DNA from: Roseovarius sp. M141
GTDB taxonomy: Bacteria > Pseudomonadota > Alphaproteobacteria > Rhodobacterales > Rhodobacteraceae
Direction of reading: 5' to 3'
DNA: 64,000 bases
Assembly (NCBI RefSeq): GCF_024355225.1
Contig: NZ_VCNH01000008.1
Span: 620,001-684,000 of the forward strand
The notes below the pieces were generated by a model. That model saw only the letters and a list, made by a program, of their open reading frames with translations, had not been told where the DNA came from and made no database searches. Shown one piece after another: positions 1 to 64,000 of this stretch (positions are counted from its first letter, which is position 1; the number at the start of each line of letters is the position of its first letter). The translations under genes and the position numbers were made by a program.

Positions 1-2
1 AA

Positions 3-131
3 TTGATCGAAGTGCAGATGTCCGCCGAAGGCGCCACATTCAACCGCGATCAGATGAACCAGTTGATGGACCTTGCTGAAATAGGCGTGGCGCAACTGGC
101 CGCAGCCCAACTGGCAGCGGTCAATGCGTAA
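3..131 (+). CDS. rph: ribonuclease PH, C-terminal fragment (5' cut by window)
   Basis: An open frame enters from the left edge and ends with TAA at 129-131. The 42 visible residues ([18 protein letters not shown]..., ending [11 protein letters not shown]) match what I recall of the C-terminal helix region of RNase PH, the phosphorolytic exoribonuclease that trims tRNA 3' ends. The frame overlaps the rdgB start by 8 bases. The rph-rdgB-hemW order is common in alphaproteobacteria and supports the assignment. Only the tail is visible, so no catalytic residue can be checked. Confidence 0.75.
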
Positions 132-732
132 ATTCACCGGCGATACGCTGCTGGTGGCAACGCATAACGCAGGCAAGCTGGCGGAGATCGCCAGTTTGCT
201 ACAGCCCTACGGCATCAAGGTGATCGGCGCCGCCGAGCGCGATCTGGCCGAACCGGACGAGACTGAAACCAGCTTTGCCGGGAACGCGCGGATCAAGGCG
301 CATGCCGCCGCCGCGGCGAGCGGCCTGCCCTCCCTATCGGATGACTCTGGGATCGAAATCGACGCGCTTGGCGGCGCCCCCGGTGTCTATACAGCAGATT
401 GGGCCGAAACGCCCGAGGGTCGTGACTTTGCCATGGCAATGACCAAGGCACATGACAAGCTGCGCGCCAACGGCGCGGCCCAGCCATGGTCCGCGCGGTT
501 CTGCTGCACCTTGGTGCTGGCCTGGCCCGACGGTCATAACGAGGTGTTTCCCGGCACCGTCGAAGGGCGGTTCATCTGGCCAATGCGCGGAGAAAATGGC
601 CACGGTTATGACCCGATATTCCAGCCCACCGGCTACGACATCACGTTTGCGGAAATGGACCCGGATCTGAAAAACCGCATCAGCCATCGCGCCGATGCCT
701 TTGCCAGACTGGTGAAGGGCTGCTTTGATTGA
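124..732 (+). CDS. rdgB: dITP/XTP pyrophosphatase (HAM1 family)
   Basis: 202 residues, the usual length for the RdgB/HAM1 family, which hydrolyses non-canonical purine triphosphates (dITP, XTP) to monophosphates in the cytoplasm and so keeps them out of DNA. The N-terminal [12 protein letters not shown] (residues 11-22) is the family's substrate-binding signature. [16 protein letters not shown] (72-87) holds the metal-binding acidic residues, and GHGYDPIF and SHRADAF near the C-terminus are also diagnostic. The ATG at 124 lies inside the end of rph (8-base overlap), and the stop overlaps hemW by 8 bases, so the three genes are probably translationally coupled. Confidence 0.96.
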
Positions 733-1882
733 AGATTGGCGATATGGGGGTTTTGGCCTCTATCTGCACTGGCCATTCTGTGCGGCCAAATGCCCCTATT
801 GCGACTTCAACAGCCACGTATCGAACGTCATTGACCACGACGCCTGGCGCACCGCCTACCTGCGCCAGATTGACCGCTATGCCGCATTGACTACGGGCCG
901 GGTCCTGAATTCGGTGTTCTTCGGCGGCGGCACGCCCAGCCTAATGCCCGCCGAGACGGTTCAGGCGATCCTGGATCGCATACGCCATCATTGGACGCTG
1001 GCGAACGATCTGGAAATAACGCTAGAGGCGAACCCCGGCTCGGTCGAGGCAACGCGTTTCGCCGGTTATGCCGCTGCGGGCGTAAACCGCATTTCCATGG
1101 GCATTCAGGCGCTGAATGACACGGATCTCAGGCGTTTGGGGCGCATCCATTCCGTTGCCGAAGCGCGCGCGGCCTTCGACATTGCCCGGTCCCATTTTGA
1201 TCGGGTCAGCTTTGACTTGATCTATGCCCGGCAGGATCAGACGCTGGCCGATTGGCGCGCCGAACTGTCCGAGGCGCTGTCGATGGCGGTCGACCACCTA
1301 TCCCTTTACCAGTTGACGATCGAGCCGGGCACAGCCTTTGGCGCGCGCCAGGACGCGGGTGGGTTGCGCGGATTGCCAACCGACGATCTGGCCGTCGATA
1401 TGTATGAAGTCACCCGGGACCTGTGCGGCGCGGCGGGCATGCCCGCCTATGAGGTGTCAAATCATGCCGCACCAGGCGCTGAATCGCGGCACAATCTGAT
1501 CTACTGGCGGCAGGGCGACTACATCGGGATCGGGCCAGGCGCGCATGGCAGGCTTACATTGGATGGCACACGTTGGGCGACCGAGGCCTTCTCCAATCCT
1601 GCCAGATGGCTGGGTAGCAGCCATGATGCGAAATCGGAAAAACCCTGGGCCGCTGTCCCCCATCGGGACCGGGCTGGCGAATACCTGATGATGGGCCTGC
1701 GCCTGTCCACCGGGATAGACGTCCTGCGTTACGAAAATCTGGCCAAGGCCCCGCTTGACCCGTCTGTGATAGCCCGGCTGACAGATCTTGGCATGGTCCA
1801 ATTCGACGGCACGACGCTTGCCGCGACCGCGCAAGGGCGGATGCTATTGAATTCCGTCATTACCGAGCTGTTGCCGGACTGA
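725..1882 (+). CDS. hemW: radical SAM heme chaperone HemW
   Basis: 385 residues starting at TTG 725, overlapping rdgB by 8 bases. C19-X3-C23-X2-C26 near the N-terminus is the radical-SAM [4Fe-4S] motif. SRHNLIYW near residue 256 contains the HNxxYW signature that separates HemW (heme insertion chaperone) from true oxygen-independent coproporphyrinogen oxidase HemN. Older annotations call this family HemN-like. The gene ends 3 bases from the convergent parB stop, with no obvious intrinsic terminator between them. A TTG start is less usual, but no nearer ATG would keep the full iron-sulfur motif. Confidence 0.93.
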   Translation: MIEDWRYGGFGLYLHWPFCAAKCPYCDFNSHVSNVIDHDAWRTAYLRQIDRYAALTTGRVLNSVFFGGGTPSLMPAETVQAILDRIRHHWTLANDLEITLEANPGSVEATRFAGYAAAGVNRISMGIQALNDTDLRRLGRIHSVAEARAAFDIARSHFDRVSFDLIYARQDQTLADWRAELSEALSMAVDHLSLYQLTIEPGTAFGARQDAGGLRGLPTDDLAVDMYEVTRDLCGAAGMPAYEVSNHAAPGAESRHNLIYWRQGDYIGIGPGAHGRLTLDGTRWATEAFSNPARWLGSSHDAKSEKPWAAVPHRDRAGEYLMMGLRLSTGIDVLRYENLAKAPLDPSVIARLTDLGMVQFDGTTLAATAQGRMLLNSVITELLPD

Positions 1883-1885
1883 GCA

Positions 1886-2788
1886 TTACCTGCCGGTCGA
1901 CATGATGCGGCAAAGCTCGTCGAGCTCGTCCAGCGTCTTGTAACTGATCGTAATGACACCGCTTTCGGCCCCATCTTTATGATCAATGGACACTTTCATC
2001 CCTAGGTTAGCTGCCAGATCATCTTCCAATGCTTTGGTGTCAGCGGACTTGGTTGACGGGCGATACGCGGGCTTGCTGGTCAAGCCATCATTTGGCCTCG
2101 CAGCGTCTGCGGCCTTGCGGACCAGCTTTTCGGTATCCCGCACCGAAAGGTCGCCCGCGATGACCTTCTTGGCCAACGCAAGCGGATCAGCGGATGTGAT
2201 CAGCGTCCGGGCGTGGCCCGCCGACAGCTTGCCCTCCGTCACATAGACTTGCACCGCCTCCGGCAACTGCATCAAGCGCATTGTGTTGGCAATGTGGCTC
2301 CGGCTTTTACCCAGGGCTTCGGCCAGTTTTTCCTGCGTATGGCCGAACTTATTCATCAACTGAACATATCCGGCGGCCTCCTCGACAGGATTGAGGTCTG
2401 CGCGCTGAATATTCTCGATGATCGCGATTTCAAGGACTTCGGTGTCGTCAAAGTCCCGGATCACAACCGGGATCTGGTGCAGATTCGCCTTTTGCGCAGC
2501 GCGCCAGCGACGTTCACCGGCAACAATCTCGTAGCCCTCGCCTTTGCGACGCACAATCAGGGGTTGAATTATTCCCTTTTCCTTGATTGATGCGGCAAGA
2601 TCATTCAGCAGATCAGGATCAAAACGTCGACGTGGCTGATCGGGATTCGCCACGACACGTTCGATCGGAACCATCATATCCGGTTGGCGCGGCGCAGATT
2701 CGCCCCCAGTGGTGCGATCATTCACATCCGCCATCAACGCGGACAGACCACGCCCCAGTCCGCGCTGCCGTTGAACCTTGTCCACCAT
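1886..2788 (-). CDS. parB: chromosome-partitioning CTPase ParB
   Basis: 300 residues. The N-terminal GLGRGLSALMAD (about 10-21) is the tail that stimulates ParA ATPase. The ParB/Srx domain carries GERRWRAAQ (about 92-100), the CTP-binding/arginine patch typical of chromosomal ParB. A helix-turn-helix around KLAEALGKSRSHIANTMRL (about 150-170) reads parS, and the C-terminal 60 residues form the dimerisation domain. It lies downstream of parA (15-base gap). The two perfect parS sites at 4179 and 6072 are its expected loading sites. Role: load on origin-proximal DNA, spread as a clamp and segregate sister origins with ParA. Confidence 0.97.
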   Translation of the reverse strand: MVDKVQRQRGLGRGLSALMADVNDRTTGGESAPRQPDMMVPIERVVANPDQPRRRFDPDLLNDLAASIKEKGIIQPLIVRRKGEGYEIVAGERRWRAAQKANLHQIPVVIRDFDDTEVLEIAIIENIQRADLNPVEEAAGYVQLMNKFGHTQEKLAEALGKSRSHIANTMRLMQLPEAVQVYVTEGKLSAGHARTLITSADPLALAKKVIAGDLSVRDTEKLVRKAADAARPNDGLTSKPAYRPSTKSADTKALEDDLAANLGMKVSIDHKDGAESGVITISYKTLDELDELCRIMSTGR

Positions 2789-2803
2789 GTTACGCTCCTT
2801 CGA

Positions 2804-3613
2804 TTACGCAGCCACCGGCGCGCGGTTTTTCATCAATTCCTTCGCCAGCGCTCTGTACGCTTCGGCCCCCCTGGAATGAGGGTCATAATCCAGCACCGAC
2901 ATCGCATAGGACGGCGCTTCGCTTAGACGGACGTTCCGTGGAATGAGCGTCCTGAAAACCAAATCACCCAGATTGTCGCGCGCGTCCTTTTCAACCTGCC
3001 CCGACAGGTTATTGCGCGAATCGAACATGGTAAGCACCACGCCTTCGATACCCAGCGTCGGGTTGGCCGATTGCCGAACCTCGCGGATGGTCAGCATGAG
3101 TTGCGACAGCCCCTCCAAAGCAAAAAACTCGCTTTGAAGCGGGACCAGAACGGAATGCGCAGCCACCATCGCATTGACGGTCAGCAAATTCAGCGATGGC
3201 GGGCAGTCAATCAGCACATAGTCCAGATCATATCGGTCCATCGCCGTCTGGCGCAGCGCGTCATGCAGAAGAAAGCTGCGTTTTTCGTTCGATATCAACT
3301 CGATATCGGCAGAACTCAGATCAACTGTCGCTGGAATAACCAACAAGTTTTCCGACCGGGTCGGCTGAATAACCTGACCCAGATCTATGTCATCGAGCAG
3401 CAGATCATATGTCGTGAATTCACGGTCTTCGACTTCGATCCCCAGCCCCGTCGAAGCGTTCCCCTGGGGGTCAAGATCAACGATCATGACGCGCAGCCCC
3501 TTTTCGGCAAGGGCCGCCCCGAGATTGATCGTGGTGGTCGTTTTACCCACCCCCCCTTTTTGGTTTGCCACTGCGATAATGCGTGGCCCATTTGGACGTG
3601 TTGGATCAGGCAC
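2804..3613 (-). CDS. parA: chromosome-partitioning ATPase ParA
   Basis: 269 residues, GTG start at 3613 that overlaps the end of rsmG by 8 bases (GTGCCTGA). The deviant Walker A KGGVGKTTTT (residues 19-28) includes the signature lysine K19. DLDPQGNAS follows, and YVLIDCPPSLNLLT is the Walker B region. This is the MinD/ParA-type ATPase that forms the nucleoid gradient along which ParB-parS complexes move. It sits in an operon with rsmG upstream and parB downstream, the standard origin-proximal arrangement. Confidence 0.97.
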   Translation of the reverse strand: MPDPTRPNGPRIIAVANQKGGVGKTTTTINLGAALAEKGLRVMIVDLDPQGNASTGLGIEVEDREFTTYDLLLDDIDLGQVIQPTRSENLLVIPATVDLSSADIELISNEKRSFLLHDALRQTAMDRYDLDYVLIDCPPSLNLLTVNAMVAAHSVLVPLQSEFFALEGLSQLMLTIREVRQSANPTLGIEGVVLTMFDSRNNLSGQVEKDARDNLGDLVFRTLIPRNVRLSEAPSYAMSVLDYDPHSRGAEAYRALAKELMKNRAPVAA

Positions 3614-4214
3614 GGGACAGTTCCCTTATACTTAAAATTGCGGCGTCCGGGTCAAGATTGCTTGTAGCAACTGCATGATTGAACTTCCACTTTGTTTCTG
3701 CTTCGGACAATTCAGTGCGCCATTTGGCGCCTTTGGCGAATATACACGTCGCATCGGCATTCATATGCGGCTTTGCAAGCTGGAGTAGGCTGGCCAGATC
3801 GGCCAGCGCGCGAGCCGAAACCACATCTGCGTTCTGAGGTCTAACCTGTTCTATTCGGTCATTGATGACCGTCGCACGCGCGCCCGTCTCCCTTAAAGCG
3901 GCCCTTAAAAACGCTGCTTTTCTTGAGTCACTTTCGATCATCGTCACAGTACTGGGTGTTTTTGAAGCTTCAGACAGGATCGCCACGACCACACCAGGGA
4001 ATCCACCGCCAGATCCAAAGTCCACCCATCTGGAAAATCCCTTGGGGGCCAGGCTATACATCTGCATTGAGTCCAGTATGTGCCGATCCCAGACGACGCT
4101 CCGATCCTGTCGTGAGACCAGATTGATCTTCGGCGTCCACTTCACAACTATATCCTCAAAGGACCGAAGGCGATCAATTGTTTCACGTGAAACATCTTGC
4201 AGGAGATCGATCAT
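3606..4214 (-). CDS. rsmG: 16S rRNA (guanine-N7) methyltransferase RsmG (GidB)
   Basis: 202 residues. [14 protein letters not shown] is the SAM-binding glycine loop of the RsmG family, which methylates G527 (E. coli numbering) of 16S rRNA; loss gives low-level streptomycin resistance in other bacteria. Codons 7-12 (D-V-S-R-E-T) are written by a perfect parS site. The start ATG at 4214 overlaps the mnmG stop by four bases (ATGA), and the stop overlaps parA by 8 bases. It therefore sits in a tightly coupled mnmG-rsmG-parA-parB transcript. Confidence 0.96.
4179..4194. promoter_or_regulatory. parS centromere site (inside rsmG)
   Basis: TGTTTCACGTGAAACA, a 16-base perfect palindrome identical to the bacterial parS consensus. 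It lies in the first codons of rsmG, 560 bases upstream of the parA start. This is the expected ParB loading and spreading site; binding itself is inferred. Confidence 0.96.
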
Positions 4215-6088
4215 CCCTTACGCGCTCCAGAAGCCCGCCGAATACGCGTCAGCAGAAGCGTAAGCGCGGCCGGTGTCATCCCATCAATACGCGAAGCATG
4301 CGCCAGATTTGCCGGTCGCACTTGCTCCAGCTTAGATTTGAGCTCGTTCGACAGGCCGCCTAAGCAATTGTAATCGAAGTCCTTCGGAATCACATGGGCT
4401 GCGTCCCGCTCCAACACGGCAACATCTCGCTCCTGACGCGCGATATAATTCGAATAGAGCGCGTCTCTCTCCAACTGATCCGCAGTATCTTGATCTATGT
4501 CGGACAGCGAGGACTCCAGCCTTCGAAGATGCCCAAAGTTCGCCTCCGGAAACGCCAGAACCTGAAACCCGGTACGACGAGAGCCATCCTGGTTCACCGT
4601 AAGGCCAAGAGATTCCAGATCGCGTGGCGTAAAAGACAGGCTTTCTATGCGCCGCCGTGCAGTCGACAACTGTTCCATCTTTTTATCGAACAAAGAGCGA
4701 CGGCCGTTAGAAACACAGCCGATCTCAACCCCACGGCCCGTGAGCCGCTGGTCAGCATTGTCAGCGCGAAGCGATAGACGAAATTCAGCGCGTGACGTAA
4801 ACATGCGATATGGCTCTGATACTCCGCGCGTAATCAAATCGTCGATCATCACGCCAATATAGCTTTGCGACCGGCCAAATATCTCTGGATCCTCCCCGCG
4901 CGCGCTCAAAGCGGCATTTAGTCCCGCGACCAGACCCTGAGCCGCAGCCTCTTCATAGCCAGTAGTCCCGTTGATTTGGCCCGCAAGGTAAAGTCCACGC
5001 ACGCTCCGTACCGCAAGCGTCGCATCCAAGGCCCGCGGATCGATATAGTCATACTCAATCGCGTAGCCAGGCTGAAGAATCTCGGCCTTTTCCAACCCTG
5101 TAATCGACCTGACATATGACAGTTGCACATCCGCAGGCAGTGATGTGGAAATGCCATTCGGGTAAATCGCGTGATCTGTCAGGCTTTCCGGTTCCAGAAA
5201 AATCTGGTGGGATGTTTTATCCGCAAAACGGACAACTTTATCCTCAATTGATGGGCAATACCGCGGTCCCACGCCGTCAATGTGACCACCATACATTGCC
5301 GATTTACCAAGGTTATCGCGTATGATTTCGTGGGTGCCCTCGTTGGTTCGGGTAATGCCGCATGAAATTTGCTCTGCCTGTACAGCGCTGGACATAAAGG
5401 AAAAAAGCGTAGGACTATCATCCCCCGGCTGCTTCTCTAGAACGCCCCAGTCGATCGTACGCCCATCCAGCCGCGGTGGCGTGCCGGTTTTCAGACGACC
5501 CATGGCAAGGCCGAAGCTATCAATACGCTCTGCGAGCTTGACCGACGGCTCTTCTCCCATGCGCCCGCCCGGTCGCGAGACATCCCCGATATGGATAACG
5601 CCTCGCAGGAAGGTTCCTGTCGTCAGGACAACAGATCCTGATGAAACTTGCGATCCATCTTTTAGAATAACGCCCGAAACCTTGCTATTTTCCATCAAGA
5701 AATCAGTGGCTTCCGCCTCGATGATCGACAGATTTTTCTGATCTGTCATCTCAGCACGCATTTTGCGCCGGTAGATATTCCGGTCGGCTTGCGCTCGCGG
5801 CCCTTGAACCGCCGGGCCCTTTCGCCGGTTGAGGAGCCGGAACTGAATCCCGGCCGCATCAGCGACACGTCCCATAACACCGTCCAGCGCATCAATCTCG
5901 CGGACAAGATGCCCCTTACCCAACCCACCGATAGCTGGATTACAAGACATGACACCAATACCGGCGCGTGTGAGTGTGATCAGCCCCGTACGTGCGCCCA
6001 TTCGCGCGGCTGCATGCGCAGCCTCGCAACCGGCGTGACCGCCGCCGATAACCAGAACGTCGAAGTCATAATGTTTCACGTGAAACAC
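4211..6088 (-). CDS. mnmG: tRNA U34 carboxymethylaminomethyl-modifying enzyme MnmG (GidA)
   Basis: 625 residues, full length. The N-terminal [19 protein letters not shown] is the FAD dinucleotide-binding motif, [20 protein letters not shown] and GTFLRG are family blocks, and the C-terminal helical domain is intact. With MnmE it builds cmnm5U34 on tRNAs reading NNA/NNG codons. The GTG start at 6088 and codons 1-6 (MFHVKH) coincide with a perfect parS, so the N-terminus is dictated by the centromere sequence. Three bases separate it from mnmE upstream, so the two partner enzymes are co-transcribed. Confidence 0.97.
6072..6087. promoter_or_regulatory. parS centromere site (in mnmG start region)
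   Basis: A second perfect TGTTTCACGTGAAACA palindrome, 1.9 kb from the first. It begins one base inside the GTG initiation codon of mnmG, so the site overlaps the translation start. Expected ParB loading site, 3.3 kb from the predicted oriC. Confidence 0.96.
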
Positions 6089-6091
6089 TCC

Positions 6092-7378
6092 TCATTTCCC
6101 GAGGCAAAAACTGGCGAAGATCTCATCCAGAACATTGTCGATATCTACACGACCTACCAGAGAATCAAGCGCCCGAACAGCGCTGCGCAACTCTTCTGCC
6201 GCCAGATCTGCCATATCCGGAGCAGTATCGATCAAATTCTTCGCCGCACGAAGACAGTCAATGCCCCTGAGCATCGCGTCGCGGTGCCGCAGCCTGACCG
6301 CGATCCCCGCCCTCGCGGCACGCTGGCTCAAGATATCGGCTATTTGAGCTACCAACTTATCGATACCCGCGCCGGTCTGCCCTGAAATACCGGGGTAATC
6401 ACCGGTTTGAATATCACTTTTCGCGAGCAGTACAATATCGTCGGCAAGTGGTTCCAAGGGAGGTGTTTCGCCAGGTTCCACCAAAAAAACCCGCAAATCT
6501 GCTGATACGGCCCTCGATTTTGCTCTTTCGACGCCAATCGCCTCGACACGGTCGGCTGTATCACGCAGGCCCGCTGTATCCAAAAGCGTGACCGGCAACC
6601 CCCTGAGATCCATCCGCACCTCGATCACATCCCGCGTGGTACCTGCGACATCTGAGGTGATGGCGGCATCGCGGCCCGCCAAAGCGTTCAACAATGTCGA
6701 TTTACCGACATTCGGCGCGCCAAGGATCGCCACTTCGAACCCTGTTCGGATCCGTTCAGCTACGACGACGCCTGAAATTTCGCGATCGAGATCGCCAATT
6801 ACACCAGAAATCAGCCCTGTGACCTCCGGCGATACGTCTACAGGAACATCCTCATCCGCGAAATCAATTGTCGCCTCAATCAAAGCAGCCGCGCGGATCA
6901 GATCGCGCCGCCACCCTTCGGCCCGCGCGCCAAGTTCCCCAGACAGAACCCGTAACGCCTGAGTGCGCTGCACCTCGGTTTCAGCATCGATAAGATCGGC
7001 AAGACCTTCGATCTGGGCAACATCCAGACATCCGTTATCCAACGCGCGGCGCGTGAACTCTCCGGGATCAGCCATCCTGAGATCTGGCATGTCCGCCAAC
7101 CTGCTCAATACAGCAGAAACAACTGCAATGCTTCCATGTACTTGGAATTCAACACTTTCTTCACCGGTAAAACTGGCCCCTTTTGCAAAGGTCAGTACCA
7201 GGGCCTGGTCCAGTAACACCCCGTCAGCATCCGTCAGGAGGCGGAGCGACGCGACACGCGTAGGCGGAACATCGCCGCACAGGCTGCGGCATGCATCAAA
7301 CGCCTGCGGACCGGAGACACGCAGCACAGATACACCCGCCTTGCCCTGCGCTGAGGACATTGCAAAGATCGTCTCCAC
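6092..7378 (-). CDS. mnmE: tRNA modification GTPase MnmE (TrmE)
   Basis: 428 residues, GTG start at 7378. Order: N-terminal tetrahydrofolate-binding domain ([21 protein letters not shown] block), helical domain, then a TRAFAC GTPase insert with G1 [17 protein letters not shown] (around residue 215) and G3 [10 protein letters not shown]. It ends in the diagnostic CLGK. The C-terminal cysteine motif is required for tRNA modification. It acts as a heterotetramer with MnmG, encoded immediately downstream. Slightly shorter than E. coli MnmE (454), as usual in Rhodobacteraceae. Confidence 0.96.
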
Positions 7379-7403
7379 GACCGTTCCCCCGTTGACTGAA
7401 GTG

Positions 7404-8678
7404 TCAGGTATTCATCGAATCGAAGAACTCGGCATTCGTCTTGGTCTGTCTGAGCTTGGAAATCAGGAACTCGACGGCGTCCGTTGTTCCCATCGGGTTC
7501 AGAATGCGGCGCAGAACGAACGTCTTCTGAAGGTCCATCTTGTCGACCAGAAGTTCCTCTTTGCGGGTGCCCGATTTGAGGATGTCGATGGCTGGGAACA
7601 CGCGTTTATCCGCGATCTTGCGATCAAGCACCAGCTCGGAGTTACCGGTGCCTTTGAACTCTTCAAAGATGACTTCGTCCATGCGGCTGCCGGTATCGAT
7701 CAGCGCAGTCGAGATAATGGTAAGCGATCCGCCCTCTTCGATGTTGCGCGCCGCACCGAAGAACCGCTTGGGCCTTTGCAGGGCGTTTGCATCGACACCG
7801 CCTGTCAGAACCTTGCCCGAGGACGGCACAACCGTATTGTATGCCCTACCAAGTCTTGTGATAGAGTCCAAAAGGATCACAACATCTCGTTTATGTTCGA
7901 CCAGACGCTTTGCCTTTTCAATCACCATTTCAGCAACGGCAACGTGGCGCGTTGCGGGTTCGTCAAAGGTCGAGCTGACGACTTCGCCCTTGACCGAGCG
8001 TTGCATGTCAGTGACTTCTTCGGGTCGCTCGTCAATCAGCAGGACGATCAGATAAATCTCCGGGTGGTTGCGTTCGATGCTTGCCGCGATGTTTTGCAGA
8101 ATCACCGTTTTACCCGTGCGCGGCGGCGCGACGATCAGCGAGCGCTGGCCCTTGCCGATTGGCGCGACCAGGTCGATGATTCGCGCAGTTTTATCCTTGA
8201 TCGTCGGATCGTCGATTTCCAGCGTCAGACGCTCGTCAGGATAAAGCGGCGTCAGGTTGTCGAATGCGATCTTGTGACGTGCCTTTTGCGGATCCTCGAA
8301 ATTGATCTGTTCAACGCTGGTCAGGGCAAAGTAACGCTCGGTATCATCGGGCTGCTTCATTTCGCCTTCGATGGTATCCCCGGTGCGCAGCGAATAGCGC
8401 CGGATCATCTCGGGCGACACGTAGATATCGTCCGGGCCGGGCAGATAGTTCGCCTCGGGCGAGCGCAGGAACCCGAAACCGTCCTGCAAGACCTCAATCA
8501 CGCCATCGCCGAACACGGTCCACCCATCCTCGGCCCGCTCTTTCAGGATCGAGAACATCATCTCGCCCTTGCGCATGGTCGAGGCGTTCTCGATCTCCAG
8601 CTCTTCGGCCATAGACAGAAGATGCTTGGCGGTATGCGCCTTTAGATCGCACAGGTTCAAACGGTCATCATCGGACAT
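7404..8678 (-). CDS. rho: transcription termination factor Rho
   Basis: 424 residues. The N-terminal cold-shock-like RNA-binding domain has the RNP1-type [12 protein letters not shown]. The ATPase core has Walker [13 protein letters not shown], Walker [16 protein letters not shown], and the Q/R-loop region around [12 protein letters not shown]. It forms the hexameric RNA helicase that ends unprotected transcripts. It is the usual neighbour between mnmE and hemJ near the alphaproteobacterial origin. The 117-base upstream leader holds two hairpins (8738-8786) that could take part in autoregulation; this is an inference. Confidence 0.97.
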
Positions 8679-8737
8679 GGATCAGCCTCACAGGCGCGTC
8701 GGCGCAAACATCGATTGGATCATCAGGGAATTGCATA

Positions 8738-8786
8738 GCCCCGGACGGGGCGCTTGGGCGGTGAATACGCGTGCAAGCCGCCCGAG
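8738..8786. promoter_or_regulatory. paired hairpins in the hemJ-rho gap
   Basis: Two adjacent inverted repeats lie in the 117-base gap: a GCCCC/GGGGC stem with a four-base loop at 8738-8751, and CTTGGGCGG/CCGCCCGAG at 8753-8786 with a 16-base loop (about 9 pairs including one G-U). No T-run follows on either strand, so neither looks like a canonical intrinsic terminator. They could be the 3' end of hemJ or part of the rho leader. Confidence 0.4.
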
Positions 8787-8795
8787 TCAATCAGC

Positions 8796-9245
8796 CTAGA
8801 ACTTCAGAACAACGGAAAAAACGATGACAATCAGCAGAAGGGTCGGCACCTCGTTCATAATCCGGAACGTACGACCGCTGACGGTGCAGGTACCTGCTGC
8901 AAGCTCCTTGCGACGCAGGCCCAGCCATTGATGGAACCACGTCATTCCCAGCACACCGGCTGCCTTGGTCCAAGGCCAGACAGACGACCAATCGACAATA
9001 CCAGGTGTCAGAACCAGCGCCAGACCAAACAGCCAGGTGGCAACCATCGCCGGGCTCATTATCGCGCGCAGAAGTCTGCGCTCCATCACCTGGAATATTT
9101 CGTCGCGGCTGTCGCCCCTCCGCGCTGCTTCGGTGTGATAGACGAACAACCTGGGCAAATAGAACAGACCGGCCATCCAGGCGATGACCGACACGATATG
9201 AAGCGCCTTTGTCCAAAGGTAAAGCTCTGCGAGAATTGGGATCAT
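8796..9245 (-). CDS. hemJ: protoporphyrinogen IX oxidase HemJ
   Basis: 149 residues from the ATG at 9245, chosen because MIPILAELYLWTKALHIV is the conserved N-terminus and GGAG lies 8 bases upstream. A longer in-frame extension exists but runs into the AT-rich origin region and looks non-coding. Four predicted membrane helices and the conserved His in KALHIVSVIAWMAGL and Arg in LPRLFVYH fit HemJ, the membrane heme-b enzyme converting protoporphyrinogen IX to protoporphyrin IX. Its position next to oriC matches related genomes. Confidence 0.92.
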   Translation of the reverse strand: MIPILAELYLWTKALHIVSVIAWMAGLFYLPRLFVYHTEAARRGDSRDEIFQVMERRLLRAIMSPAMVATWLFGLALVLTPGIVDWSSVWPWTKAAGVLGMTWFHQWLGLRRKELAAGTCTVSGRTFRIMNEVPTLLLIVIVFSVVLKF

Positions 9246-9663
9246 GGAACGTCTCCGCCGGGATGGACTTACTAATAAATGAAAGAAATATAGAAAAAGA
9301 TGATGATTAGGTAGGGCCGCCAGACTCTGTGGATTATTGTATTCCCCACAGATCTGTCCACAGTGATCCACCCTGTGGATAACACTGTTCATTCACTGCG
9401 ACACATACGGATATAGCGTGGACAAATACCCTTGTGTATAAGGCTTTTTACCGATGTTTCTCTTTCCCTGAGGATGATCCCCGCCTTTGGGATAAACTTC
9501 GCGGCAGGTGATTCCTACAGCCGCAGATTCCATACAATCCACAGTGGTATGACACCCGCGAACGGGGCTGGCGCAGCTCGTCTGTCCCCATCTGCGTGGC
9601 GGTTGCACCAAAATGTGGATAACACGGGCCAACCCTCCCCCACTTGCTCATGGAGTTGTCCAC
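9246..9663. other. predicted chromosomal replication origin (oriC)
   Basis: A 418-base gene-free gap between hemJ and maf. Three exact DnaA boxes of the form TTATNCACA (read as TGTGGATAA at 9374-9382 and 9614-9622, TGTGTATAA at 9433-9441), two one-mismatch boxes (9328-9336; 9656-9664, which runs one base into the maf ATG), and weaker two-mismatch copies at 9342-9350, 9354-9362 and 9535-9543. An AT-rich stretch at 9269-9310 (8 G/C in 42 bases) next to the box cluster is a candidate unwinding element. GANTC (CcrM) sites occur at 9323, 9510 and 9526. Flanking gene order and parS/parAB 3-6 kb away agree with oriC. Confidence 0.88.
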
Positions 9664-10263
9664 ATGTCTGTCCGCATTATCCTTGCCTCGAACTCGGAAA
9701 TTCGCAGTACGTTGCTGCGCAATGCCGGAGTCGTCTTTGATGTGATGGGCGCTCGCGTCGATGAGGATAGCGCCAAGGCATCGCTGATCGCCGATGGCGT
9801 ATCGCCGCGTGATATCGCCGATGCCCTGGCCGAGATGAAAGCGCGAAAGATCAGCGAACGCTATCCAGAGGCTTTGGTCATAGGCTGCGATCAGGTTCTG
9901 GATCTGGACGGACTAATCCTGTCCAAACCCGGTACGCCAGAGGCCGCGATCACCCAACTGGCGCAGATGCGCGGTCAGGTCCACCGTCTGATATCCGCCG
10001 CTGTCATATGTCAGGGAGGTGCGTCTGTCTGGCGTCATGTAGGTGTTGTGCAGATGCAGATGCGTGATGTATCCGATTCCTATACGGATGATTATGTGGC
10101 GCGCAACTGGGACAGCATCCGCCATTCCGTCGGCGCCTATAAACTGGAAGAGGAAGGCGTGCGGTTGTTCGGGCGTATCACCGGCGACTATTTCCATGTG
10201 CTGGGCCTGCCCCTGCTGGAGCTGCTCGGCTTTCTGACGACGCGGGGAGTGTTGGACACATGA
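9664..10263 (+). CDS. maf: Maf-family nucleoside triphosphate pyrophosphatase
   Basis: 199 residues from the ATG at 9664, preceded by GGAG 8 bases upstream; a longer in-frame start would read through DnaA boxes and is rejected. RIILASNSEIRSTLLRNAG is the Maf N-terminal block, in the divergent alphaproteobacterial form (ASNSEIR rather than ASASPRR). VIGCDQVLDLDG carries the catalytic Asp. Maf proteins hydrolyse non-canonical or modified pyrimidine triphosphates. The stop overlaps aroE (ATGA), so it heads a maf-aroE-coaE-dnaQ operon beginning at the origin. Confidence 0.9.
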   Translation: MSVRIILASNSEIRSTLLRNAGVVFDVMGARVDEDSAKASLIADGVSPRDIADALAEMKARKISERYPEALVIGCDQVLDLDGLILSKPGTPEAAITQLAQMRGQVHRLISAAVICQGGASVWRHVGVVQMQMRDVSDSYTDDYVARNWDSIRHSVGAYKLEEEGVRLFGRITGDYFHVLGLPLLELLGFLTTRGVLDT

Positions 10264-11093
10264 CGGATCAGACCATACCTCTGGCGGGTGTGATAGGATC
10301 GCCTATCGCCCATTCGAAATCCCCCAGAATTCACCGTCACTGGCTGACGGTGATGGATCTTCCGGGGCATTATGTTCCGATGAATGTCAGTCCTGAAAAC
10401 CTGGCCGAGGTATTGCGGACTCTGCCCAAGGCCGGGTTTGTAGGTGCCAACATCACGATCCCGCACAAGGAAAAGGTGCTGGGACTGGTCGATATAGTAA
10501 CCGATCGCGCGGCGCTGATCGGGGCCGCCAACACACTGATTTTCGGCAAGGATGGGAAAATCCATGCTGATAATACAGATGGTTACGGATTTATCAATAA
10601 TTTGAAAAATGCCCCGTGCGGCTGGGACGGCGCCAACGGGCCTGCGGCTGTGCTGGGGGCTGGCGGCGCATCGCGCGCTGTGATCGTGGCGCTTCTGGAT
10701 GCGGGCGTGCCGGAAATTTTGCTGTCGAACCGTACCCGCATGCGCGCCGACGCGCTGGCGCAGGAATTTGGCAAGCGGATACGCGTGTTCGACTGGAGGC
10801 AGGCGGGAAACATGCTGGAGCATTGCGCGACGGTGGTGAATACCACGTCGCTGGGAATGGTCGGCCAGCCCTCCTTGGATGTGCCGCTGCAGGGTCTGCA
10901 AAAGGGTGCCGTCGTCACTGACATCGTCTATGCCCCGCTGCGCACGCAGCTATTGGAAACTGCAGAAGAAATGGGATGCCATACCGTCGACGGCCTTGGG
11001 ATGCTGCTGCATCAGGCGGTTCCAGGGTTCGAGCGGTGGTTTGGCAAGAGGCCCGAGGTCGACGCCGCCACGCGGGATGCCGCGCTGCGATGA
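10260..11093 (+). CDS. aroE: shikimate dehydrogenase (NADP+)
   Basis: 277 residues. GSPIAHSKSPRIHRHW (about 13-28) binds shikimate, GANITIPHKEKV includes the catalytic Lys, NTDGYGF supplies the paired Asp, and GAGGASRAV is the NADP glycine loop. It reduces 3-dehydroshikimate to shikimate in aromatic amino-acid biosynthesis. Four-base ATGA overlaps with maf and coaE on either side imply co-translation. Length and motifs are normal. Confidence 0.96.
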   Translation: MTDQTIPLAGVIGSPIAHSKSPRIHRHWLTVMDLPGHYVPMNVSPENLAEVLRTLPKAGFVGANITIPHKEKVLGLVDIVTDRAALIGAANTLIFGKDGKIHADNTDGYGFINNLKNAPCGWDGANGPAAVLGAGGASRAVIVALLDAGVPEILLSNRTRMRADALAQEFGKRIRVFDWRQAGNMLEHCATVVNTTSLGMVGQPSLDVPLQGLQKGAVVTDIVYAPLRTQLLETAEEMGCHTVDGLGMLLHQAVPGFERWFGKRPEVDAATRDAALR

Positions 11094-11683
11094 CGTATCT
11101 GGTGGGACTGACCGGATCGATCGGCATGGGTAAATCGACCACGGCGCGCATGTTTGCGGACCTGGGCTGTGCCGTCTGGGACGCGGATACCGCGGTGCAT
11201 GACATGTATGCGCCAGACGGCGCAGCCGTTGCGCCGATGCGGTCCGAATTTTCGGACGCGATCGAGGATGACGGTGTGTCGCGCACCCGGCTCAAGGCGA
11301 TCATCGCGGCGGATGACACCGCCCTCGCCCGGATCGAGGCTATTGTTCACCCGTTGGTCGCTGCCGACAGACAGGCATTTTTGGCCGCAACAGAGGCTGA
11401 TATTGCCGTTCTCGACATTCCTCTGCTGTTTGAAAGCGGGTTTGACGCGACGATGGACGCCACCATCTGCGTGACCGCCCCGCCCGAGGTTCAGCGCGCC
11501 CGCGTTCTGGCCCGCAACACGATGAGCGAGGCGCAGTTCAGCGCGATTTTGACCAAACAGATGCCGGATGCTGAAAAACGCGCCCGCGCGACATGGGTGG
11601 TCACCACCGATACGCTTGAACATGCCCGCGCGCAGGTGCAGGCTATTGTGGATGACATCAGGAAAGGTCTGCACCATGCGTGA
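11090..11683 (+). CDS. coaE: dephospho-CoA kinase
   Basis: 197 residues from the ATG at 11090 that overlaps the aroE stop. LVGLTGSIGMGKSTTARMF carries the P-loop, DADTAVHDMY is the CoA-binding DAD motif, and DIPLLFESG is conserved. It phosphorylates the 3'-hydroxyl of dephospho-CoA, the last step in CoA synthesis. The longer in-frame extension upstream lies inside aroE and is rejected. The stop overlaps dnaQ by 8 bases. Confidence 0.96.
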   Translation: MTYLVGLTGSIGMGKSTTARMFADLGCAVWDADTAVHDMYAPDGAAVAPMRSEFSDAIEDDGVSRTRLKAIIAADDTALARIEAIVHPLVAADRQAFLAATEADIAVLDIPLLFESGFDATMDATICVTAPPEVQRARVLARNTMSEAQFSAILTKQMPDAEKRARATWVVTTDTLEHARAQVQAIVDDIRKGLHHA

Positions 11684-12368
11684 GATCGTGCTAGACACTG
11701 AAACCACTGGATTCGAGCCTGAACAGGGCGATCGTATCGTTGAAATCGGCGGTGTCGAGCTGCTGAACCACATGCCGACCGGGCGGACGTATCACCAGTA
11801 TATCAACCCGCAGCGCGCCATGCCCGAAGATGCGTTCAAGGTGCATGGGCTAGGCGATGATTTCTTGCGGGACAAGCCGCTATTTGCCGATATCGCGCAG
11901 GCATTTCTCAGCTTTGTCGGCGATTCCAAACTGGTGATTCATAACGCTGCGTTTGACATGAAATTCCTGAATGCCGAACTGCGCTGGCTGCGCCTGCCCC
12001 AATTACCATGGGAGCAGGCCATCGACACGCTGGCCATCGCGCGCAAGAAATTTCCCGGCTCTCCCGCGTCCCTGGACGCGCTGTGCCGCCGTTTCAACAT
12101 CGACAATGGCGCGCGCACGCTACACGGCGCCCTGCTCGATTCCGAAATACTGGCCGAAGTGTATCTGGAGCTGATTGGCGGGCGTCAACCCGACCTGGTT
12201 CTGGGTGCAGATCAGACCCAAACCAAGGGAACAGAGACACATAATGCATGGCGCCCTGCCCCCAGGCAACACCCCCTGCCCGCCCGCCTGAGTGACGCCG
12301 AGGCCCAAGCGCATAGCGCGTTCGTCAAGACATTGGGCGATGCGCCGCTATGGGATAAGCCGGGTTAA
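11676..12368 (+). CDS. dnaQ: DNA polymerase III epsilon subunit (proofreading exonuclease)
   Basis: 230 residues from the ATG at 11676 (8-base overlap with coaE). Exo I motif EIVLDTETTGFEP with the DxE pair, Exo II VIHNAAFDMKFLNAEL, and Exo III HGALLDSEILAEVYLEL with the catalytic His and Asp define the DEDDh 3'-5' exonuclease. The C-terminal tail (after about residue 180) should bind the polymerase alpha subunit. Last gene of the maf operon, followed by a strong bidirectional terminator. Confidence 0.96.
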   Translation: MREIVLDTETTGFEPEQGDRIVEIGGVELLNHMPTGRTYHQYINPQRAMPEDAFKVHGLGDDFLRDKPLFADIAQAFLSFVGDSKLVIHNAAFDMKFLNAELRWLRLPQLPWEQAIDTLAIARKKFPGSPASLDALCRRFNIDNGARTLHGALLDSEILAEVYLELIGGRQPDLVLGADQTQTKGTETHNAWRPAPRQHPLPARLSDAEAQAHSAFVKTLGDAPLWDKPG

Positions 12369-12370
12369 GG

Positions 12371-12408
12371 TCTTTCAGGCCACGCCGTGACACAGGTGGC
12401 CTGAAAGA
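12371..12408. terminator. bidirectional hairpin terminator between dnaQ and secB
   Basis: A 13-base perfect inverted repeat, TCTTTCAGGCCAC and GTGGCCTGAAAGA, with a 12-base loop, sits between the convergent dnaQ and secB stops. The T-rich and A-rich stretches lie within the outer stem rather than in a long U-tail. Confidence 0.7.
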
Positions 12409-12424
12409 GTGCCGCACCGCGCGA

Positions 12425-12934
12425 TCAGGCGTCGGCGCGCTGGCCTTTTTCGGCCTGAATACGTGCGATTTCCTGACGGTAGATCGCCACGAAGTCGATA
12501 TTTTCCAGATTCAGCGGCGGGAAGCCACCGTCGCGCGTCACGTCCGATACGATGCGGCGGAAGAACGGGAACATCATGCGCGGGCATTCGATCATCAGGA
12601 ACGGATGCAGCTGATCCTCGGGAACACCTTCGATGTGGAAAACGCCCGCATATTCCAGTTCCAGCACGAACAGGTCCTCATCGGTGCCCTTGTTCTTGGA
12701 ATTGATCTTGAGCTTGGCGATCACCTCATACTGGTGCTCGGCGTTGCGCTTTTTCGGCTCCAGATGGACGTTGACCGTGATAACGGGCTGTACTTCGCCG
12801 CCGGTGCCGCGCTGTGCCAGAATATTTTCGAACGACAGATCGCGCACGAACTGCGTGAGGGTGTTCATTTTTACCTGGGGCTGTTGCTGCTGTTGGTCCT
12901 GCGCGCCATCGGCGCCGTTTTCCTGCTCGGCCAT
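12425..12934 (-). CDS. secB: protein-export chaperone SecB
   Basis: 169 residues. MNTLTQFVRDLSFENILAQR-type N-terminus, VNVHLEPKKRNAEHQYEV, and the FPFFRRIVSDVTRDGGFPPL block are the SecB core. It forms a tetramer that keeps precursor proteins unfolded and hands them to SecA (encoded at 57013 in this window). The Q-rich N-terminal linker (DQQQQQPQ) is typical of alphaproteobacteria. It faces away from fxsA with a short gap. Confidence 0.96.
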   Translation of the reverse strand: MAEQENGADGAQDQQQQQPQVKMNTLTQFVRDLSFENILAQRGTGGEVQPVITVNVHLEPKKRNAEHQYEVIAKLKINSKNKGTDEDLFVLELEYAGVFHIEGVPEDQLHPFLMIECPRMMFPFFRRIVSDVTRDGGFPPLNLENIDFVAIYRQEIARIQAEKGQRADA

Positions 12935-12991
12935 CGTTGTCTCCTCGTTAGGCGGAATATGCGCCTGAAATAGCAGGTTGGCGTGGCTGTC

Positions 12992-13465
12992 TCAATCCCT
13001 CGTCCAGCCTGATGGGCCGCGTGGCTCATCGTCAGGCGAAACCTCGTGATAATCACCCTCTATGGTGGTCGGGCCTTGTGCGCGCGGCGCGTCTTGCGGT
13101 CCGGCGGCGAAGCTTTGGACATTGATCCGCTTGCGCAGATAGGCGAATGCCGCGCGCCGAAACGGCGGCGTGAGCAGCGCGAACCCCAGCGCATCGGTGA
13201 AAAACCCGGGCACCAGCAACAGGACGCCGGCGATCAGGATCATTGCACCATGCGCCAGCGGTTCGGTCGGGTCGGTCTGCTGCGAAAACGAGCCGCGAAG
13301 CTGTCCCAAGGTCACCGCCCCCTGCGCCCGGACAAGCCAGGTGCCCAGAATCGCCGTCAGCAGGACGATCAGAAGCGTTGGCCACAATCCGATGATGCCG
13401 CCGACCTGAATAAACAGACCGATTTCGATCAGCGGGACGACGATGAACGCCAGCAATAGCCACAT
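12992..13465 (-). CDS. fxsA: FxsA-family membrane protein
   Basis: 157 residues from the ATG at 13465. Hydrophobic segments at about 3-22, 25-45 and 75-100 predict a small inner-membrane protein. LLAFIVVPLIEIGLFIQVG at the N-terminus and the glycine-rich VLLLVPGFFTDALGFALLTPP block are hallmarks of FxsA (cytoplasmic membrane protein named for suppression of F-plasmid exclusion of phage T7). The biochemical role is unknown. The 112-base gap upstream is shared with the divergent Tim44-domain gene. Confidence 0.85.
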   Translation of the reverse strand: MWLLLAFIVVPLIEIGLFIQVGGIIGLWPTLLIVLLTAILGTWLVRAQGAVTLGQLRGSFSQQTDPTEPLAHGAMILIAGVLLLVPGFFTDALGFALLTPPFRRAAFAYLRKRINVQSFAAGPQDAPRAQGPTTIEGDYHEVSPDDEPRGPSGWTRD

Positions 13466-13577
13466 GAGGGGGCAACTCCTTTGTTTTACGGCGCGCCAAG
13501 GTGGACTTGCCGCGCACTCATGCCTACATAAGGTCAACAATACACGTTTTTCAACGCTTTGCCTGAATGAGGTATCA

Positions 13578-14234
13578 ATGAACTCGCCCGTTTTGCAGCT
13601 TCTGGTGCTTGCCGGCATCGCTGTTTTCCTGATCCTGCGGCTCAGAAGCGTTCTGGGAACCCGCGACGGCCACGAGCCCCCGCACGAGGTGCAGGGTGCG
13701 CCCACACCGCGTACCCACAATCTGGAAGTGATCGAAGGTGGCCCGGACCACGACATTATCGATCACGTGCCCGAGGGCAGTGATTCTGCCGCAGCCCTCG
13801 CCGAGATGAAGCGCGCCGAGCCATCCTTTGGCGTGACCGATTTCCTCGGCGGTGCGCGCGGCGCATACGAGATGATCCTGATGTCGTTCGAACGCGGCGA
13901 AATGGACGATATGCGCCCCTTCCTGTCGGAGGATGTCTACAATTCATTCGCCGAAGTAATCGCCATCCGCGAAGAAAAAGGTCTGACCATCGAGGCTGAT
14001 TTTATCGGGATTCGCGATATGACACTGTCCTCGGCCGCGTTTGACGCCGCTACTCGAACGGCGGAAATCACCGTTAGATTCGTGGGCGAGCTGGTTTCGG
14101 TCGTGCGCGGCCCGGACGGTGAAATCGTGGAGGGCGAGCCTGACAAATCGAAGCGTCAAAAGGACGTCTGGACCTTCGAACGTGTCATGGGTGCCGACGA
14201 TCCCAACTGGCGGCTCGTCGCCACGGGCGAATGA
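13578..14234 (+). CDS. Tim44-domain (TimA-like) membrane adaptor protein
   Basis: 218 residues from the ATG at 13578. One N-terminal membrane helix (about 5-22), a charged linker, then a C-terminal Tim44-like domain (FLGGARGAYEMILMSFERG onward). This family is the bacterial relative of mitochondrial Tim44, the import-motor anchor, and lies beside secB in many alphaproteobacteria. A role as an inner-membrane adaptor is inferred, not shown. It overlaps mltA by 4 bases (ATGA), so the two are co-expressed. An earlier in-frame start exists but lacks a ribosome site. Confidence 0.85.
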   Translation: MNSPVLQLLVLAGIAVFLILRLRSVLGTRDGHEPPHEVQGAPTPRTHNLEVIEGGPDHDIIDHVPEGSDSAAALAEMKRAEPSFGVTDFLGGARGAYEMILMSFERGEMDDMRPFLSEDVYNSFAEVIAIREEKGLTIEADFIGIRDMTLSSAAFDAATRTAEITVRFVGELVSVVRGPDGEIVEGEPDKSKRQKDVWTFERVMGADDPNWRLVATGE

Positions 14235-15265
14235 TCAGGGCGGCTGTTGTCGCGATAACGCTGGCGCTGCCATGGCCCGGCTGTGCCACAGCGTCCGATG
14301 TGAACTACGATATTCTCAGCTTTGCCGATCTTGAAGGTTGGGAGGCTGACGATCATGCCAGCGCGCTGGGTGTTTTTACCCAGACGTGCCCGGACATGAA
14401 AGACATCGATTGGCGCCCCCTCTGCGCGTTTGCTCAGCAAAAGCCGGGGGCGCGCGATTTCTTTGAGCTGTTTTTTCGCCCCGTCCTGATCAGCGAAGGC
14501 AGGTCTGCCCTTTTTACTGGCTATTTCGAGCCCGAGCTTGACGGATCGCTGCGCCGCTCAGGACGGTTTCAATATCCGCTCTATCGCCAGCCGCCCGAGG
14601 CGCAGATCGAGGGGCCATGGCTGACGCGCCGCGAGATCGAAACAGGCCCGGACATGAAGGATCGCGGCCTTGAAATTGCATGGGTCGATGACCCGGTCGA
14701 ACTGTTTTTCCTTCAGATCCAGGGATCGGGTCGGATTCGCCTGCCAGATGGGCGCATGATCCGCGTGGGCTATGGTGGCTCTAACAGGCACGAATACCGC
14801 TCTATCGGGGCCGAACTGGTCCGTCGCGGCATTTACGAGGTGCATCAGGTATCGGCGCAGGTGATCAAAAACTGGGTGCGTCGGAATCCCGAAGAAGGGG
14901 CCGAACTGCTGTTTCACAATGAGTCCTATGTCTTTTTTCGCCGGATCGACGATCTGGATCCCGCTGACGGGCCGCGCGGTGCGATGAACCGATCGATTAC
15001 CACAGGGCGGTCGATCGCGGTCGACCCGGCCTTTGTCCCGCTGGGCGCGCCGGTCTGGATCGAAAAGGCGGGGGTCCAGCCCGTTCACCGCCTGATGGTG
15101 GCCCAGGATACCGGATCGGCGATCAAGGGCGCACAGCGGGCTGATCTGTTCATGGGGACGGGTGACGCGGCAGGCCGCGCTGCCGGTACGCTGCGCGATG
15201 AGGGCCGGATGCTGGTTTTGATGCCGATTCAACGCGCTTATGCGATGGCACCGGATGCCATGTGA
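14231..15265 (+). CDS. mltA: membrane-bound lytic murein transglycosylase A
   Basis: 344 residues. Signal peptide about 1-22 (RAAVVAITLALPWPGCATAS). The MltA domain has LFTGYFEPELDGS, IQGSGRIRLPDG and GYGGSNRHEYRSIG, followed by a C-terminal 3D domain with VAQDTGSAIKGAQRADLF, where the catalytic Asp lies. It cleaves the MurNAc-GlcNAc bond to form anhydro-MurNAc in the periplasm. It is coupled to the Tim44-domain gene upstream and a Smr gene downstream. No convincing lipobox, so it may be periplasmic rather than lipid-anchored. Confidence 0.93.
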   Translation: MIRAAVVAITLALPWPGCATASDVNYDILSFADLEGWEADDHASALGVFTQTCPDMKDIDWRPLCAFAQQKPGARDFFELFFRPVLISEGRSALFTGYFEPELDGSLRRSGRFQYPLYRQPPEAQIEGPWLTRREIETGPDMKDRGLEIAWVDDPVELFFLQIQGSGRIRLPDGRMIRVGYGGSNRHEYRSIGAELVRRGIYEVHQVSAQVIKNWVRRNPEEGAELLFHNESYVFFRRIDDLDPADGPRGAMNRSITTGRSIAVDPAFVPLGAPVWIEKAGVQPVHRLMVAQDTGSAIKGAQRADLFMGTGDAAGRAAGTLRDEGRMLVLMPIQRAYAMAPDAM

Positions 15266-15858
15266 TGAGCAGCCGACGCCTTCGCCCTGATGAGCTTGAC
15301 CTGTGGACGCAGGTCGCCCGCACCGCGACACCGCTGAACCCGGTTCAGCCGCGTCCGAAACCACCCGCGCAAACGCTTGACCGTCCGGTCCAGTCCGCGC
15401 CTGAGGCGCCCCAACCGGTCAAGCCATTTGCGCTGGGGCAAAAGGCGGCGCGCGGTGGACCGGTGCATGACGTTCTGCCAGGGCTGACGGACCGAATGCG
15501 CGCGCTGCCGGTCACCATGGACCGCAAGGCTTACGGCAAGCTGAAACGGGGCAAGCTGTCGCCAGAGGCGCGCATTGACCTGCACGGTATGACGGTGGAC
15601 CGCGCCCATGGTGCGCTGTCAGGGTTCATCTTTCGCGCCCACGGGCAGGGTAAACGGCTGGTTCTGGTCATCACGGGCAAGGGGCGTCGCAGCGATACAG
15701 ACGGTCCGATGCCGGTGCGCCAGGGTGTGCTGCGCCATAATGTGCCCCACTGGCTAAGTATTCCGCCGCTGTCCGGTCTGGTGATGCAGGTGACGAATGC
15801 GCATAATCGCCACGGCGGCGGTGGTGCCTACTACGTTTATTTGCGACGCCCCCGGTAA
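15265..15858 (+). CDS. Smr (MutS2 C-terminal-like) domain protein
   Basis: 197 residues from ATG 15265 (a GTG at 15262 directly before it is an alternative). A proline-rich N-terminal half is followed by a Smr domain from about residue 90: IDLHGMTVDRAHGALSGFI, LVLVITGKG, and C-terminal RHGGGGAYYVYLRR. The LDLHG and TGKG motifs define this nuclease-like fold. Stand-alone Smr proteins are linked to nicking DNA or cleaving RNA on stalled ribosomes; the substrate here is unknown. Third gene of the Tim44-mltA-smr unit; a dispersed 3' motif follows the stop. Confidence 0.88.
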   Translation: MSSRRLRPDELDLWTQVARTATPLNPVQPRPKPPAQTLDRPVQSAPEAPQPVKPFALGQKAARGGPVHDVLPGLTDRMRALPVTMDRKAYGKLKRGKLSPEARIDLHGMTVDRAHGALSGFIFRAHGQGKRLVLVITGKGRRSDTDGPMPVRQGVLRHNVPHWLSIPPLSGLVMQVTNAHNRHGGGGAYYVYLRRPR

Positions 15859-15885
15859 CAGGGCCGCCGCGCCGGATGGTAGGCC

Positions 15886-15912
15886 GGAATTGGGTATTTT
15901 CACCAAGAAAAA
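15886..15912 (+). repeat. dispersed 3'-end motif, copy A (after smr)
   Basis: GGAATTGGGTATTTTCACC then AAGAAAAA, 27 bases, matches copy B at 61662 in 24 of 27 positions. It starts 28 bases after the smr stop, in the sense direction. A small GC inverted repeat (CCGG at 15872-15875 and 15884-15887) precedes it, which gives a terminator-like layout. Confidence 0.6.
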
Positions 15913-15931
15913 GCCCGCAAGCGCTACACCG

Positions 15932-17242
15932 TCAGAGAACGTACCGGCTGAGATCGGTGGATTTGGCCAGCTCGCCCAGGTTCTTGTCGACGAAGGCCCG
16001 ATTCACCGTGACCTCATCGCCAATTCGTTCGGGCGCGTTAAAGCTGAGTTCTTCGAACACCCGCTCCATCACCGTATAGAGACGGCGGGCGCCGATATTT
16101 TCGACCGATGCGTTCACCTCGGCCGCGATATGCGCAAGGGCGGCGATACCGTCCTCGGTGAAGGTGACAGTGACCTGCTCGGTTTTCATCAGGGCAGTGT
16201 ATTGGCGGGTCAGCGCGTTGTCGGTTTCGGTCAGGATGCGCACGAAATCGCCTTCGGTCAGGGCGCGCAGTTCGACCCGGATGGGCAGGCGGCCCTGCAA
16301 TTCCGGCAGCAGATCGGACGGTTTGGCGATGTGAAACGCGCCCGACGCGATGAACAGGATATGGTCGGTTTTCACCGTTCCGTACTTTGTGCTGACATTC
16401 GTGCCCTCGATCAGCGGCAACAGGTCGCGCTGCACGCCCTCGCGGCTGACGTCGCCGCCGCGTGCGTCGCTGCGCGCGCAGACCTTGTCGATCTCGTCCA
16501 GAAAGACGATGCCGTTCTGCTCAACCGCGTCCAGCGCTGCGCGGTTGACCGTTTCGTCATCCAGTAGCTTGTCGGCCTCTTCGCCGATCAGGATGTCATA
16601 GCTGTCGGCGACGGTCATCTTGCGTTTCACGGTGCGCCCGCCGAATGCCTTACCGAAGATATCGCCAAGGTTCATCATCCCCATCTGGCCGCCGCCGGGC
16701 TGGCCGGGAATGTCCATCATGCCCATGGGGTTCGAGTTGTCGGCGACGTCCAACTCGATGATTGTATCGTCCAATTCACCCGATTTCAGCTTTTTGCGGA
16801 ACAATCCGCGCGTGCCTTCGCGGGCATCCTCGCCGGCGATGGCGGTGATGACGCGCTCCTCGGCGGCCGTGCGGGCGGCGGAGGCGACATCCTCGCGCAT
16901 CTGCTCGCGGATCATGGCGATGGCGGATTCGACCAGATCGCGGATGATCTGCTCGACATCGCGACCGACATATCCGACCTCGGTGAATTTCGTCGCCTCA
17001 ATCTTGATAAAGGGGGCGCGGGCCAGTTTGGCCAGACGGCGGCTGATCTCGGTCTTGCCGACGCCGGTGGGCCCGATCATCAGGATGTTCTTGGGATAGA
17101 CCTCGTCGCGGAGGTCATCGGCCAGTTGCCTGCGGCGCCAGCGGCTGCGCAGGGCGACGGCGACGGCGCGCTTGGCGTCCTTTTGGCCGATGATGAAGCG
17201 ATCCAGTTCGCTGACGATTTCGCGGGGGGTAAGGTCGGTCAT
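15932..17242 (-). CDS. hslU: HslU ATPase subunit of the HslUV protease
   Basis: 436 residues. [28 protein letters not shown] at the N-terminus, Walker [18 protein letters not shown] (around 56-70), the extended I-domain (about 110-240), Walker [14 protein letters not shown], and the AAA+ sensor region [13 protein letters not shown]. The C-terminus LSRYVL inserts into HslV and switches it on. It unfolds substrates for the HslV chamber encoded next upstream. Confidence 0.97.
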
Positions 17243-17261
17243 TGGGGGTCCTTTCGGCGGC

Positions 17262-17819
17262 TTATTTGGCGATCATCTCGACCGTCAGATTGCCGTTGGT
17301 ATAGACACAGATGTCAGCGGCGATCGCCATCGCGTCGCGGGCGATCTGCTCGGCATTGCGATCGCTGTCCATCATGCCGCGCGCGGCGGCGAGGGCGTAG
17401 TTGCCGCCCGATCCGATGGCGGTCACGTCATGTTCGGGCTCCAGCACGTCGCCGGCGCCGGTGATGACGTAAAGCTCGGCGCCATCGGTGACGATCAGCA
17501 TCGCCTCCAGCTTTTGCAGGTATTTGTCGGTGCGCCAGTCCTTGGCCAGTTCGACACTTGCGCGTTGCAACTGGCCGGGGGTCGCCTCCAGTTTGCTCTC
17601 CAGCCGTTCCAGCAGGGTAAAGGCATCGGCGGTGGACCCGGCAAATCCTGCGACCACGTCAAAGCCACCGGGGCTGAGGCGGCGCACCTTGCGCGCGGTG
17701 CCCTTGATCACGGTCTGGCCCAGACTGACCTGCCCATCGCCTGCGATCACCACTTCGCCGCCCTTGCGCACGCCGATGATGGTGGTGCCATGCCATCCGG
17801 GGAATTGCTCGCTCGCCAT
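17262..17819 (-). CDS. hslV: HslV peptidase subunit (ATP-dependent protease)
   Basis: 185 residues from the ATG at 17819. [14 protein letters not shown]: the Thr after HG is the predicted N-terminal nucleophile exposed by removal of a short propeptide, a form seen in alphaproteobacteria. ALLVTDG-type strand, [14 protein letters not shown] and the C-terminal block are proteasome-beta like. It lies 19 bases upstream of hslU. An upstream in-frame extension overlaps the trxA terminator and is rejected. Confidence 0.95.
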
Positions 17820-17895
17820 GTGATCGCTCCTTATGTCTTTGGGACTATATGGAAGCCGTGCCGCCAGACTGCAAGTTCTGCGGCGCGGCATGCAA

Positions 17896-17921
17896 AAAGG
17901 GCGCCACATGCGGCGCCCTTT
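17896..17921 (-). terminator. intrinsic terminator of trxA
   Basis: Inverted repeat AAAGGGCGCC / GGCGCCCTTT with a six-base loop. On the minus strand the stem is followed by TTTTTGC, giving a classical rho-independent terminator 23 bases after the trxA stop. Confidence 0.85.
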
Positions 17922-17943
17922 GGATATCGTGAAACAGCAAAGA

Positions 17944-18264
17944 TCAGATCGAGTCTTCGATCCAGCTTTGGAGGGCGGCCTTGGGTGCGGCGCCCGAGCG
18001 GTTCGACACCACTTCGCCGTTCTTGAAGATGAACAGCGCCGGAATACCGCGCACGCCCATCGCAACGGCCGAGTTCGGGTTGCTGTCGACGTCGACCTTG
18101 ACGACTTTTATTTTGCCCTGCATTTCGGCTGACAGTTCTTCCAGTGCGGGTCCGATCTGCTTGCAGGGGCCGCACCATTCGGCCCAGAAATCGACCACGA
18201 CGGGGATGTCGGAATTCTTCACTTCGGCGTCGAAAGTATCGTCAGTGACGGCTACGGTGGCCAT
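17944..18264 (-). CDS. trxA: thioredoxin
   Basis: 106 residues, normal thioredoxin-1 length. [16 protein letters not shown] contains the WCGPC active site (Cys-Gly-Pro-Cys), and the cis-Pro segment [13 protein letters not shown] is present. Cytoplasmic dithiol reductant for ribonucleotide reductase and other targets. It is the last gene after addA on this strand, with its own intrinsic terminator downstream. Confidence 0.97.
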
Positions 18265-18318
18265 GTTGCTCTCCTGCGTTTGGGTTCTGTCGATACCTAA
18301 GTAGCGATGCCGCCAAGG

Positions 18319-21300
18319 TCAAGTTGCCCCGGTCCGATGCAGTGCAGCGGTCACGGCCTCAAGGGGCAGGGTCATCAGCGTTGCGGTGGCGGTCCAGAGA
18401 ATAGCGGTTTGGATATGGCGGTCAGGGTAGGTTTCCGCGGCCATGGCGGCGTAGGCGCCCATCTGCCGCAGCAGGCCTTCGGGGCAGTCGCCCGGGCTGC
18501 CGGGAACCAGAATGTTGGATTTGAAGTCAACGATTAGCACGGTGTCGCCGCGAATGATCAGCCGGTCGATGATGCCTTGCAGACGCCCCAGACCGGGAAT
18601 GTCGCCGATGATGCCGACCTCGGGCAGGGCATCCGGGCCCCATAGGTGGGCGAGGGACTTGTCTTGCAGGACGTGCGCCGCCTCGGCGTGCAGCGCCTCT
18701 GTCTGGGCCGGATCTGCTGCATCCGGCCCCTGGCCCAGGATGGACGCGGCTGCGCCGGGCCAGTCAGCCTCGGGCAGGGTCGGCAGGAATTCCAGCAGGG
18801 CATGGATCTGGCGGCCGCGCTTCTTGGCGGTTTCCTCGTCCTGGCCGGGATCGCCGGGCAATGCCTTGGCGCCGCCCAGATCGGATGGGCGGCGCGTTTG
18901 AACCTCGTCCGGTGGCGTGGGGGCAGGGGCACGAAAATACGGCTCTAGCTGGGTCTTTTGAGCCGGTTCCGCGACGGACGGGACTACATTGACCGCCGCC
19001 CAATCGCCGCGCTCCAGCCGCAGGCCGTCGCCGCCGTCAAAGCGGTGCGGCAACGCGCCCAGCCGCGTCATGCCTTCGCGGATCTTTGCCAGCCAGCTGT
19101 CGCCGCCATCGCCGGGATCCTTGGCCGCAGCGACGATCAGCCATTTTTCGGCGCGCGTCATCGCCACGTATAGCAGGCGATCGCGCTCGGCCTCTTGCGC
19201 GTCTTTCATGGCCTCGACGATGGCGGTCTGGGCCTCTGGCATTGCGCCCGCGCGCATGCGCCACAGCGGAGCGCCGCCGGTTTTCAGGATCTGGTCGCGG
19301 ATCGTGATCTGCCGCTTGCCCGCTTCCGGCAGGATGACAACGGGGGCCTCCAGCCCCTTGGCGCCGTGGACCGTCATCACGCGGATGCGGTCGCCGGCGC
19401 TGTCCATCTGGCGCTTGATTTCCATATCGTCGGTTTCCAGCCAGACCAGAAACCCGGTCAGGCTGTCCACCGCGCGCCGCTCGTAGGCCATTGCCTGCGA
19501 CAATAGTGCGTCGATGCCGTCCTCGGCCTCGGACCCCAGCCGGGCCAGCATGCGGCGGCGGCCATCGTGGCGCGTCAGGATACGTTCGATCAGATCATAG
19601 GGGCGCATGTATTCGGACTGATCGCGCAGATCGTTCAGGATTTGCATGGTTTCGGGGAATTCCGCCGCACGCTCGCGCAGCGCCTCCCACAGATATTTAT
19701 GCCGCCGCCCCTGCGCCAAGCCGTATAGCTGCGCCTCGTCCCAGCCGAAAATGGGCGAGCGTAGGGCAACGGCGAGCGACAGATCATCCTCGGGCGTGGC
19801 GAGAAAGGACAGGATCGCCGCCAGATCCTTGACCGCCAGTTCGCCAGCCACCTTCAGCCGGTCGGCCCCGGCGATGGGCAGATCGCGCGCTTTGCAGGCG
19901 CGGATGATCTCGTGAAAGAGCGCGGCGCGGCGCTGCACGAGGATCAGGAAATCGCCGGCGCAAACCGGACGCATGCCGTCGCCCTCGGGGATGGGCTGCG
20001 CGTCAGAGATCATTTGGGCGATGGCATCCGCGATCTGCCCGGTCAGTACGATGTCGGGGTCGCTTTCGGCGCGCACGTCGACAGGCATGTGCCATGGCGG
20101 ATCATCGGATGCCTCAGGCGCGGGTTTGACCGGCCACAGATCGACGCGGCCGGGCAGGGCGGACCAAAAGGGAATGTGGCTCTGTTCCGGGGAAAACCCC
20201 GATTCCTCGCGCCCGTGAAACGTGGCGTCGACGGTATCGAGAATGGCGCTGGAAGAGCGGAACGAATGTTCCAGCCTCTGGGTTTGCAGGGGCGTACCGG
20301 CCGCCTCCAACCGCTCGGCAAAGTCGCGCTGCATCCGGTCGAATTCGCGCGGATCGGCGCCCTGAAAGGAATAGATCGACTGTTTCTTGTCTCCGACGAC
20401 AAAGATCGTGCGCTGCACATCCTGCCGCGCGCCAAGGCCACTGGTGAATTCCTGCGCCAGCCGGTCGATCACCTGCCATTGCACCGGGCTGGTATCCTGC
20501 GCCTCGTCCACCAGAATGTGATCTATGCCGCCATCCAGCCGGAACAGCACCCACGCCGCCACGTCCGATCGGGTCAGAAGGGCCCGCGCCCGCAGGATCA
20601 GATCATCGAAATCCAGCCAGCCGCGCAGTTGTTTGGCGCGTGCATAGGCGGGCAGGAATATCTGGGCGAATTCGTGCAAGGCGGTGCTGAAATACAGCGC
20701 CTCCAGCGCGATGCGCTGCGGGCGGGCAGCCTCGACACGGTGCATCCACGCATCGATCAGATCCATCGTATCGCTCAGCGCGGCGCGGGTCGCCTTGGTC
20801 GGAAAGCGGGTGGAGACGGTGAAGGGCGCCTTGCCGGATTTCGTCAGGAATGCGTCCTCGAGGATGGGAAGGGAGCTGAAGTCCAGCGCATTGATGCGCT
20901 TCAGCTTGGCTGCAGCTCTGATGTCGTTTGTGCTGCCGACGCTCAAGGCAGATACTAACTTGGTCAATAGCTGGGTTTCATGGCCATGAAACACGTCGCT
21001 TTCGAGGCCGCGTCGCGTTGCATCCGGGCGCAGGCCCAGCGCCTTGGCCATCCCGGCCTGGGTCCAGGTTTCATCGAACAGGGGCGCCTTGCCAGCGATC
21101 TCAGCGGTCAAATCATCCAACGTTTCGCCGGTATGGTGACGCGCCAGTGCATAGAGTTTGGCCGCATCAGGACCAGCTGCGATCTGCTCGACGATCTCGG
21201 CACGCAGCAGCTTGGCGGTCCGGTCCTCCATTTCGACAAACTGCGGGCTGACCCCCGCCTCCAAAGGAAAGCGGCGCAGCAGGGAGGCGCAGAAGGAATG

Positions 21301-21672
21301 GATCGTCTGGATCTTCAACCCGCCGGGCGCTTCGATCGCGCGGGCAAACAGGCGCCGCGCATCGCGCAGGGCGGTATCGCTCAGCGGTCCGGCGACGCCC
21401 AGATCACTCAGCGCGGCGGTCAGTGTGTCCTCTTCCAGCATCGCCCACGCGCCCAGCCGCAGGAACAGGCGGTTCTGCATCTCGCTGGCGGCGGCCTTGG
21501 TGTAGGTCAGGCACAGGATATGCTGCGGATCGACCCCGTCCAGCAGCAGGCGCGCCACCCGGTCGGTCAGAACCCGCGTCTTGCCCGAACCGGCATTGGC
21601 GCTGAGCCATGTCGACATGTCCGGGCGCGCCGCTGCCATCTGGCGCAGTGTGGCATCGTCGCGCTGCATCAT
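18319..21672 (-). CDS. addA: AddA helicase-nuclease subunit (RecBCD-type repair)
   Basis: 1117 residues from the ATG at 21672, which overlaps the addB stop as ATGA (a second ATG directly follows). UvrD/Rep-type helicase: Walker A SANAGSGKTRVLTDR, motif II HILVDEAQDTSPVQW, motif III GDKKQSIYSFQGADP, motif VI YVAMTRAEKWL. The C-terminal PD-(D/E)XK nuclease has VLIVDFKSN. With AddB it resects double-strand ends for RecA loading. An upstream in-frame extension lies inside addB and is rejected. Confidence 0.95.
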   Translation of the reverse strand: MMQRDDATLRQMAAARPDMSTWLSANAGSGKTRVLTDRVARLLLDGVDPQHILCLTYTKAAASEMQNRLFLRLGAWAMLEEDTLTAALSDLGVAGPLSDTALRDARRLFARAIEAPGGLKIQTIHSFCASLLRRFPLEAGVSPQFVEMEDRTAKLLRAEIVEQIAAGPDAAKLYALARHHTGETLDDLTAEIAGKAPLFDETWTQAGMAKALGLRPDATRRGLESDVFHGHETQLLTKLVSALSVGSTNDIRAAAKLKRINALDFSSLPILEDAFLTKSGKAPFTVSTRFPTKATRAALSDTMDLIDAWMHRVEAARPQRIALEALYFSTALHEFAQIFLPAYARAKQLRGWLDFDDLILRARALLTRSDVAAWVLFRLDGGIDHILVDEAQDTSPVQWQVIDRLAQEFTSGLGARQDVQRTIFVVGDKKQSIYSFQGADPREFDRMQRDFAERLEAAGTPLQTQRLEHSFRSSSAILDTVDATFHGREESGFSPEQSHIPFWSALPGRVDLWPVKPAPEASDDPPWHMPVDVRAESDPDIVLTGQIADAIAQMISDAQPIPEGDGMRPVCAGDFLILVQRRAALFHEIIRACKARDLPIAGADRLKVAGELAVKDLAAILSFLATPEDDLSLAVALRSPIFGWDEAQLYGLAQGRRHKYLWEALRERAAEFPETMQILNDLRDQSEYMRPYDLIERILTRHDGRRRMLARLGSEAEDGIDALLSQAMAYERRAVDSLTGFLVWLETDDMEIKRQMDSAGDRIRVMTVHGAKGLEAPVVILPEAGKRQITIRDQILKTGGAPLWRMRAGAMPEAQTAIVEAMKDAQEAERDRLLYVAMTRAEKWLIVAAAKDPGDGGDSWLAKIREGMTRLGALPHRFDGGDGLRLERGDWAAVNVVPSVAEPAQKTQLEPYFRAPAPTPPDEVQTRRPSDLGGAKALPGDPGQDEETAKKRGRQIHALLEFLPTLPEADWPGAAASILGQGPDAADPAQTEALHAEAAHVLQDKSLAHLWGPDALPEVGIIGDIPGLGRLQGIIDRLIIRGDTVLIVDFKSNILVPGSPGDCPEGLLRQMGAYAAMAAETYPDRHIQTAILWTATATLMTLPLEAVTAALHRTGAT

Positions 21673-24596
21673 GGCATCTCCTGCGGGGCCGGATCGTCGG
21701 TGATGTCCCACTCGCCAAAGCGCGCAAGCTGGTCGTAATCGCCCACCTCGTCCTTGCGCTGGATCGCGCGGCGGGCCGTGTAACCCTGCCGCAGATCGCG
21801 GTAGGCAGAAATCAGATCGTGCAGGCCCTGCCAGACCTTTTCGGCGGGCTCGTTCTCCAGCGGTGCGGGCACTTCGGCAGGGGTGCTGCCAAGGCCGATA
21901 TAGATCGCGCGGGCCACATCGCAGGGCGCCAGATCACCGAACCCTGCGCGCTGGGCAATCGCGGCCTCGAGCAGCAGTTGTTTGTCAAAAATCGCCTGCT
22001 CTTTCTTCGAGGGAGGCTTGCCGGTCTTGTAATCATACAGATGCAGCCGCCCGTCCGTGTCGATGTCGATCCGGTCGGCCTCGGCCACGAGGGTAAAGCC
22101 AAGATCGGCCATCACCGCCTGCCCGCGCGCCTCGAACGCGGTGGGCGTCGCCAAGTCGCGGCGCGCGATTTCAGTGTCGATGAACCAGTCGGCGACACGT
22201 TCCAGACGGGCCAGCCACAGGGCCCGCGCCTCGGCCCAAGGCACGTCGCGCGTCAGAACCTGCTGCGCCAATTCCATGAGCGCCTCGCGTGTCAGGCGGT
22301 TGGGATCGGCGACGCTGTCCTTGATAAAGCGTTCCAGCACTTCGTGCAGGACAATGCCGCGCAGCAAGGCATCGGGGGCCTGCATCAAGGGGTTCAGCGG
22401 GCGCAGGCGCAGGACGTGCTTGGCGTAAATGGCGTAGGGGTCGCGGATCAGGCGCTTGATTTCGGTCACTGACAGGCGGTTTGGCCTGACATCCACCGGC
22501 GGGCAGGGGGCCGGGCGCGGGGCGGGCGGGATTGGGGTGACGGCCTCCAGCAAGGCGGCCTTATCCAGCCAGATCTGCCCGCGTGCACGCATGTCGTCCA
22601 GCGCGGTCTTGCCCCCTTGTTCCGGCAAGCCTGCCAGCAGGTTTTGCAGACGGTTCAGCCAGCGCGAAACGACCGTTTCGCTATCGTCCGACCGCACGCT
22701 GCGGGTGATCCACACCTCGCCCGACAGGACCGCCTGCTGGAAATCATGCGCCGCCAGGCCAATCCGCCGTTCAGGCAGCAGCAGCCCGGCCTGATGGCGC
22801 AGCGCGCGGTTCAGCCACGGATCGGGCGGCTGGGATTCCGGCCAACTGCCCTCGTTCAGGCCGGCAAGGATCAGCATGTCGGCGCCTTGAACGCGGGCCT
22901 CCAGCGTGCCCCAGATCAGGATACCGGAATGGGGATTGGTGGCGCTGCGCACTTCTTCGCCCTGCAGGATCGCGGTAAATAGGGTCGCGTAGTCGGTCGC
23001 TATCATGTCGCCGCCATGGGGCGCCTCGGCGACCAGCATATTGCAAATCTCGCGCGCCTTCTTGCCCGCGTCCTTCTGCCAAAGTTCGCTGGCCGCGCCT
23101 GTGTCGCAGCCCTGCGCGATAGCCTCGGCTGCCACGATATGAGCGTTGGCGCGTGCGTCCAGCGGTAGGGCGTCGGGTGCGTCCTGCCCGGCGATATGGC
23201 TGGCGATCCAGCCCGCCCAGTTTGCCGCCAGTGGCTCGCTCAGCGTCGCCGCCCAAGCTGTGATGTCGCTGGGTCCCGGGTAGGGCGGCCCATTGCGGCG
23301 CAGATGCAACTCCAGCTCGTGGGTCAGGCGCAGATGCGCGCCGCGTTCGCCGCCGGTATGGGTCAGCGGGTGTTTGAGCAGCGTCAGCAACGACTCGGCC
23401 GTCAGCGGCCCAAGCGACAGTTCGGCCACATGGCGCAGGAACCGGCCCGGCGGTGACAGGTGCAGCGGCACCCCGGCGCTGTCGTCGGGGAGGATGCCCC
23501 ACCGGTCCAGCGCCGCAGCAACGCGGCGCGTCAGGCTGCGGTCGGGGGTGATCAGCGCGGCGGTCTGGCCGTTCTCAGCCGCCGCGCGCAGACGCATGGC
23601 GATGCACTGCGCCTCGATCCGCTGGGAAGGGGCCTCCAGCAGGGTCACGCCCTGCATGGCGCCCACAATACCCTCCAGCCTTGGCCCTTCTTCCAGCCAT
23701 TGGTCGGTGATCGGGGCAGGGCGCAGGGCCAGCGACACAAGGCGCGCACGCGCCGGGCTGGGTGGGCGCGCCTCTGACCAGCGCTCGATCCCCTCCAGCC
23801 CCAACGCGGCGCGGAGCGCATAAAAACGATATTGCGGATGATCCTCGCTGAGCATGGGGTCGTCCAGCGCGCCCCAGACGCTGGCCCGCATGTCGAAATC
23901 ATAGCCGGGCAGAATAACCGCGCCTTGCGGCAGGTTGGCCACCGCCTGCATCAGCAGCTGAGTCGTGCCGCGCGACCCGGTGGAGCCGGCCAGCAACACA
24001 GGATGCTGTGGCGGCGCATCCTGCCAGCCGCTGATCGTGCGCCGCACCACCTGCCGCTGACGCGCCTCGGCGCCGGCCGCGCCGCGCCCTTCGGTAAAGT
24101 GGCGCACGATATTCAGAAAGGCGCGGATGCGTTCCCAATGGCCTGATTGGTCACTGATATCCAGTTGATCGATGACGTCAGGCGACACGCCCTCGCCCTC
24201 CATCTCGTCCATCAGCCTGGCAAGGCTGTCGGCCAGATCATACAGCGCGGTGCGCGGCGCCAGCCCCGGCTGCTGGTCCAGCAGGGACGAAATAAGCTGG
24301 ATCAGCTCCAGCCGCCGGCGTAGCGGCGGCGCGGGCTGGGCGATATCCGCCATCCGCCAGTCGCGCCCCAGATCGGTGACCAGCGAGATCCGGGGAAGCA
24401 GCCGCGCGGTCCCATCGCTCAGCAGCGCTTGGATGCGCCGCGCCATGCGCCTTGTGTTGACGATCAGATGCACGCGGCCCATCGCCTCGGGCGGGGTATC
24501 CCTCAGCCGGTCCAGCACGCCATCGACCAGCGCGGCGGGAAAGTCGACGCCGGGCGGCAGGCCAAAGACGCGCGCGTGTTCCGAGGGATCAAACAT
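21669..24596 (-). CDS. addB: AddB nuclease subunit (alphaproteobacterial type)
   Basis: 975 residues. The N-terminal half resembles an inactivated helicase with no clear Walker A. The C-terminal nuclease block has RIDIDTDGRLHLYDYKTGK with the PD-(D/E)XK catalytic residues. I see no C-terminal CxxC cluster like the iron-sulfur staple of Bacillus AddB. It partners AddA, encoded directly downstream with a 4-base overlap, and its ATG overlaps the murU stop by 8 bases (ATGTTTGA). Confidence 0.92.
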   Translation of the reverse strand: MFDPSEHARVFGLPPGVDFPAALVDGVLDRLRDTPPEAMGRVHLIVNTRRMARRIQALLSDGTARLLPRISLVTDLGRDWRMADIAQPAPPLRRRLELIQLISSLLDQQPGLAPRTALYDLADSLARLMDEMEGEGVSPDVIDQLDISDQSGHWERIRAFLNIVRHFTEGRGAAGAEARQRQVVRRTISGWQDAPPQHPVLLAGSTGSRGTTQLLMQAVANLPQGAVILPGYDFDMRASVWGALDDPMLSEDHPQYRFYALRAALGLEGIERWSEARPPSPARARLVSLALRPAPITDQWLEEGPRLEGIVGAMQGVTLLEAPSQRIEAQCIAMRLRAAAENGQTAALITPDRSLTRRVAAALDRWGILPDDSAGVPLHLSPPGRFLRHVAELSLGPLTAESLLTLLKHPLTHTGGERGAHLRLTHELELHLRRNGPPYPGPSDITAWAATLSEPLAANWAGWIASHIAGQDAPDALPLDARANAHIVAAEAIAQGCDTGAASELWQKDAGKKAREICNMLVAEAPHGGDMIATDYATLFTAILQGEEVRSATNPHSGILIWGTLEARVQGADMLILAGLNEGSWPESQPPDPWLNRALRHQAGLLLPERRIGLAAHDFQQAVLSGEVWITRSVRSDDSETVVSRWLNRLQNLLAGLPEQGGKTALDDMRARGQIWLDKAALLEAVTPIPPAPRPAPCPPVDVRPNRLSVTEIKRLIRDPYAIYAKHVLRLRPLNPLMQAPDALLRGIVLHEVLERFIKDSVADPNRLTREALMELAQQVLTRDVPWAEARALWLARLERVADWFIDTEIARRDLATPTAFEARGQAVMADLGFTLVAEADRIDIDTDGRLHLYDYKTGKPPSKKEQAIFDKQLLLEAAIAQRAGFGDLAPCDVARAIYIGLGSTPAEVPAPLENEPAEKVWQGLHDLISAYRDLRQGYTARRAIQRKDEVGDYDQLARFGEWDITDDPAPQEMP

Positions 24597-25281
24597 CAGG
24601 CGCGCTCAGCATGTCCTGGGCCAGCGTGATACCACCGGGATGGCCCACATCGCACCATTTGCCGGCATAGATGCAGCCGTGCAGCCGCCCCGTTGCCAGC
24701 AGTCTGTCCCAAACCATGTTCAGCGAAAACGCACCTTGCGGTGTATCCTCCAACGTCTCGGCCTTGATGATCTGGACGCCCGAGTAAATCAGGTCGGCGC
24801 CCCGCGACAGGGTGCCGTCCTCGGACCGCAGGAAATCGCCCGGGCCCACATGCCCGATTGCTTGGGTTGGGGGTAGGCACAAAAGCAGCGCATCCATGAT
24901 GTCGGGCTGCCACGCGTCGGACAGCAGGCGCAGGGGATTAGGCCCGCGCCAGACGGCATCGGTGTTCATCGTATAGATCGTGGCCGCATCCAGCATCGGC
25001 AGCGCGGCACGCAGACCGCCGCCAGTGTCCAGAATTTCCGGTGTTTCATACGCGATCTGTATGTCACGCCCGCTCAAATGCGCCGCGATCTGGTCGGCCT
25101 TGTAATGGGCGTTAACCACAATTCGCGATACAGGCACCGCCGTCGCGATATCTAGCGCATGATCCAGCAAAGGCTGCCCTGCAACCACGATCAACGGTTT
25201 TGGGCGATCCGCCGTCAGCGCGCCCATCCGTGTGCCAAACCCGGCGGCAAACAGCATTATTGCGTCTGGTTCAGTGCGCAT
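24589..25281 (-). CDS. murU: MurNAc-1-phosphate uridylyltransferase-type nucleotidyltransferase
   Basis: 230 residues. LFAAGFGTRMGALTADRPKP is the nucleotidyltransferase glycine loop and Lys of the sugar-1-phosphate family. Length and pairing with the adjacent kinase match the Pseudomonas MurU, which makes UDP-MurNAc from MurNAc-1-P in cell-wall recycling. Two starts are possible: ATG 25281, used here, overlaps amgK by 25 bases; an inner ATG at 25257 would use a TAATG junction with the amgK stop. Substrate is inferred from the operon; a hexose-1-P role cannot be excluded. Confidence 0.8.
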   Translation of the reverse strand: MRTEPDAIMLFAAGFGTRMGALTADRPKPLIVVAGQPLLDHALDIATAVPVSRIVVNAHYKADQIAAHLSGRDIQIAYETPEILDTGGGLRAALPMLDAATIYTMNTDAVWRGPNPLRLLSDAWQPDIMDALLLCLPPTQAIGHVGPGDFLRSEDGTLSRGADLIYSGVQIIKAETLEDTPQGAFSLNMVWDRLLATGRLHGCIYAGKWCDVGHPGGITLAQDMLSAPDV

Positions 25282-26267
25282 CGGCTTTTCAGATCCTCAC
25301 GGAAGGTTAATGTTGGTTCGGGCAATGCCCGGCGGACAAGCGGCGCGGCGTCGGCCATTGCGGGGTGGTTCAGATCATGCATCAGATGTGCCCAGACGCG
25401 CGGGATCAGATCGACGTAATGGGCCTTGCCATCGCGCAGGCAAAGCCGCGCAAAAACCCCGAGAATCCGAAGGTTACGCTGTGCACCCAGCACATGATAG
25501 GCCGCTTGGTACGCCGCATCGTCCTGCCCTGTCATCGAAACATACCGGTCGATCATCTGGGTCGCTAATCCGGCTGGCACATCGCGCCGCGCATCCTGAA
25601 GCAGCGACACCAGATCATAGGCCACATGCCCGCGCATCGCGTCCTGAAAATCCAGCAGGCCAACACGGGCAGCCCCAGAGCGGTCTGGCAGCCACAACAG
25701 GTTCTCTGCATGGTAATCGCGCTGGATCAGCACCTCGTGGCCTGCGCAATGCGTGGCCAGGGTCCGGGACATCACATTAATGAAGTCCGCGCGCAGAGCC
25801 GCGTCATCAGCACCAGCATACCAATCGAGAGCCAAGGCCGCCATCTGCGCCATGAGTTCGGTATCATATGACGGCAGATCGGCCGGCGCGACGGCCTTGT
25901 GCAGTTCAATCAGCACGTCAGTGGCGGCGCGGTAAAGGTCGATCTCGATTTCCGGATGCCTCGGGATGATCCGCGCAAACAGATCGTCGCCCAGATCCTC
26001 GATCAGCAGAAATCCCTGATCGATATCCTGCGCCAGAATGCGCGGTGCGCTTAGCCCAAGCGCCAAAAGATGCTCGGCAATGGTGATGAAAGGGCGCACG
26101 TCTTCGCCGCGTTCGGCCGGCGCGTCCATCAGGACGGCTGTCTCGTCGCCTTTCCGGATGCGAAGATACCGGCGGTTCGACGCATCCCCGGCCAGCGCCG
26201 CCGCAGTCGCCCCCGCCCAGACGGTTTGGCTGAGAAAATTCATGGCCTTGGCCGTGCGGTCAGTCAT
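25257..26267 (-). CDS. amgK: amino-sugar kinase AmgK-like (phosphotransferase family)
   Basis: 336 residues from the ATG at 26267 (8-base overlap with tsaE). Aminoglycoside-phosphotransferase fold: GDASNRRYLRI near the N-terminus (nucleotide loop), VLIQRDYHAENLLWLPD (Brenner catalytic loop with HxxN), VGLLDFQDAMRGHVAYDLVSL (Mg-binding DFQ). In Pseudomonas the pair AmgK/MurU recycles MurNAc straight to UDP-MurNAc and bypasses fosfomycin-sensitive MurA. The neighbour supports that role here; direct evidence is lacking. Confidence 0.82.
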   Translation of the reverse strand: MTDRTAKAMNFLSQTVWAGATAAALAGDASNRRYLRIRKGDETAVLMDAPAERGEDVRPFITIAEHLLALGLSAPRILAQDIDQGFLLIEDLGDDLFARIIPRHPEIEIDLYRAATDVLIELHKAVAPADLPSYDTELMAQMAALALDWYAGADDAALRADFINVMSRTLATHCAGHEVLIQRDYHAENLLWLPDRSGAARVGLLDFQDAMRGHVAYDLVSLLQDARRDVPAGLATQMIDRYVSMTGQDDAAYQAAYHVLGAQRNLRILGVFARLCLRDGKAHYVDLIPRVWAHLMHDLNHPAMADAAPLVRRALPEPTLTFREDLKSRCALNQTQ

Positions 26268-26739
26268 CCAGGAGATCCTCAATACGTTTTGTCCAGTTCT
26301 CGCCGCGCCATTCAAGGGTCAGCAATCGCGCGCTTGGGTCGGCAAGTGCGGCCAGCGTCAGACGAAGCGCCCCGGGTGGCGCCAGATCGCCCAGCCGGTC
26401 CGGCCATTCGATCAGACAGATCGCGCTGTCAAACGCATCGATGAGACCGAGTTCAAAAACCTCGTTTGTATCCGATAGCCGATACAGGTCCGCATGCCAG
26501 ATTTCCGATTTGGGACCGGGGTAGGTCTGAACCAGCGTGTAAGTGGGCGACGGCACGTCTTCGGGCACCGGCAGCAGAGACTGGATCAGGCAGCGGGCAA
26601 AGTGGGTTTTGCCGGCGCCGATGTCTCCTGTCAACAGCAGGACGTCCCCAGACATCAGAAGCGGCGCCAGCCGGTGGGCGATGGCGCAGGTCCGGTCAGG
26701 ACTGTCCGAGGTAAGCGTGCGTGTGTGCGACTTGTGCAT
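26260..26739 (-). CDS. tsaE: tRNA t6A biosynthesis ATPase TsaE
   Basis: 159 residues. LLLTGDIGAGKTHFARCLIQ contains the P-loop, VPSPTYTLVQTY is the conserved HPT-like segment, and EWPDRLG near residue 120 is typical. TsaE drives the TsaBD complex that puts threonylcarbamoyl on A37 of ANN-decoding tRNAs. It sits between the DivL candidate and amgK; its stop overlaps the amgK start by 8 bases. Confidence 0.94.
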   Translation of the reverse strand: MHKSHTRTLTSDSPDRTCAIAHRLAPLLMSGDVLLLTGDIGAGKTHFARCLIQSLLPVPEDVPSPTYTLVQTYPGPKSEIWHADLYRLSDTNEVFELGLIDAFDSAICLIEWPDRLGDLAPPGALRLTLAALADPSARLLTLEWRGENWTKRIEDLLDD

Positions 26740-26779
26740 GACGGGACACTACACATGGCACCGATGCCTGCAACCGCGT

Positions 26780-28288
26780 TCAGCCTGCTATGGCTGCGAC
26801 GGCTGCCTTCTGGGGTACTCCCGGCTGAGTCTGAAGGGTCATCATGCAGGCGCCGCCCGGCAGTGGCTCCAACCGGCATTGATGATTGTGACCGTGCCCC
26901 GGCACGGTTTTATGTATCCCGCCACTCTGGCCGCGCGTCCTGAGGCTGGCCTCGATGTCGCGCCAGACTGCCGGGGCAGGCAGCACGGCGGCGCAGGCGC
27001 CTATCAGATCGGGCACTGTCATATCGTCAAAGCAGATATCGGGATCGATCCCCAGCAGCCGCGTTGCCGCAGCGTTGCAGAAGGCCAGAACGTTGTCAGC
27101 GCCAATCACCATCACCGCATCTGGCAGGCAATCCAGCGCAGATTGCCGCAAGTCCAGCTGCGCCCGGAACCGCCGGGCCAGCATGACTTCGGCGCTGATG
27201 TTCTCGAACAGAAAGGCGACCGCGCCGTCGGGATGGGGCCGACCGGTGACGCGGTAGGTCACGTCGTTCGGCAGTGACCAGGTTTCCTGATACAGACCTC
27301 CCTGGGCGCTTTCGATCACGTTGCTGATTTGTGTACGCCACGTGGCGTAGCTGCGCGGTTCGGGCATGACGCGGCGGTTGCGCAGGTTGTCGAAGAAGGC
27401 CATCAGATCCGGCTGCGCGCTGAGAAAATGGGCCGGAAGCGATGTCAGATCCACCAACGCGGGATTGAACAGGGCAAGCTTTCGGTTGCGGTCGAAAACG
27501 GCGAGTCCAATGGTCAGATAGGCGAATGTCTTGGTCAGGGTCTGAACAAAGTCCTTCTGCATGGTTTCGGCTGTCACGATCTTGGTTATGTCGATGGCGT
27601 GATGCAGCACCAGCGACGGATAGGCGGCGGAATGCACTTCGTACCATACCGGGCGGCCGCCATTGACAGGGGTGATGGAAAATCGGCTGACGCTGTTCTG
27701 GTCGGGTTCCGGAATGGTCACCTCTTGCGCGTCGGGATCAAAAGCCGCGCGGCAGGCTGCATTTTGCCACAGGGTCGTGCCGTCATGGGAGGTCTTCCAG
27801 ATCGGATAGTGGGCGGCGTGCAGCACCTCTGTCTCTTCGATCAGGCGCGTGCGCTGGGCCAGCATCTGGTGTCGCTCACCGGGGCAGGAATGGGGGGGAT
27901 CGCACAGCGTTACGCGGGTTCCGTGCTGGGTGCGCAGCAGGCGCAGTTCGGCGGTGTCACCGTCTTCGCATGAGCGGATGGAAAGCCCCTGATCTTCTGT
28001 CAGATGTTTCAGCGTCTGTGGAAGGCCGGCAAAGCGCGGTTCAAACCATGCGCGCAGTTCTGGCCAGGCCAGCGATGTATTCGGTGTATCCGGCAGGGCC
28101 CCGGAATGGTGATCGAACATATGATCGTCCTGAAAGAGAAATACCGCATCATTGCCGCCAGTTGGCGAGATGCCCCGCCTGCCATGCGTTTCAGGTGTCC
28201 ACCGACCGATCAGCCACAGGACAGCGACTGAAATCGCCCCGGCCATCGCGGCCAATCCCAGCCATAGCGTCAGCGGTATCGCAGCCAT
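26780..28288 (-). CDS. divL: PAS-domain protein, probable kinase-less DivL homologue
   Basis: 502 residues. One N-terminal membrane helix (about 5-27), then three PAS-like regions at about 150-240 (YPIWKTSHDGTTLWQN), 250-350 (FAYLTIGLAVFDRNRKL) and 385-480 (LDCLPDAVMVIGADNVLAFC). No HisKA H-box or ATPase N/G boxes, unlike the longer Caulobacter DivL. A PAS protein called DivL that affects CtrA and gene-transfer-agent production is known in Rhodobacter capsulatus. Position ahead of tsaE-amgK-murU-addBA and the CtrA box upstream support this call. Exact orthology needs an alignment. Confidence 0.6.
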   Translation of the reverse strand: MAAIPLTLWLGLAAMAGAISVAVLWLIGRWTPETHGRRGISPTGGNDAVFLFQDDHMFDHHSGALPDTPNTSLAWPELRAWFEPRFAGLPQTLKHLTEDQGLSIRSCEDGDTAELRLLRTQHGTRVTLCDPPHSCPGERHQMLAQRTRLIEETEVLHAAHYPIWKTSHDGTTLWQNAACRAAFDPDAQEVTIPEPDQNSVSRFSITPVNGGRPVWYEVHSAAYPSLVLHHAIDITKIVTAETMQKDFVQTLTKTFAYLTIGLAVFDRNRKLALFNPALVDLTSLPAHFLSAQPDLMAFFDNLRNRRVMPEPRSYATWRTQISNVIESAQGGLYQETWSLPNDVTYRVTGRPHPDGAVAFLFENISAEVMLARRFRAQLDLRQSALDCLPDAVMVIGADNVLAFCNAAATRLLGIDPDICFDDMTVPDLIGACAAVLPAPAVWRDIEASLRTRGQSGGIHKTVPGHGHNHQCRLEPLPGGACMMTLQTQPGVPQKAAVAAIAG

Positions 28289-28338
28289 GCGTCTGTCCCT
28301 TTTGCATTTTCCCTGACGAAAACACTGCGCAATCTGAG

Positions 28339-28353
28339 TTAACGGCGAGTTAA
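28339..28353. promoter_or_regulatory. perfect CtrA-type box upstream of the divL candidate
   Basis: TTAACGGCGAGTTAA, an exact TTAA-N7-TTAA match to the CtrA recognition consensus. It lies 51 bases upstream of the PAS gene start and downstream of the regB stop, so it can only serve the PAS gene. CtrA binding is inferred from the consensus. Confidence 0.75.
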
Positions 28354-28396
28354 GTAACGCGCAGATCCATGCGTATTTCAGAGAAAACCGGCGAAT

Positions 28397-29794
28397 TCAG
28401 TGCGTAAAGGGGATATTCTGGCCGATCCCGCCGCTGCCTGCGGTGCTGTATTGCGCCAGTTCAGCGAGCGGCCAGACCACTTCGACCACTGCGCCAATAC
28501 GTTCGCGCCGGATCGAATCGCCCCGGAACGAATCGGCCCCGTTGGCGAAGCTGAGGGTCGCGCCCGACCGCTCCAGCAGCGTTTTGGCAATGAACAAACC
28601 AAGGCCCATCCCCTCGTATTCGGGCCGGTTGGAAATGGGGCCGCGCGCGCGGCGGCGCATCATCGGATCGCCAATCCGGCCCAGCAGGTGGGGTGGATAG
28701 CCGGGTCCGTCATCCATGATACGCAATGCGATCATTTGATCCGACCAACGGGTTTCGATCCAGACGCGGCTGTCTGCGAAATCCACGGCATTCTGGATCA
28801 GGTTGCGCAGGCCGTGGATAATCTCGGGGCGGCGCGGGATGACGGGCGGCTCCTGGGGTGCGCTGCCCACCGGGGCGTGATCGAACAGCAGCGCCTTGCC
28901 GCGCTGGGCGTGCGGGCCGGCCGCCTCGTCGATGACGGCGGTCAGGGGGGCGTGGCGCAGATGCAGATCGTCCTTACCGGCGCGGCCCATCGACCGCAGG
29001 ATATCGCGGCACCGGTCCGCCTGATCGCGGATCAGCAGCGCATCGTCGCGCGCATCACTGCCTTCGGGCAGATCGTCCGCCAGCTCGGCGCTGGTCAGCT
29101 TGATCGTGGCAAGCGGTGTGCCCAGCTCATGCGCTGCGGCTGCGACGACACCGCCCAGGTCGGTCAGCTTCTGCTCGCGGGCGAGGGCCATTTGCGTGGC
29201 CTGAAGCGCGCCGGACATGGCGCGCATTTCATTGACGGTCCAGCGTGAATAAACCCCGAGGAATACGATCCCGATGACGATCGCCACCCAATTGCCGAAC
29301 AGGAAGATGACCGGCACCCGCATGACAAAGCCGTCATCGGTGGTCAGCGGCAGGTTGAACCGCGCCAGAACTGACACGATCAGGATCGCCGTCAGGCCCA
29401 GAAATATGGTCGAACGCGATGACAACGAGGACGCCGACACCACAACGGGCCCGACAATCAATATCGAAAACGGATTGTTCAAGCCGCCGGTCAAATAGAG
29501 CAACACCCCCAGCTGGATCAGATCGAACAGCACCATCGCCAGGTTTTCAGCCTCGGTCAGGCGCTTGTTGACCGGGAACACCAGCGACGCGACCAGATTG
29601 CTGATGATCGACGCGCCAATCACCATGTAGCACAGGCCAATTTGCAAGTTCAGATGCAGCGCGCGTTCGGCGACGATCAGCGCCGTGATCTGGCCGATGA
29701 CAGCCCACCAGCGCAGCAGGATCAGCGTGCGCAACCGAATCCAGCTGCCCCTGCGCTTGGGCGCGACCTGCGCCTGTGATGGTTGGTTCGCCAT
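28397..29794 (-). CDS. regB: redox-sensing histidine kinase RegB/PrrB
   Basis: 465 residues. Six predicted membrane helices within about 25-185. GGLNNPF at 103-109 is the ubiquinone-sensing loop. His222 in AHELGTPLATIK is the phosphoacceptor, and Cys262 in QADRCRDILRS corresponds to the redox-active cysteine of Rhodobacter RegB. The G-box DDGPGYPPHLLGRIGDP and GMGLGLFIAKTLLER form the ATPase domain. It is transcribed away from senC and regA, the classic Reg/Prr arrangement controlling photosynthesis, respiration, CO2 and N2 metabolism. Confidence 0.95.
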   Translation of the reverse strand: MANQPSQAQVAPKRRGSWIRLRTLILLRWWAVIGQITALIVAERALHLNLQIGLCYMVIGASIISNLVASLVFPVNKRLTEAENLAMVLFDLIQLGVLLYLTGGLNNPFSILIVGPVVVSASSLSSRSTIFLGLTAILIVSVLARFNLPLTTDDGFVMRVPVIFLFGNWVAIVIGIVFLGVYSRWTVNEMRAMSGALQATQMALAREQKLTDLGGVVAAAAHELGTPLATIKLTSAELADDLPEGSDARDDALLIRDQADRCRDILRSMGRAGKDDLHLRHAPLTAVIDEAAGPHAQRGKALLFDHAPVGSAPQEPPVIPRRPEIIHGLRNLIQNAVDFADSRVWIETRWSDQMIALRIMDDGPGYPPHLLGRIGDPMMRRRARGPISNRPEYEGMGLGLFIAKTLLERSGATLSFANGADSFRGDSIRRERIGAVVEVVWPLAELAQYSTAGSGGIGQNIPFTH

Positions 29795-29865
29795 ATGCGG
29801 TAAATCGCCCCGTTGCGTGCCCGGTATCTTTTGTTAGATGTGGCACAGTAGGGCGTTCTTGCCCA

Positions 29866-29890
29866 GAAGCCGGGTTCGCAAACCCGTTCT
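29866..29890 (+). promoter_or_regulatory. hairpin in senC leader
   Basis: AGAA-GC-CGGGTT-CGCA-AACCCG-TTCT folds into a 10-pair hairpin with a two-base bulge, ending 20 bases before the senC ATG. It lies in the divergent regB/senC control region. It could be a leader structure or a protein-binding inverted repeat. Confidence 0.4.
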
Positions 29891-29910
29891 AAAACCCTGA
29901 AGGATCCAAT

Positions 29911-30534
29911 ATGTCGCGTCTGTTGATCACCACCATAGCCGCCGCAATCATCGCTTTGGCCGCGGGCATTTACATGATGACGACGGGGCGTTCGGGAGGC
30001 GATTTCGCCGAATGCCGCAGTACAGCGGTTGCCGGCGGCGGAGATATCGGCGGCGATTTCACGCTGATCGACGAAACAGGCAAGACCGTGACCAGCGCCG
30101 ATGTTCTGGATGAGCCGGCGTTGATCTACTTTGGCTATACATTCTGCCCGGATGTCTGCCCGCTGGACGTAGCCCGCAACGCCGAGGCGGTCAGCATCCT
30201 GGAAGAGCGCGGCGTGATGGTCAAGCCGGTCTTTATCTCCATCGATCCAACCCGGGATACGCCCGAAGTGGTCGCGGACTACACCGACGCGATGCACCCC
30301 CGGATGCTGGGCCTGACCGGATCGCCCGAGCAGGTGCGCGAAGCCAGCCAAGCCTACCGCACCTATTACAAGGCGCAGGAAGCGGCGCCGGGCGAGGAAG
30401 ACTATTATCTGGTCGATCACTCGACCTTCACTTACTTCACGATGCCCGGCCATGGGTTTGTCGAATTCTTCCGCCGCGATGTGACGGGCGAGCAGATGGC
30501 AGACCAGGTGCAGTGCTTCCTGAACGCCGATTGA
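29911..30534 (+). CDS. senC: SCO1/SenC/PrrC copper-binding redox protein
   Basis: 207 residues. One N-terminal membrane anchor (about 4-24), then a thioredoxin-like domain facing the periplasm with C79-X3-C83 in YFGYTFCPDVCPLD and a conserved His170 in YLVDHSTF. These three residues bind copper in Sco proteins, which help assemble the CuA site of cytochrome oxidase. In Rhodobacter it lies between regB and regA and modulates the Reg signal. It is 82 bases upstream of regA on the same strand. Confidence 0.94.
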   Translation: MSRLLITTIAAAIIALAAGIYMMTTGRSGGDFAECRSTAVAGGGDIGGDFTLIDETGKTVTSADVLDEPALIYFGYTFCPDVCPLDVARNAEAVSILEERGVMVKPVFISIDPTRDTPEVVADYTDAMHPRMLGLTGSPEQVREASQAYRTYYKAQEAAPGEEDYYLVDHSTFTYFTMPGHGFVEFFRRDVTGEQMADQVQCFLNAD

Positions 30535-30616
30535 CTGGCTGGACGGCCCGGTTTGACCAGTGCATGGTAACGGACTAAATCCTCGCTCGGGGACAATCAG
30601 GAACTGGAAGCGCGCC

Positions 30617-31168
30617 ATGGCCGATACCGAACTGGATCTGGGCGACGATAAATCGCTGCTTTTGGTCGATGATGATGAGGCGTTCGTGCGCCGACTGGCC
30701 AAGGCCATGGAGAAGCGCGGGTTCGACGTGGATGTCGCCACCTCGGTCAAGGCAGGGCGCGCCAGTGCGACGGCCCGGCCCCCTGCATATGCCGTCTGTG
30801 ATCTGCGGTTGGAGGATGGCAACGGTCTGGACGTGGTCGAAGTGATCCGCGAGAAACGTCCGGAAAGCCGCGTGGTGGTGTTAACCGGCTATGGCGCCAT
30901 CGCCACGGCCGTCGCGGCGGTCAAGATTGGTGCGACCGACTATCTGTCAAAACCTGCCGACGCCACCGACATCATCAACGCCCTGATGGCCACGGGAGAC
31001 GAACTGCCGCCACCGCCGGAAAACCTGATGAGTGCCGACCGCGTCCGGTGGGAGCATATCCAGCGCGTATATGAGCTGTGTGACCGCAATGTATCCGAGA
31101 CCGCGCGGCGTCTGAACATGCATCGGCGGACGCTGCAGCGGATATTGGCAAAACGGTCGCCCAGATAA
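30617..31168 (+). CDS. regA: redox response regulator RegA/PrrA
   Basis: 183 residues from the ATG at 30617; an upstream in-frame start was rejected because MADTELDLGDDKSLLLVDDD is the known N-terminus. The receiver domain has acidic DDDE at 18-21, phospho-acceptor Asp62 in AVCDLRLEDG and Lys in YLSKPAD. The four-proline linker ELPPPPENL leads to a Fis-type helix-turn-helix (NVSETARRLNMHRRTLQR). It is the DNA-binding partner of RegB, strongly conserved in sequence among relatives. Confidence 0.96.
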   Translation: MADTELDLGDDKSLLLVDDDEAFVRRLAKAMEKRGFDVDVATSVKAGRASATARPPAYAVCDLRLEDGNGLDVVEVIREKRPESRVVVLTGYGAIATAVAAVKIGATDYLSKPADATDIINALMATGDELPPPPENLMSADRVRWEHIQRVYELCDRNVSETARRLNMHRRTLQRILAKRSPR

Positions 31169-31198
31169 GGGCGGCCTGTGCTTTAATCGACATTATTT

Positions 31199-31221
31199 GA
31201 GTATTTTTGGAACATTGAAAG
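31199..31221 (+). repeat. dispersed 3'-end motif, copy D (after regA)
   Basis: GAGTATTTTTGGAAC followed by ATTGAAAG, 30 bases past the regA stop, sense direction. It matches the reconstructed copy C flanking the insertion sequence in 20 of 23 positions. Its 3' end forms the left arm of the hairpin at 31215. Confidence 0.55.
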
Positions 31222-31244
31222 GGCAGGTTGCGCTGCCCTTTCAA
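31215..31244. terminator. hairpin between regA and argG
   Basis: TTGAAAGGGCAG and CTGCCCTTTCAA form a perfect 12-base stem with a six-base loop between the convergent regA and argG stops. It probably serves both transcripts; no long U-run follows. Confidence 0.65.
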
Positions 31245-31251
31245 GCGGGTT

Positions 31252-32478
31252 TCAGCCTTTCAGACGGCGATCCCGCGCGGCGAGCAGTTTCAGCCGCAGG
31301 GCGTTCAGCTGGATAAAGCCGGCGGCGTCCTTTTGGTCATAGGCGCCTGCATCGTCCTCGAACGTCACATGCGCCTCGGAATACAGCGAATGGTCCGACC
31401 AGCGACCGACCGTGCGTGCGCTGCCCTTGTAGAGCTTGAGCCGGACAGTTCCGGTGACATGCGTCTGGCTGGCGTCGATGGCGGCCTGCAACATGCTCCG
31501 TTCGGGTGAGAACCAGAAGCCGTTATAGATCAGTTCGGCGTATTGCGGCATCAGCTGGTCCTTGAGGTGCATCGCGCCGCGATCCATCGTGATGCTTTCG
31601 ATCCCGCGATGCGCCTCAAGCAGGATCGTGCCGCCGGGGGTCTCGTAGATTCCGCGTGATTTCATGCCGACAAAACGCCCTTCGACGAGGTCCAGCCGGC
31701 CAACGCCATGTTTGCCGCCCAGTTCGTTCAGTTTGGTCAGGACAGTTGCGGGGCTCATCGCCTCGCCGTTGATTGACACGGCATCGCCGCGCTCGAACCC
31801 GATTTCGACGAATTCAGGCTCGTTCGGTGCATCCTCGGGGTGGACGGTGCGCTGATAGACATAATCGGGCGCCATTTCGGCGGGATCTTCCAGCACCTTG
31901 CCTTCGGATGAGGTGTGAAGAAGGTTCGCATCCACCGAAAATGGCGCTTCGCCGCGCTTGTCCTTGGCGATCGGGATCTGGTTTTTCTCGGCGAAATCCA
32001 GCAGTTTGGTGCGGCTGGACAGATCCCACTCGCGCCACGGCGCGATGACCTTGATATCAGGGTTCAGCGCATAGGCTGCCAGTTCGAAACGGACTTGATC
32101 GTTGCCCTTGCCGGTCGCGCCATGTGCGACCGCATCGGCGCCGACTTCTTCGGCAATCTCGACGAGCCGCTTGGAAATCAGGGGCCGCGCGATGGACGTG
32201 CCCAGAAGGTACAGCCCCTCATAGACCGCATTGGCGCGGAACATCGGGAACACGAAATCGCGCACGAATTCCTCGCGCACGTCCTCGATATAGATGTTCT
32301 TTGGGTCGATCCCCAGCATCACGGCCTTTTCGCGGGCGGGCTCCAGCTCTTCGCCCTGGCCGAGATCCGCGGTGAAGGTCACCACCTCGCAGCCATATTC
32401 GGTTTGCAGCCATTTCAGGATGATCGATGTATCGAGGCCGCCGGAATAGGCCAGCACGACTTTCTTGGGCGCGGACAT
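31252..32478 (-). CDS. argG: argininosuccinate synthase
   Basis: 408 residues from the ATG at 32478, with AAGGAAAC 7-14 bases upstream. A long upstream in-frame extension is rejected because [19 protein letters not shown] (the ATP pyrophosphatase P-loop) is the natural N-terminus. [13 protein letters not shown] and SHMTGT-like blocks follow. It joins citrulline and aspartate using ATP in arginine synthesis; argJ of the same pathway is at 54721. No attenuator or operator was recognised in the 256-base gap to ilvA. Confidence 0.97.
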
Positions 32479-32734
32479 GAGACAGTTTCCTTTGTCAGGG
32501 TCGGGCAGGGGCTTAGCGGGTTTTGCCATGGCAGGCAAGGCGGGCAGGCGTTGCTGCATGGGTGCGAGGACCGTTATATGACGCGGAGGCGCAAAGGAGC
32601 GCCGCACTGCGCGGGGACTGGCGGCGGTTGCAAAGGTTGCGGGCCGGAAAATGTCCCGCCCATCCATGGAAAAGCGATGCCCGGCGGTTCGCCATGTCTT
32701 GCGCCGGGCAGGCGGTTGAGGCAGGCATGTCCGC

Positions 32735-33973
32735 ATGAGTGATTTTCAGCAAAACGCCCGCGCCGCCGAAGCTGCGATGCGCCCGGTCTTTGACCCGACT
32801 CCGCTTCAGCGCAACGAGCATCTGTCCGAGCGCTACGACGCCAACATATTGCTAAAAAGAGAGGATTTGACGCCGGTCCGCTCTTACAAACTGCGCGGCG
32901 CGTTCAATGCCATGCGCAAGGTGTTGGCGCTGGGCGACGAGACGCCGACCTTTGTGTGCGCCAGCGCGGGCAACCATGCGCAGGGCGTTGCGTTCATGTG
33001 CCGACATTTCGGCGTGCAGGGCGTTATCTACATGCCGGTCACGACGCCGCAGCAAAAAATCGGCAAGACGCGGATTTTCGGCGGTGACAACGTCCGTGTC
33101 GAACTGACAGGCGATTATTTTGACGTCACGCTCGCTGCGGCGCAGGAGTATTGCGTGCGTATCGGCGCGCATTTCCTGTCGCCATTTGACGACGAGGACG
33201 TGATTGAGGGCCAGGCCTCGGTGATGGTCGAGATCGAACGCGACCTAGGCGGAATGCCTGATCACATCGTGATGCCTGTCGGCGGTGGTGGACTGTCGGC
33301 CGGCGTTTGCAGCTATGTTGGTGATCGGGCCGAATTGACACTGGTCGAGCCAGCCGGGGGCGCCAGCCTGCATGCGGCGCTGATGGCCGGTGCGCCCGTG
33401 CGGCTGGAGCATGTGAACACCTTTGCCGATGGCGCCGCCGTGGCGCAGATTGGCGCGCGAACGTTTCAACGGCTGCGCCATCTTGACCCCGGTCAGGCGG
33501 TGACCGTCGACGAGGACCGTTTGTGCACGACGATGATCGAAATGCTGAACATCGAAGGTATCGTGCTGGAACCCGCTGGCGCGCTGGCCGTCGACGCGCT
33601 CAAGGACATGAAAAACCGTATCCGTGGCAAGACTGTGGTCTGCGTGACCTCCGGTGGAAACTTCGATTTCGAGCGCCTCCCCGAGGTCAAGGAACGCGCG
33701 CAGCGCCATTCCGGGGTCAAGAAGTATTTTATCCTTCGTATGCCTCAGCGACCCGGTGCGCTGAAGGATTTCCTGAATTTGCTGGGCCCTGAAGACGACA
33801 TTGCCCGATTTGAGTATCTCAAGAAATCCGCGCGCAACTTTGGCTCGGTCTTGATCGGTATCGAAACGAGCCGCGAAGAGAATTTCGTGCGTCTGCTGGG
33901 GGCTTTCACGTCAGCAGGGTTTGACTATCGCGATATCACCGACGACAGGGTACTGGCCGAATTCCTGATCTGA
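32735..33973 (+). CDS. ilvA: threonine ammonia-lyase
   Basis: 412 residues. PLP-binding Lys52 in [14 protein letters not shown]-phosphate loop VGGGGLSAG, and a single C-terminal ACT-like domain ([20 protein letters not shown], from about residue 330). This is the shorter, one-ACT form, intermediate between biosynthetic IlvA with two domains and catabolic TdcB without. It makes 2-oxobutyrate from threonine for isoleucine synthesis. Stand-alone gene divergent from argG. Confidence 0.92.
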
Positions 33974-34038
33974 CCGACGCCCGGCATTTTGCCTTCGTAT
34001 TTCCCCAGCCTTCCTGTTGATCGCCGACAGGGGCTGTT

Positions 34039-34368
34039 TCATCGGCTTTGCTGGTTCAGGCGTGTCAGGAACTCTGTTTTTGAGAGATCGTAGATGGTGC
34101 GCGTTGCCGGGACATCAATCTGTGAGTGTTGGCTCTGTGCTGCAGCCGTTTCACCGGTCTGGCAATGTTCGGCAAATGCCCGGAAGCCCAAATTCAGCGC
34201 GCTCCCTCTGAGCGAGTGAAATTTGTACTCCAACTGCGCCGGATCGCACCCGGCATGCAAATCAGCGATCTCGGACTCGACCTCCTCCAGGAATATTTCA
34301 ACCACCTCGCCGAAATCTTCGGCGCCGATTTCATTTTGCAATTCTCTGACCCGACTCCAATCAATCAT
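34039..34368 (-). CDS. histidine phosphotransfer (HPt) domain protein
   Basis: 109 residues, essentially one Hpt domain. His51 in YKFHSLRGSALNLGF is the phosphate-carrying histidine (HxLKG-type motif, with Arg in place of the usual Lys). FLEEVESEIADLH forms the leading helix. Free-standing Hpt proteins shuttle phosphate between a hybrid kinase and a response regulator. It is divergent from a receiver-PP2C gene with a CtrA-type site in the shared 145-base gap, suggesting they belong to one pathway. The cognate kinase is not in this window. Confidence 0.85.
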   Translation of the reverse strand: MIDWSRVRELQNEIGAEDFGEVVEIFLEEVESEIADLHAGCDPAQLEYKFHSLRGSALNLGFRAFAEHCQTGETAAAQSQHSQIDVPATRTIYDLSKTEFLTRLNQQSR

Positions 34369-34408
34369 GTCGCCTCCGCCATTTGCGGTTGAAAATGGCG
34401 CATATCTC

Positions 34409-34423
34409 TTAACAAGGCGTTAC
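34409..34423. promoter_or_regulatory. near-perfect CtrA-type box, HPt / PP2C divergent region
   Basis: TTAACAAGGCGTTAC is TTAA-N7-TTAC, one base from TTAA-N7-TTAA. It lies 40 bases from the HPt start and 90 from the PP2C start. An inverted repeat GCCATTT/AAATGGC (34378-34399) sits beside it. Binding is inferred. Confidence 0.55.
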
Positions 34424-34513
34424 GGGGAGCGGCCTGGTCAAAAATATCGACTTTCACCGAGTGTTAATCCTTTGTGCGCTAGGACTGGTGAATTATTTTC
34501 AAAGGGAATTTCC

Positions 34514-35803
34514 GTGTCCCATATTACTCAACTGCCAACCGATCCCGCGCTGGATGTAGCCGCCTCGACCCGTGCGATTCAGCGTGTTCTGATTGTCGAC
34601 GATAGCCGATTGCAGCGGCGTATTCTTGCCGCATCTCTCAGGAAGTGGGAGTTCGTGGTGGCCGAGGCCGAGTCAGGCGAAGACGCGTTGCAGATCTGCC
34701 GGTCCGACCCGCCGGATCTGGTGTTGAGCGATTGGATGATGCCCGGCATGTCCGGTTTGGAATTCTGCGATGAATTTCGCCGTATGGACCGTGAAAGCTA
34801 CGGATATTTCATCCTGCTGACGTCAAAATCGGACAAGGCAGAGATTGCCAGTGGTCTGGATGCAGGTGCGGACGATTTTCTGACAAAACCGGTCAATTCC
34901 GGCGAATTGCGCGCGCGCATCGCGGCGGGCGAGCGGATTTTGCAGATGGAACGGCAACTGACCGACAAGAACCGCTTGATCAACGCTACCCTTGGGAAGC
35001 TGAGCGCGCTCTATGAATCGCTGGACAATGACCTGATCGAGGCGAAAAAACTGCAGCAGTCGTTGGTCAGTGATCGCCACCGGGATTATGGCACCGCTGA
35101 GGTGTCGATGCTGTTGCGATCATCGGGGCATGTGGGCGGTGATCTGGTGGGGATGTTTCCGGTCAGTGACACGCGCATCGGTCTGTACGGCATCGATGTG
35201 TCGGGCCATGGAATCAGTTCGGCGTTAATGACGGCGCGGCTGGCGGGGTACCTGTCGGGCGCGGCACCTGAGCAGAACGTCGCGATGCGCCGAATGCCCG
35301 ATGGCACCTTCGCATCGCGCCCGCCCGGGCAGACGATCGCCGCGCTTAATGACCTATTTCTTAGCGAACTGGAGACGGAGCACTACTTTACCCTGCTGCT
35401 GGCCGATGTGGATCTGGCGACCGGCCGGGTGGTGATGGCGCAGGCCGGCCATCCGTATCCGGCTGTCCAGCGCGCGAACGGTTCGGTCGAGATGATTGGA
35501 TGTGGCGGATTACCGGTCGGTCTGATTCCGGGGGCCGAATTTCAGGAGTTCGAGGTTCAGCTTGCCCCGGGGGATCGGCTGATGATTCATTCGGATGGGG
35601 TGACAGAGTGCGCCGGGATGGACGGCAAGCTGCTGGATGATGAGGGGCTGGCACGACTGCTGGAGGATCTGCGCGGCACGCGCGCGATGGCGTGCCTGGA
35701 ATCGTTGATCTGGAAACTGGCCGATTTCGCAGGCGATGACAGCTTTGCCGACGATGTGTCGGCGATCCTGCTGGAGATCAAGCCAATCCGGCCCAGTGGC
35801 TGA
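34514..35803 (+). CDS. response regulator with PP2C (SpoIIE/RsbU-type) phosphatase output
   Basis: 429 residues from the GTG at 34514, chosen because AAAGGGA lies just upstream and the receiver begins soon after. Receiver domain about 23-140 (VLIVDDSRLQRR, phospho-Asp73 in LSDWMMPG, Lys in LTKPVN), coiled linker, then a PP2C phosphatase from about 205 (GGDLVGMF, GIDVSGHGISSALM, MIHSDGVTECAG, DDVSAILLEIK) with the metal-binding Asp residues. Resembles Rhodobacter RbaY, which controls an anti-sigma partner switch; no RbaV/RbaW pair is adjacent. Confidence 0.88.
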   Translation: MSHITQLPTDPALDVAASTRAIQRVLIVDDSRLQRRILAASLRKWEFVVAEAESGEDALQICRSDPPDLVLSDWMMPGMSGLEFCDEFRRMDRESYGYFILLTSKSDKAEIASGLDAGADDFLTKPVNSGELRARIAAGERILQMERQLTDKNRLINATLGKLSALYESLDNDLIEAKKLQQSLVSDRHRDYGTAEVSMLLRSSGHVGGDLVGMFPVSDTRIGLYGIDVSGHGISSALMTARLAGYLSGAAPEQNVAMRRMPDGTFASRPPGQTIAALNDLFLSELETEHYFTLLLADVDLATGRVVMAQAGHPYPAVQRANGSVEMIGCGGLPVGLIPGAEFQEFEVQLAPGDRLMIHSDGVTECAGMDGKLLDDEGLARLLEDLRGTRAMACLESLIWKLADFAGDDSFADDVSAILLEIKPIRPSG

Positions 35804-36221
35804 CGAACATGCGATCGCCTTCGTTGCCCAGCTGTTCGGTGGCATCGGGGGTGCTGATTGTCAGGGGGCGATGACCGGCCTCCGTCGGGGCACAGATCGC
35901 CCGTACCGGTCTGGCGACATAGATCGTGCACAGCTTTTCGGCCCACATGTCATATTCCGGCATATAGACGAAGCGGCGAAACGCACCGATCCGGCGGGGC
36001 GCCGCGATGATCCACCCGGTTTCCTCCATAACTTCGCGGTGAAGCGCGCGCAGTGGCGATTCGCCCGGATCTATTCCTCCGCCCGGTAGCTGTAATTCCG
36101 GCTTTGGTTCCTCTTGCAGAGTGACCAGCAGACCGCCCTGCCGCGGCAGGATTGCATAGACCCCGTGGCGCATCCGATAGGAGATATCGGGCCGGGGCAG
36201 ATTTCCCACGCGTCGGATCAT
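35778..36221 (-). CDS. NUDIX hydrolase
   Basis: 147 residues. The NUDIX box GGIDPGESPLRALHREVMEE then TGW matches GX5EX7REUXEEXGU exactly. N-terminal VYAILPRQGGLLVTLQEE is the substrate strand. It is convergent with the PP2C gene and overlaps its end by 26 bases. Substrate cannot be read from the sequence; short MutT-like members cleave nucleotide diphosphates linked to other groups. Confidence 0.85.
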   Translation of the reverse strand: MIRRVGNLPRPDISYRMRHGVYAILPRQGGLLVTLQEEPKPELQLPGGGIDPGESPLRALHREVMEETGWIIAAPRRIGAFRRFVYMPEYDMWAEKLCTIYVARPVRAICAPTEAGHRPLTISTPDATEQLGNEGDRMFVSHWAGLA

Positions 36222-36303
36222 ATGGTTTGCTCCTCTTGGACGGCGGGTTGCCCCTGCCTATATCTTCGCGATATGCCAAGGTCCGGCACATAAGGAAACC
36301 CCC

Positions 36304-37320
36304 ATGACACTCGGTGAAAAACTTGCCTGGGACGACACGGTTCTGCCGTTCCAGCTGGATAATTCGGATATTCGGGGTCGCGTTGCGCGGCTTGACGGGG
36401 TGCTTGGCGGCATCCTGAAGCAGCATGAGTACCCCCCGGTGGTCGAGGCGTTGGTCGCGGAAATGGCCCTTTTGACCGCGCTGATCGGCCAGACGATCAA
36501 GCTGCGCTGGAAGCTGTCGCTTCAGGTGCAGTCGAACGGCCCTGTTCGCATGATCGCCACCGATTACTACGGCCCGCAAGAGGACGGAGAGCCTGCGCGC
36601 ATCCGGGCCTATGCCAGTTATGACGCGGATCGCCTGACGGATGCCGCCCCGTTTGCACAGGTTGGCGAGGGATATTTTGCCATCATGATCGATCAGGGCA
36701 AGGGCACCACCCCTTACCAGGGTATCACGCCGCTGGCAGGGGGCAGCCTGCGCGCCTGCGCCGAGGCATATTTTGCCCAGTCCGAGCAGATTCCCACCAG
36801 ATTTGCCCTGAGCTTTGGCCGCTCGACGGAACAGGCAGGTTCCGAGCATTGGCGGGCCGGCGGCGTCATGCTGCAACATATGCCCAAGGCGTCGCCGCAG
36901 ATTGCCGGTGCGGGCAGTGGCGAGGAACGCTTGTTGCAGCCCGCCGATGTCGCCCCGGACGGCGAAGAGGGTGAGAACTGGACCCGTGCGAACGTGCTTT
37001 TGGATACAGTCGACGAGTTGGAACTGATCGGCCCCAGCGTCGCGCCGACTGACCTTTTGCTGCGGCTGTTTCACGAAGAGGCGCCGCGTGTTTATGATGC
37101 GCAGGCTGTCCGGTTTGGTTGCACCTGCTCGGCCGAGCGTGTGCGCCAGAGCCTGTCGATTTACTCGGCCAAGGATATTCAGACGATGACGAGGGACGAT
37201 GGCCGCGTCACCGCCGATTGCCAGTTCTGCGGCGCGCATTACGATCTGGACCCCGAAACACTGGGGTTCGAGTCCACGCAAGGCAAGGCAGGCAGCAAGG
37301 ATGACGGCGGCGCGGCATGA
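36304..37320 (+). CDS. hslO: redox-switch chaperone Hsp33
   Basis: 338 residues. The C-terminal zinc switch has CxC in FGCTCSAERV (near residue 272) and CxxC in CQFCGAHYDLDP (near 305). The N-terminal substrate-binding domain includes QSNGPVRMIATDYYGP. Oxidation of the four cysteines releases Zn and activates holdase function in the cytoplasm. It overlaps a CoA-type NUDIX gene by 4 bases (ATGA). Confidence 0.95.
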   Translation: MTLGEKLAWDDTVLPFQLDNSDIRGRVARLDGVLGGILKQHEYPPVVEALVAEMALLTALIGQTIKLRWKLSLQVQSNGPVRMIATDYYGPQEDGEPARIRAYASYDADRLTDAAPFAQVGEGYFAIMIDQGKGTTPYQGITPLAGGSLRACAEAYFAQSEQIPTRFALSFGRSTEQAGSEHWRAGGVMLQHMPKASPQIAGAGSGEERLLQPADVAPDGEEGENWTRANVLLDTVDELELIGPSVAPTDLLLRLFHEEAPRVYDAQAVRFGCTCSAERVRQSLSIYSAKDIQTMTRDDGRVTADCQFCGAHYDLDPETLGFESTQGKAGSKDDGGAA

Positions 37321-37922
37321 GTGCGTCAGATCCCATCGCGGCGGTCGCCACTGCGCTGGGCCGCGCAGGGGGGCCGACGTCTGATTTCGATCTGAACCCC
37401 GAAACGGTCCTGGCCGAGGGGCGCAGGCTGCGCCCGGCCGGCGTTCTGGTGCCGCTGATGATGGGTGCGACCGGCGCGCGTGTTGTGCTGACGCAGCGGT
37501 CATCGGGGCTGAAACATCACCCCGGCCAGATTGCTTTTCCGGGCGGAAAGCAGGACGAGGGCGATGCCGACGTGACCGCCGCTGCGCTGCGCGAGGCGCG
37601 CGAGGAGATCGGTCTTGACCCTGCCAATGTCGAGGTTCTGGGATATTTGCCCACGCATGAGACGGTGACAGGGTTTACCGTGACTCCCGTGGTCGCGCGC
37701 GTGCTGTCCCCCTACATCCCCGTCCCGGAAGTGGCCGAGGTGGCCGAGGTGTTCGATGTACCGCTCGGTCACGTGCTACGGCGCTGCCGTTACCGGATTG
37801 AGGCGCGCTATTGGCGTGGCACGATGCGGCGGTATTATACCGTGCCATTCGGCCCCTATTATATCTGGGGCGCGACGGCGCGGATGCTGCGGTCGCTGGC
37901 CGAAGTGGCGGGCCGCCCGTGA
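37317..37922 (+). CDS. NUDIX hydrolase, CoA pyrophosphatase type
   Basis: 201 residues. The NUDIX box is GGKQDEGDADVTAAALREAR then EEIGL. Before it lies LTQRSSGLKHHPGQIAFPGG, the extra motif (UPF0035) seen in the NudL/PCD1 CoA pyrophosphatases. Probably hydrolyses CoA or its oxidised derivatives to 4'-phosphopantetheine. Coupled to hslO upstream and to cca downstream by a GTGA overlap. Confidence 0.85.
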   Translation: MSASDPIAAVATALGRAGGPTSDFDLNPETVLAEGRRLRPAGVLVPLMMGATGARVVLTQRSSGLKHHPGQIAFPGGKQDEGDADVTAAALREAREEIGLDPANVEVLGYLPTHETVTGFTVTPVVARVLSPYIPVPEVAEVAEVFDVPLGHVLRRCRYRIEARYWRGTMRRYYTVPFGPYYIWGATARMLRSLAEVAGRP

Positions 37923-39073
37923 GGATCGACGCGCCTTGGCTGGCCGCTGCGCCGCTTCAGGCGGTGTTCGCCGCGTTCCGTGATGCGGGTCATCGGGCGT
38001 GGTTGGTGGGCGGCGCGGTGCGCAATGCTGTCCTGGGCGAGCCGGTCGGCGATCTGGACCTTGCCACCGACGCGACACCCCAGCAAATGACGCAGCTGGC
38101 CAGGGCGGCGGGCATCAAGGCCGTGCCAACTGGCGCCGATCACGGCACCATGACACTGGTCGCGGATGGTGTGCCGCACGAAGTCACCACGTTTCGCCGC
38201 GATGTCGAAACATTCGGGCGGCGCGCGACTGTCGAATTCACCCGCGAGATGGCCGAGGATGCGCGCCGCCGCGATTTCACGATGAACGCGCTCTATGCCG
38301 ATGCCGATGGTGTGGTGATCGACCCGCTGGGCGGGCTGCCGGACGCGCTGGCGCGGCGCGTGCGCTTTGTGGGTGACGCGGGCCAGCGTATCGTTGAGGA
38401 CTATCTGCGCATCCTGCGGTTTTTTCGGTTTCACGCCCAATATGGTGGCGATCGCGGCATCGACGCCGATGGGCTGGCTGCCGTCGCTGATAATCTGGAT
38501 GGTCTGGACAGCCTTGCCCGCGAACGGGTTGGCACCGAAATGCGGCGGCTACTGGCTGCGCCTGATCCGGCGCTGGCGATTGCTGCGATGGCACAGGTCG
38601 GAGCATTGGCGCGGGTTCTGCCGGGGGCGGATATGCGGGCGCTGGCGCCGCTGGTGCATCTTGAGGATCAGACCGGCACGCCGCCCGAATCCATGCGCCG
38701 CCTTGCGGCCCTTGGCGGTGAGGCACCGCGCGAGCGTTTGCGCCTGTCGAATGCCGATGGGGCGCGGCTGGATCTGCTGCGTGGCGAGGTCGGCGCGCCA
38801 ACAGGCCCCGCTGCGCTGGGCTACCGACACGGGCTGTCGAGCGCGCGCGATATTTTGCTGCTGCGTGCGGCCATGCTGGAGGGGCCGCTGGACGTTGCCG
38901 CGCTGGATGCGGCATCGATTGGCGCCGAGGCGGTATTTCCGATCAAGGCGCGCGATCTGATGCCGCAGCATCAGGGCGCAGCGCTGGGCGCACGGTTGAA
39001 AACGCTCGAAGAGCGGTGGATCGCCTCGGGCTTTGCCCTGACGCGGCAGGAATTGCTGGAAGGGACGCCATGA
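37919..39073 (+). CDS. cca: CCA tRNA nucleotidyltransferase / poly(A) polymerase family
   Basis: 384 residues from GTG 37919, inside the end of the NUDIX gene. AWLVGGAVRNAVLGEPVGDL then DLATDATP holds the GG and DxD catalytic motifs of class II nucleotidyltransferases, and RRDFTMNALY is motif C. The C-terminal body is shorter and less conserved. It adds or repairs the 3'-CCA of tRNAs, but the fold is shared with poly(A) polymerases so the assignment rests on length and context. Overlaps the next gene by 4 bases. Confidence 0.88.
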   Translation: MRIDAPWLAAAPLQAVFAAFRDAGHRAWLVGGAVRNAVLGEPVGDLDLATDATPQQMTQLARAAGIKAVPTGADHGTMTLVADGVPHEVTTFRRDVETFGRRATVEFTREMAEDARRRDFTMNALYADADGVVIDPLGGLPDALARRVRFVGDAGQRIVEDYLRILRFFRFHAQYGGDRGIDADGLAAVADNLDGLDSLARERVGTEMRRLLAAPDPALAIAAMAQVGALARVLPGADMRALAPLVHLEDQTGTPPESMRRLAALGGEAPRERLRLSNADGARLDLLRGEVGAPTGPAALGYRHGLSSARDILLLRAAMLEGPLDVAALDAASIGAEAVFPIKARDLMPQHQGAALGARLKTLEERWIASGFALTRQELLEGTP

Positions 39074-40284
39074 GCTATCGCATCGACCGTCTGGGCCATC
39101 AGGGGGACGGCATCGCCGCCGGCCCGGTATTCGCGCCCATGACCCTGCCCGGCGAGGTGGTCAGCGGCACGCTGAACGGCCAGCGGCTGGCGGATATTCG
39201 CATCGATGAGCCTAGCGCGCGCCGGGTCTCGCCGCCCTGCCGACACTTCAAGGCCTGCGGAGGCTGTCAGTTACAGCATGCGGATGACGCCTTTGTCGCG
39301 ACGTGGAAAGAAGATGTCGTGCGCACCGCCCTCGCTGCGCACGGGATCGAGGCGCCGTTTCGTCCCATCGCAACGTCCCCGCCGCAGGCGCGGCGGCGTG
39401 CGACCCTGTCGGCGCGGCGCACCAAAAAGGGCGCGATGGCCGGGTTTCATGGGCGTGCGTCGGATGTGATTGTGGAAATACCGGAGTGCCGGCTGCTGCA
39501 CCCCGATCTGATGCGCGCGATCCCGGTGGCCGCGGCGCTGGCGCGGGAAACGGCCAGCCGCAAGGGCGCGCTGGACGTGGCCGCCTGCCTGTCGGGCGGG
39601 GGGCTGGATGTAAACGTCACGGGCGGCCGGGCGCTGGACGGTCCACTGCGTATCACGCTTGCCGGGCTGGCCGAGGCGCATGATCTGGCGCGCCTTGCGT
39701 GGGAGGGCGAGGTGATCGCCACGCGCAATTCGCCTGTGCAACGCTTTGGAAACACCCAGATCGTCCCGCCGCCCGGCGCGTTCCTGCAAGCGACGGCCGA
39801 GGGCGAGGCGGCGCTGCTGGCCGATGTCATGGCGGCGGTGACGGATGCGGCGCGGATCGTCGACCTGTTCGCCGGGTGCGGCACATTTACGTTGCCGCTG
39901 TCTGCGCGGGCGCAGGTTCATGCGGTCGAAGGCGAGGCGGCGATGATCGAGGCGCTCGACATTGGCTGGCGCAAGGCGGCGGGGCTGAAACAGGTGACGG
40001 GGGAGGTGCGCGATCTGTTTCGCCGCCCACTGCTGCCGGACGAACTGAAACGCTTTGACGGGGCGGTGATCGATCCGCCGCGCGCCGGGGCCGAGGCGCA
40101 GGTGGCGCAGTTGATCGCTGCGGCGATCCCGCGCATCGCTTATGTTTCGTGCAATCCGGTGACCTTTGCACGCGATGCGGCGGCGCTGATCTCGGGCGGG
40201 TATACCCTGTCCGGATTGCGCGTGGTGGACCAGTTTCGGTGGTCCAGTCACGTCGAACTGGTGGCCGATTTCGCCCGGATGTGA
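39070..40284 (+). CDS. TrmA/RlmC/RlmD-family RNA uracil-C5 methyltransferase
   Basis: 404 residues. Iron-sulfur cysteines C57-X5-C63-X2-C66 in PPCRHFKACGGCQLQ, SAM motif IVDLFAGCGTFTLPL, and VSCNP with the catalytic Cys near the C-terminus, preceded by IDPPRAGAEA. No full TRAM domain is evident at the N-terminus. It methylates C5 of a uridine in rRNA or tRNA. The family's alphaproteobacterial members act on 23S rRNA, but the exact site is not readable here. Confidence 0.88.
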   Translation: MSYRIDRLGHQGDGIAAGPVFAPMTLPGEVVSGTLNGQRLADIRIDEPSARRVSPPCRHFKACGGCQLQHADDAFVATWKEDVVRTALAAHGIEAPFRPIATSPPQARRRATLSARRTKKGAMAGFHGRASDVIVEIPECRLLHPDLMRAIPVAAALARETASRKGALDVAACLSGGGLDVNVTGGRALDGPLRITLAGLAEAHDLARLAWEGEVIATRNSPVQRFGNTQIVPPPGAFLQATAEGEAALLADVMAAVTDAARIVDLFAGCGTFTLPLSARAQVHAVEGEAAMIEALDIGWRKAAGLKQVTGEVRDLFRRPLLPDELKRFDGAVIDPPRAGAEAQVAQLIAAAIPRIAYVSCNPVTFARDAAALISGGYTLSGLRVVDQFRWSSHVELVADFARM

Positions 40285-40362
40285 CGCGTGCCTGCGAATT
40301 TCCTCTATCTCGGGGCCCCCAAACTGGGGTATACATAGAAAAAAACGGATCGAGTAGGGCAC

Positions 40363-40863
40363 ATGAGGATTATTAGATTTTTTGCGATCGCGCTGGTCGT
40401 TGTTGGACTGTCGGCATGCGGTTCCAAGTTCAAGACGTATAAAGGCCCCGAAGTCACGCATGTCGTGCTGAAAAAGGCCGAGCGCAAGATGTATCTGCTG
40501 CATCATAACAAGGTGCTGGAGGATTACGATTTCGACCTTGGCTTTATGCCGGCCGGTCACAAAACCGAAGAGGGCGACGGGCGCACGCCCGAGGGCACGT
40601 ATCTGATCGACCGCCGCAATCCGAACAGCAAATTCCACCTGTCCATCGGAATCTCCTATCCCAATGTGGTGGATCGCGCGCAGGCCTATTCGCGGGGCAA
40701 AAGCCCGGGAGGCGATATCTTTATTCATGGTCAACCCAACGGAGCCAAGGGGCGTCGTCAGGGGCGCGACTGGACCGCCGGGTGCATCGCCGTCAGCAAC
40801 AAAGAGGTCGAATGGATCTATGCAATGGTGAAGGACGGCACGCCCATTACGGTATATCCATGA
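40363..40863 (+). CDS. L,D-transpeptidase family lipoprotein (YkuD domain)
   Basis: 166 residues. Signal peptide with lipobox GLSAC, Cys19 as the lipid anchor. The YkuD domain includes IFIHGQPNGAKGRRQGRDW and then TAGCIAVSN: the His and the Cys of HxGx-(S/T)xGC form the catalytic pair. It probably makes 3-3 peptidoglycan crosslinks or attaches proteins to the wall in the periplasm. A strong terminator follows it. Confidence 0.9.
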   Translation: MRIIRFFAIALVVVGLSACGSKFKTYKGPEVTHVVLKKAERKMYLLHHNKVLEDYDFDLGFMPAGHKTEEGDGRTPEGTYLIDRRNPNSKFHLSIGISYPNVVDRAQAYSRGKSPGGDIFIHGQPNGAKGRRQGRDWTAGCIAVSNKEVEWIYAMVKDGTPITVYP

Positions 40864-40913
40864 CAGGATGTCGGGTTGCGGCCCGGGCATTAGTATAATT
40901 AGGAAGACGAAAG

Positions 40914-40947
40914 CGCCGGAGCGGATTTGACCCCGTTCCGGCGTTTT
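40914..40947. terminator. terminator between L,D-transpeptidase and CAP gene
   Basis: CGCCGGAGCGG pairs with CCGTTCCGGCG (11 pairs including one G-U) around an 8-base loop, followed by TTTT on the plus strand. It serves the transpeptidase; the convergent CAP gene may also use it. Confidence 0.85.
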
Positions 40948-40977
40948 GACATTTCAGGCGGGCAGGGCAGTGGGGCG

Positions 40978-41496
40978 TCAGCCGCCCATCACCATGGTCC
41001 ACCAGATCTTGCCATTGTTTTCCTGAAGCCAGGAAAACCCCAGATCGCGGGCGTTGGGCGATAGCACGACCTTGCGCGTCGAGGGTTCATCCATCCATGC
41101 GGCGAGGGTTTCCAGCTCGGTCTCGTAGGTTTCCGAAATGTTTTCGCCGACGAGGTTGCCCGTATATCCCACGCGGCGGATCCGGTCGATCGGGGACGAC
41201 CCGTCCGAGCCGAAATGCCACGGCCTGTTCTGCACCGACATATCGCGCGAATGGGTCGCTGCGGCTGCGTTCAACTGCGCGTTCAACGCGACCGGGCTAC
41301 GGCCCGCGGCGCTGCGCAGGGAATTGACCGAATCCAGCATGCGGTACTGGATCGTCGACGTGTCGCGGGACCGGATAGGGTAGACCTTCGGCAACGGCTT
41401 ACCATCGGGGCCGATCTGCGGTTGCGACGGAAGAGAAGGCGCACAGGCACTGAGAGCGAGCAGTGCGGTGAGGAGAAGAACCAGAATTCGCGACAT
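40978..41496 (-). CDS. CAP (SCP/PR1-type) domain lipoprotein
   Basis: 172 residues. Lipobox ALSAC with Cys18. The CAP domain starts near residue 50: MLDSVNSLRSAAGRSPVALN, AAATHSRDMSVQNRPWHFG, GENI, and ends in WWTMVMGG. The His of SRDM-type and the later His/Glu set can bind metal in some members. Cell-surface lipoprotein of unknown role, between two L,D-transpeptidase genes. Confidence 0.85.
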   Translation of the reverse strand: MSRILVLLLTALLALSACAPSLPSQPQIGPDGKPLPKVYPIRSRDTSTIQYRMLDSVNSLRSAAGRSPVALNAQLNAAAATHSRDMSVQNRPWHFGSDGSSPIDRIRRVGYTGNLVGENISETYETELETLAAWMDEPSTRKVVLSPNARDLGFSWLQENNGKIWWTMVMGG

Positions 41497-41549
41497 AGAC
41501 TAAGGACCACCCAGCATGATTTGTGTGTGCAAGCTGTACAGTGCCCGGC

Positions 41550-41609
41550 GTTGCGATTCAAACCCACATGGCCGGAACCTCGCGGTTGTGGTATAGTTTG
41601 AATTGCGAC
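41550..41609. promoter_or_regulatory. long-spaced inverted repeat with TATAGT in CAP/L,D-transpeptidase gap
   Basis: GTTGCGATTCAAAC at 41550-41563 and GTTTGAATTGCGAC at 41596-41609 are inverted copies matching 12 of 14 bases. TATAGT at 41592-41597 looks like a -10 element and overlaps the right arm. The layout suggests an operator over a promoter; the binding protein is unknown. Confidence 0.5.
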
Positions 41610-41670
41610 TGCGTCTTTCGCGCAATATGGTCAACCGGATCAGAAGCATCCCGCCGCCTTGGAGGCAGAT

Positions 41671-42264
41671 ATGAATCAGAATACCCCCAAGATGTTGAAT
41701 CGTCGCAGCTTTCTGGCTGCATCAGTCGCTATGATAGGTGCCCCCGCAATAGGGCAGAGCGTGAACACCACCCAGATGGAGGCGGATGTAAGCTCCACCG
41801 TGCGTCGCAACATCTCGAGCTTTCGGTCGCTGACCTGGCAGCCTTACTTCTCAAGCCTCAGAAACGGCGCCGTATTGGTCGATATCGATTCGCGTGCCCT
41901 GCATTTCTGGAGTGCGGATGGCAAGACCTACAGGCTTTATCCGTCCTCCGTGCCCATGTCCGAGGGTCTGACGCGCCGGGGCCGCACCAGCATAACCCGC
42001 AAGGTCGTGGGGCCCAGCTGGAGCCCGACGGCAAACATGCTCAAGCGCAATCCGGATTGGCCCAGATATGTGCCGCCCGGCCCGGATAATCCGCTGGGCA
42101 CCCATGCCCTGTATTTGGGGTGGAAGTATTACCGGATCCACGGCACGCACGATAAACGCAAGATCGGGCGCAAATCGTCGAGCGGCTGTATAGGCCTGTA
42201 CAATCAGCACATCGCCGAGCTTTTCAGCCTCACCAAAGTCGGCACGCAAGTGTTGCTTATTTGA
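41671..42264 (+). CDS. L,D-transpeptidase (ErfK/YbiS type), Tat-like signal
   Basis: 197 residues from the ATG at 41671, preceded by GGAGG. Signal peptide with twin Arg in MLNRRSFLAASVAM (Arg11-Arg12), consistent with Tat export. The YkuD domain has YRIHGTHDKRKIG and SSSGCIGLYNQHI, the His and Cys catalytic pair. It is distinct from the lipoprotein enzyme at 40363. An upstream TTG start is possible but less likely. Confidence 0.9.
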   Translation: MNQNTPKMLNRRSFLAASVAMIGAPAIGQSVNTTQMEADVSSTVRRNISSFRSLTWQPYFSSLRNGAVLVDIDSRALHFWSADGKTYRLYPSSVPMSEGLTRRGRTSITRKVVGPSWSPTANMLKRNPDWPRYVPPGPDNPLGTHALYLGWKYYRIHGTHDKRKIGRKSSSGCIGLYNQHIAELFSLTKVGTQVLLI

Positions 42265-42407
42265 CGAAGTGGCGACGCCTCTTGGCCAGCTCAGCCCAGA
42301 ATTAATTGCAATCACGAAAAATTGCTGTCTACAAAGTTGACACGAGGTAAACGTCTTGGGTGCTTGCTGTCGCGATACGCGGCGCAGGCTAATTTCTGGA
42401 GAATACT

Positions 42408-42596
42408 ATGAAAAAAATCGTTCTCGCCGCTGCTCTTTCCGCTGCTGCTTCGACTGCCTTCGCTGGCAACATGGAGCCGCCCGTCATGGAAGCGCCCGTC
42501 ATCGTCGAAGAAACCAACGCTAGCTCGTCGTCCGCAGGTGTCTGGGTTCCGCTGGTTCTGCTGGCAATCGTCGCAGCTGTGGTCATTGCTGACTAA
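42408..42596 (+). CDS. 62-aa exported/membrane peptide of unknown function
   Basis: 62 residues. Signal peptide about 1-19 (MKKIVLAAALSAAASTAFA), short Pro/Glu/Val segment (MEPPVMEAPVIVEE), Ser run, then a hydrophobic stretch WVPLVLLAIVAAVVIAD to the end. GGAG 7 bases before ATG and a strong terminator behind it support it as a real stand-alone gene. Similar short genes precede hemH in Roseobacters as I recall. I do not recognise a function. Confidence 0.72.
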   Translation: MKKIVLAAALSAAASTAFAGNMEPPVMEAPVIVEETNASSSSAGVWVPLVLLAIVAAVVIAD

Positions 42597-42623
42597 AGCG
42601 TTTCGCGATTTTTGCTACGGAAT

Positions 42624-42655
42624 AGGCGCTGGACCATCGGGTTCAGCGCCTTTTT
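42624..42655 (+). terminator. intrinsic terminator after the 62-aa gene
   Basis: AGGCGCTGGACC and GGTTCAGCGCCT form a 12-pair stem (one G-U) with a four-base loop, followed by TTTTT. A textbook rho-independent terminator. Confidence 0.92.
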
Positions 42656-42668
42656 CTTTGCCGGTCAG

Positions 42669-43727
42669 TCAGATCCAGCCTTGCAGATTTTCGCGGATCA
42701 TATCCGCCAGCGCGTCGATATGCGCCGGGCTGTCGTTGAGGCATGGGATATAGGTGAATTCCTCGCCTCCGGCCTCTTCAAAGCTTTCGCGGATCTCCTC
42801 GTTGATCTCTTCCAGCGTCTCGATGCAATCGGCGGAAAAGGCGGGGGCGACCACGGCGATCCGGCGCTTGCCTTCTTCGGTGGCTAGGCGCGCGACCTCT
42901 TTGACGGTGTAGGGTTTCAGCCATTCTTCGGGACCAAAGACCGACTGGAACGTCGTGGTGATCTGGCTGTCATCCCAGCCCAGCCGTTCCTTTAGCAGGC
43001 GCGTCGTTTTCTGGCATTGGCAATGATACGGATCGCCCTGCATCAGGTAGCGCTGCGGCATGCCGTGATAGGATACGACCAGAATTTCGGGCCGTGCTGC
43101 GCCTGCATAGGCCGTCTCGACCGAGGTCGCCAACGCATCGATATAGGCAGGCTGGTCGAAATAGGGCGCGATGGTGCGCGCGGCGGGCTGGCGGGTTTCC
43201 TTCATCAACGCGCGAAAGAATTCGTCATTTGCCGTGCCGGACGTCGCCCCGGCATATTGCGGGTAAAGCGGCACGAACAGGATGCGCGTGCAGCCTGCTT
43301 CGGTCATTTCGCGCACTTTTGACCGGGTCGAGGGATTGCCGTAGCGCATACAGAAATCGACCATCACGTCGTCGCCATATTCGGCGGTCAGTGTGTTGCG
43401 CATTGCGTCGGTCTGGTCGCGGGTGATCGTCATCAGGGGGCTTTCGCCCTTGGCCTCGTTCCAGATCGATTTATACGCCTTGCCCGAGGTGAAGGGGCGC
43501 TTCGTCAGGATCACCAGTTGCAGCAGCGGCTGCCATTTCCACGGGGAATAGTCGATCACGCGGCGGTCGGACAGGAATTCGTTCAGGTAGCGGCGCATTG
43601 GCCAATAGTCGTAACTATCCGGCGTGCCGAGATTTGCCAGAAGGATGCCTGTCTTCTCACGTGGGATCGCGGGGTGATCTACGGGCGCATGCGCGGGGCA
43701 GGTGGCCTGAAGGGTTGGCTGCGTCAT
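42669..43727 (-). CDS. hemH: ferrochelatase
   Basis: 352 residues. GILLANLGTPDSYDYWPMRR at the N-terminus, VVSYHGMPQRYLMQGDPYHC with the metal-channel His and ChrX Cys region, and the C-terminal FAEEFTYIPCLNDSP-type segment. It inserts Fe2+ into protoporphyrin IX, the last heme step; hemW and hemJ elsewhere in the window belong to the same pathway. It converges on the terminator of the 62-aa gene. Confidence 0.95.
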   Translation of the reverse strand: MTQPTLQATCPAHAPVDHPAIPREKTGILLANLGTPDSYDYWPMRRYLNEFLSDRRVIDYSPWKWQPLLQLVILTKRPFTSGKAYKSIWNEAKGESPLMTITRDQTDAMRNTLTAEYGDDVMVDFCMRYGNPSTRSKVREMTEAGCTRILFVPLYPQYAGATSGTANDEFFRALMKETRQPAARTIAPYFDQPAYIDALATSVETAYAGAARPEILVVSYHGMPQRYLMQGDPYHCQCQKTTRLLKERLGWDDSQITTTFQSVFGPEEWLKPYTVKEVARLATEEGKRRIAVVAPAFSADCIETLEEINEEIRESFEEAGGEEFTYIPCLNDSPAHIDALADMIRENLQGWI

Positions 43728-43787
43728 GGGGTCGTCCTTTATCCTGCGCCGGTCTGAAACCGGGACATAAGCGAATGACGGCGGGGG

Positions 43788-44606
43788 TCAATCGTCCAGC
43801 GGTGTCTCTTTGGTGTTCAGGGCGTCCGCCAGCCGCGTTGTGGCCGACCCGGGGCGGAGTGGCTGCTGCTGTGACGCATGCGGTGCCCAGCCGGTGAGAA
43901 AGATCAGATCATAGGTGGCGATGATCCGTCCTGCGCCATCCCCGAAGGCATCGGCATAGATCTGCGCGGCGCGGTCGAACACGGCGCGTCGGGCGAAATG
44001 GCGGGGCCGCGCAGCCATGGCGTTGCCTTCGCCCATGGCGCGCAGATCGCGCATCAGGGCGGTCATATCGGTATAGCTGGCGGTCAACGGTACGCTGTCC
44101 ACAACCGGCAGGGCCAGCCCGGCGCGTTGCAGCAAGCCGCCCAGATCGCGCACTTCGCCGGTGGGGGCGATCCGGGGCGACAGGCCGCCCGTCACCTCGG
44201 ATTCTGCCTGCGCCAGGCTGGCGCGCAACTGGTGCAGCGTCGTGCCGCCCGACATGACGCCCAGAAACAGGCCGTCAGGTTTCAGCGCGCGGCGCGCTTG
44301 GATCAGTTGGCCCACCGGGTCGTCCGACCAGTGCAGCGCCATGGCGTGAATGACCAGATCATGGGTTTCCGGCTCCAGCGCGAGGGTCGGCTCGTCCGCG
44401 ATGATCGTCGCCTCGGGAAAGGCGGCGCGCCATGGCGCCGGCCAGCCGGTGATGATTGCAGGCGCTGTAAACGCTTTGTTAACCATCGAAATGCGATCCT
44501 GCATCTCGTCGGTTGCCGCCTCGTGCAGGAACAGCGCCGGACCTGCGTCAACGGCGCGGGCGCGCTGGCGCATCAGGGCGGCGCGGTCTGTCAGTTGCGC
44601 GGTCAT
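43788..44606 (-). CDS. SAM-dependent methyltransferase (NDUFAF5/BioC-like)
   Basis: 272 residues from the ATG at 44606. Class I fold: FLHEAATDEMQDRISMVNK near the N-terminus, DLVIHAMALHWSDDPVGQL (conserved post-motif), RRALKPDGLFLGVMSGGTTL. Alphaproteobacterial members of this type resemble mitochondrial NDUFAF5, an assembly factor of complex I that hydroxylates an arginine, and BioC. Substrate is unknown. It is divergent from comF with only 35 bases between starts. Confidence 0.72.
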   Translation of the reverse strand: MTAQLTDRAALMRQRARAVDAGPALFLHEAATDEMQDRISMVNKAFTAPAIITGWPAPWRAAFPEATIIADEPTLALEPETHDLVIHAMALHWSDDPVGQLIQARRALKPDGLFLGVMSGGTTLHQLRASLAQAESEVTGGLSPRIAPTGEVRDLGGLLQRAGLALPVVDSVPLTASYTDMTALMRDLRAMGEGNAMAARPRHFARRAVFDRAAQIYADAFGDGAGRIIATYDLIFLTGWAPHASQQQPLRPGSATTRLADALNTKETPLDD

Positions 44607-44641
44607 CGGGGGAACATCATTCGCATGGATGGGACATATAG

Positions 44642-45379
44642 GTGAAGGCCACGCATTTGCAATCGGCACTGCGGCTGGTCTATCCGCCGCGCTGCACCGT
44701 CTGCGGCGATCTGGTGGACAGCGATTTCGGTCTCTGCGGGCCGTGCTGGCGCGATACGCCTTTCGTGATGGGGCAGGTGTGCAACCTGTGCGGCGTATCG
44801 CTGCCTGCCGGGCCGGACGCGCCGGGCGACCTGCTGACCTGTGACGATTGCCTCAGAACACCGCGACCATGGGACGCAGGGCGCGCGGCGCTGACGTATT
44901 CGGGCACTGGGCGCAAACTGGTCTTGGCGCTGAAACATGGTGACCGGCAGGACATGGTGCGCCCCGCCGCTGTCTGGATGGCGCGCGCCGCGCAGCCGCT
45001 GCTGCGCCCCGATACGCTGTTCGCGCCGGTGCCGCTGCACTGGCTGCGGCTGCTTCGTCGCCGCTACAATCAGGCCGCGCTGCTGGCGCGCGCGGTTGCC
45101 GCCGAGGTCGACCGCCCGATGTGCCCCGATCTGCTGATCCGTCCGCGCGCCACGCCGTCCTTGGGCGGTTTGGGGCGCGATGCCCGGTTTGCGACGATGG
45201 AGGGCACGATCCGCGTGCATCCCCGGCGGCGCATCCGTCTGGCCGGGCGGCATGTCCTGTTGGTGGACGACGTGATGGCATCGGGCGCCACCTTTTCAGC
45301 GGCGGCGAACGCGTGCCTTGCGGCGGGGGCGGCGGGCGTCGATATTCTGGTACTGGCGCGCGCGCGCAAGGATGCCTAA
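44642..45379 (+). CDS. comF: ComF-family phosphoribosyltransferase-like protein
   Basis: 245 residues, GTG start at 44642. N-terminal zinc ribbon with C18-X2-C21 (PPRCTVCGD), LCGPCW, NLCGV and CDDC. The C-terminal PRTase motif is HVLLVDDVMASGATFSAAAN. ComF proteins are linked to DNA uptake, where they help take up single-stranded DNA. First of a comF-grxC-nitrilase-marR run on the plus strand. Confidence 0.88.
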   Translation: MKATHLQSALRLVYPPRCTVCGDLVDSDFGLCGPCWRDTPFVMGQVCNLCGVSLPAGPDAPGDLLTCDDCLRTPRPWDAGRAALTYSGTGRKLVLALKHGDRQDMVRPAAVWMARAAQPLLRPDTLFAPVPLHWLRLLRRRYNQAALLARAVAAEVDRPMCPDLLIRPRATPSLGGLGRDARFATMEGTIRVHPRRRIRLAGRHVLLVDDVMASGATFSAAANACLAAGAAGVDILVLARARKDA

Positions 45380-45416
45380 ATTCAAAGGCACGCCCTGAAC
45401 CAAAAGAAGGCCCGCC

Positions 45417-45674
45417 ATGCAACCCGTCGAAATCTACACCTCGCCGCTTTGCGGTTTTTGCCACGCGGCCAAGCGCCTTTTGTCGCAAAAGGGCGTCAAC
45501 TTTGCCGAGATCGATATCGCCCGCCAGCCCGAGCGGCGCTCCGAGATGACACAGCGCGCCAATGGCGGGCGCACCGTGCCGCAGATTTTCATTGGCCAGA
45601 CGCATGTCGGCGGCTGCGATGATCTGTTCATGCTGGAGCGGGCGGGCAAACTGGACGCGCTGCTGGCGGCATGA
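45417..45674 (+). CDS. grxC: glutaredoxin 3
   Basis: 85 residues. Active site LCGFCHAAKRLL: CGFC instead of the common CPYC, the form usual in Rhodobacterales. RTVPQIFIGQTHVGGCDDL holds the cis-Pro and the GSH-binding GGCDD. Cytosolic GSH-dependent disulfide reductase. Its stop overlaps the next gene as ATGA. Confidence 0.95.
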   Translation: MQPVEIYTSPLCGFCHAAKRLLSQKGVNFAEIDIARQPERRSEMTQRANGGRTVPQIFIGQTHVGGCDDLFMLERAGKLDALLAA

Positions 45675-46501
45675 GGGCCGCGCTGGTCCAATTGTGCAGC
45701 AGTGACGATCCTGCCGCGAACCTCGCAGCGACGGCGGCGCTGATCGAGCAGGCTGTCGCAGGCGGCGCCGGTTTCGTTCTGACGCCCGAGGTCACCAACT
45801 GCGTATCGGCCAGCCGCACCCGTCAGATGGACGTGCTGCGGCCCGAGGGCGAGGATGCGACGCTGGCCGCGCTGCGCGATCTGGCGGCGACGCGGGGGAT
45901 CTGGCTGCTGATCGGCTCGCTGGCGCTGAAGACGGGGGATGCGGACGGGCGGTTTGCAAACCGGTCGTTCCTGATCGCCCCGGATGGGGGCATTGCCGCG
46001 CGGTATGACAAAATTCACATGTTCGATGTTACCATCTCGGACAGTGAAAGCTATCGCGAATCGGCTGGCTATCTTCCCGGTACACAGGCGGTATTGGCGG
46101 ACATGCCCTTCGGCCTTTTGGGGATGACAATCTGCTACGATGTCCGGTTTCCGCATCTCTACCGCAACCTTGCGCAGGCAGGCGCGCTTGTTCTGACCGT
46201 GCCGTCGGCCTTTTCGCCGGTCACCGGCGCGGCGCATTGGGAAACGCTGCTGCGTGCCCGCGCGATCGAAACGGGGTCCTATGTGCTGGCCCCCGCCCAG
46301 ACCGGCACGCACAGCGCCAGCCATGGCAAGCCGCGCCAGACCTATGGGCACTCTCTGACCATATCGCCATGGGGCGAGGTGCTGGGGGATGGCGGCACCG
46401 CGCCGGGGGTGATTTACGTTGATCTGAGCATGGACGAGGTGGCACAAGCGCGCCAGCGCATCCCGGCGCTGATGCATAACCCTGGATTTGACGGCCCCTG
46501 A
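45671..46501 (+). CDS. carbon-nitrogen hydrolase (Nit2-type omega-amidase)
   Basis: 276 residues. Glu40 (LTPEVTNCV), Lys114 (RYDKIHMFD) and Cys155 (MTICYDVRFP) form the nitrilase E-K-C triad. SESYRESAGYLPGT is the family's substrate loop. The GrxC-Nit arrangement and length suggest a Nit2-like omega-amidase or deaminated-glutathione amidase in glutathione/amide repair. ATGA overlap with grxC; marR starts directly after the stop. Confidence 0.86.
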   Translation: MRAALVQLCSSDDPAANLAATAALIEQAVAGGAGFVLTPEVTNCVSASRTRQMDVLRPEGEDATLAALRDLAATRGIWLLIGSLALKTGDADGRFANRSFLIAPDGGIAARYDKIHMFDVTISDSESYRESAGYLPGTQAVLADMPFGLLGMTICYDVRFPHLYRNLAQAGALVLTVPSAFSPVTGAAHWETLLRARAIETGSYVLAPAQTGTHSASHGKPRQTYGHSLTISPWGEVLGDGGTAPGVIYVDLSMDEVAQARQRIPALMHNPGFDGP

Positions 46502-46948
46502 ATGGACGATACCCCCACCAACGCCCTTGCTGTCGCACTGTTCAGTGAGATCCTGACGAACGACCAGTTGATCCGCAATCAACTGAGCCGCGTTTTGCCC
46601 AAGGGGATGGAGATATCGCATTTTTCGGTGTTGAATCATCTGGCCCGGGCGGGCGCCGAACGTAGCCCTGCCGAACTGGCCAAGAACTTTCACGTCACAC
46701 GCGGCGCCATGACCAATACCCTGCGCAAGCTGGAATGGGCCGGGTACGTCCATATCCGGCCCGATTGGGATGACGCGCGGCGCAAGCGGGTGTCGATCAG
46801 CCCGTCAGGTCGCCGCGCGCGCGCGGCGGCGATATCGTCGATCACGCCGCTGATTTCCGAGGTCGTTTCGGAACTGGGCGAAGACAAGGTGCGCGCGGCC
46901 CTGCCGGTGCTGCGCGGCCTGCGCGCCCGGCTGGAGCCGGATGCCTAG
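46502..46948 (+). CDS. MarR-family transcriptional regulator
   Basis: 148 residues. Winged helix with [20 protein letters not shown] (recognition helix) and [18 protein letters not shown] (wing), the MarR pattern. Starts on the base after the nitrilase stop, so it may be a member of that operon. Ligand and targets unknown. The end overlaps the convergent ubiG by 4 bases. Confidence 0.85.
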
Positions 46949-47712
46949 CGCGGTTTGCGGCTGGCGGTGACGTAATTCACGCTCAGGTCGCGGTCGGAAA
47001 TCGACCATTTCCAGCTGATCGGATTGAACACGAATCCCTTGCGATCCACCGGCTCCAGCCCCGCCTGTCGCAGCAGTTCATATAGCTCATCGGGCGTGAT
47101 GAATTTCGCCCAGTCATGCGTGCCCTTGGGCAGCCAGCGCATCACATGTTCGGCGCCGATGATGGCCGCGACATAGCTTTTCGGATTGCGGTTGAGGGTG
47201 GAGCAGATCTGCAAGCCACCCGGTTTCAGCAATGCGCGGCAGGCGGTCAGGTAGGCCGCCGGATCGCTGACATGCTCGACCACCTCCATGTTCAGAATGG
47301 CGTCGAACTGCTCGCCCGCCGCGGCCAGTGCCTCGGCTGTGGTGTGGCGATAGTCGATCTCCAGCCCCGATTGCCGCGCATGAACCTGCGCGACGGGAAT
47401 GTTGCGTTCGGCGGCATCGGCGCCGACCACCTCGGCGCCCAGACGGGCCATCGGTTCGGACAGCAGGCCCCCGCCGCAGCCGATATCCAGGATGCGCAGG
47501 CCCGTAAATGGCGCGGCGTCGCTCAGATCCCGCTGAAATTCGGCGGCGATCTGCCGGGTGATGTAGTCCAGCCGACAGGGATTCATCATGTGCAGCGGCT
47601 TGAACTTGCCGGTGGGATCCCACCACTCTTCGGCCATGGCCTGGAACTTGGCAACTTCGCCCTGGTCTATGGTGGATGCTGCCCTTTGCATTTCGCTCTC
47701 CGTATGATTCAT
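46945..47712 (-). CDS. ubiG: ubiquinone O-methyltransferase UbiG
   Basis: 255 residues. [20 protein letters not shown] then RLDYI is the UbiG N-terminal block and [18 protein letters not shown] the SAM-binding motif. [20 protein letters not shown] is the amphipathic membrane-touching insert. It carries out both O-methylations of ubiquinone synthesis. Convergent with marR; divergent from pip with 56 bases between starts. Confidence 0.95.
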
Positions 47713-47768
47713 TGCGCCAGAGGCGCATCACCTTTTATCCTGTGTGCGCGACATAACATAGGGCGGGC

Positions 47769-48740
47769 ATGGATAAAATCTCGGTGCATAAAAGCGCGAT
47801 CCAGTATCTGTATCCCCCGGTCGAGCCGTTCGACCGCCAGATGCTGGACGTGGGCGATGGCCATCAGGTTTATGTCGAACAGTCGGGAAACCCTCAGGGG
47901 CGCGCCGTCATCGTATTTCACGGCGGCCCCGGTGGGGGGTGCAGCCCGGCGATGCGACGCTATTTTGACCCGGCGACCTATCGCATCATCCTGTTCGATC
48001 AGCGCGGCTGCGGACGCTCGAAACCCCATGCATCGGTCGAGGCGAACACGACCTGGCATCTGATTGATGACATAGAATTGATCCGCCAGACGCTGGGGAT
48101 CGAGCGGTGGATCGTTTTCGGCGGCAGCTGGGGCGCCACGCTGGCGCTGGTCTACGGCATCACCCATCCGGATCGCTGCGCGCATCTGGTGCTGCGCGGC
48201 GTTTTCACCATGACCCAGGCCGAGCTTGACTGGTTCTATGGCGGCGGGGCCGGGCGGTTCTGGCCCGAAACATGGGCCCGATTCGAGGATCTGATCCCCG
48301 AGGAGGAGCGCGGGGATATGATCGGCGCCTATCACCAACGGCTGTTTTCTGGTAATTTGCACACTGAAATCCTGCATGCCAAGGCGTGGAGCGCGTGGGA
48401 AAACGCGCTGGCCACCGTCAATTCCACCGGGGTCGGCGGCGACAGCCCGGCGGACTACGCCCGCGCCTTTGCCCGGCTGGAGAATCACTATTTCAGCCAT
48501 GCCGGGTTTCTGGATCACGACGGATGGATCCTGTCCAACGTCGGCAAACTGGCGCAGGTGCCGGGCACCATCGTGCAGGGCCGCTACGACATGATTTGCC
48601 CGCCCGCGACGGCCCATGAGCTGTCAAATGCCTGGCCCGGCAGCCGCCTGCATATGATCCCGCTGGCCGGTCACGCCCTGTCCGAACCCGGGATCAGCGC
48701 TGAATTGGTGCGCGTGATGGATGGGCTGGCGCAGCGCTGA
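47769..48740 (+). CDS. pip: prolyl iminopeptidase
   Basis: 323 residues, alpha/beta hydrolase. YVEQSGNPQGRAVIVFHGGP and then GGG (oxyanion loop), FDQRGCGRSKPHA, and nucleophile Ser in GGSWGATLAL. C-terminal IVQGRYDMICPP (Asp) and LAGHALSEPG (His) complete the triad. It removes N-terminal proline from peptides in the cytoplasm. Followed by the nusA-operon leader. Confidence 0.93.
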   Translation: MDKISVHKSAIQYLYPPVEPFDRQMLDVGDGHQVYVEQSGNPQGRAVIVFHGGPGGGCSPAMRRYFDPATYRIILFDQRGCGRSKPHASVEANTTWHLIDDIELIRQTLGIERWIVFGGSWGATLALVYGITHPDRCAHLVLRGVFTMTQAELDWFYGGGAGRFWPETWARFEDLIPEEERGDMIGAYHQRLFSGNLHTEILHAKAWSAWENALATVNSTGVGGDSPADYARAFARLENHYFSHAGFLDHDGWILSNVGKLAQVPGTIVQGRYDMICPPATAHELSNAWPGSRLHMIPLAGHALSEPGISAELVRVMDGLAQR

Positions 48741-48763
48741 TTGCCGGGGGCGTGCCAATCCCC

Positions 48764-48792
48764 TTGCATCCTGCCGACCGCTTCGCTATATG
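48764..48792 (+). promoter_or_regulatory. sigma-70 promoter of the rimP-nusA-infB leader
   Basis: TTGCAT at 48764-48769 and TATATG at 48787-48792 with a 17-base spacer. Start would be near 48799, about 50 bases before a terminator hairpin. Good match to the consensus for a GC-rich alphaproteobacterium; not experimentally known. Confidence 0.6.
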
Positions 48793-48798
48793 CGGATT

Positions 48799-48871
48799 GA
48801 TAGCGGCGCGGTTCGGGTCCACACCGAAGCGCACCACCGGATAATGCAACGGGCCGCGCGCCCGTTTTTTT
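48799..48871 (+). ncRNA. candidate leader RNA / small RNA ahead of rimP
   Basis: About 70 bases between the promoter and a T-run. A first hairpin (GGTTCGG.. with ..CCGAAGC) around 48808-48831 is followed by a terminator stem. It could be a short free RNA or an attenuator leader of rimP-nusA-ylxR-infB. I recognise no known RNA family; tRNA is excluded. Confidence 0.45.
48849..48871 (+). terminator. intrinsic terminator in the leader upstream of rimP
   Basis: ACGGGC and GCCCGT stem with a CGCGC loop, followed directly by TTTTTTT (48865-48871). It lies 40 bases before the rimP ATG, so it ends transcription before the operon unless read through. pip upstream could also use it. Confidence 0.85.
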
Positions 48872-48911
48872 GTGCTTGCCGACACCTATGAGAAAGACTG
48901 ACCTGATCGCC

Positions 48912-49487
48912 ATGAACAACGACCTTATCGCCAAAGCCGCCATCGACCGCCGCATGGCCGAGATCATCACACCCGTGATCGAGGATCTGGGGTTCGAATT
49001 GGTGCGCGTGCGGCTGATGGGCGGCAAATATCACACGCTTCAGATCATGGTCGAGCGGCCCGAGGGCGGTATCGAGGTGGATGACTGCGCGCAGGTCAGC
49101 ACCGCCGTCAGCGCCACGCTGGATGTCGAGGATCCGCTGACCGAGGCGTATACGCTTGAGGTCTCCAGCCCCGGCATCGACCGCCCGCTGACCCGGCTCA
49201 AGGATTTCGAGGCGTTCGAGGGTTACGAGGCCAAGATCGAGACGAACGATCTGATTGATGGTCGCAAACGCTTCAAGGGGATACTGGCCGGGGTTGAGGG
49301 CACCGAGGTGCTGATCAACGTCGACGAAGGCACCATTGGCTTGCAATTCGACTGGCTGGCCGACGCCAAGCTGGTCCTGACCGACGAGTTGATTAAAGAA
49401 ATGCTGCGCCAACGCAAGGCGGCGGGCACCATAGACGAAACCGAATTTGACGAAATCCAGACTGACACCGGTTCTGAGGAGGACTGA
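48912..49487 (+). CDS. rimP: ribosome maturation factor RimP
   Basis: 191 residues from the ATG at 48912 (upstream ATG 48888 also possible, but [20 protein letters not shown] is the typical alphaproteobacterial N-terminus). [24 protein letters not shown] and [18 protein letters not shown] are family blocks. It assists 30S subunit assembly. First gene of rimP-nusA-ylxR-infB, the standard operon, 6 bases before nusA. Confidence 0.94.
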
Positions 49488-49492
49488 TATCC

Positions 49493-51103
49493 ATGGCAAT
49501 CACATCTGCAAATCAGCTTGAGCTGCTGCAAACCGCCGAGGCCGTGGCCCGCGAAAAGATGATCGACCCCGGTCTGGTGGTCGAGGCGATGGAAGAATCC
49601 CTGTCGCGCGCGGCCAAGTCCCGCTATGGCGCCGAAATGGACATCCGCGTCAGCATCGACCGCAAGACGGGCCGCGCGACGTTCACCCGCGTGCGCACCG
49701 TGGTCGCCGATGACGAGGTCGAAAACTATCAGGCCGAATTCACCGTCGAGCAGGCCAGGCAATACATGGCCGAGCCCACGATCGGCGACGAATTCGCCGA
49801 AGAAGTGCCGCCTGTGGAAATGGGTCGAATCGCTGCCCAATCGGCCAAGCAGGTGATCCTGCAAAAGGTCCGCGAAGCCGAGCGTGACCGCCAGTTCGAG
49901 GAATTCAAGGACCGCGCCGGCACCATCATCAACGGTCTGGTCAAGCGCGAGGAATACGGCAACGTCATCGTCGACGTGGGTCGCGGCGAAGCCATTCTGC
50001 GCCGGAACGAGAAAATCGGCCGCGAGGCATATCGCCCCGGCGACCGCATCCGCTGCTACATCAAGGATGTGCGCCGCGAACAGCGCGGCCCGCAGATCTT
50101 CCTGTCGCGTACCGCGCCGGAATTCATGGCCGAGCTGTTCAAGATGGAAGTGCCCGAGATCTACGACGGCATCATCGAGATCAAGGCCGTCGCGCGCGAC
50201 CCCGGCAGCCGCGCCAAGATCGCCGTCATCAGCTATGACAGCTCCATCGACCCGGTCGGTGCCTGCGTCGGTATGCGCGGCAGCCGCGTTCAGGCCGTCG
50301 TGAACGAGCTTCAGGGCGAGAAGATCGACATCATTCCGTGGAACGACGACCAGCCGACATTCCTGGTCAACGCGTTGCAGCCTGCCGAAGTGACCAAGGT
50401 GGTTCTGGACGAAGAGGCCGGCAAGATCGACGTCGTCGTGCCCGAGGAACAGCTGAGCCTCGCCATCGGTCGCCGCGGTCAGAACGTGCGCCTCGCCAGC
50501 CAGTTGACCGGTCTGGACATCGACATCATGACCGAGGCCGAGGATAGCGAGCGCCGCCAGAAGGAATTCGAAGAGCGCACCGGCCTGTTCATGGAAAATC
50601 TGGATCTGGACGAATTCTTTGCCCAGCTGCTGGTCTCCGAAGGCTTCACCAATCTCGAAGAGGTCGCCTATGTCGATCTGGACGAACTGATGGTGATCGA
50701 CGGCATCGACGACGACACCGCAAAGGAACTTCAGGCCCGTGCCCGCGATATCCTCGAGGCCAAGGCCAAGGCCGCGCTGGACAAGGCCCGCGAACTGGGT
50801 GTCGAGGACAGCCTGGTTGAATTCGAGGGGCTGACACCCCAGATGGTTCTTGCGCTGGCCGAGGATGGCGTGAAAACGCTGGAAGACTTCGCAACCTGCG
50901 CCGATTGGGAGCTGGCCGGCGGCTGGACCATTCAGGACGGCGAACGCATCAAGGATGACGGCCTGCTGGAGCCTTTCGACGTCTCGCTTGAGGAAGCGCA
51001 GGACATGGTCATGACCGCGCGCGTGATGCTGGGCTGGGTCGATCCGACCGAGCTTGAGGCCGAGACAGAAGAAGACGAGACCGAGGAGGATTCCGAAGCC
51101 TGA
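49493..51103 (+). CDS. nusA: transcription factor NusA
   Basis: 536 residues. Order: N-terminal RNA-polymerase binding domain (1-125), S1 domain ([18 protein letters not shown]), KH1 ([20 protein letters not shown]), KH2 ([20 protein letters not shown]), then acidic repeats near the C-terminus ([19 protein letters not shown]). It controls pausing, termination and antitermination. Bacillus NusA represses its own operon through an intrinsic terminator in the leader; the terminator found before rimP would fit such a loop. Confidence 0.97.
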
Positions 51104-51125
51104 TCGCAGGCTTCGGAGAGACCTT

Positions 51126-51758
51126 ATGGGCCGCGGTGGGCAACCCAAAGACCGAGATGACGGTCCCGAGCGCAAGTGCATCGCCACAGGCGAGGTGCAG
51201 CCGAAATTCGGGCTGCTCCGTTTTGTCATCGGGCCGGAGGGGCAGATTGCCCCCGACCTGATGGAAAAACTGCCGGGCCGGGGCATCTGGGTGGCTGCCG
51301 ACCGTGCCGCACTGGACAAGGCGGCAACCAAGGGCCTGTTCGCCCGCGCCGCCAGGCAGCCGGTGCAGGTGCCCGAGGGGCTGACCGACTGGGTCGAATC
51401 CCTGCTGGCGCAGCGGGTGGTCAACCTGATCAGCCTCGCCCGCAAGGGGGGGCGCGCGGTTTCGGGTTATGAGAAGGTCAAGGCCAGCCTGGACAAGGAA
51501 GAGGCCGAGGTTTTGATACAGGCCAGCGACGGGTCGGAGCGGGGCAAATCCAAGCTCAGCACGCCGCATTACGGCAGTTTTATCGGCTGGCTGACGGCCG
51601 ATGAGCTGGGACAGGCCTTCGGGCGACAAACCACAATTCATGCGGCACTGTCCGCTGGTGGTTTGACGCAACGTGTTGTAGATGAGGCGGCAAGGCTCAA
51701 GGGCCTGCGCGTTTCGGACGATGGCAGCGGCCATCGGAAAGGGAAAAAGACCAAATGA
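51126..51758 (+). CDS. ylxR: YlxR (DUF448) RNA-binding protein with L7Ae-like C-terminal domain
   Basis: 210 residues from the ATG at 51126 preceded by GGAGAG. YlxR fold: [12 protein letters not shown] and [17 protein letters not shown], then [18 protein letters not shown]. The second half ([30 protein letters not shown]) looks like a ribosomal L7Ae-type RNA-binding domain, as in fused alphaproteobacterial versions. Bacillus has these as separate YlxR and YlxQ genes in the same operon. Overlaps infB by 4 bases. Confidence 0.88.
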
Positions 51759-54241
51759 GCGACAACGACGGAAAGAAAACATTGGGTGTTCGTGGCGGTC
51801 CGCGTGCGGGCAACGTGAAGCAGAGCTTCAGCCATGGCCGGACCAAGAACGTCGTGGTGGAAACCAAGCGCAAGCGCGTCGTCGTGCCCAAGCCGGGCGC
51901 AGGCAACCTCGCTGGTGCTGGCAAACCCGCGCCCGTTGGTGATCCCTCCAGACGTCCCGCAGGCATATCCGACGCCGAGATGGAGCGCCGGATGAAGGCG
52001 CTTCAGGCCGCCAAGGCCCGTGAGGGCGAGGATGCCGCGCGCCGCGAAGCCGAAGAAAAAGAGCGCGAGGTAGAGCGCCAGCGCCGCCGTGACGATGCCG
52101 AGGCCAAGGAGCGCGAAGAGCAAGAGCGCATCGAGGCCCTGAAAGCCAAGGAAGAAGAGGACGCACGCCAGCGCCGTGCCGCCGAGGACGCAGCCAAGCA
52201 GGCTGCCACCCCGGCCGAGCCGGACGCCGCCCGCGTCGCCCCGCGCGGCGGTCCCGCGCCCGCGTCGACCCCGCGCAAGCAGGATCGCGACACGGAAACC
52301 AAACGCCCCGCCAAGGGCAAGGGCATGGGCGAAGACCATCGCCGTACGGGCAAGTTGACGCTGAATCAGGCGCTGTCGGGCGGCGAAGGTGGCCGCCAGA
52401 AATCCATGGCCGCGATGAAGCGCAAGCAAGAGCGCAACCGTCAAAAGGCAATGGGTGGCACGCAAGAGCGTGAGAAGATCATCCGCGACGTGCAGCTGCC
52501 CGAAACCATCTCTGTCGCCGAACTGGCCCAGCGTATGGCCGAGCGGGTCGCCGACGTGGTCAAGGCGCTGATGAACAATGACATGATGGTCACGCAGAAT
52601 CAGGCGATCGACGCCGACACTGCCGAGCTGATCATCGAGGAATTCGGCCACCGCGTCGTGCGTGTCTCGGACGCGGACGTCGAGGACGTGATCGCAAAAA
52701 TCGAAGATAAGGCTGAGGACATGCTGCCGCGTCCGCCGGTCATCACCATCATGGGCCATGTCGACCACGGCAAGACGTCGCTGCTGGACGCCATCCGCGA
52801 TGCCAAGGTTCAGTCTGGCGAAGCGGGCGGGATCACGCAGCATATCGGGGCTTATCAGGTCAAGACTGCCGGCGGCTCCGTTCTGTCGTTCCTCGATACG
52901 CCCGGCCACGCGGCGTTCACGTCGATGCGCTCGCGCGGCGCTCAGGTGACGGATATCGTCGTTCTGGTGGTGGCCGCCGATGATGCCGTCATGCCGCAGA
53001 CCATCGAGGCGATCAACCACGCCAAGGCGGCAAAGGTTCCGATGATCATCGCGATCAACAAGATCGACAAGCCTTCGGCGAACCCGCAAAAAGTACGGAC
53101 CGACCTGCTGCAACACGAGATCGTCGTCGAGGCGATGTCGGGTGACGTGCAGGACGTCGAGGTCAGCGCCAAGACCGGCAAGGGGCTGGATGAATTGCTG
53201 GAGGCCATCGCGCTTCAGGCCGAGATCCTCGAGTTGAAGGCGAACCCGAACCGCGCGGCCGAAGGCGCCGTGATCGAGGCACAGCTGGATGTGGGCCGCG
53301 GCCCCGTCGCGACCGTGCTGATCCAGAAGGGCACGTTGCGCCAAGGCGACATCTTTGTCGTGGGCGAGCAGTACGGCAAGGTCCGCGCGCTGATCAACGA
53401 CAAGGGCGACCGCGTCAAGAAGGCAGGCCCGTCCGTTCCGGTCGAGGTTCTGGGTATCAATGGCACGCCCTCGGCGGGTGACGTTCTGAACGTCGTCGAC
53501 ACCGAAGCGCAGGCCCGCGAGATTGCAGAGTACCGTGCCAATGCCGCCAAGGAGAAGCGCGCCGCAGCCGGTGCTGCCGTCACGCTGGACCAGTTGATGG
53601 CGCAAGCCAAGGAAAGCAAGAACGTGGCCGAAATGCCAATTCTTGTTAAGTCCGACGTACAGGGCTCGGCCGAGGCGATCAGCCAGGCGATGGAGAAGAT
53701 CGGCAATGATGAGGTGCGCGTGCGCGTCCTTCACTCGGGTGTCGGTGCCATCACAGAATCCGATATCAGCCTTGCCGAAGCGTCCGGTGCGCCTGTGTTC
53801 GGCTTCAACGTCCGGGCCAACGCACCCGCACGCCAAAGCGCGAACCAGAAGGGTGTGGAGATCCGGTATTATTCGGTGATCTACGACCTGGTCGATGACG
53901 TGAAGGCAGCGGCTTCGGGCCTTTTGGGCAACGAGATCCGCGAAAAGTTCATCGGCTACGCCAAGATCAAGGAAGTCTTCAAGGTTACAGGCGTCGGCAA
54001 TGTCGCCGGTTGCCTTGTCACCGAAGGCATCGCGCGCCGCTCTGCCGGTGTGCGCCTGCTGCGCGACGATGTCGTGATCCACGAGGGCACGCTGAAAACG
54101 CTCAAGCGCTTCAAGGATGAAGTGAAAGAGGTTCAGTCGGGTCAGGAATGCGGCATGGCTTTCGAGAGATACGACGATGTCCGTCCGAACGACGTGATCG
54201 AGATCTTCGAGCGTGAGGAAATCGTTCGCACGCTGGAGTGA
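51755..54241 (+). CDS. infB: translation initiation factor IF-2
   Basis: 828 residues. A long charged N-terminal region (about 70-190, Arg/Glu-rich coiled coil), then the GTPase: G1 [14 protein letters not shown] (about 333), switch DTPGHAAF, G4 NKIDK. Domains II-III and the C-terminal fMet-tRNA binding domain end at EIVRTLE. It places initiator tRNA on the 30S subunit. Last gene of its operon, followed by an intrinsic terminator. Confidence 0.97.
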
Positions 54242-54262
54242 TCCAGTCGGGCGATGGACACT

Positions 54263-54291
54263 AAAAAGGGCGCCTTAACGGGCGCCCTTTT
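54263..54291. terminator. bidirectional terminator between infB and mutT
   Basis: GGGCGCC and GGCGCCC stem with a TTAACG loop, extended by AAAAA on the left and TTTT on the right, so both strands give a stem followed by U-rich RNA. Confidence 0.9.
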
Positions 54292-54325
54292 GCTGTGTTC
54301 CAAGGCGTTTCGCGAAACGCTCCAG

Positions 54326-54724
54326 CTACAGCCAGTCGCGCAATATCGGGATCAGCGGCACATCCGCAGGCGGCATCGGATAGTTTCTCAAATCCGCTGC
54401 GTGCGCCCATTTCAGCGCCTGCCCCTCACGCCCCTGCACGATGCCGTTCCATTTGCGGCAGGCAAACAGTGGCATCAGCAGGTGGAAATCCTGGTAGGAA
54501 TGGCTGGCAAAGGTCAGCGGCGCGAGGCAGCTGGCCCATGTGTCGATGCCCAGTTCTTCGTGCAGTTCGCGGATCAGCGCGGCCTCGGGTGTCTCTCCCG
54601 GCTCGACCTTGCCGCCGGGAAATTCCCACAGACCGGCCATCGACTTGCCCTCGGGCCGCTGCGCCAGCAGGACACGCCCATCGACATCGATGAGCGCGGC
54701 CGCCGAAACCAGAACGACCTTCAC
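54326..54724 (-). CDS. mutT: 8-oxo-dGTP diphosphatase MutT
   Basis: 132 residues. The NUDIX box GGKVEPGETPEAALIRELHE then ELGI, preceded by LLAQRPEGKSMAGLWEFPG, is the MutT pattern, including RPEGK and WEFPG. It sanitises oxidised guanine nucleotides. Its ATG overlaps the argJ stop (ATGA), so it is transcribed with argJ. Confidence 0.92.
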   Translation of the reverse strand: MKVVLVSAAALIDVDGRVLLAQRPEGKSMAGLWEFPGGKVEPGETPEAALIRELHEELGIDTWASCLAPLTFASHSYQDFHLLMPLFACRKWNGIVQGREGQALKWAHAADLRNYPMPPADVPLIPILRDWL

Positions 54725-55950
54725 GATCGATAATCGGCGTTGATGTCGATGTAGCCATGCGTCAGATCACAGGTCCAGACCCGCGCGGTGCCACCGCCCA
54801 GACCCAGATCGACATGAATCAACAGCTCCTGTTGTGTCATGTAGGCTGCGGCGCGGGTTTCGTCATAGTCGGGACTGACCCAGCCATTTTCGGCCACCTT
54901 GATATCGCCGAACCAGATCGCCAGCGTATCGCGATCAGCGCGCGCACCGGATTTGCCGACGGCCATGACAACGCGGCCCCAGTTGGGATCCTCACCGGCG
55001 ATGGCCGTCTTGACCAGCGGTGAATTGGCGATCGCCTTGGCGTGTTTATGTGCATCTGCATCGCTGGCGGCGCCGGTGACGGACACCTCGACCAGCTTGG
55101 TCGCGCCCTCGCCATCGCGCACCACCTGTTGCGCTAGGTCCAGCATGACGCGGCGCAGCCCTTCCATGAAGCCGATGGAATGTTCGGTGATGCGCACGCC
55201 CGAGGCCCCCGTTGCGCCGACCAGCAGGGTGTCGGAGGTGGACGTGTCGCTATCCACCGTGATGCAGTTGAACGTGGTGCGGTTCAGCGCACTGACCATG
55301 GATTGCAACACCGGCTGGTCAACCTGTGCATCGGTGAAAATATAGACCAGCATCGTGCCCATGTCCGGCTCGATCATGCCGGAGCCTTTGGCGATGCCGG
55401 CAATCTGCACGATCTTGCCGTCGATTTCGATCTGGGTGGCCGATCCCTTGGGAAAGGTATCGGTCGTCATGATCGCACGGGCGGCGTCTGCCATGCCGTC
55501 GTCGCTCAGCGTGTCGTTCAGCGCGCCGAGGCTGGCGACGATGCGCTCGTGCTTCATCGGCTCACCGATGACACCGGTGGAGGCGGAAAAAACCCGATGC
55601 GCCGGCAGGCCCAGCACATCGGCCACCCCGGACGTCACCGCACGGACAGATTCCACCCCGTGGCGCCCGGTGAAGGCGTTGGAATTGCCCGAATTCACGA
55701 TGATCGCCGCCCCCTCGCCGCCGTCACGGCCAATCTTGGCCTGACAGTCCAGAACCGGCGCCGAGCGCGTGGCCGAGCGGGTGAACACCCCCGCCACCGT
55801 GCTGCCCGGCGCAAGATGCGCCAACATCACATCGGTGCGCCCGGTATAGCGCACACCGGCGGCGATGCTGGCGAAACGAACGCCCTTGATGGCCGGAAGA
55901 TCCGGAAAGGCAGCGGGCGCCAGCGGCGAGACGGAGGTGATCTTGGCCAC
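54721..55950 (-). CDS. argJ: bifunctional glutamate N-acetyltransferase / ornithine acetyltransferase
   Basis: 409 residues. The self-cleavage nucleophile is Thr199 in KGSGMIEPDMGTMLVY, where the pre-protein is split into alpha and beta chains. NSGNSNAFTG and DSDTSTSDT are active-site blocks. It recycles the acetyl group between ornithine and glutamate in arginine synthesis. Whether it also uses acetyl-CoA (bifunctional form) cannot be read from sequence alone. Six bases downstream of the parvulin stop. Confidence 0.94.
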   Translation of the reverse strand: MAKITSVSPLAPAAFPDLPAIKGVRFASIAAGVRYTGRTDVMLAHLAPGSTVAGVFTRSATRSAPVLDCQAKIGRDGGEGAAIIVNSGNSNAFTGRHGVESVRAVTSGVADVLGLPAHRVFSASTGVIGEPMKHERIVASLGALNDTLSDDGMADAARAIMTTDTFPKGSATQIEIDGKIVQIAGIAKGSGMIEPDMGTMLVYIFTDAQVDQPVLQSMVSALNRTTFNCITVDSDTSTSDTLLVGATGASGVRITEHSIGFMEGLRRVMLDLAQQVVRDGEGATKLVEVSVTGAASDADAHKHAKAIANSPLVKTAIAGEDPNWGRVVMAVGKSGARADRDTLAIWFGDIKVAENGWVSPDYDETRAAAYMTQQELLIHVDLGLGGGTARVWTCDLTHGYIDINADYRS

Positions 55951-55956
55951 GTTTGC

Positions 55957-56817
55957 TTACTCTTCCAGCAGGTCGAACTGGTTCAGAACTGCCGGGTCCA
56001 GCGCGTCGCCGGCTGCGCGGTCAACGCTGCCCGCCTCCTCCAGTTCGGTGATGCGGGCCTCGATGGCCTGCTGGCGCAGCGCCTCTTCGATTTCGGCGCG
56101 CACGTCCTCCAGCTTGGGGGCGTCCTTGATGCGGGTTTCCTCCAGCTTGATCACGTGCCAGCCGAATTGCGACTCGACCGGGTCACTGATGCTGCCCGGC
56201 TCCATCTGCGCGACGGCCTCTTGAAACGGCTCTACCATCATGCCTTCGCTGAACCAGCCCAGCTCGCCGCCGCTGGGGCCGGAGGGGCCGGTGGAGTGTT
56301 CTTTGGCCAAATCGGCAAAGCTGGCGCCGCCGCGGGCCTCGTCCACCAATTTCTGCGCGTCTTCTTCGGCCTCGACCAGAATATGCGCGGCCTTGAATTC
56401 GGTGACGTCTTCGCCGTTCGTATAGTTGTCGTCGAAATAGGTCTGGATCGCCTCGTCTGTCACGGCGGTTTCCACGATGTCGGCCATCTCCTCGGAGGCG
56501 ATCAGCGCGCGGCGCTCGTTTTCCAGTGCCAGTGCGGCGCGTTTGGGCAGATCGCCGTCATGGGCGTTCACCAGCAGCGTTTGCTGCACCAGTTGGTCCA
56601 TAATGCCCTTGTAGAGCACGTCGGCGGGCACTTGGGTGAACTGTTCGGGCAGACCGGCCCGCAGCGTCAGCATATGGCCCAGCGTGATATCGGTGCCGCC
56701 AACGGTGGCAACCACGGTATCGGCGGTCGGGGCGCTGTCATCGGCCAGGACCGGTGCGGCGCCGAGTGCCCCCATCAGAATGACAGAGGTGGCAATCGGT
56801 TTGAGACGGTCGAACAT
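55957..56817 (-). CDS. periplasmic parvulin-type peptidyl-prolyl isomerase
   Basis: 286 residues from the ATG at 56817, with AAGGAA upstream. Signal peptide about 1-25 (ending PVLADD). A SurA-type N-terminal helical region is followed by a rotamase domain at about 135-230: AAHILVEAEEDAQKLVDEAR, LGWFSEGMMVEPF, and FGWHVIKLEE. It isomerises Pro bonds while folding exported proteins. Divergent from secA, which fits a link with export. Confidence 0.9.
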   Translation of the reverse strand: MFDRLKPIATSVILMGALGAAPVLADDSAPTADTVVATVGGTDITLGHMLTLRAGLPEQFTQVPADVLYKGIMDQLVQQTLLVNAHDGDLPKRAALALENERRALIASEEMADIVETAVTDEAIQTYFDDNYTNGEDVTEFKAAHILVEAEEDAQKLVDEARGGASFADLAKEHSTGPSGPSGGELGWFSEGMMVEPFQEAVAQMEPGSISDPVESQFGWHVIKLEETRIKDAPKLEDVRAEIEEALRQQAIEARITELEEAGSVDRAAGDALDPAVLNQFDLLEE

Positions 56818-56870
56818 ATGGCGGTTCCTTCGCAGTTGGGTCGGTTGGTGCCGCGCACGGGGGCGCGACG

Positions 56871-56899
56871 TTGACACTTAGCCAGCAGGCCCTTACATC
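56871..56899 (+). promoter_or_regulatory. candidate secA promoter
   Basis: TTGACA at 56871-56876 matches the -35 consensus; TACATC at 56894-56899 is a weak -10 after 17 bases. The reverse strand also carries TTGACA (TGTCAA at 56903-56908), suggesting overlapping divergent promoters for the parvulin gene. Confidence 0.4.
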
Positions 56900-57012
56900 G
56901 CCTGTCAATACAGGCTTTCCCGCTGATACCTTGCCCCATGTAGGGTGGCAATGGAAACGGGACAAGGCATCGCCACGCGCAGAGCTGATCACAAACGGGA
57001 TTGAGATTGAAC

Positions 57013-59733
57013 ATGCTGGGTATTCGAACGGTCGCCCGTAAGGTTTTCGGTACGCCGAACGACCGCAAGGTCAAGGCAACGCGCCCGCTGATCGACAAGA
57101 TCAACGCACTGGAGCCCGACATACAGGCGCTGGACGACGCTGGCATCATCGCCAGGACGAACGAGCTGCGCCAGCGGGCACAGAACGGCGAGTCGCTGGA
57201 TGCGCTGCTGCCCGAGGCCTTTGCCAACTGCCGCGAGGCGGCGCGCCGGTCGCTGGGGCTGCGCGCCTTCGATGTGCAGCTGATGGGCGGAATCTTCATG
57301 CATCAGGGTAACATTTCCGAGATGAAGACCGGCGAGGGCAAGACGCTGGTCGCCACCTTCCCGGCCTATCTGAATGCGCTGACCGGTGACGGCGTACATA
57401 TCGTCACGGTCAACGACTACCTGGCCAAGCGTGACGCCGAATGGATGAGCGCCGTTTTCGGCGCGCTCGGCATGACCACCGGCGTTGTCTATCCGCAGCA
57501 GCCCGAGGACGAGAAGCAGCGCGCCTATGCCTGCGACGTGACCTATGCCACGAATAACGAGCTGGGCTTTGACTATCTGCGCGACAACATGAAATCCGAG
57601 CTGACCCAGATGAGCCAGCGCGGCCATAACTTTGCCATCGTGGACGAGGTCGACAGCATCCTGATCGACGAGGCGCGCACGCCGCTGATTATTTCCGGCC
57701 CCGCGCAGGACCGCAGTGACCTGTACCTGTCCATCGACAAGCTGATCCCCGAGCTGAAAGAAGAGCATTACAAGATCGACGAAAAGGCGCGCAGCTGCAC
57801 CTTTACCGACGAGGGCAACGAATTTCTGGAAACCCTGCTGGTCGAACGCGGAATCCTGCCCGAGGACCAGTCGCTGTATGACCCCGAAAGCACGACAATC
57901 GTGCATCACGTCAATCAGGGTCTGCGCGCGCACAAGCTGTTCCTGAAAGACAAGGATTACATCGTTCGCAATGGCGAGGTCGTGCTGATCGACGAATTCA
58001 CCGGGCGCATGATGGCGGGCCGCCGCCTGTCCGACGGCCTGCATCAGGCCATCGAGGCCAAGGAAGGCGCGAATATCCAGCCCGAAAACGTGACGCTGGC
58101 GCAGGTGACGTTCCAGAACTATTTCCGGCTCTATGACAAATTGGCGGGCATGACCGGCACCGCCTCGACCGAGGCCGAGGAATTCGCCGAGATCTACGGC
58201 CTTGGCGTGGTCGAAGTGCCGACGAACCGCCCTATCGCCCGTGTCGACAAGGACGACGCGGTGTTCCGCACCACCGCCGAAAAATACAAGGCCGTGATCG
58301 AAGAGATCAAGGTGGCAAGTGAGAAAGGCCAGCCGACGCTGGTCGGCACCACATCTATCGAGAAATCGGAAATGCTCAGCCAGATGCTGACCGATGCGGG
58401 CATCACTCACAACGTCCTGAACGCGCGCCAGCACGAAAAAGAGGCGCAGATCGTCGGCGACGCCGGAAAACTGGGCGCCGTTACCATCGCCACCAACATG
58501 GCCGGGCGCGGCACCGACATCAAGCTGGGCGGCAATATCGACATCAAGATCCTTGAGGCGATCAATGCCGATCCCGACGGCGATCCCGCCGAGATCCGCA
58601 CCCGGATCGAAGAGGGCCACAAGACCGAAGAGCAGGCGGTCAAGGACGCCGGGGGCCTCTTTGTCCTCGCCACCGAACGCCACGAAAGCCGCCGCATCGA
58701 CAACCAGCTGCGCGGCCGCTCGGGCCGTCAGGGTGATCCGGGGCAATCCTCGTTCTTCCTGTCGCTGGACGATGACCTGATGCGTATCTTCGGCTCGGAG
58801 CGTCTGGAAAAGGTTCTGTCGGGCCTTGGCATGAAAGAGGACGAGGCGATCATTCACCCGTGGGTGAACAAATCGCTGGAACGCGCGCAGGCCAAGGTCG
58901 AGGGGCGCAACTTTGACATCCGCAAGCAGCTGCTGAAATTCGACGACGTGATGAACGAGCAGCGCAAGGTGATCTTCAAGCAGCGCCTCGACATCATGCG
59001 CGCCGCCGACCTCAGCGATATCGTCAAGGACATGCGCGGCGAAGTGATCGACGATCTGGTCGATCAGTACATGCCGCCCAAGACCTACGCCGATCAGTGG
59101 GACATGGACGGCATGCACGACGCCGTCATCGACGCGCTGAACATGGACCTGCCGGTGCAGGCATGGGCAGACGAAGAAGGCGTCGATGACGAGCAGATCA
59201 GCGAGCGCATTGAAAAGCACGCGAACGAGATGATGGCGAAAAAGGCCGTCGCGTTCGGACCGGCCAACATGCGTCTGGTGGAAAAGCAGCTTCTGCTTCA
59301 GACCATCGACGGCAAATGGCGCGACCACCTGCTGATGCTGGAACATCTGCGCAGCGTCGTCGGATTCCGCGGTTATGCGCAGCGTGACCCGCTGAACGAA
59401 TACAAGAACGAGGCGTTTCAGCTGTTCGAGACGATGCTGGACACCCTGCGTCAGGACGTCACCCGCAAGCTGGCACAGGTGCAGCCGATGCCGCAGGCCG
59501 ATCAGCAGGCCATGCTGGAACGGATGCTGGAGGAGCGCGCGGCGCTGGAGGCCCAGACCGAGGCGGCGACCCCGCGCGAGGATGGCCCTCAGAAAGCCGA
59601 GACCACGCAGAAGGCCGCGCTTGAGGGCTTTGATGAGAGTGATCAGTCGACATGGGGCAATCCGGGCCGCAATACGGCCTGCCCCTGCGGTTCAGGCCTG
59701 AAGTTCAAGCATTGCCACGGGCGCCTTGCCTGA
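57013..59733 (+). CDS. secA: preprotein translocase ATPase SecA
   Basis: 906 residues from the ATG at 57013; an earlier TTG 12 bases upstream is possible. Walker [29 protein letters not shown] (Walker B), and [18 protein letters not shown] motif VI. The C-terminal [14 protein letters not shown] is the zinc-binding SecB-docking tail. It pushes preproteins through SecYEG; its chaperone SecB is encoded at 12425. Confidence 0.97.
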
Positions 59734-59752
59734 TCCTCGCCAGCGTATTGTC

Positions 59753-59787
59753 GTCATCGGGTCGCCGTAAGGGGCGGCCCGGATGAC
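59753..59787 (+). terminator. hairpin after secA
   Basis: GTCATCGGGTCGCC and GGCGGCCCGGATGAC pair over about 14 bases (one G-U, one bulged G) around GTAAGG, 20 bases after the secA stop. Only a short T-run (CTTTA) follows. The rest of the 322-base gap to 60055 holds no gene or motif that I recognise. Confidence 0.65.
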
Positions 59788-60055
59788 TTTAGGGGTCTTG
59801 CACGGCCAGTGCCAAGGTGTGTGCCGTGCGATTCCGAGGCGCTGATGGCCGAGATTTATACCTTTCCCACGTTTGAACAAACATGACGGGCCGACGCCTT
59901 TCCGGTCGATGCCACGGTAGCGCAGCCTATTTGCGCCCGTGATATCGGGGCGCAATTCCCGCATGTGACGCAGTGGCGGGCTTTCTGGTGTTGAAAAACC
60001 TGCTGAATGACCTCACCATCGCGCGCAACTGAATTTCAGCGTCCGAGGTCCCCTG

Positions 60056-61615
60056 ATGGCAATTCTGCGTGCGGCGACCCTCGCCGCACTTATCATGATT
60101 TGCGCTGGCCTGCCCGTCGCGGCGCAGGACGTCACGCTGACGTCGCGCGCCGGCGACATCGAGATTTCAGGCAACCTTCTGGGCTTTGACGGCGAATTCT
60201 ACCGGGTCGATACGATCTATGGGGAATTGACTGTCGATGGGTCGGGCGTGCTGTGCGAGGGGTCCGAATGCCCGGACCTGAAGGCCTATGTCGCAAATGT
60301 CACACTGTCCGGCGCTCCCACCATCGGCCGCGTCCTGATGCCGGCCCTGATCGAGGCATTCGCCCTGCGCCAGGGGCTGGAACTGTCGCGCCAGCCCACC
60401 TCTGACATCGCCATGACCTATACGTTGAGCGACCCGGGTGGCGGACAGCCGCGTGGCAGGTTTCACGTGCGCCTGACCAATACCGACGAAGGCTTTGCCG
60501 ATCTGCTGGCGGGCGAGGCGGAAATGGTCATGTCCCTGCGCGAAGTCACCCGAAGCGAGGCGATCCGTGGCCGCGAGGCGGGGCTGGGCGATCTGCGCGA
60601 CGCGCGGCGCAGTCGCGTTCTGGCACTGGATGCGCTGGTGCCGCTGGTATCCGCAGGCAATCCGGTAACGACCATTACGACCCCGCAACTTGTCAAAGTG
60701 CTGTCAGGTGAAATTACCAATTGGGCCGAACTGGGCGGCGCCGATGCGCCCATCGCGGTCCATCTGCACGACCCGGATACGGGGCTGGGGCAGGTGACCG
60801 AGCGGCAGATGCTGATCGGCGGCGCGCAGGGTTTTGCAGCGGGCGCCATCCGGCACGCAACGGGCGAGGGGCTGTCGCAAGCGGTATCGCAAGACCCCCT
60901 TGCGCTGGGAATCGGCAGCCGCTCGGAAATGGGGCCGACATTCGAATTGGCGCTGACAGGTGCCTGCGGTTTTGCGATGCAGGCCACGCGCCGCGCCGTC
61001 AAGACCGAGGATTACCCCCTGACGGCGCCCATGTTCCTTTACCTGCCGTCCTATCGCCTGCCCAGGCTGGTGCGCGAATTTCTGGTCTTTACCCGGGAAT
61101 CTGCAGCGCAACTGGTCATCCGGCGCGCGGGGTTTGTCGACCAGCTACCCGAGGAGATCGAGATCGACGCGCAGGGCGACCGCTTTGCCAATGCGGTGCT
61201 GCGGGCGGGCGGGGACGTGACGCTGGCCGATCTGCAACGCATGGTCCGGGTGCTCGGCCCGCTGAAACGCCTGACCACCACCTTCCGGTTCGAGCCGGGA
61301 TCGATCCGGCTGGACCCGCAATCACGCTCGAACGTCGATAGTCTGGCCCGCGCGCTGGAAAGCGGGTTTTACGATGGGCGACAACTGGTCTTTGTCGGTT
61401 TTTCCGATGGAGAAGGGCTGGCATCGGCCAATAATGCCATCGCATTACGCCGCGCCGATGCTGTTCGAAACGCCGTTGTGCAGACTGCGGAAACCGCGCA
61501 ACTGGACCGGCTAGAGATGGATGTCGAAACCTTTGGCGAGGCCATGCCGATGGCCTGTGATGACAGCGAATGGGGGCGCCGCGCAAATCGCCGGGTCGAA
61601 ATCTGGATTCGATAG
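60056..61615 (+). CDS. periplasmic solute-binding (PstS-like) and OmpA-domain fusion protein
   Basis: 519 residues with a GAGG ribosome site. Signal peptide about 1-22 (LPVAAQD). Residues about 75-330 resemble a phosphate-type periplasmic binding protein (NVTLSGAPTIGRVLMPALIE, VVTRSEAIR-like, ITTPQLVKVLSGEITNWAEL). The C-terminal 110 residues are OmpA-like peptidoglycan binding: FRFEPGSIRLDPQSRSNVDS, VGFSDGEGLASANNAIALRR. The ligand is unknown; such fusions may hold a binding protein on the wall. A dispersed 3' motif follows the stop. Confidence 0.83.
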   Translation: MAILRAATLAALIMICAGLPVAAQDVTLTSRAGDIEISGNLLGFDGEFYRVDTIYGELTVDGSGVLCEGSECPDLKAYVANVTLSGAPTIGRVLMPALIEAFALRQGLELSRQPTSDIAMTYTLSDPGGGQPRGRFHVRLTNTDEGFADLLAGEAEMVMSLREVTRSEAIRGREAGLGDLRDARRSRVLALDALVPLVSAGNPVTTITTPQLVKVLSGEITNWAELGGADAPIAVHLHDPDTGLGQVTERQMLIGGAQGFAAGAIRHATGEGLSQAVSQDPLALGIGSRSEMGPTFELALTGACGFAMQATRRAVKTEDYPLTAPMFLYLPSYRLPRLVREFLVFTRESAAQLVIRRAGFVDQLPEEIEIDAQGDRFANAVLRAGGDVTLADLQRMVRVLGPLKRLTTTFRFEPGSIRLDPQSRSNVDSLARALESGFYDGRQLVFVGFSDGEGLASANNAIALRRADAVRNAVVQTAETAQLDRLEMDVETFGEAMPMACDDSEWGRRANRRVEIWIR

Positions 61616-61661
61616 ACGGCCGCGCCCGGCTGGCAGGCCTTCTTGCCCGGTGGTGAGGGCG

Positions 61662-61688
61662 GGATTTGGGTATTTGAACCAAGAAAAA
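61662..61688 (+). repeat. dispersed 3'-end motif, copy B
   Basis: GGATTTGGGTATTTGAACC then AAGAAAAA, 46 bases after the OmpA-fusion stop in sense direction; 24 of 27 bases identical to copy A at 15886. Confidence 0.6.
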
Positions 61689-61698
61689 ACCAAGGCGG

Positions 61699-61714
61699 CT
61701 TTCATCGTTCTAAA
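61699..61714 (-). repeat. 3'-end motif copy C, left half (cut by the IS)
   Basis: CTTTCATCGTTCTAAA. Joined to AATACTCCCGCC from beyond the insertion (one CTAAA removed), it rebuilds a minus-strand copy related to copy D: GAGTATTTTTAGAAC then GATGAAAG. The rebuilt copy would follow the DUF4336 stop in its sense direction. Confidence 0.55.
61710..61714. repeat. target-site duplication, left
   Basis: CTAAA directly left of the insertion sequence, matching CTAAA at 63236-63240 on the right. Four to five base duplications are usual for IS1380-family insertions. Confidence 0.75.
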
Positions 61715-61730
61715 CCCACATTTCCCAAGT
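61715..61730 (+). repeat. IS left terminal inverted repeat
   Basis: CCCACATTTCCCAAGT; 13 of 16 bases match the inverted right end. Confidence 0.75.
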
Positions 61731-61808
61731 AAGGCGCTGATTTCGCTGTCCTGACCATTATATTTCCTATATAAAACATGGTGTTGAAGGCTGCGAGGGG
61801 CGCGTTTC

Positions 61809-63014
61809 ATGGATCACCCAGAGGGTGCGGGCTTGCAACGGGCAGATCGGGTGGATTTCGACCCTCGCGTGCGGCTGGAATTTCGCGGCACGCAGCTCAG
61901 TTCCGACGGCGGCCTTCTGGTGATGCGCGAGCTTGATGACGCGCTCGGGTTGTCCGATTTGGCGTCAGCGGCGCTGCGCGATACTCGCTCTGGCAAGAAC
62001 ACGGTCCATCGGCTCGACGGCCTGTTCCGGCAATCAGTCTTTGGGCGGCTGGCCGGATACGAGGATGTCAACGACGCCAACCGTCTCGCCTGCGATCCGG
62101 TCATGCGCCAAGTTGTCGGCGGCAGAGCGGTCGATGCACAAGCGGCCTCGGCATCGCAGATGGGACGGTTCGAGACCGAGACGCTGGCTCTGGCCGGGAA
62201 CCGTGCCGCGCTGGCCGACCTGAACGGGCAATGGATCGACCGGTTCCATGACCGTAACGGGCTGAAGTACATCGTTCTGGACATGGACAGCTCGGTCAGC
62301 CCGACCCATGGCGACCAGGAAGGGTCCGCCTGGAATGGCCATTTCGACTGTAGCTGCTATCACCCCAACTTTCTGTTCAACCAGTTCGGGATGCTGGAAC
62401 GCTGCGCCCTGCGCCATGGCAACGTCCACAGCGCCGATGGCTGGCGTGATGTTCTCGACCCCGTCATTGCGCGCTACGCGGAGCGCGACCTTGGGCCGTC
62501 ACTGACCAAGGTCAAGCGGTTCTTCGAGGAATTCGAGTATCAGGCGGCGTCCTGGGACAAGGAACGCCGGGTGATCGCCAAGATCGAATGGCATCCGGGC
62601 GAACTGTTCCCGCGTGTCGGCTTCATCGTCACCAACCTGCCGATGGAGCCGGACTGGGTGGTGCGGTTCTACAACCAGCGCGGCACCGCCGAGCAGCACA
62701 TCAAAGAGGGCAAATACGCCTTTCGCTGGACGCGGCTGTCGTGCCGGAAGTTCCGCGACAATGAGGTGCGGCTGCAACTGCACGCCCTGGCGTACAACCT
62801 GGCCACCTTCTTGCGCTGCATCGAGCTGCCCGAGGCCATGGCCGACTGGTCGTTGACCAGCCTGCAACTGAAGCTGATCAAGATCGGGGCACGTGTGGTC
62901 CGTCACGCCCGCACCATCACCTTCCAGCTGGCCGAGGTCGCTGTCACCGGCACGATGGTACGCGCCATCCTCGCCGCTATCCGCCGATTGCGAGCGCCAC
63001 CGCTATGCGCATGA
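61809..63014 (+). pseudogene. IS1380-family transposase, probably inactivated by an in-frame internal deletion
   Basis: 401 residues, open throughout. The N-terminal SDGGLLVMRELDDALGLSDL, YIVLDMDSSVSPTHGDQEG (first catalytic Asp region), and C-terminal YNQRGTAEQHIKEGKYAF (Glu region) are IS1380 type. Family members I recall are about 450 residues and have, after VIARYAERDL, a segment with FRADAAYA bearing the second catalytic Asp. Here RDLG joins PSLTKV directly near residue 229, so about 50 residues and that Asp seem to be gone. Frame is kept, so a protein may still be made. Confidence 0.72.
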
Positions 63015-63219
63015 TCGCGATCCACGCTCAAACTGAACGAAAGCGGCTGGACAGATCTGTCCGCTGCGCTGAAAAACGCCGCCCCTGGGCAAGGAAACAG
63101 CGGCTTCGCGGTCTGATCCGTCCAGATCCAGCAGTCTGCGCGACCGCAGGTGCCGCTTGCGGCAGAAAATCCTTGTCTAGCGCTCGGATACAGGCGATCT
63201 TCACCTCAAACGACACGCC

Positions 63220-63235
63220 ACTTGGGGAATGCAGG
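63220..63235 (-). repeat. IS right terminal inverted repeat
   Basis: ACTTGGGGAATGCAGG, reverse complement of the left end with three mismatches. Confidence 0.75.
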
Positions 63236-63260
63236 CTAAAAATACTCCCGCCGGAGGCGG
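63236..63260 (-). repeat. target duplication and right half of 3'-end motif copy C
   Basis: CTAAA duplication, then AATACTC followed by CCGCC-GGA-GGCGG. On the minus strand this reads as a GC hairpin followed by GAGTATTTTTAG, 41 bases after the DUF4336 stop, with a terminator-like look. Confidence 0.6.
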
Positions 63261-63300
63261 CCTGACTGTCGGGCTTCGGCTTCGACCTGCTATTGATGTA

Positions 63301-64000
63301 TCAACCGTTGCCATTGCGATCGTCAGCCCTCATCCGGTCCATGGCGGCTGTCCATTCGCGATCGCGCAGGATCCGGCGGAAGGCGCGGCGCAGCTCGGCC
63401 ACGGCATCTTGGCGATACCAGCGGCCATGCGCCAGAATCATGCGCTGCGGATCCCATCCGATCATCGCCTCGACCGATTCGGCCAGCGCCGTCTTGCGGA
63501 AGGTCAGGCGCATGTCGGGCGGCATCTTGCCATCGCTGTCGTCGATCCCGGCCAGCCAGACCAGCGGGCGCATCCAGACCGGTAGTTTCGCAGTTTCGAA
63601 GTTTTCGATCAGATCAGTGAGGATAAGGGTAGAGGAGGCGCGGTGAAAGAAGACGGCTTCGCGGTGCTGCTTGCTGCCCTGAACGATCATCTGGTCGATT
63701 TGATCGGCCCAAGGGGATTCTGCCGTTTGTCCCAAATCATGATCGAACCTGAGCGTCAGCCCCTTTTTTGCCGCACGGTCGGCTACGCCGGGTGCCGCAT
63801 AGGATAAAGCATCGGGACAGGCCTGTTGCCAGTCCCCCACGTTCACATAGTGCAGCCAGTTTGGCGCAATCAGATAGCGCACCGGCCCCAGCGCCTGCAA
63901 TTCAGCGCGCAGCCCCTCTGTCAGCAATGTGGGCGAATGAACCCACAGGTCGCCATTGGCCAGCTTCACCACGGTGCAGCGTGTCGAATAGGGCATCCCG
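63301..64000 (-). CDS. DUF4336 (metallo-beta-lactamase-like) protein, N-terminus beyond window
   Basis: At least 231 residues; an ATG at 63996 is in frame, but family members extend further upstream, so the true start is probably outside. LWVHSPTLLTEGLRAELQAL and VRYLIAPNWLHYVNVGDW are DUF4336 blocks, a degenerate metallo-beta-lactamase-like fold. HREAVFFHRASSTLILTDLI follows. Function unknown. The IS lies downstream of its stop. Confidence 0.8.
   Translation of the reverse strand, partial: GMPYSTRCTVVKLANGDLWVHSPTLLTEGLRAELQALGPVRYLIAPNWLHYVNVGDWQQACPDALSYAAPGVADRAAKKGLTLRFDHDLGQTAESPWADQIDQMIVQGSKQHREAVFFHRASSTLILTDLIENFETAKLPVWMRPLVWLAGIDDSDGKMPPDMRLTFRKTALAESVEAMIGWDPQRMILAHGRWYRQDAVAELRRAFRRILRDREWTAAMDRMRADDRNGNG

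Follow-up and report, generated by a model that had tools for sequence, protein, structure and literature searches.

The chromosomal origin of Caulobacter crescentus, Cori, was verified in the gap between hemE and COG1806, and the part of the source available to us describes DnaA boxes and an AT-rich region within ~400 bp (PMC1914354). Within the family studied here, origins were predicted with Ori-Finder for 101 Rhodobacteraceae and, in the accessible sections of that report, were judged by a skew minimum, an AT-rich gap and nearby parAB (PMC6699656); to find one in a gap of this kind is thus no surprise. How origins open has been addressed by Pelliciari et al. (2021), whose rule, as given in the excerpt consulted, requires a DnaA box, a spacer of ≤16 nt (peak 10–13) and at least three 3′-NAN-5′ trios, GAT being the main one; the rule was satisfied by 85% of 2070 origins, and deviant motifs were suspected in the rest (PMC8287927). 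According to the available part of a structural study, in the Bacillus subtilis complex Arg202 and Glu228 hold the first base of the trio (G), Asn187 holds the second (A), and T or G in the middle position performed worse than C (PMC10721633).

We analysed a 64,000-nt stretch of the marine bacterium Roseovarius sp. M141 (the window; bases 620,001–684,000 of contig C8, the main chromosome of 3,674,460 bases or 3.67 Mb), in which an origin had been predicted between hemJ and maf. This gap, of 418 bp, resembles Cori in its size, DnaA boxes and AT-rich region, and relatives of its most conserved block sit between hemE and Kinase-PPPase (which we take to be COG1806) in three distant loci (L160, L161 and L166). 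In contrast to Cori, the flanks here are hemJ and maf instead of hemE and COG1806, and a search of the window for the CtrA (TTAAN7TTAA) and IHF consensus sequences returned none. Across relatives, each of these motifs occurred in 11/74 gaps (0.15 per gap each, against shuffle means of 0.02 and 0.03). The gene order around the gap held up as originally described: Pfam supports nine flanking genes (hemJ, rho, maf, aroE, coaE, parB, parA, rsmG and mnmG), the mnmE and dnaQ calls come from translations only, and the order is kept in relatives. Two exact copies of TGTTTCACGTGAAACA, which we presume to be the parS consensus, lie within coding sequence 3–5.5 kb from the gap (Table 1).

Table 1. Positions of the features discussed, numbered within the window, with the neighbours of related blocks in distant loci.
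Feature	Position or locus	Strand	Evidence or conservation
parB + parA	1886..3613	-	Pfam
Exact parS consensus inside rsmG	4179..4194	.	Pattern match to TGTTTCACGTGAAACA
Exact parS consensus at mnmG start	6072..6087	.	Pattern match to TGTTTCACGTGAAACA
hemJ (UPF0093)	8796..9245	-	Pfam PF03653, E 4e-59
hemJ–maf intergenic region, proposed oriC of main chromosome	9246..9663	.	Box cluster unique in genome, skew switch, synteny in 73/80 named loci
Proposed DNA unwinding element, AT-rich and free of C	9273..9316	+	44 nt without C
Trinucleotide repeat, proposed variant DnaA-trios	9297..9314	+	3′→5′ GAT GGA TTA GTA GTA GAA
13-nt spacer, box to repeat	9315..9327	+	First 3′-GAT-5′ at 13 nt in 41/74, 14 nt in 9/74
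Imperfect (one-mismatch) DnaA box TAATCCACA adjoining unwinding block	9328..9336	-	≤2 mismatches in 67/74; TAATCCAC in 43/74
Exact DnaA box TTATCCACA	9374..9382	-	Not among columns listed as conserved
Exact DnaA box TTATACACA	9433..9441	-	Not among columns listed as conserved
Two-mismatch box TCATCCTCA at conserved box column	9469..9477	-	Box at ≤1 mismatch in 46/74
Exact DnaA box TTATCCACA	9614..9622	-	Counterparts at -49 in 5/80 loci: L034–L037, L058
GGAG, likely Shine–Dalgarno of maf	9652..9655	+	Likely, from the sequence
One-mismatch DnaA box TTGTCCACA	9656..9664	+	17 exact + 38 one-mismatch of 74 at column
maf	9664..10263	+	Pfam PF02545, E 2.4e-42
Distant flanks: hemE + Kinase-PPPase	L160, L161, L166		
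Distant flanks: hemE (one side tested)	L171, L172, L176		
Distant flanks: rho	L178		

With TTATNCACA as the exact consensus, we recovered the three exact boxes (starting at 9374, 9433 and 9614, all on the minus strand) and the two one-mismatch boxes (9328 and 9656) that had been reported, together with eight two-mismatch boxes (starts 9342, 9354, 9364, 9389, 9417, 9469, 9487 and 9535). Three exact boxes, or five at ≤1 mismatch, occurred in 0/2000 dinucleotide shuffles of the gap, and the box-density score was 20.0 compared with 6.5 at the runner-up place in the window. Exact boxes as such are not enriched genome-wide, since the 4.5-Mb genome holds 36 against 32 in a reversed-letter control; three of them inside 1 kb were found, in a search of the whole genome, only in the hemJ–maf gap. 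Elsewhere on the chromosome, exact boxes come within 1 kb of each other just once, as a pair 837 bp apart near 2.74 Mb (G000:C8:2738955-2739800), the next closest after those of the gap; this pair could be a DnaA-regulated or titration site. The AT-rich unwinding region characteristic of a bacterial oriC is represented by positions 9269–9310, which, as described earlier, have 8 G/C in 42 bases and form the lowest-GC 42-mer of the window. Three GANTC sites are indeed present in the gap (9323, 9510 and 9526), but the motif showed no enrichment across relatives (mean 1.34 per gap in 74 sequences compared with 1.87 in shuffles) and was rejected as a candidate.

The original prediction would have failed had the skew minimum lain elsewhere or a better box cluster stood beside dnaA. 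Cumulative GC skew within the window is lowest at 8–10 kb, and the skew changes sign, from negative to positive, at the gap. Beyond the window, skew was assessed in 20 sampled 10-kb stretches of C8: it was positive in 8/8 stretches between 0.995 and 2.459 Mb and negative in 7/7 from 2.642 Mb round to 0.446 Mb, while of the remaining five, those at 584 and 675 kb were as expected and those at 538, 720 and 812 kb were contrary. Thus, 17/20 stretches agree with an origin at the gap and 3/20 have the wrong sign, all ≤185 kb from it. These three (G000:C8 538–548, 720–730 and 812–822 kb) are perhaps inversions or recent insertions. The second skew switch lies at 2.46–2.64 Mb, an interval that includes the position diametrically opposite the gap (2.467 Mb); by the sampled skew stretches, the terminus is opposite the gap. 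Between 675 kb and 2.276 Mb, ten stretches together contain the word GGGNAGGG 16 times on the plus and twice on the minus strand; the ten others have no plus-strand and 14 minus-strand copies. Eight copies of this FtsK-orienting-type word, all on the plus strand, occur in the 9-kb piece 18664–27663 of the window, the top of the pieces counted. A generic dif pattern gave 7 matches against 9 in the control and was of no use here. The dnaA gene is 422 kb from the gap, and a single one-mismatch box was counted in the surrounding 3.5 kb, so no better cluster was found there.

Conservation was examined in named relatives, the best 80 of 272 Maf loci (Roseovarius, Ruegeria, Sulfitobacter and others). 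In 73 of these 80, hemJ lies divergently upstream of maf with a gap of 334–500 bp; of the other seven loci, six have rho, with hemJ absent there, and in one the contig ends. The 73 gaps and that of the window make up the 74 sequences used throughout. They carry on average 0.80 exact and 3.11 one-mismatch boxes, compared with 0.02 and 0.42 in shuffles. Box positions are conserved at three columns (9328, 9469 and 9656; Table 1), of which the 9469 box is conserved in relatives yet degenerate in the window. At the 9328 column, the recurrence of the same imperfect form, TAATCCAC, indicates that the deviation from consensus is itself kept. The exact boxes stressed by the original prediction fared less well, as 9374 and 9433 lie off the conserved columns and 9614 is matched in few loci. 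The box said to overlap the maf start codon, on the other hand, is present and conserved (55/74 at ≤1 mismatch): it takes up the whole 8-nt spacer that separates GGAG from the maf ATG and extends over the A of the start codon. An influence on maf expression is possible. Overall, the conserved position and architecture of an oriC were found in 73/80 loci and, by the profile search described below, in 33/36 family genomes.

Conservation peaks at the hemJ side of the gap, in a C-free plus strand ending GATGATG-N5-GTAGGG that is followed by the 9328 box. The 44-nt C-free run of the window exceeds its plus-strand runner-up of 23 nt; the longest C-free run per gap was 31–60 nt in the 74 sequences compared with a shuffled median of 20.8, and C was seen in ≤4/74 sequences at every column from 9280 to 9315. 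Locus L089 has no long C-free run. Three Thalassovita and Thalassobius loci without hemJ (L094, L104 and L108) have kept the TAATCCACA box, the spacing and the C-free run, and their repeat is degenerate. Counting away from the box, G occupies every third column, 9314, 9311, 9308, 9305, 9302 and 9299, in 65, 54, 27, 74, 73 and 67 of the 74 sequences, and GAT is the trio closest to the box in 59/74. The longest in-frame run of G-first trios reached at least three in 68/74 gaps compared with 35% of shuffles, and another scan, for G-first trios with a box and an AT-rich flank, matched 40/79 named loci.

In several respects this arrangement is like the basal unwinding system of the B. subtilis type: a box, a 13-nt spacer, a 3-nt repeat on one strand with G first, GAT nearest the box and an AT-rich run beyond. 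The TAATCCACA box at 9328–9336 has ≤2 mismatches and lies 13 nt from 3′-GAT-5′, within the spacer limit of 16. Unlike in B. subtilis, the middle base here is often T and not A, and the trios are mostly 3′-GTA/GTT/GAT-5′. At the 13-nt spacer, three or more 3′-NAN-5′ trios were not found in the window, where a NAN run of six appears only at a spacer of 17, and three canonical [GA]AT trios occurred in 0/74 gaps. By comparison, 31/74 gaps and 2/74 shuffles have at least three G-first trios at ≤16 nt from a box; the window scores only 2 under this rule because position 9308 is T.

The initiator also differs from that of B. subtilis. Aligned to 8btg, DnaA of Roseovarius sp. M141 has Tyr187 in place of Asn, with Lys202 and Glu228; residue 187 of other solved DnaA proteins is Asn (2z4r) or Gln (1l8q). 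We sought these residues in 24 Alphaproteobacteria and obtained them for 23 (none for G043), nine of which are family members. Residue 187 was Tyr in 20, Phe in 1, Asn in 1 and Val in 1, residue 228 was Glu in 23/23, and residue 202 was Lys in 22 and Arg in 1. The Asn and Val exceptions are the dnaA genes of L208 (genome G158) and L209 (G180). G158, the sole genome with Asn, carries GAT GAT GAA, a run not beyond shuffles. GAT trios are also present in the Tyr187 genomes G171 and G216, and therefore Tyr may relax the middle base but not fix it.

Simple patterns for the block matched 6, 1, 25 and 43 of the 74 sequences and were replaced by a sequence-only profile, R1, built from positions 9272–9340 of 72/74 rows. 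L064 and L080, whose blocks contain gaps, did not enter the profile; when R1 was subsequently searched, it recovered L080 (E 0.0032) and missed L064. R1 matches the window once. Used alone, it gave a match 305–337 bp upstream of maf in each of 33/36 family genomes, some of which probably represent strains already among the training rows (e.g. G021 and L087). The misses were G002, G005 and G025, the last on a contig that starts 224 bases before the Maf match. An extra match on a separate contig (G019:C104:13539-13602) comes from a fragmented draft genome with 4% contamination. In a class sample of 190 genomes, R1 matched 37 at E ≤0.01, including three family members, and at least 15 of the 34 matching genomes outside the family have the block on the maf strand, 193–4446 bp upstream of that gene. 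By E value, such near-maf matches were seen in at least 9/15 genomes at E ≤0.001 and at least 6/19 above it. Flanks were tested for 7 of the 15 distant loci, and hemE and/or Kinase-PPPase was found in 6/7.

The best G-first runs of these 15 distant loci contain 75 trios (GTT 33, GAT 16, GTA 7, GGA 7 and others 12), with T in the middle in 41, A in 21 and G in 13; in G043 and G148, GTT occurs five times consecutively. The runs had a shuffle p ≤0.01 in 13/15 loci (exceptions G158, 0.138, and G171, 0.060), although this G-periodicity is partly selected because the profile contains GATGATG. A further 20 genomes were picked by Maf alone, without an R1 match, and are thus free of GATGATG selection, while the scan itself demands G-first trios. 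In 6/20, a box adjoined by at least four G-first trios lay ≤3 kb upstream of maf, always on the maf strand, compared with 0/60 control pieces and 0/100 shuffles; the other 14/20 genomes gave no G-first match.

Together, the skew flip, the unique box cluster, the kept gene order and the presence of the block at the hemE/COG1806 position uphold the prediction of an origin between hemJ and maf. We put the probability that the main chromosome has its oriC in this gap, together with the mechanism outlined here, at about 0.9; for the place of the origin alone, the gap is almost certainly correct, with a probability above that figure. In this outline, DnaA would bind the clustered boxes, and a filament starting from the TAATCCACA box would cross the spacer, reach the plus strand and engage the repeat from 9314 to 9297 (3′→5′), capturing the G of each trio. 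The C-free run would then open towards hemJ, where the helicase would be loaded, and the box at the maf ATG would delimit the DnaA-bound region on the right. As an origin, the site is a further case of a known type; what would be new is the putative variant at the level of the element.

Our preferred, though tentative, reading of the repeat is a variant DnaA-trio, with G first and the middle base often T, paired with Tyr187 where B. subtilis has Asn; on sequence comparison, which includes a single Asn genome, we hold this at somewhat short of even odds. With the same restrained confidence, it may belong to an alphaproteobacterial variant code of G-first, in-frame trios on a C-free strand, with the middle base free (T, A or G; mostly T), in which the initiator would have changed in step with the letters of the origin. 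That code would be read by a DnaA with Asn187 changed to Tyr and with Glu228 and a basic residue 202 kept, and it could, as part of this one reading, be a case of the deviant DnaA-trios suspected in the rest of the surveyed origins, as far as the accessible text of Pelliciari et al. (2021) describes them (PMC8287927). Speaking against the trio reading are the poor performance of a middle T in B. subtilis (PMC10721633), the lack of three [GA]AT trios in all 74 gaps, the modest 31/74 under the G-first rule, the GAT trios of the Tyr187 genomes G171 and G216, the degenerate repeats of L094, L104 and L108, and the missing long C-free run of L089. A literature search of titles and abstract openings found no paper on a trio variant in Alphaproteobacteria.

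Other explanations of the same features have to be weighed. The block might be an ordinary AT-rich unwinding element with single-strand motifs of the E. coli type (TTGT, TTATT), the 3-nt repeat being a by-product without any variant code. Like the E. coli oriC element, it is AT-rich, the repeat letters deviate from the published trio letters, and 3′-(GTT)n-5′ as found in distant Alphaproteobacteria reads TTGTTG from 5′ to 3′, which includes TTGT, a motif taken from the available part of PMC10797057. Unlike the E. coli element, the repeat here stands at a kept distance of 13 nt from a box, its polarity and the G at each third base are kept as well, and TTGT is absent from the window's own repeat; we consider this explanation rather doubtful, albeit with an appreciable chance of being right. 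Reading the same letters in another frame would give a canonical middle-A trio run, 3′-GAT TAG TAG TAG AAA AAG-5′, with six such trios in the window if a spacer of up to 20 is allowed, and the NAN rule at spacers up to 16 is satisfied by 52/74 gaps. This rule is loose, however, as 23/74 shuffles satisfy it too, and the 17-nt spacer exceeds the limit of 16 stated in the consulted part of PMC8287927. Moreover, at spacers ≤16 the best NAN run of the window sits at another, weak box, and the (GTT)n repeats of G043 and G148 have no A in any frame, so we regard a canonical run as unlikely.

Alternatively, the gap could serve as a promoter region for the divergent genes hemJ and maf, its boxes being DnaA-regulated, while the origin lies elsewhere; its two divergent neighbours and the box over the maf start fit this view. 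The block nevertheless persists where hemJ is missing (L088 and L096) and also next to hemE or rho, and skew switches at the gap, which alone holds three exact boxes within 1 kb; a promoter function in place of an origin is therefore highly improbable.

For this lineage, the origin call fixes a point to which marker-frequency and cell-cycle studies can refer, and the comparison with relatives shows that conservation does not follow the conspicuous exact boxes. Should the reading of the repeat as variant DnaA-trios be true, it would explain how origins open in a large bacterial class without canonical middle-A trios, and it would make the reading of single-stranded DNA by DnaA testable through paired changes of residue and base.
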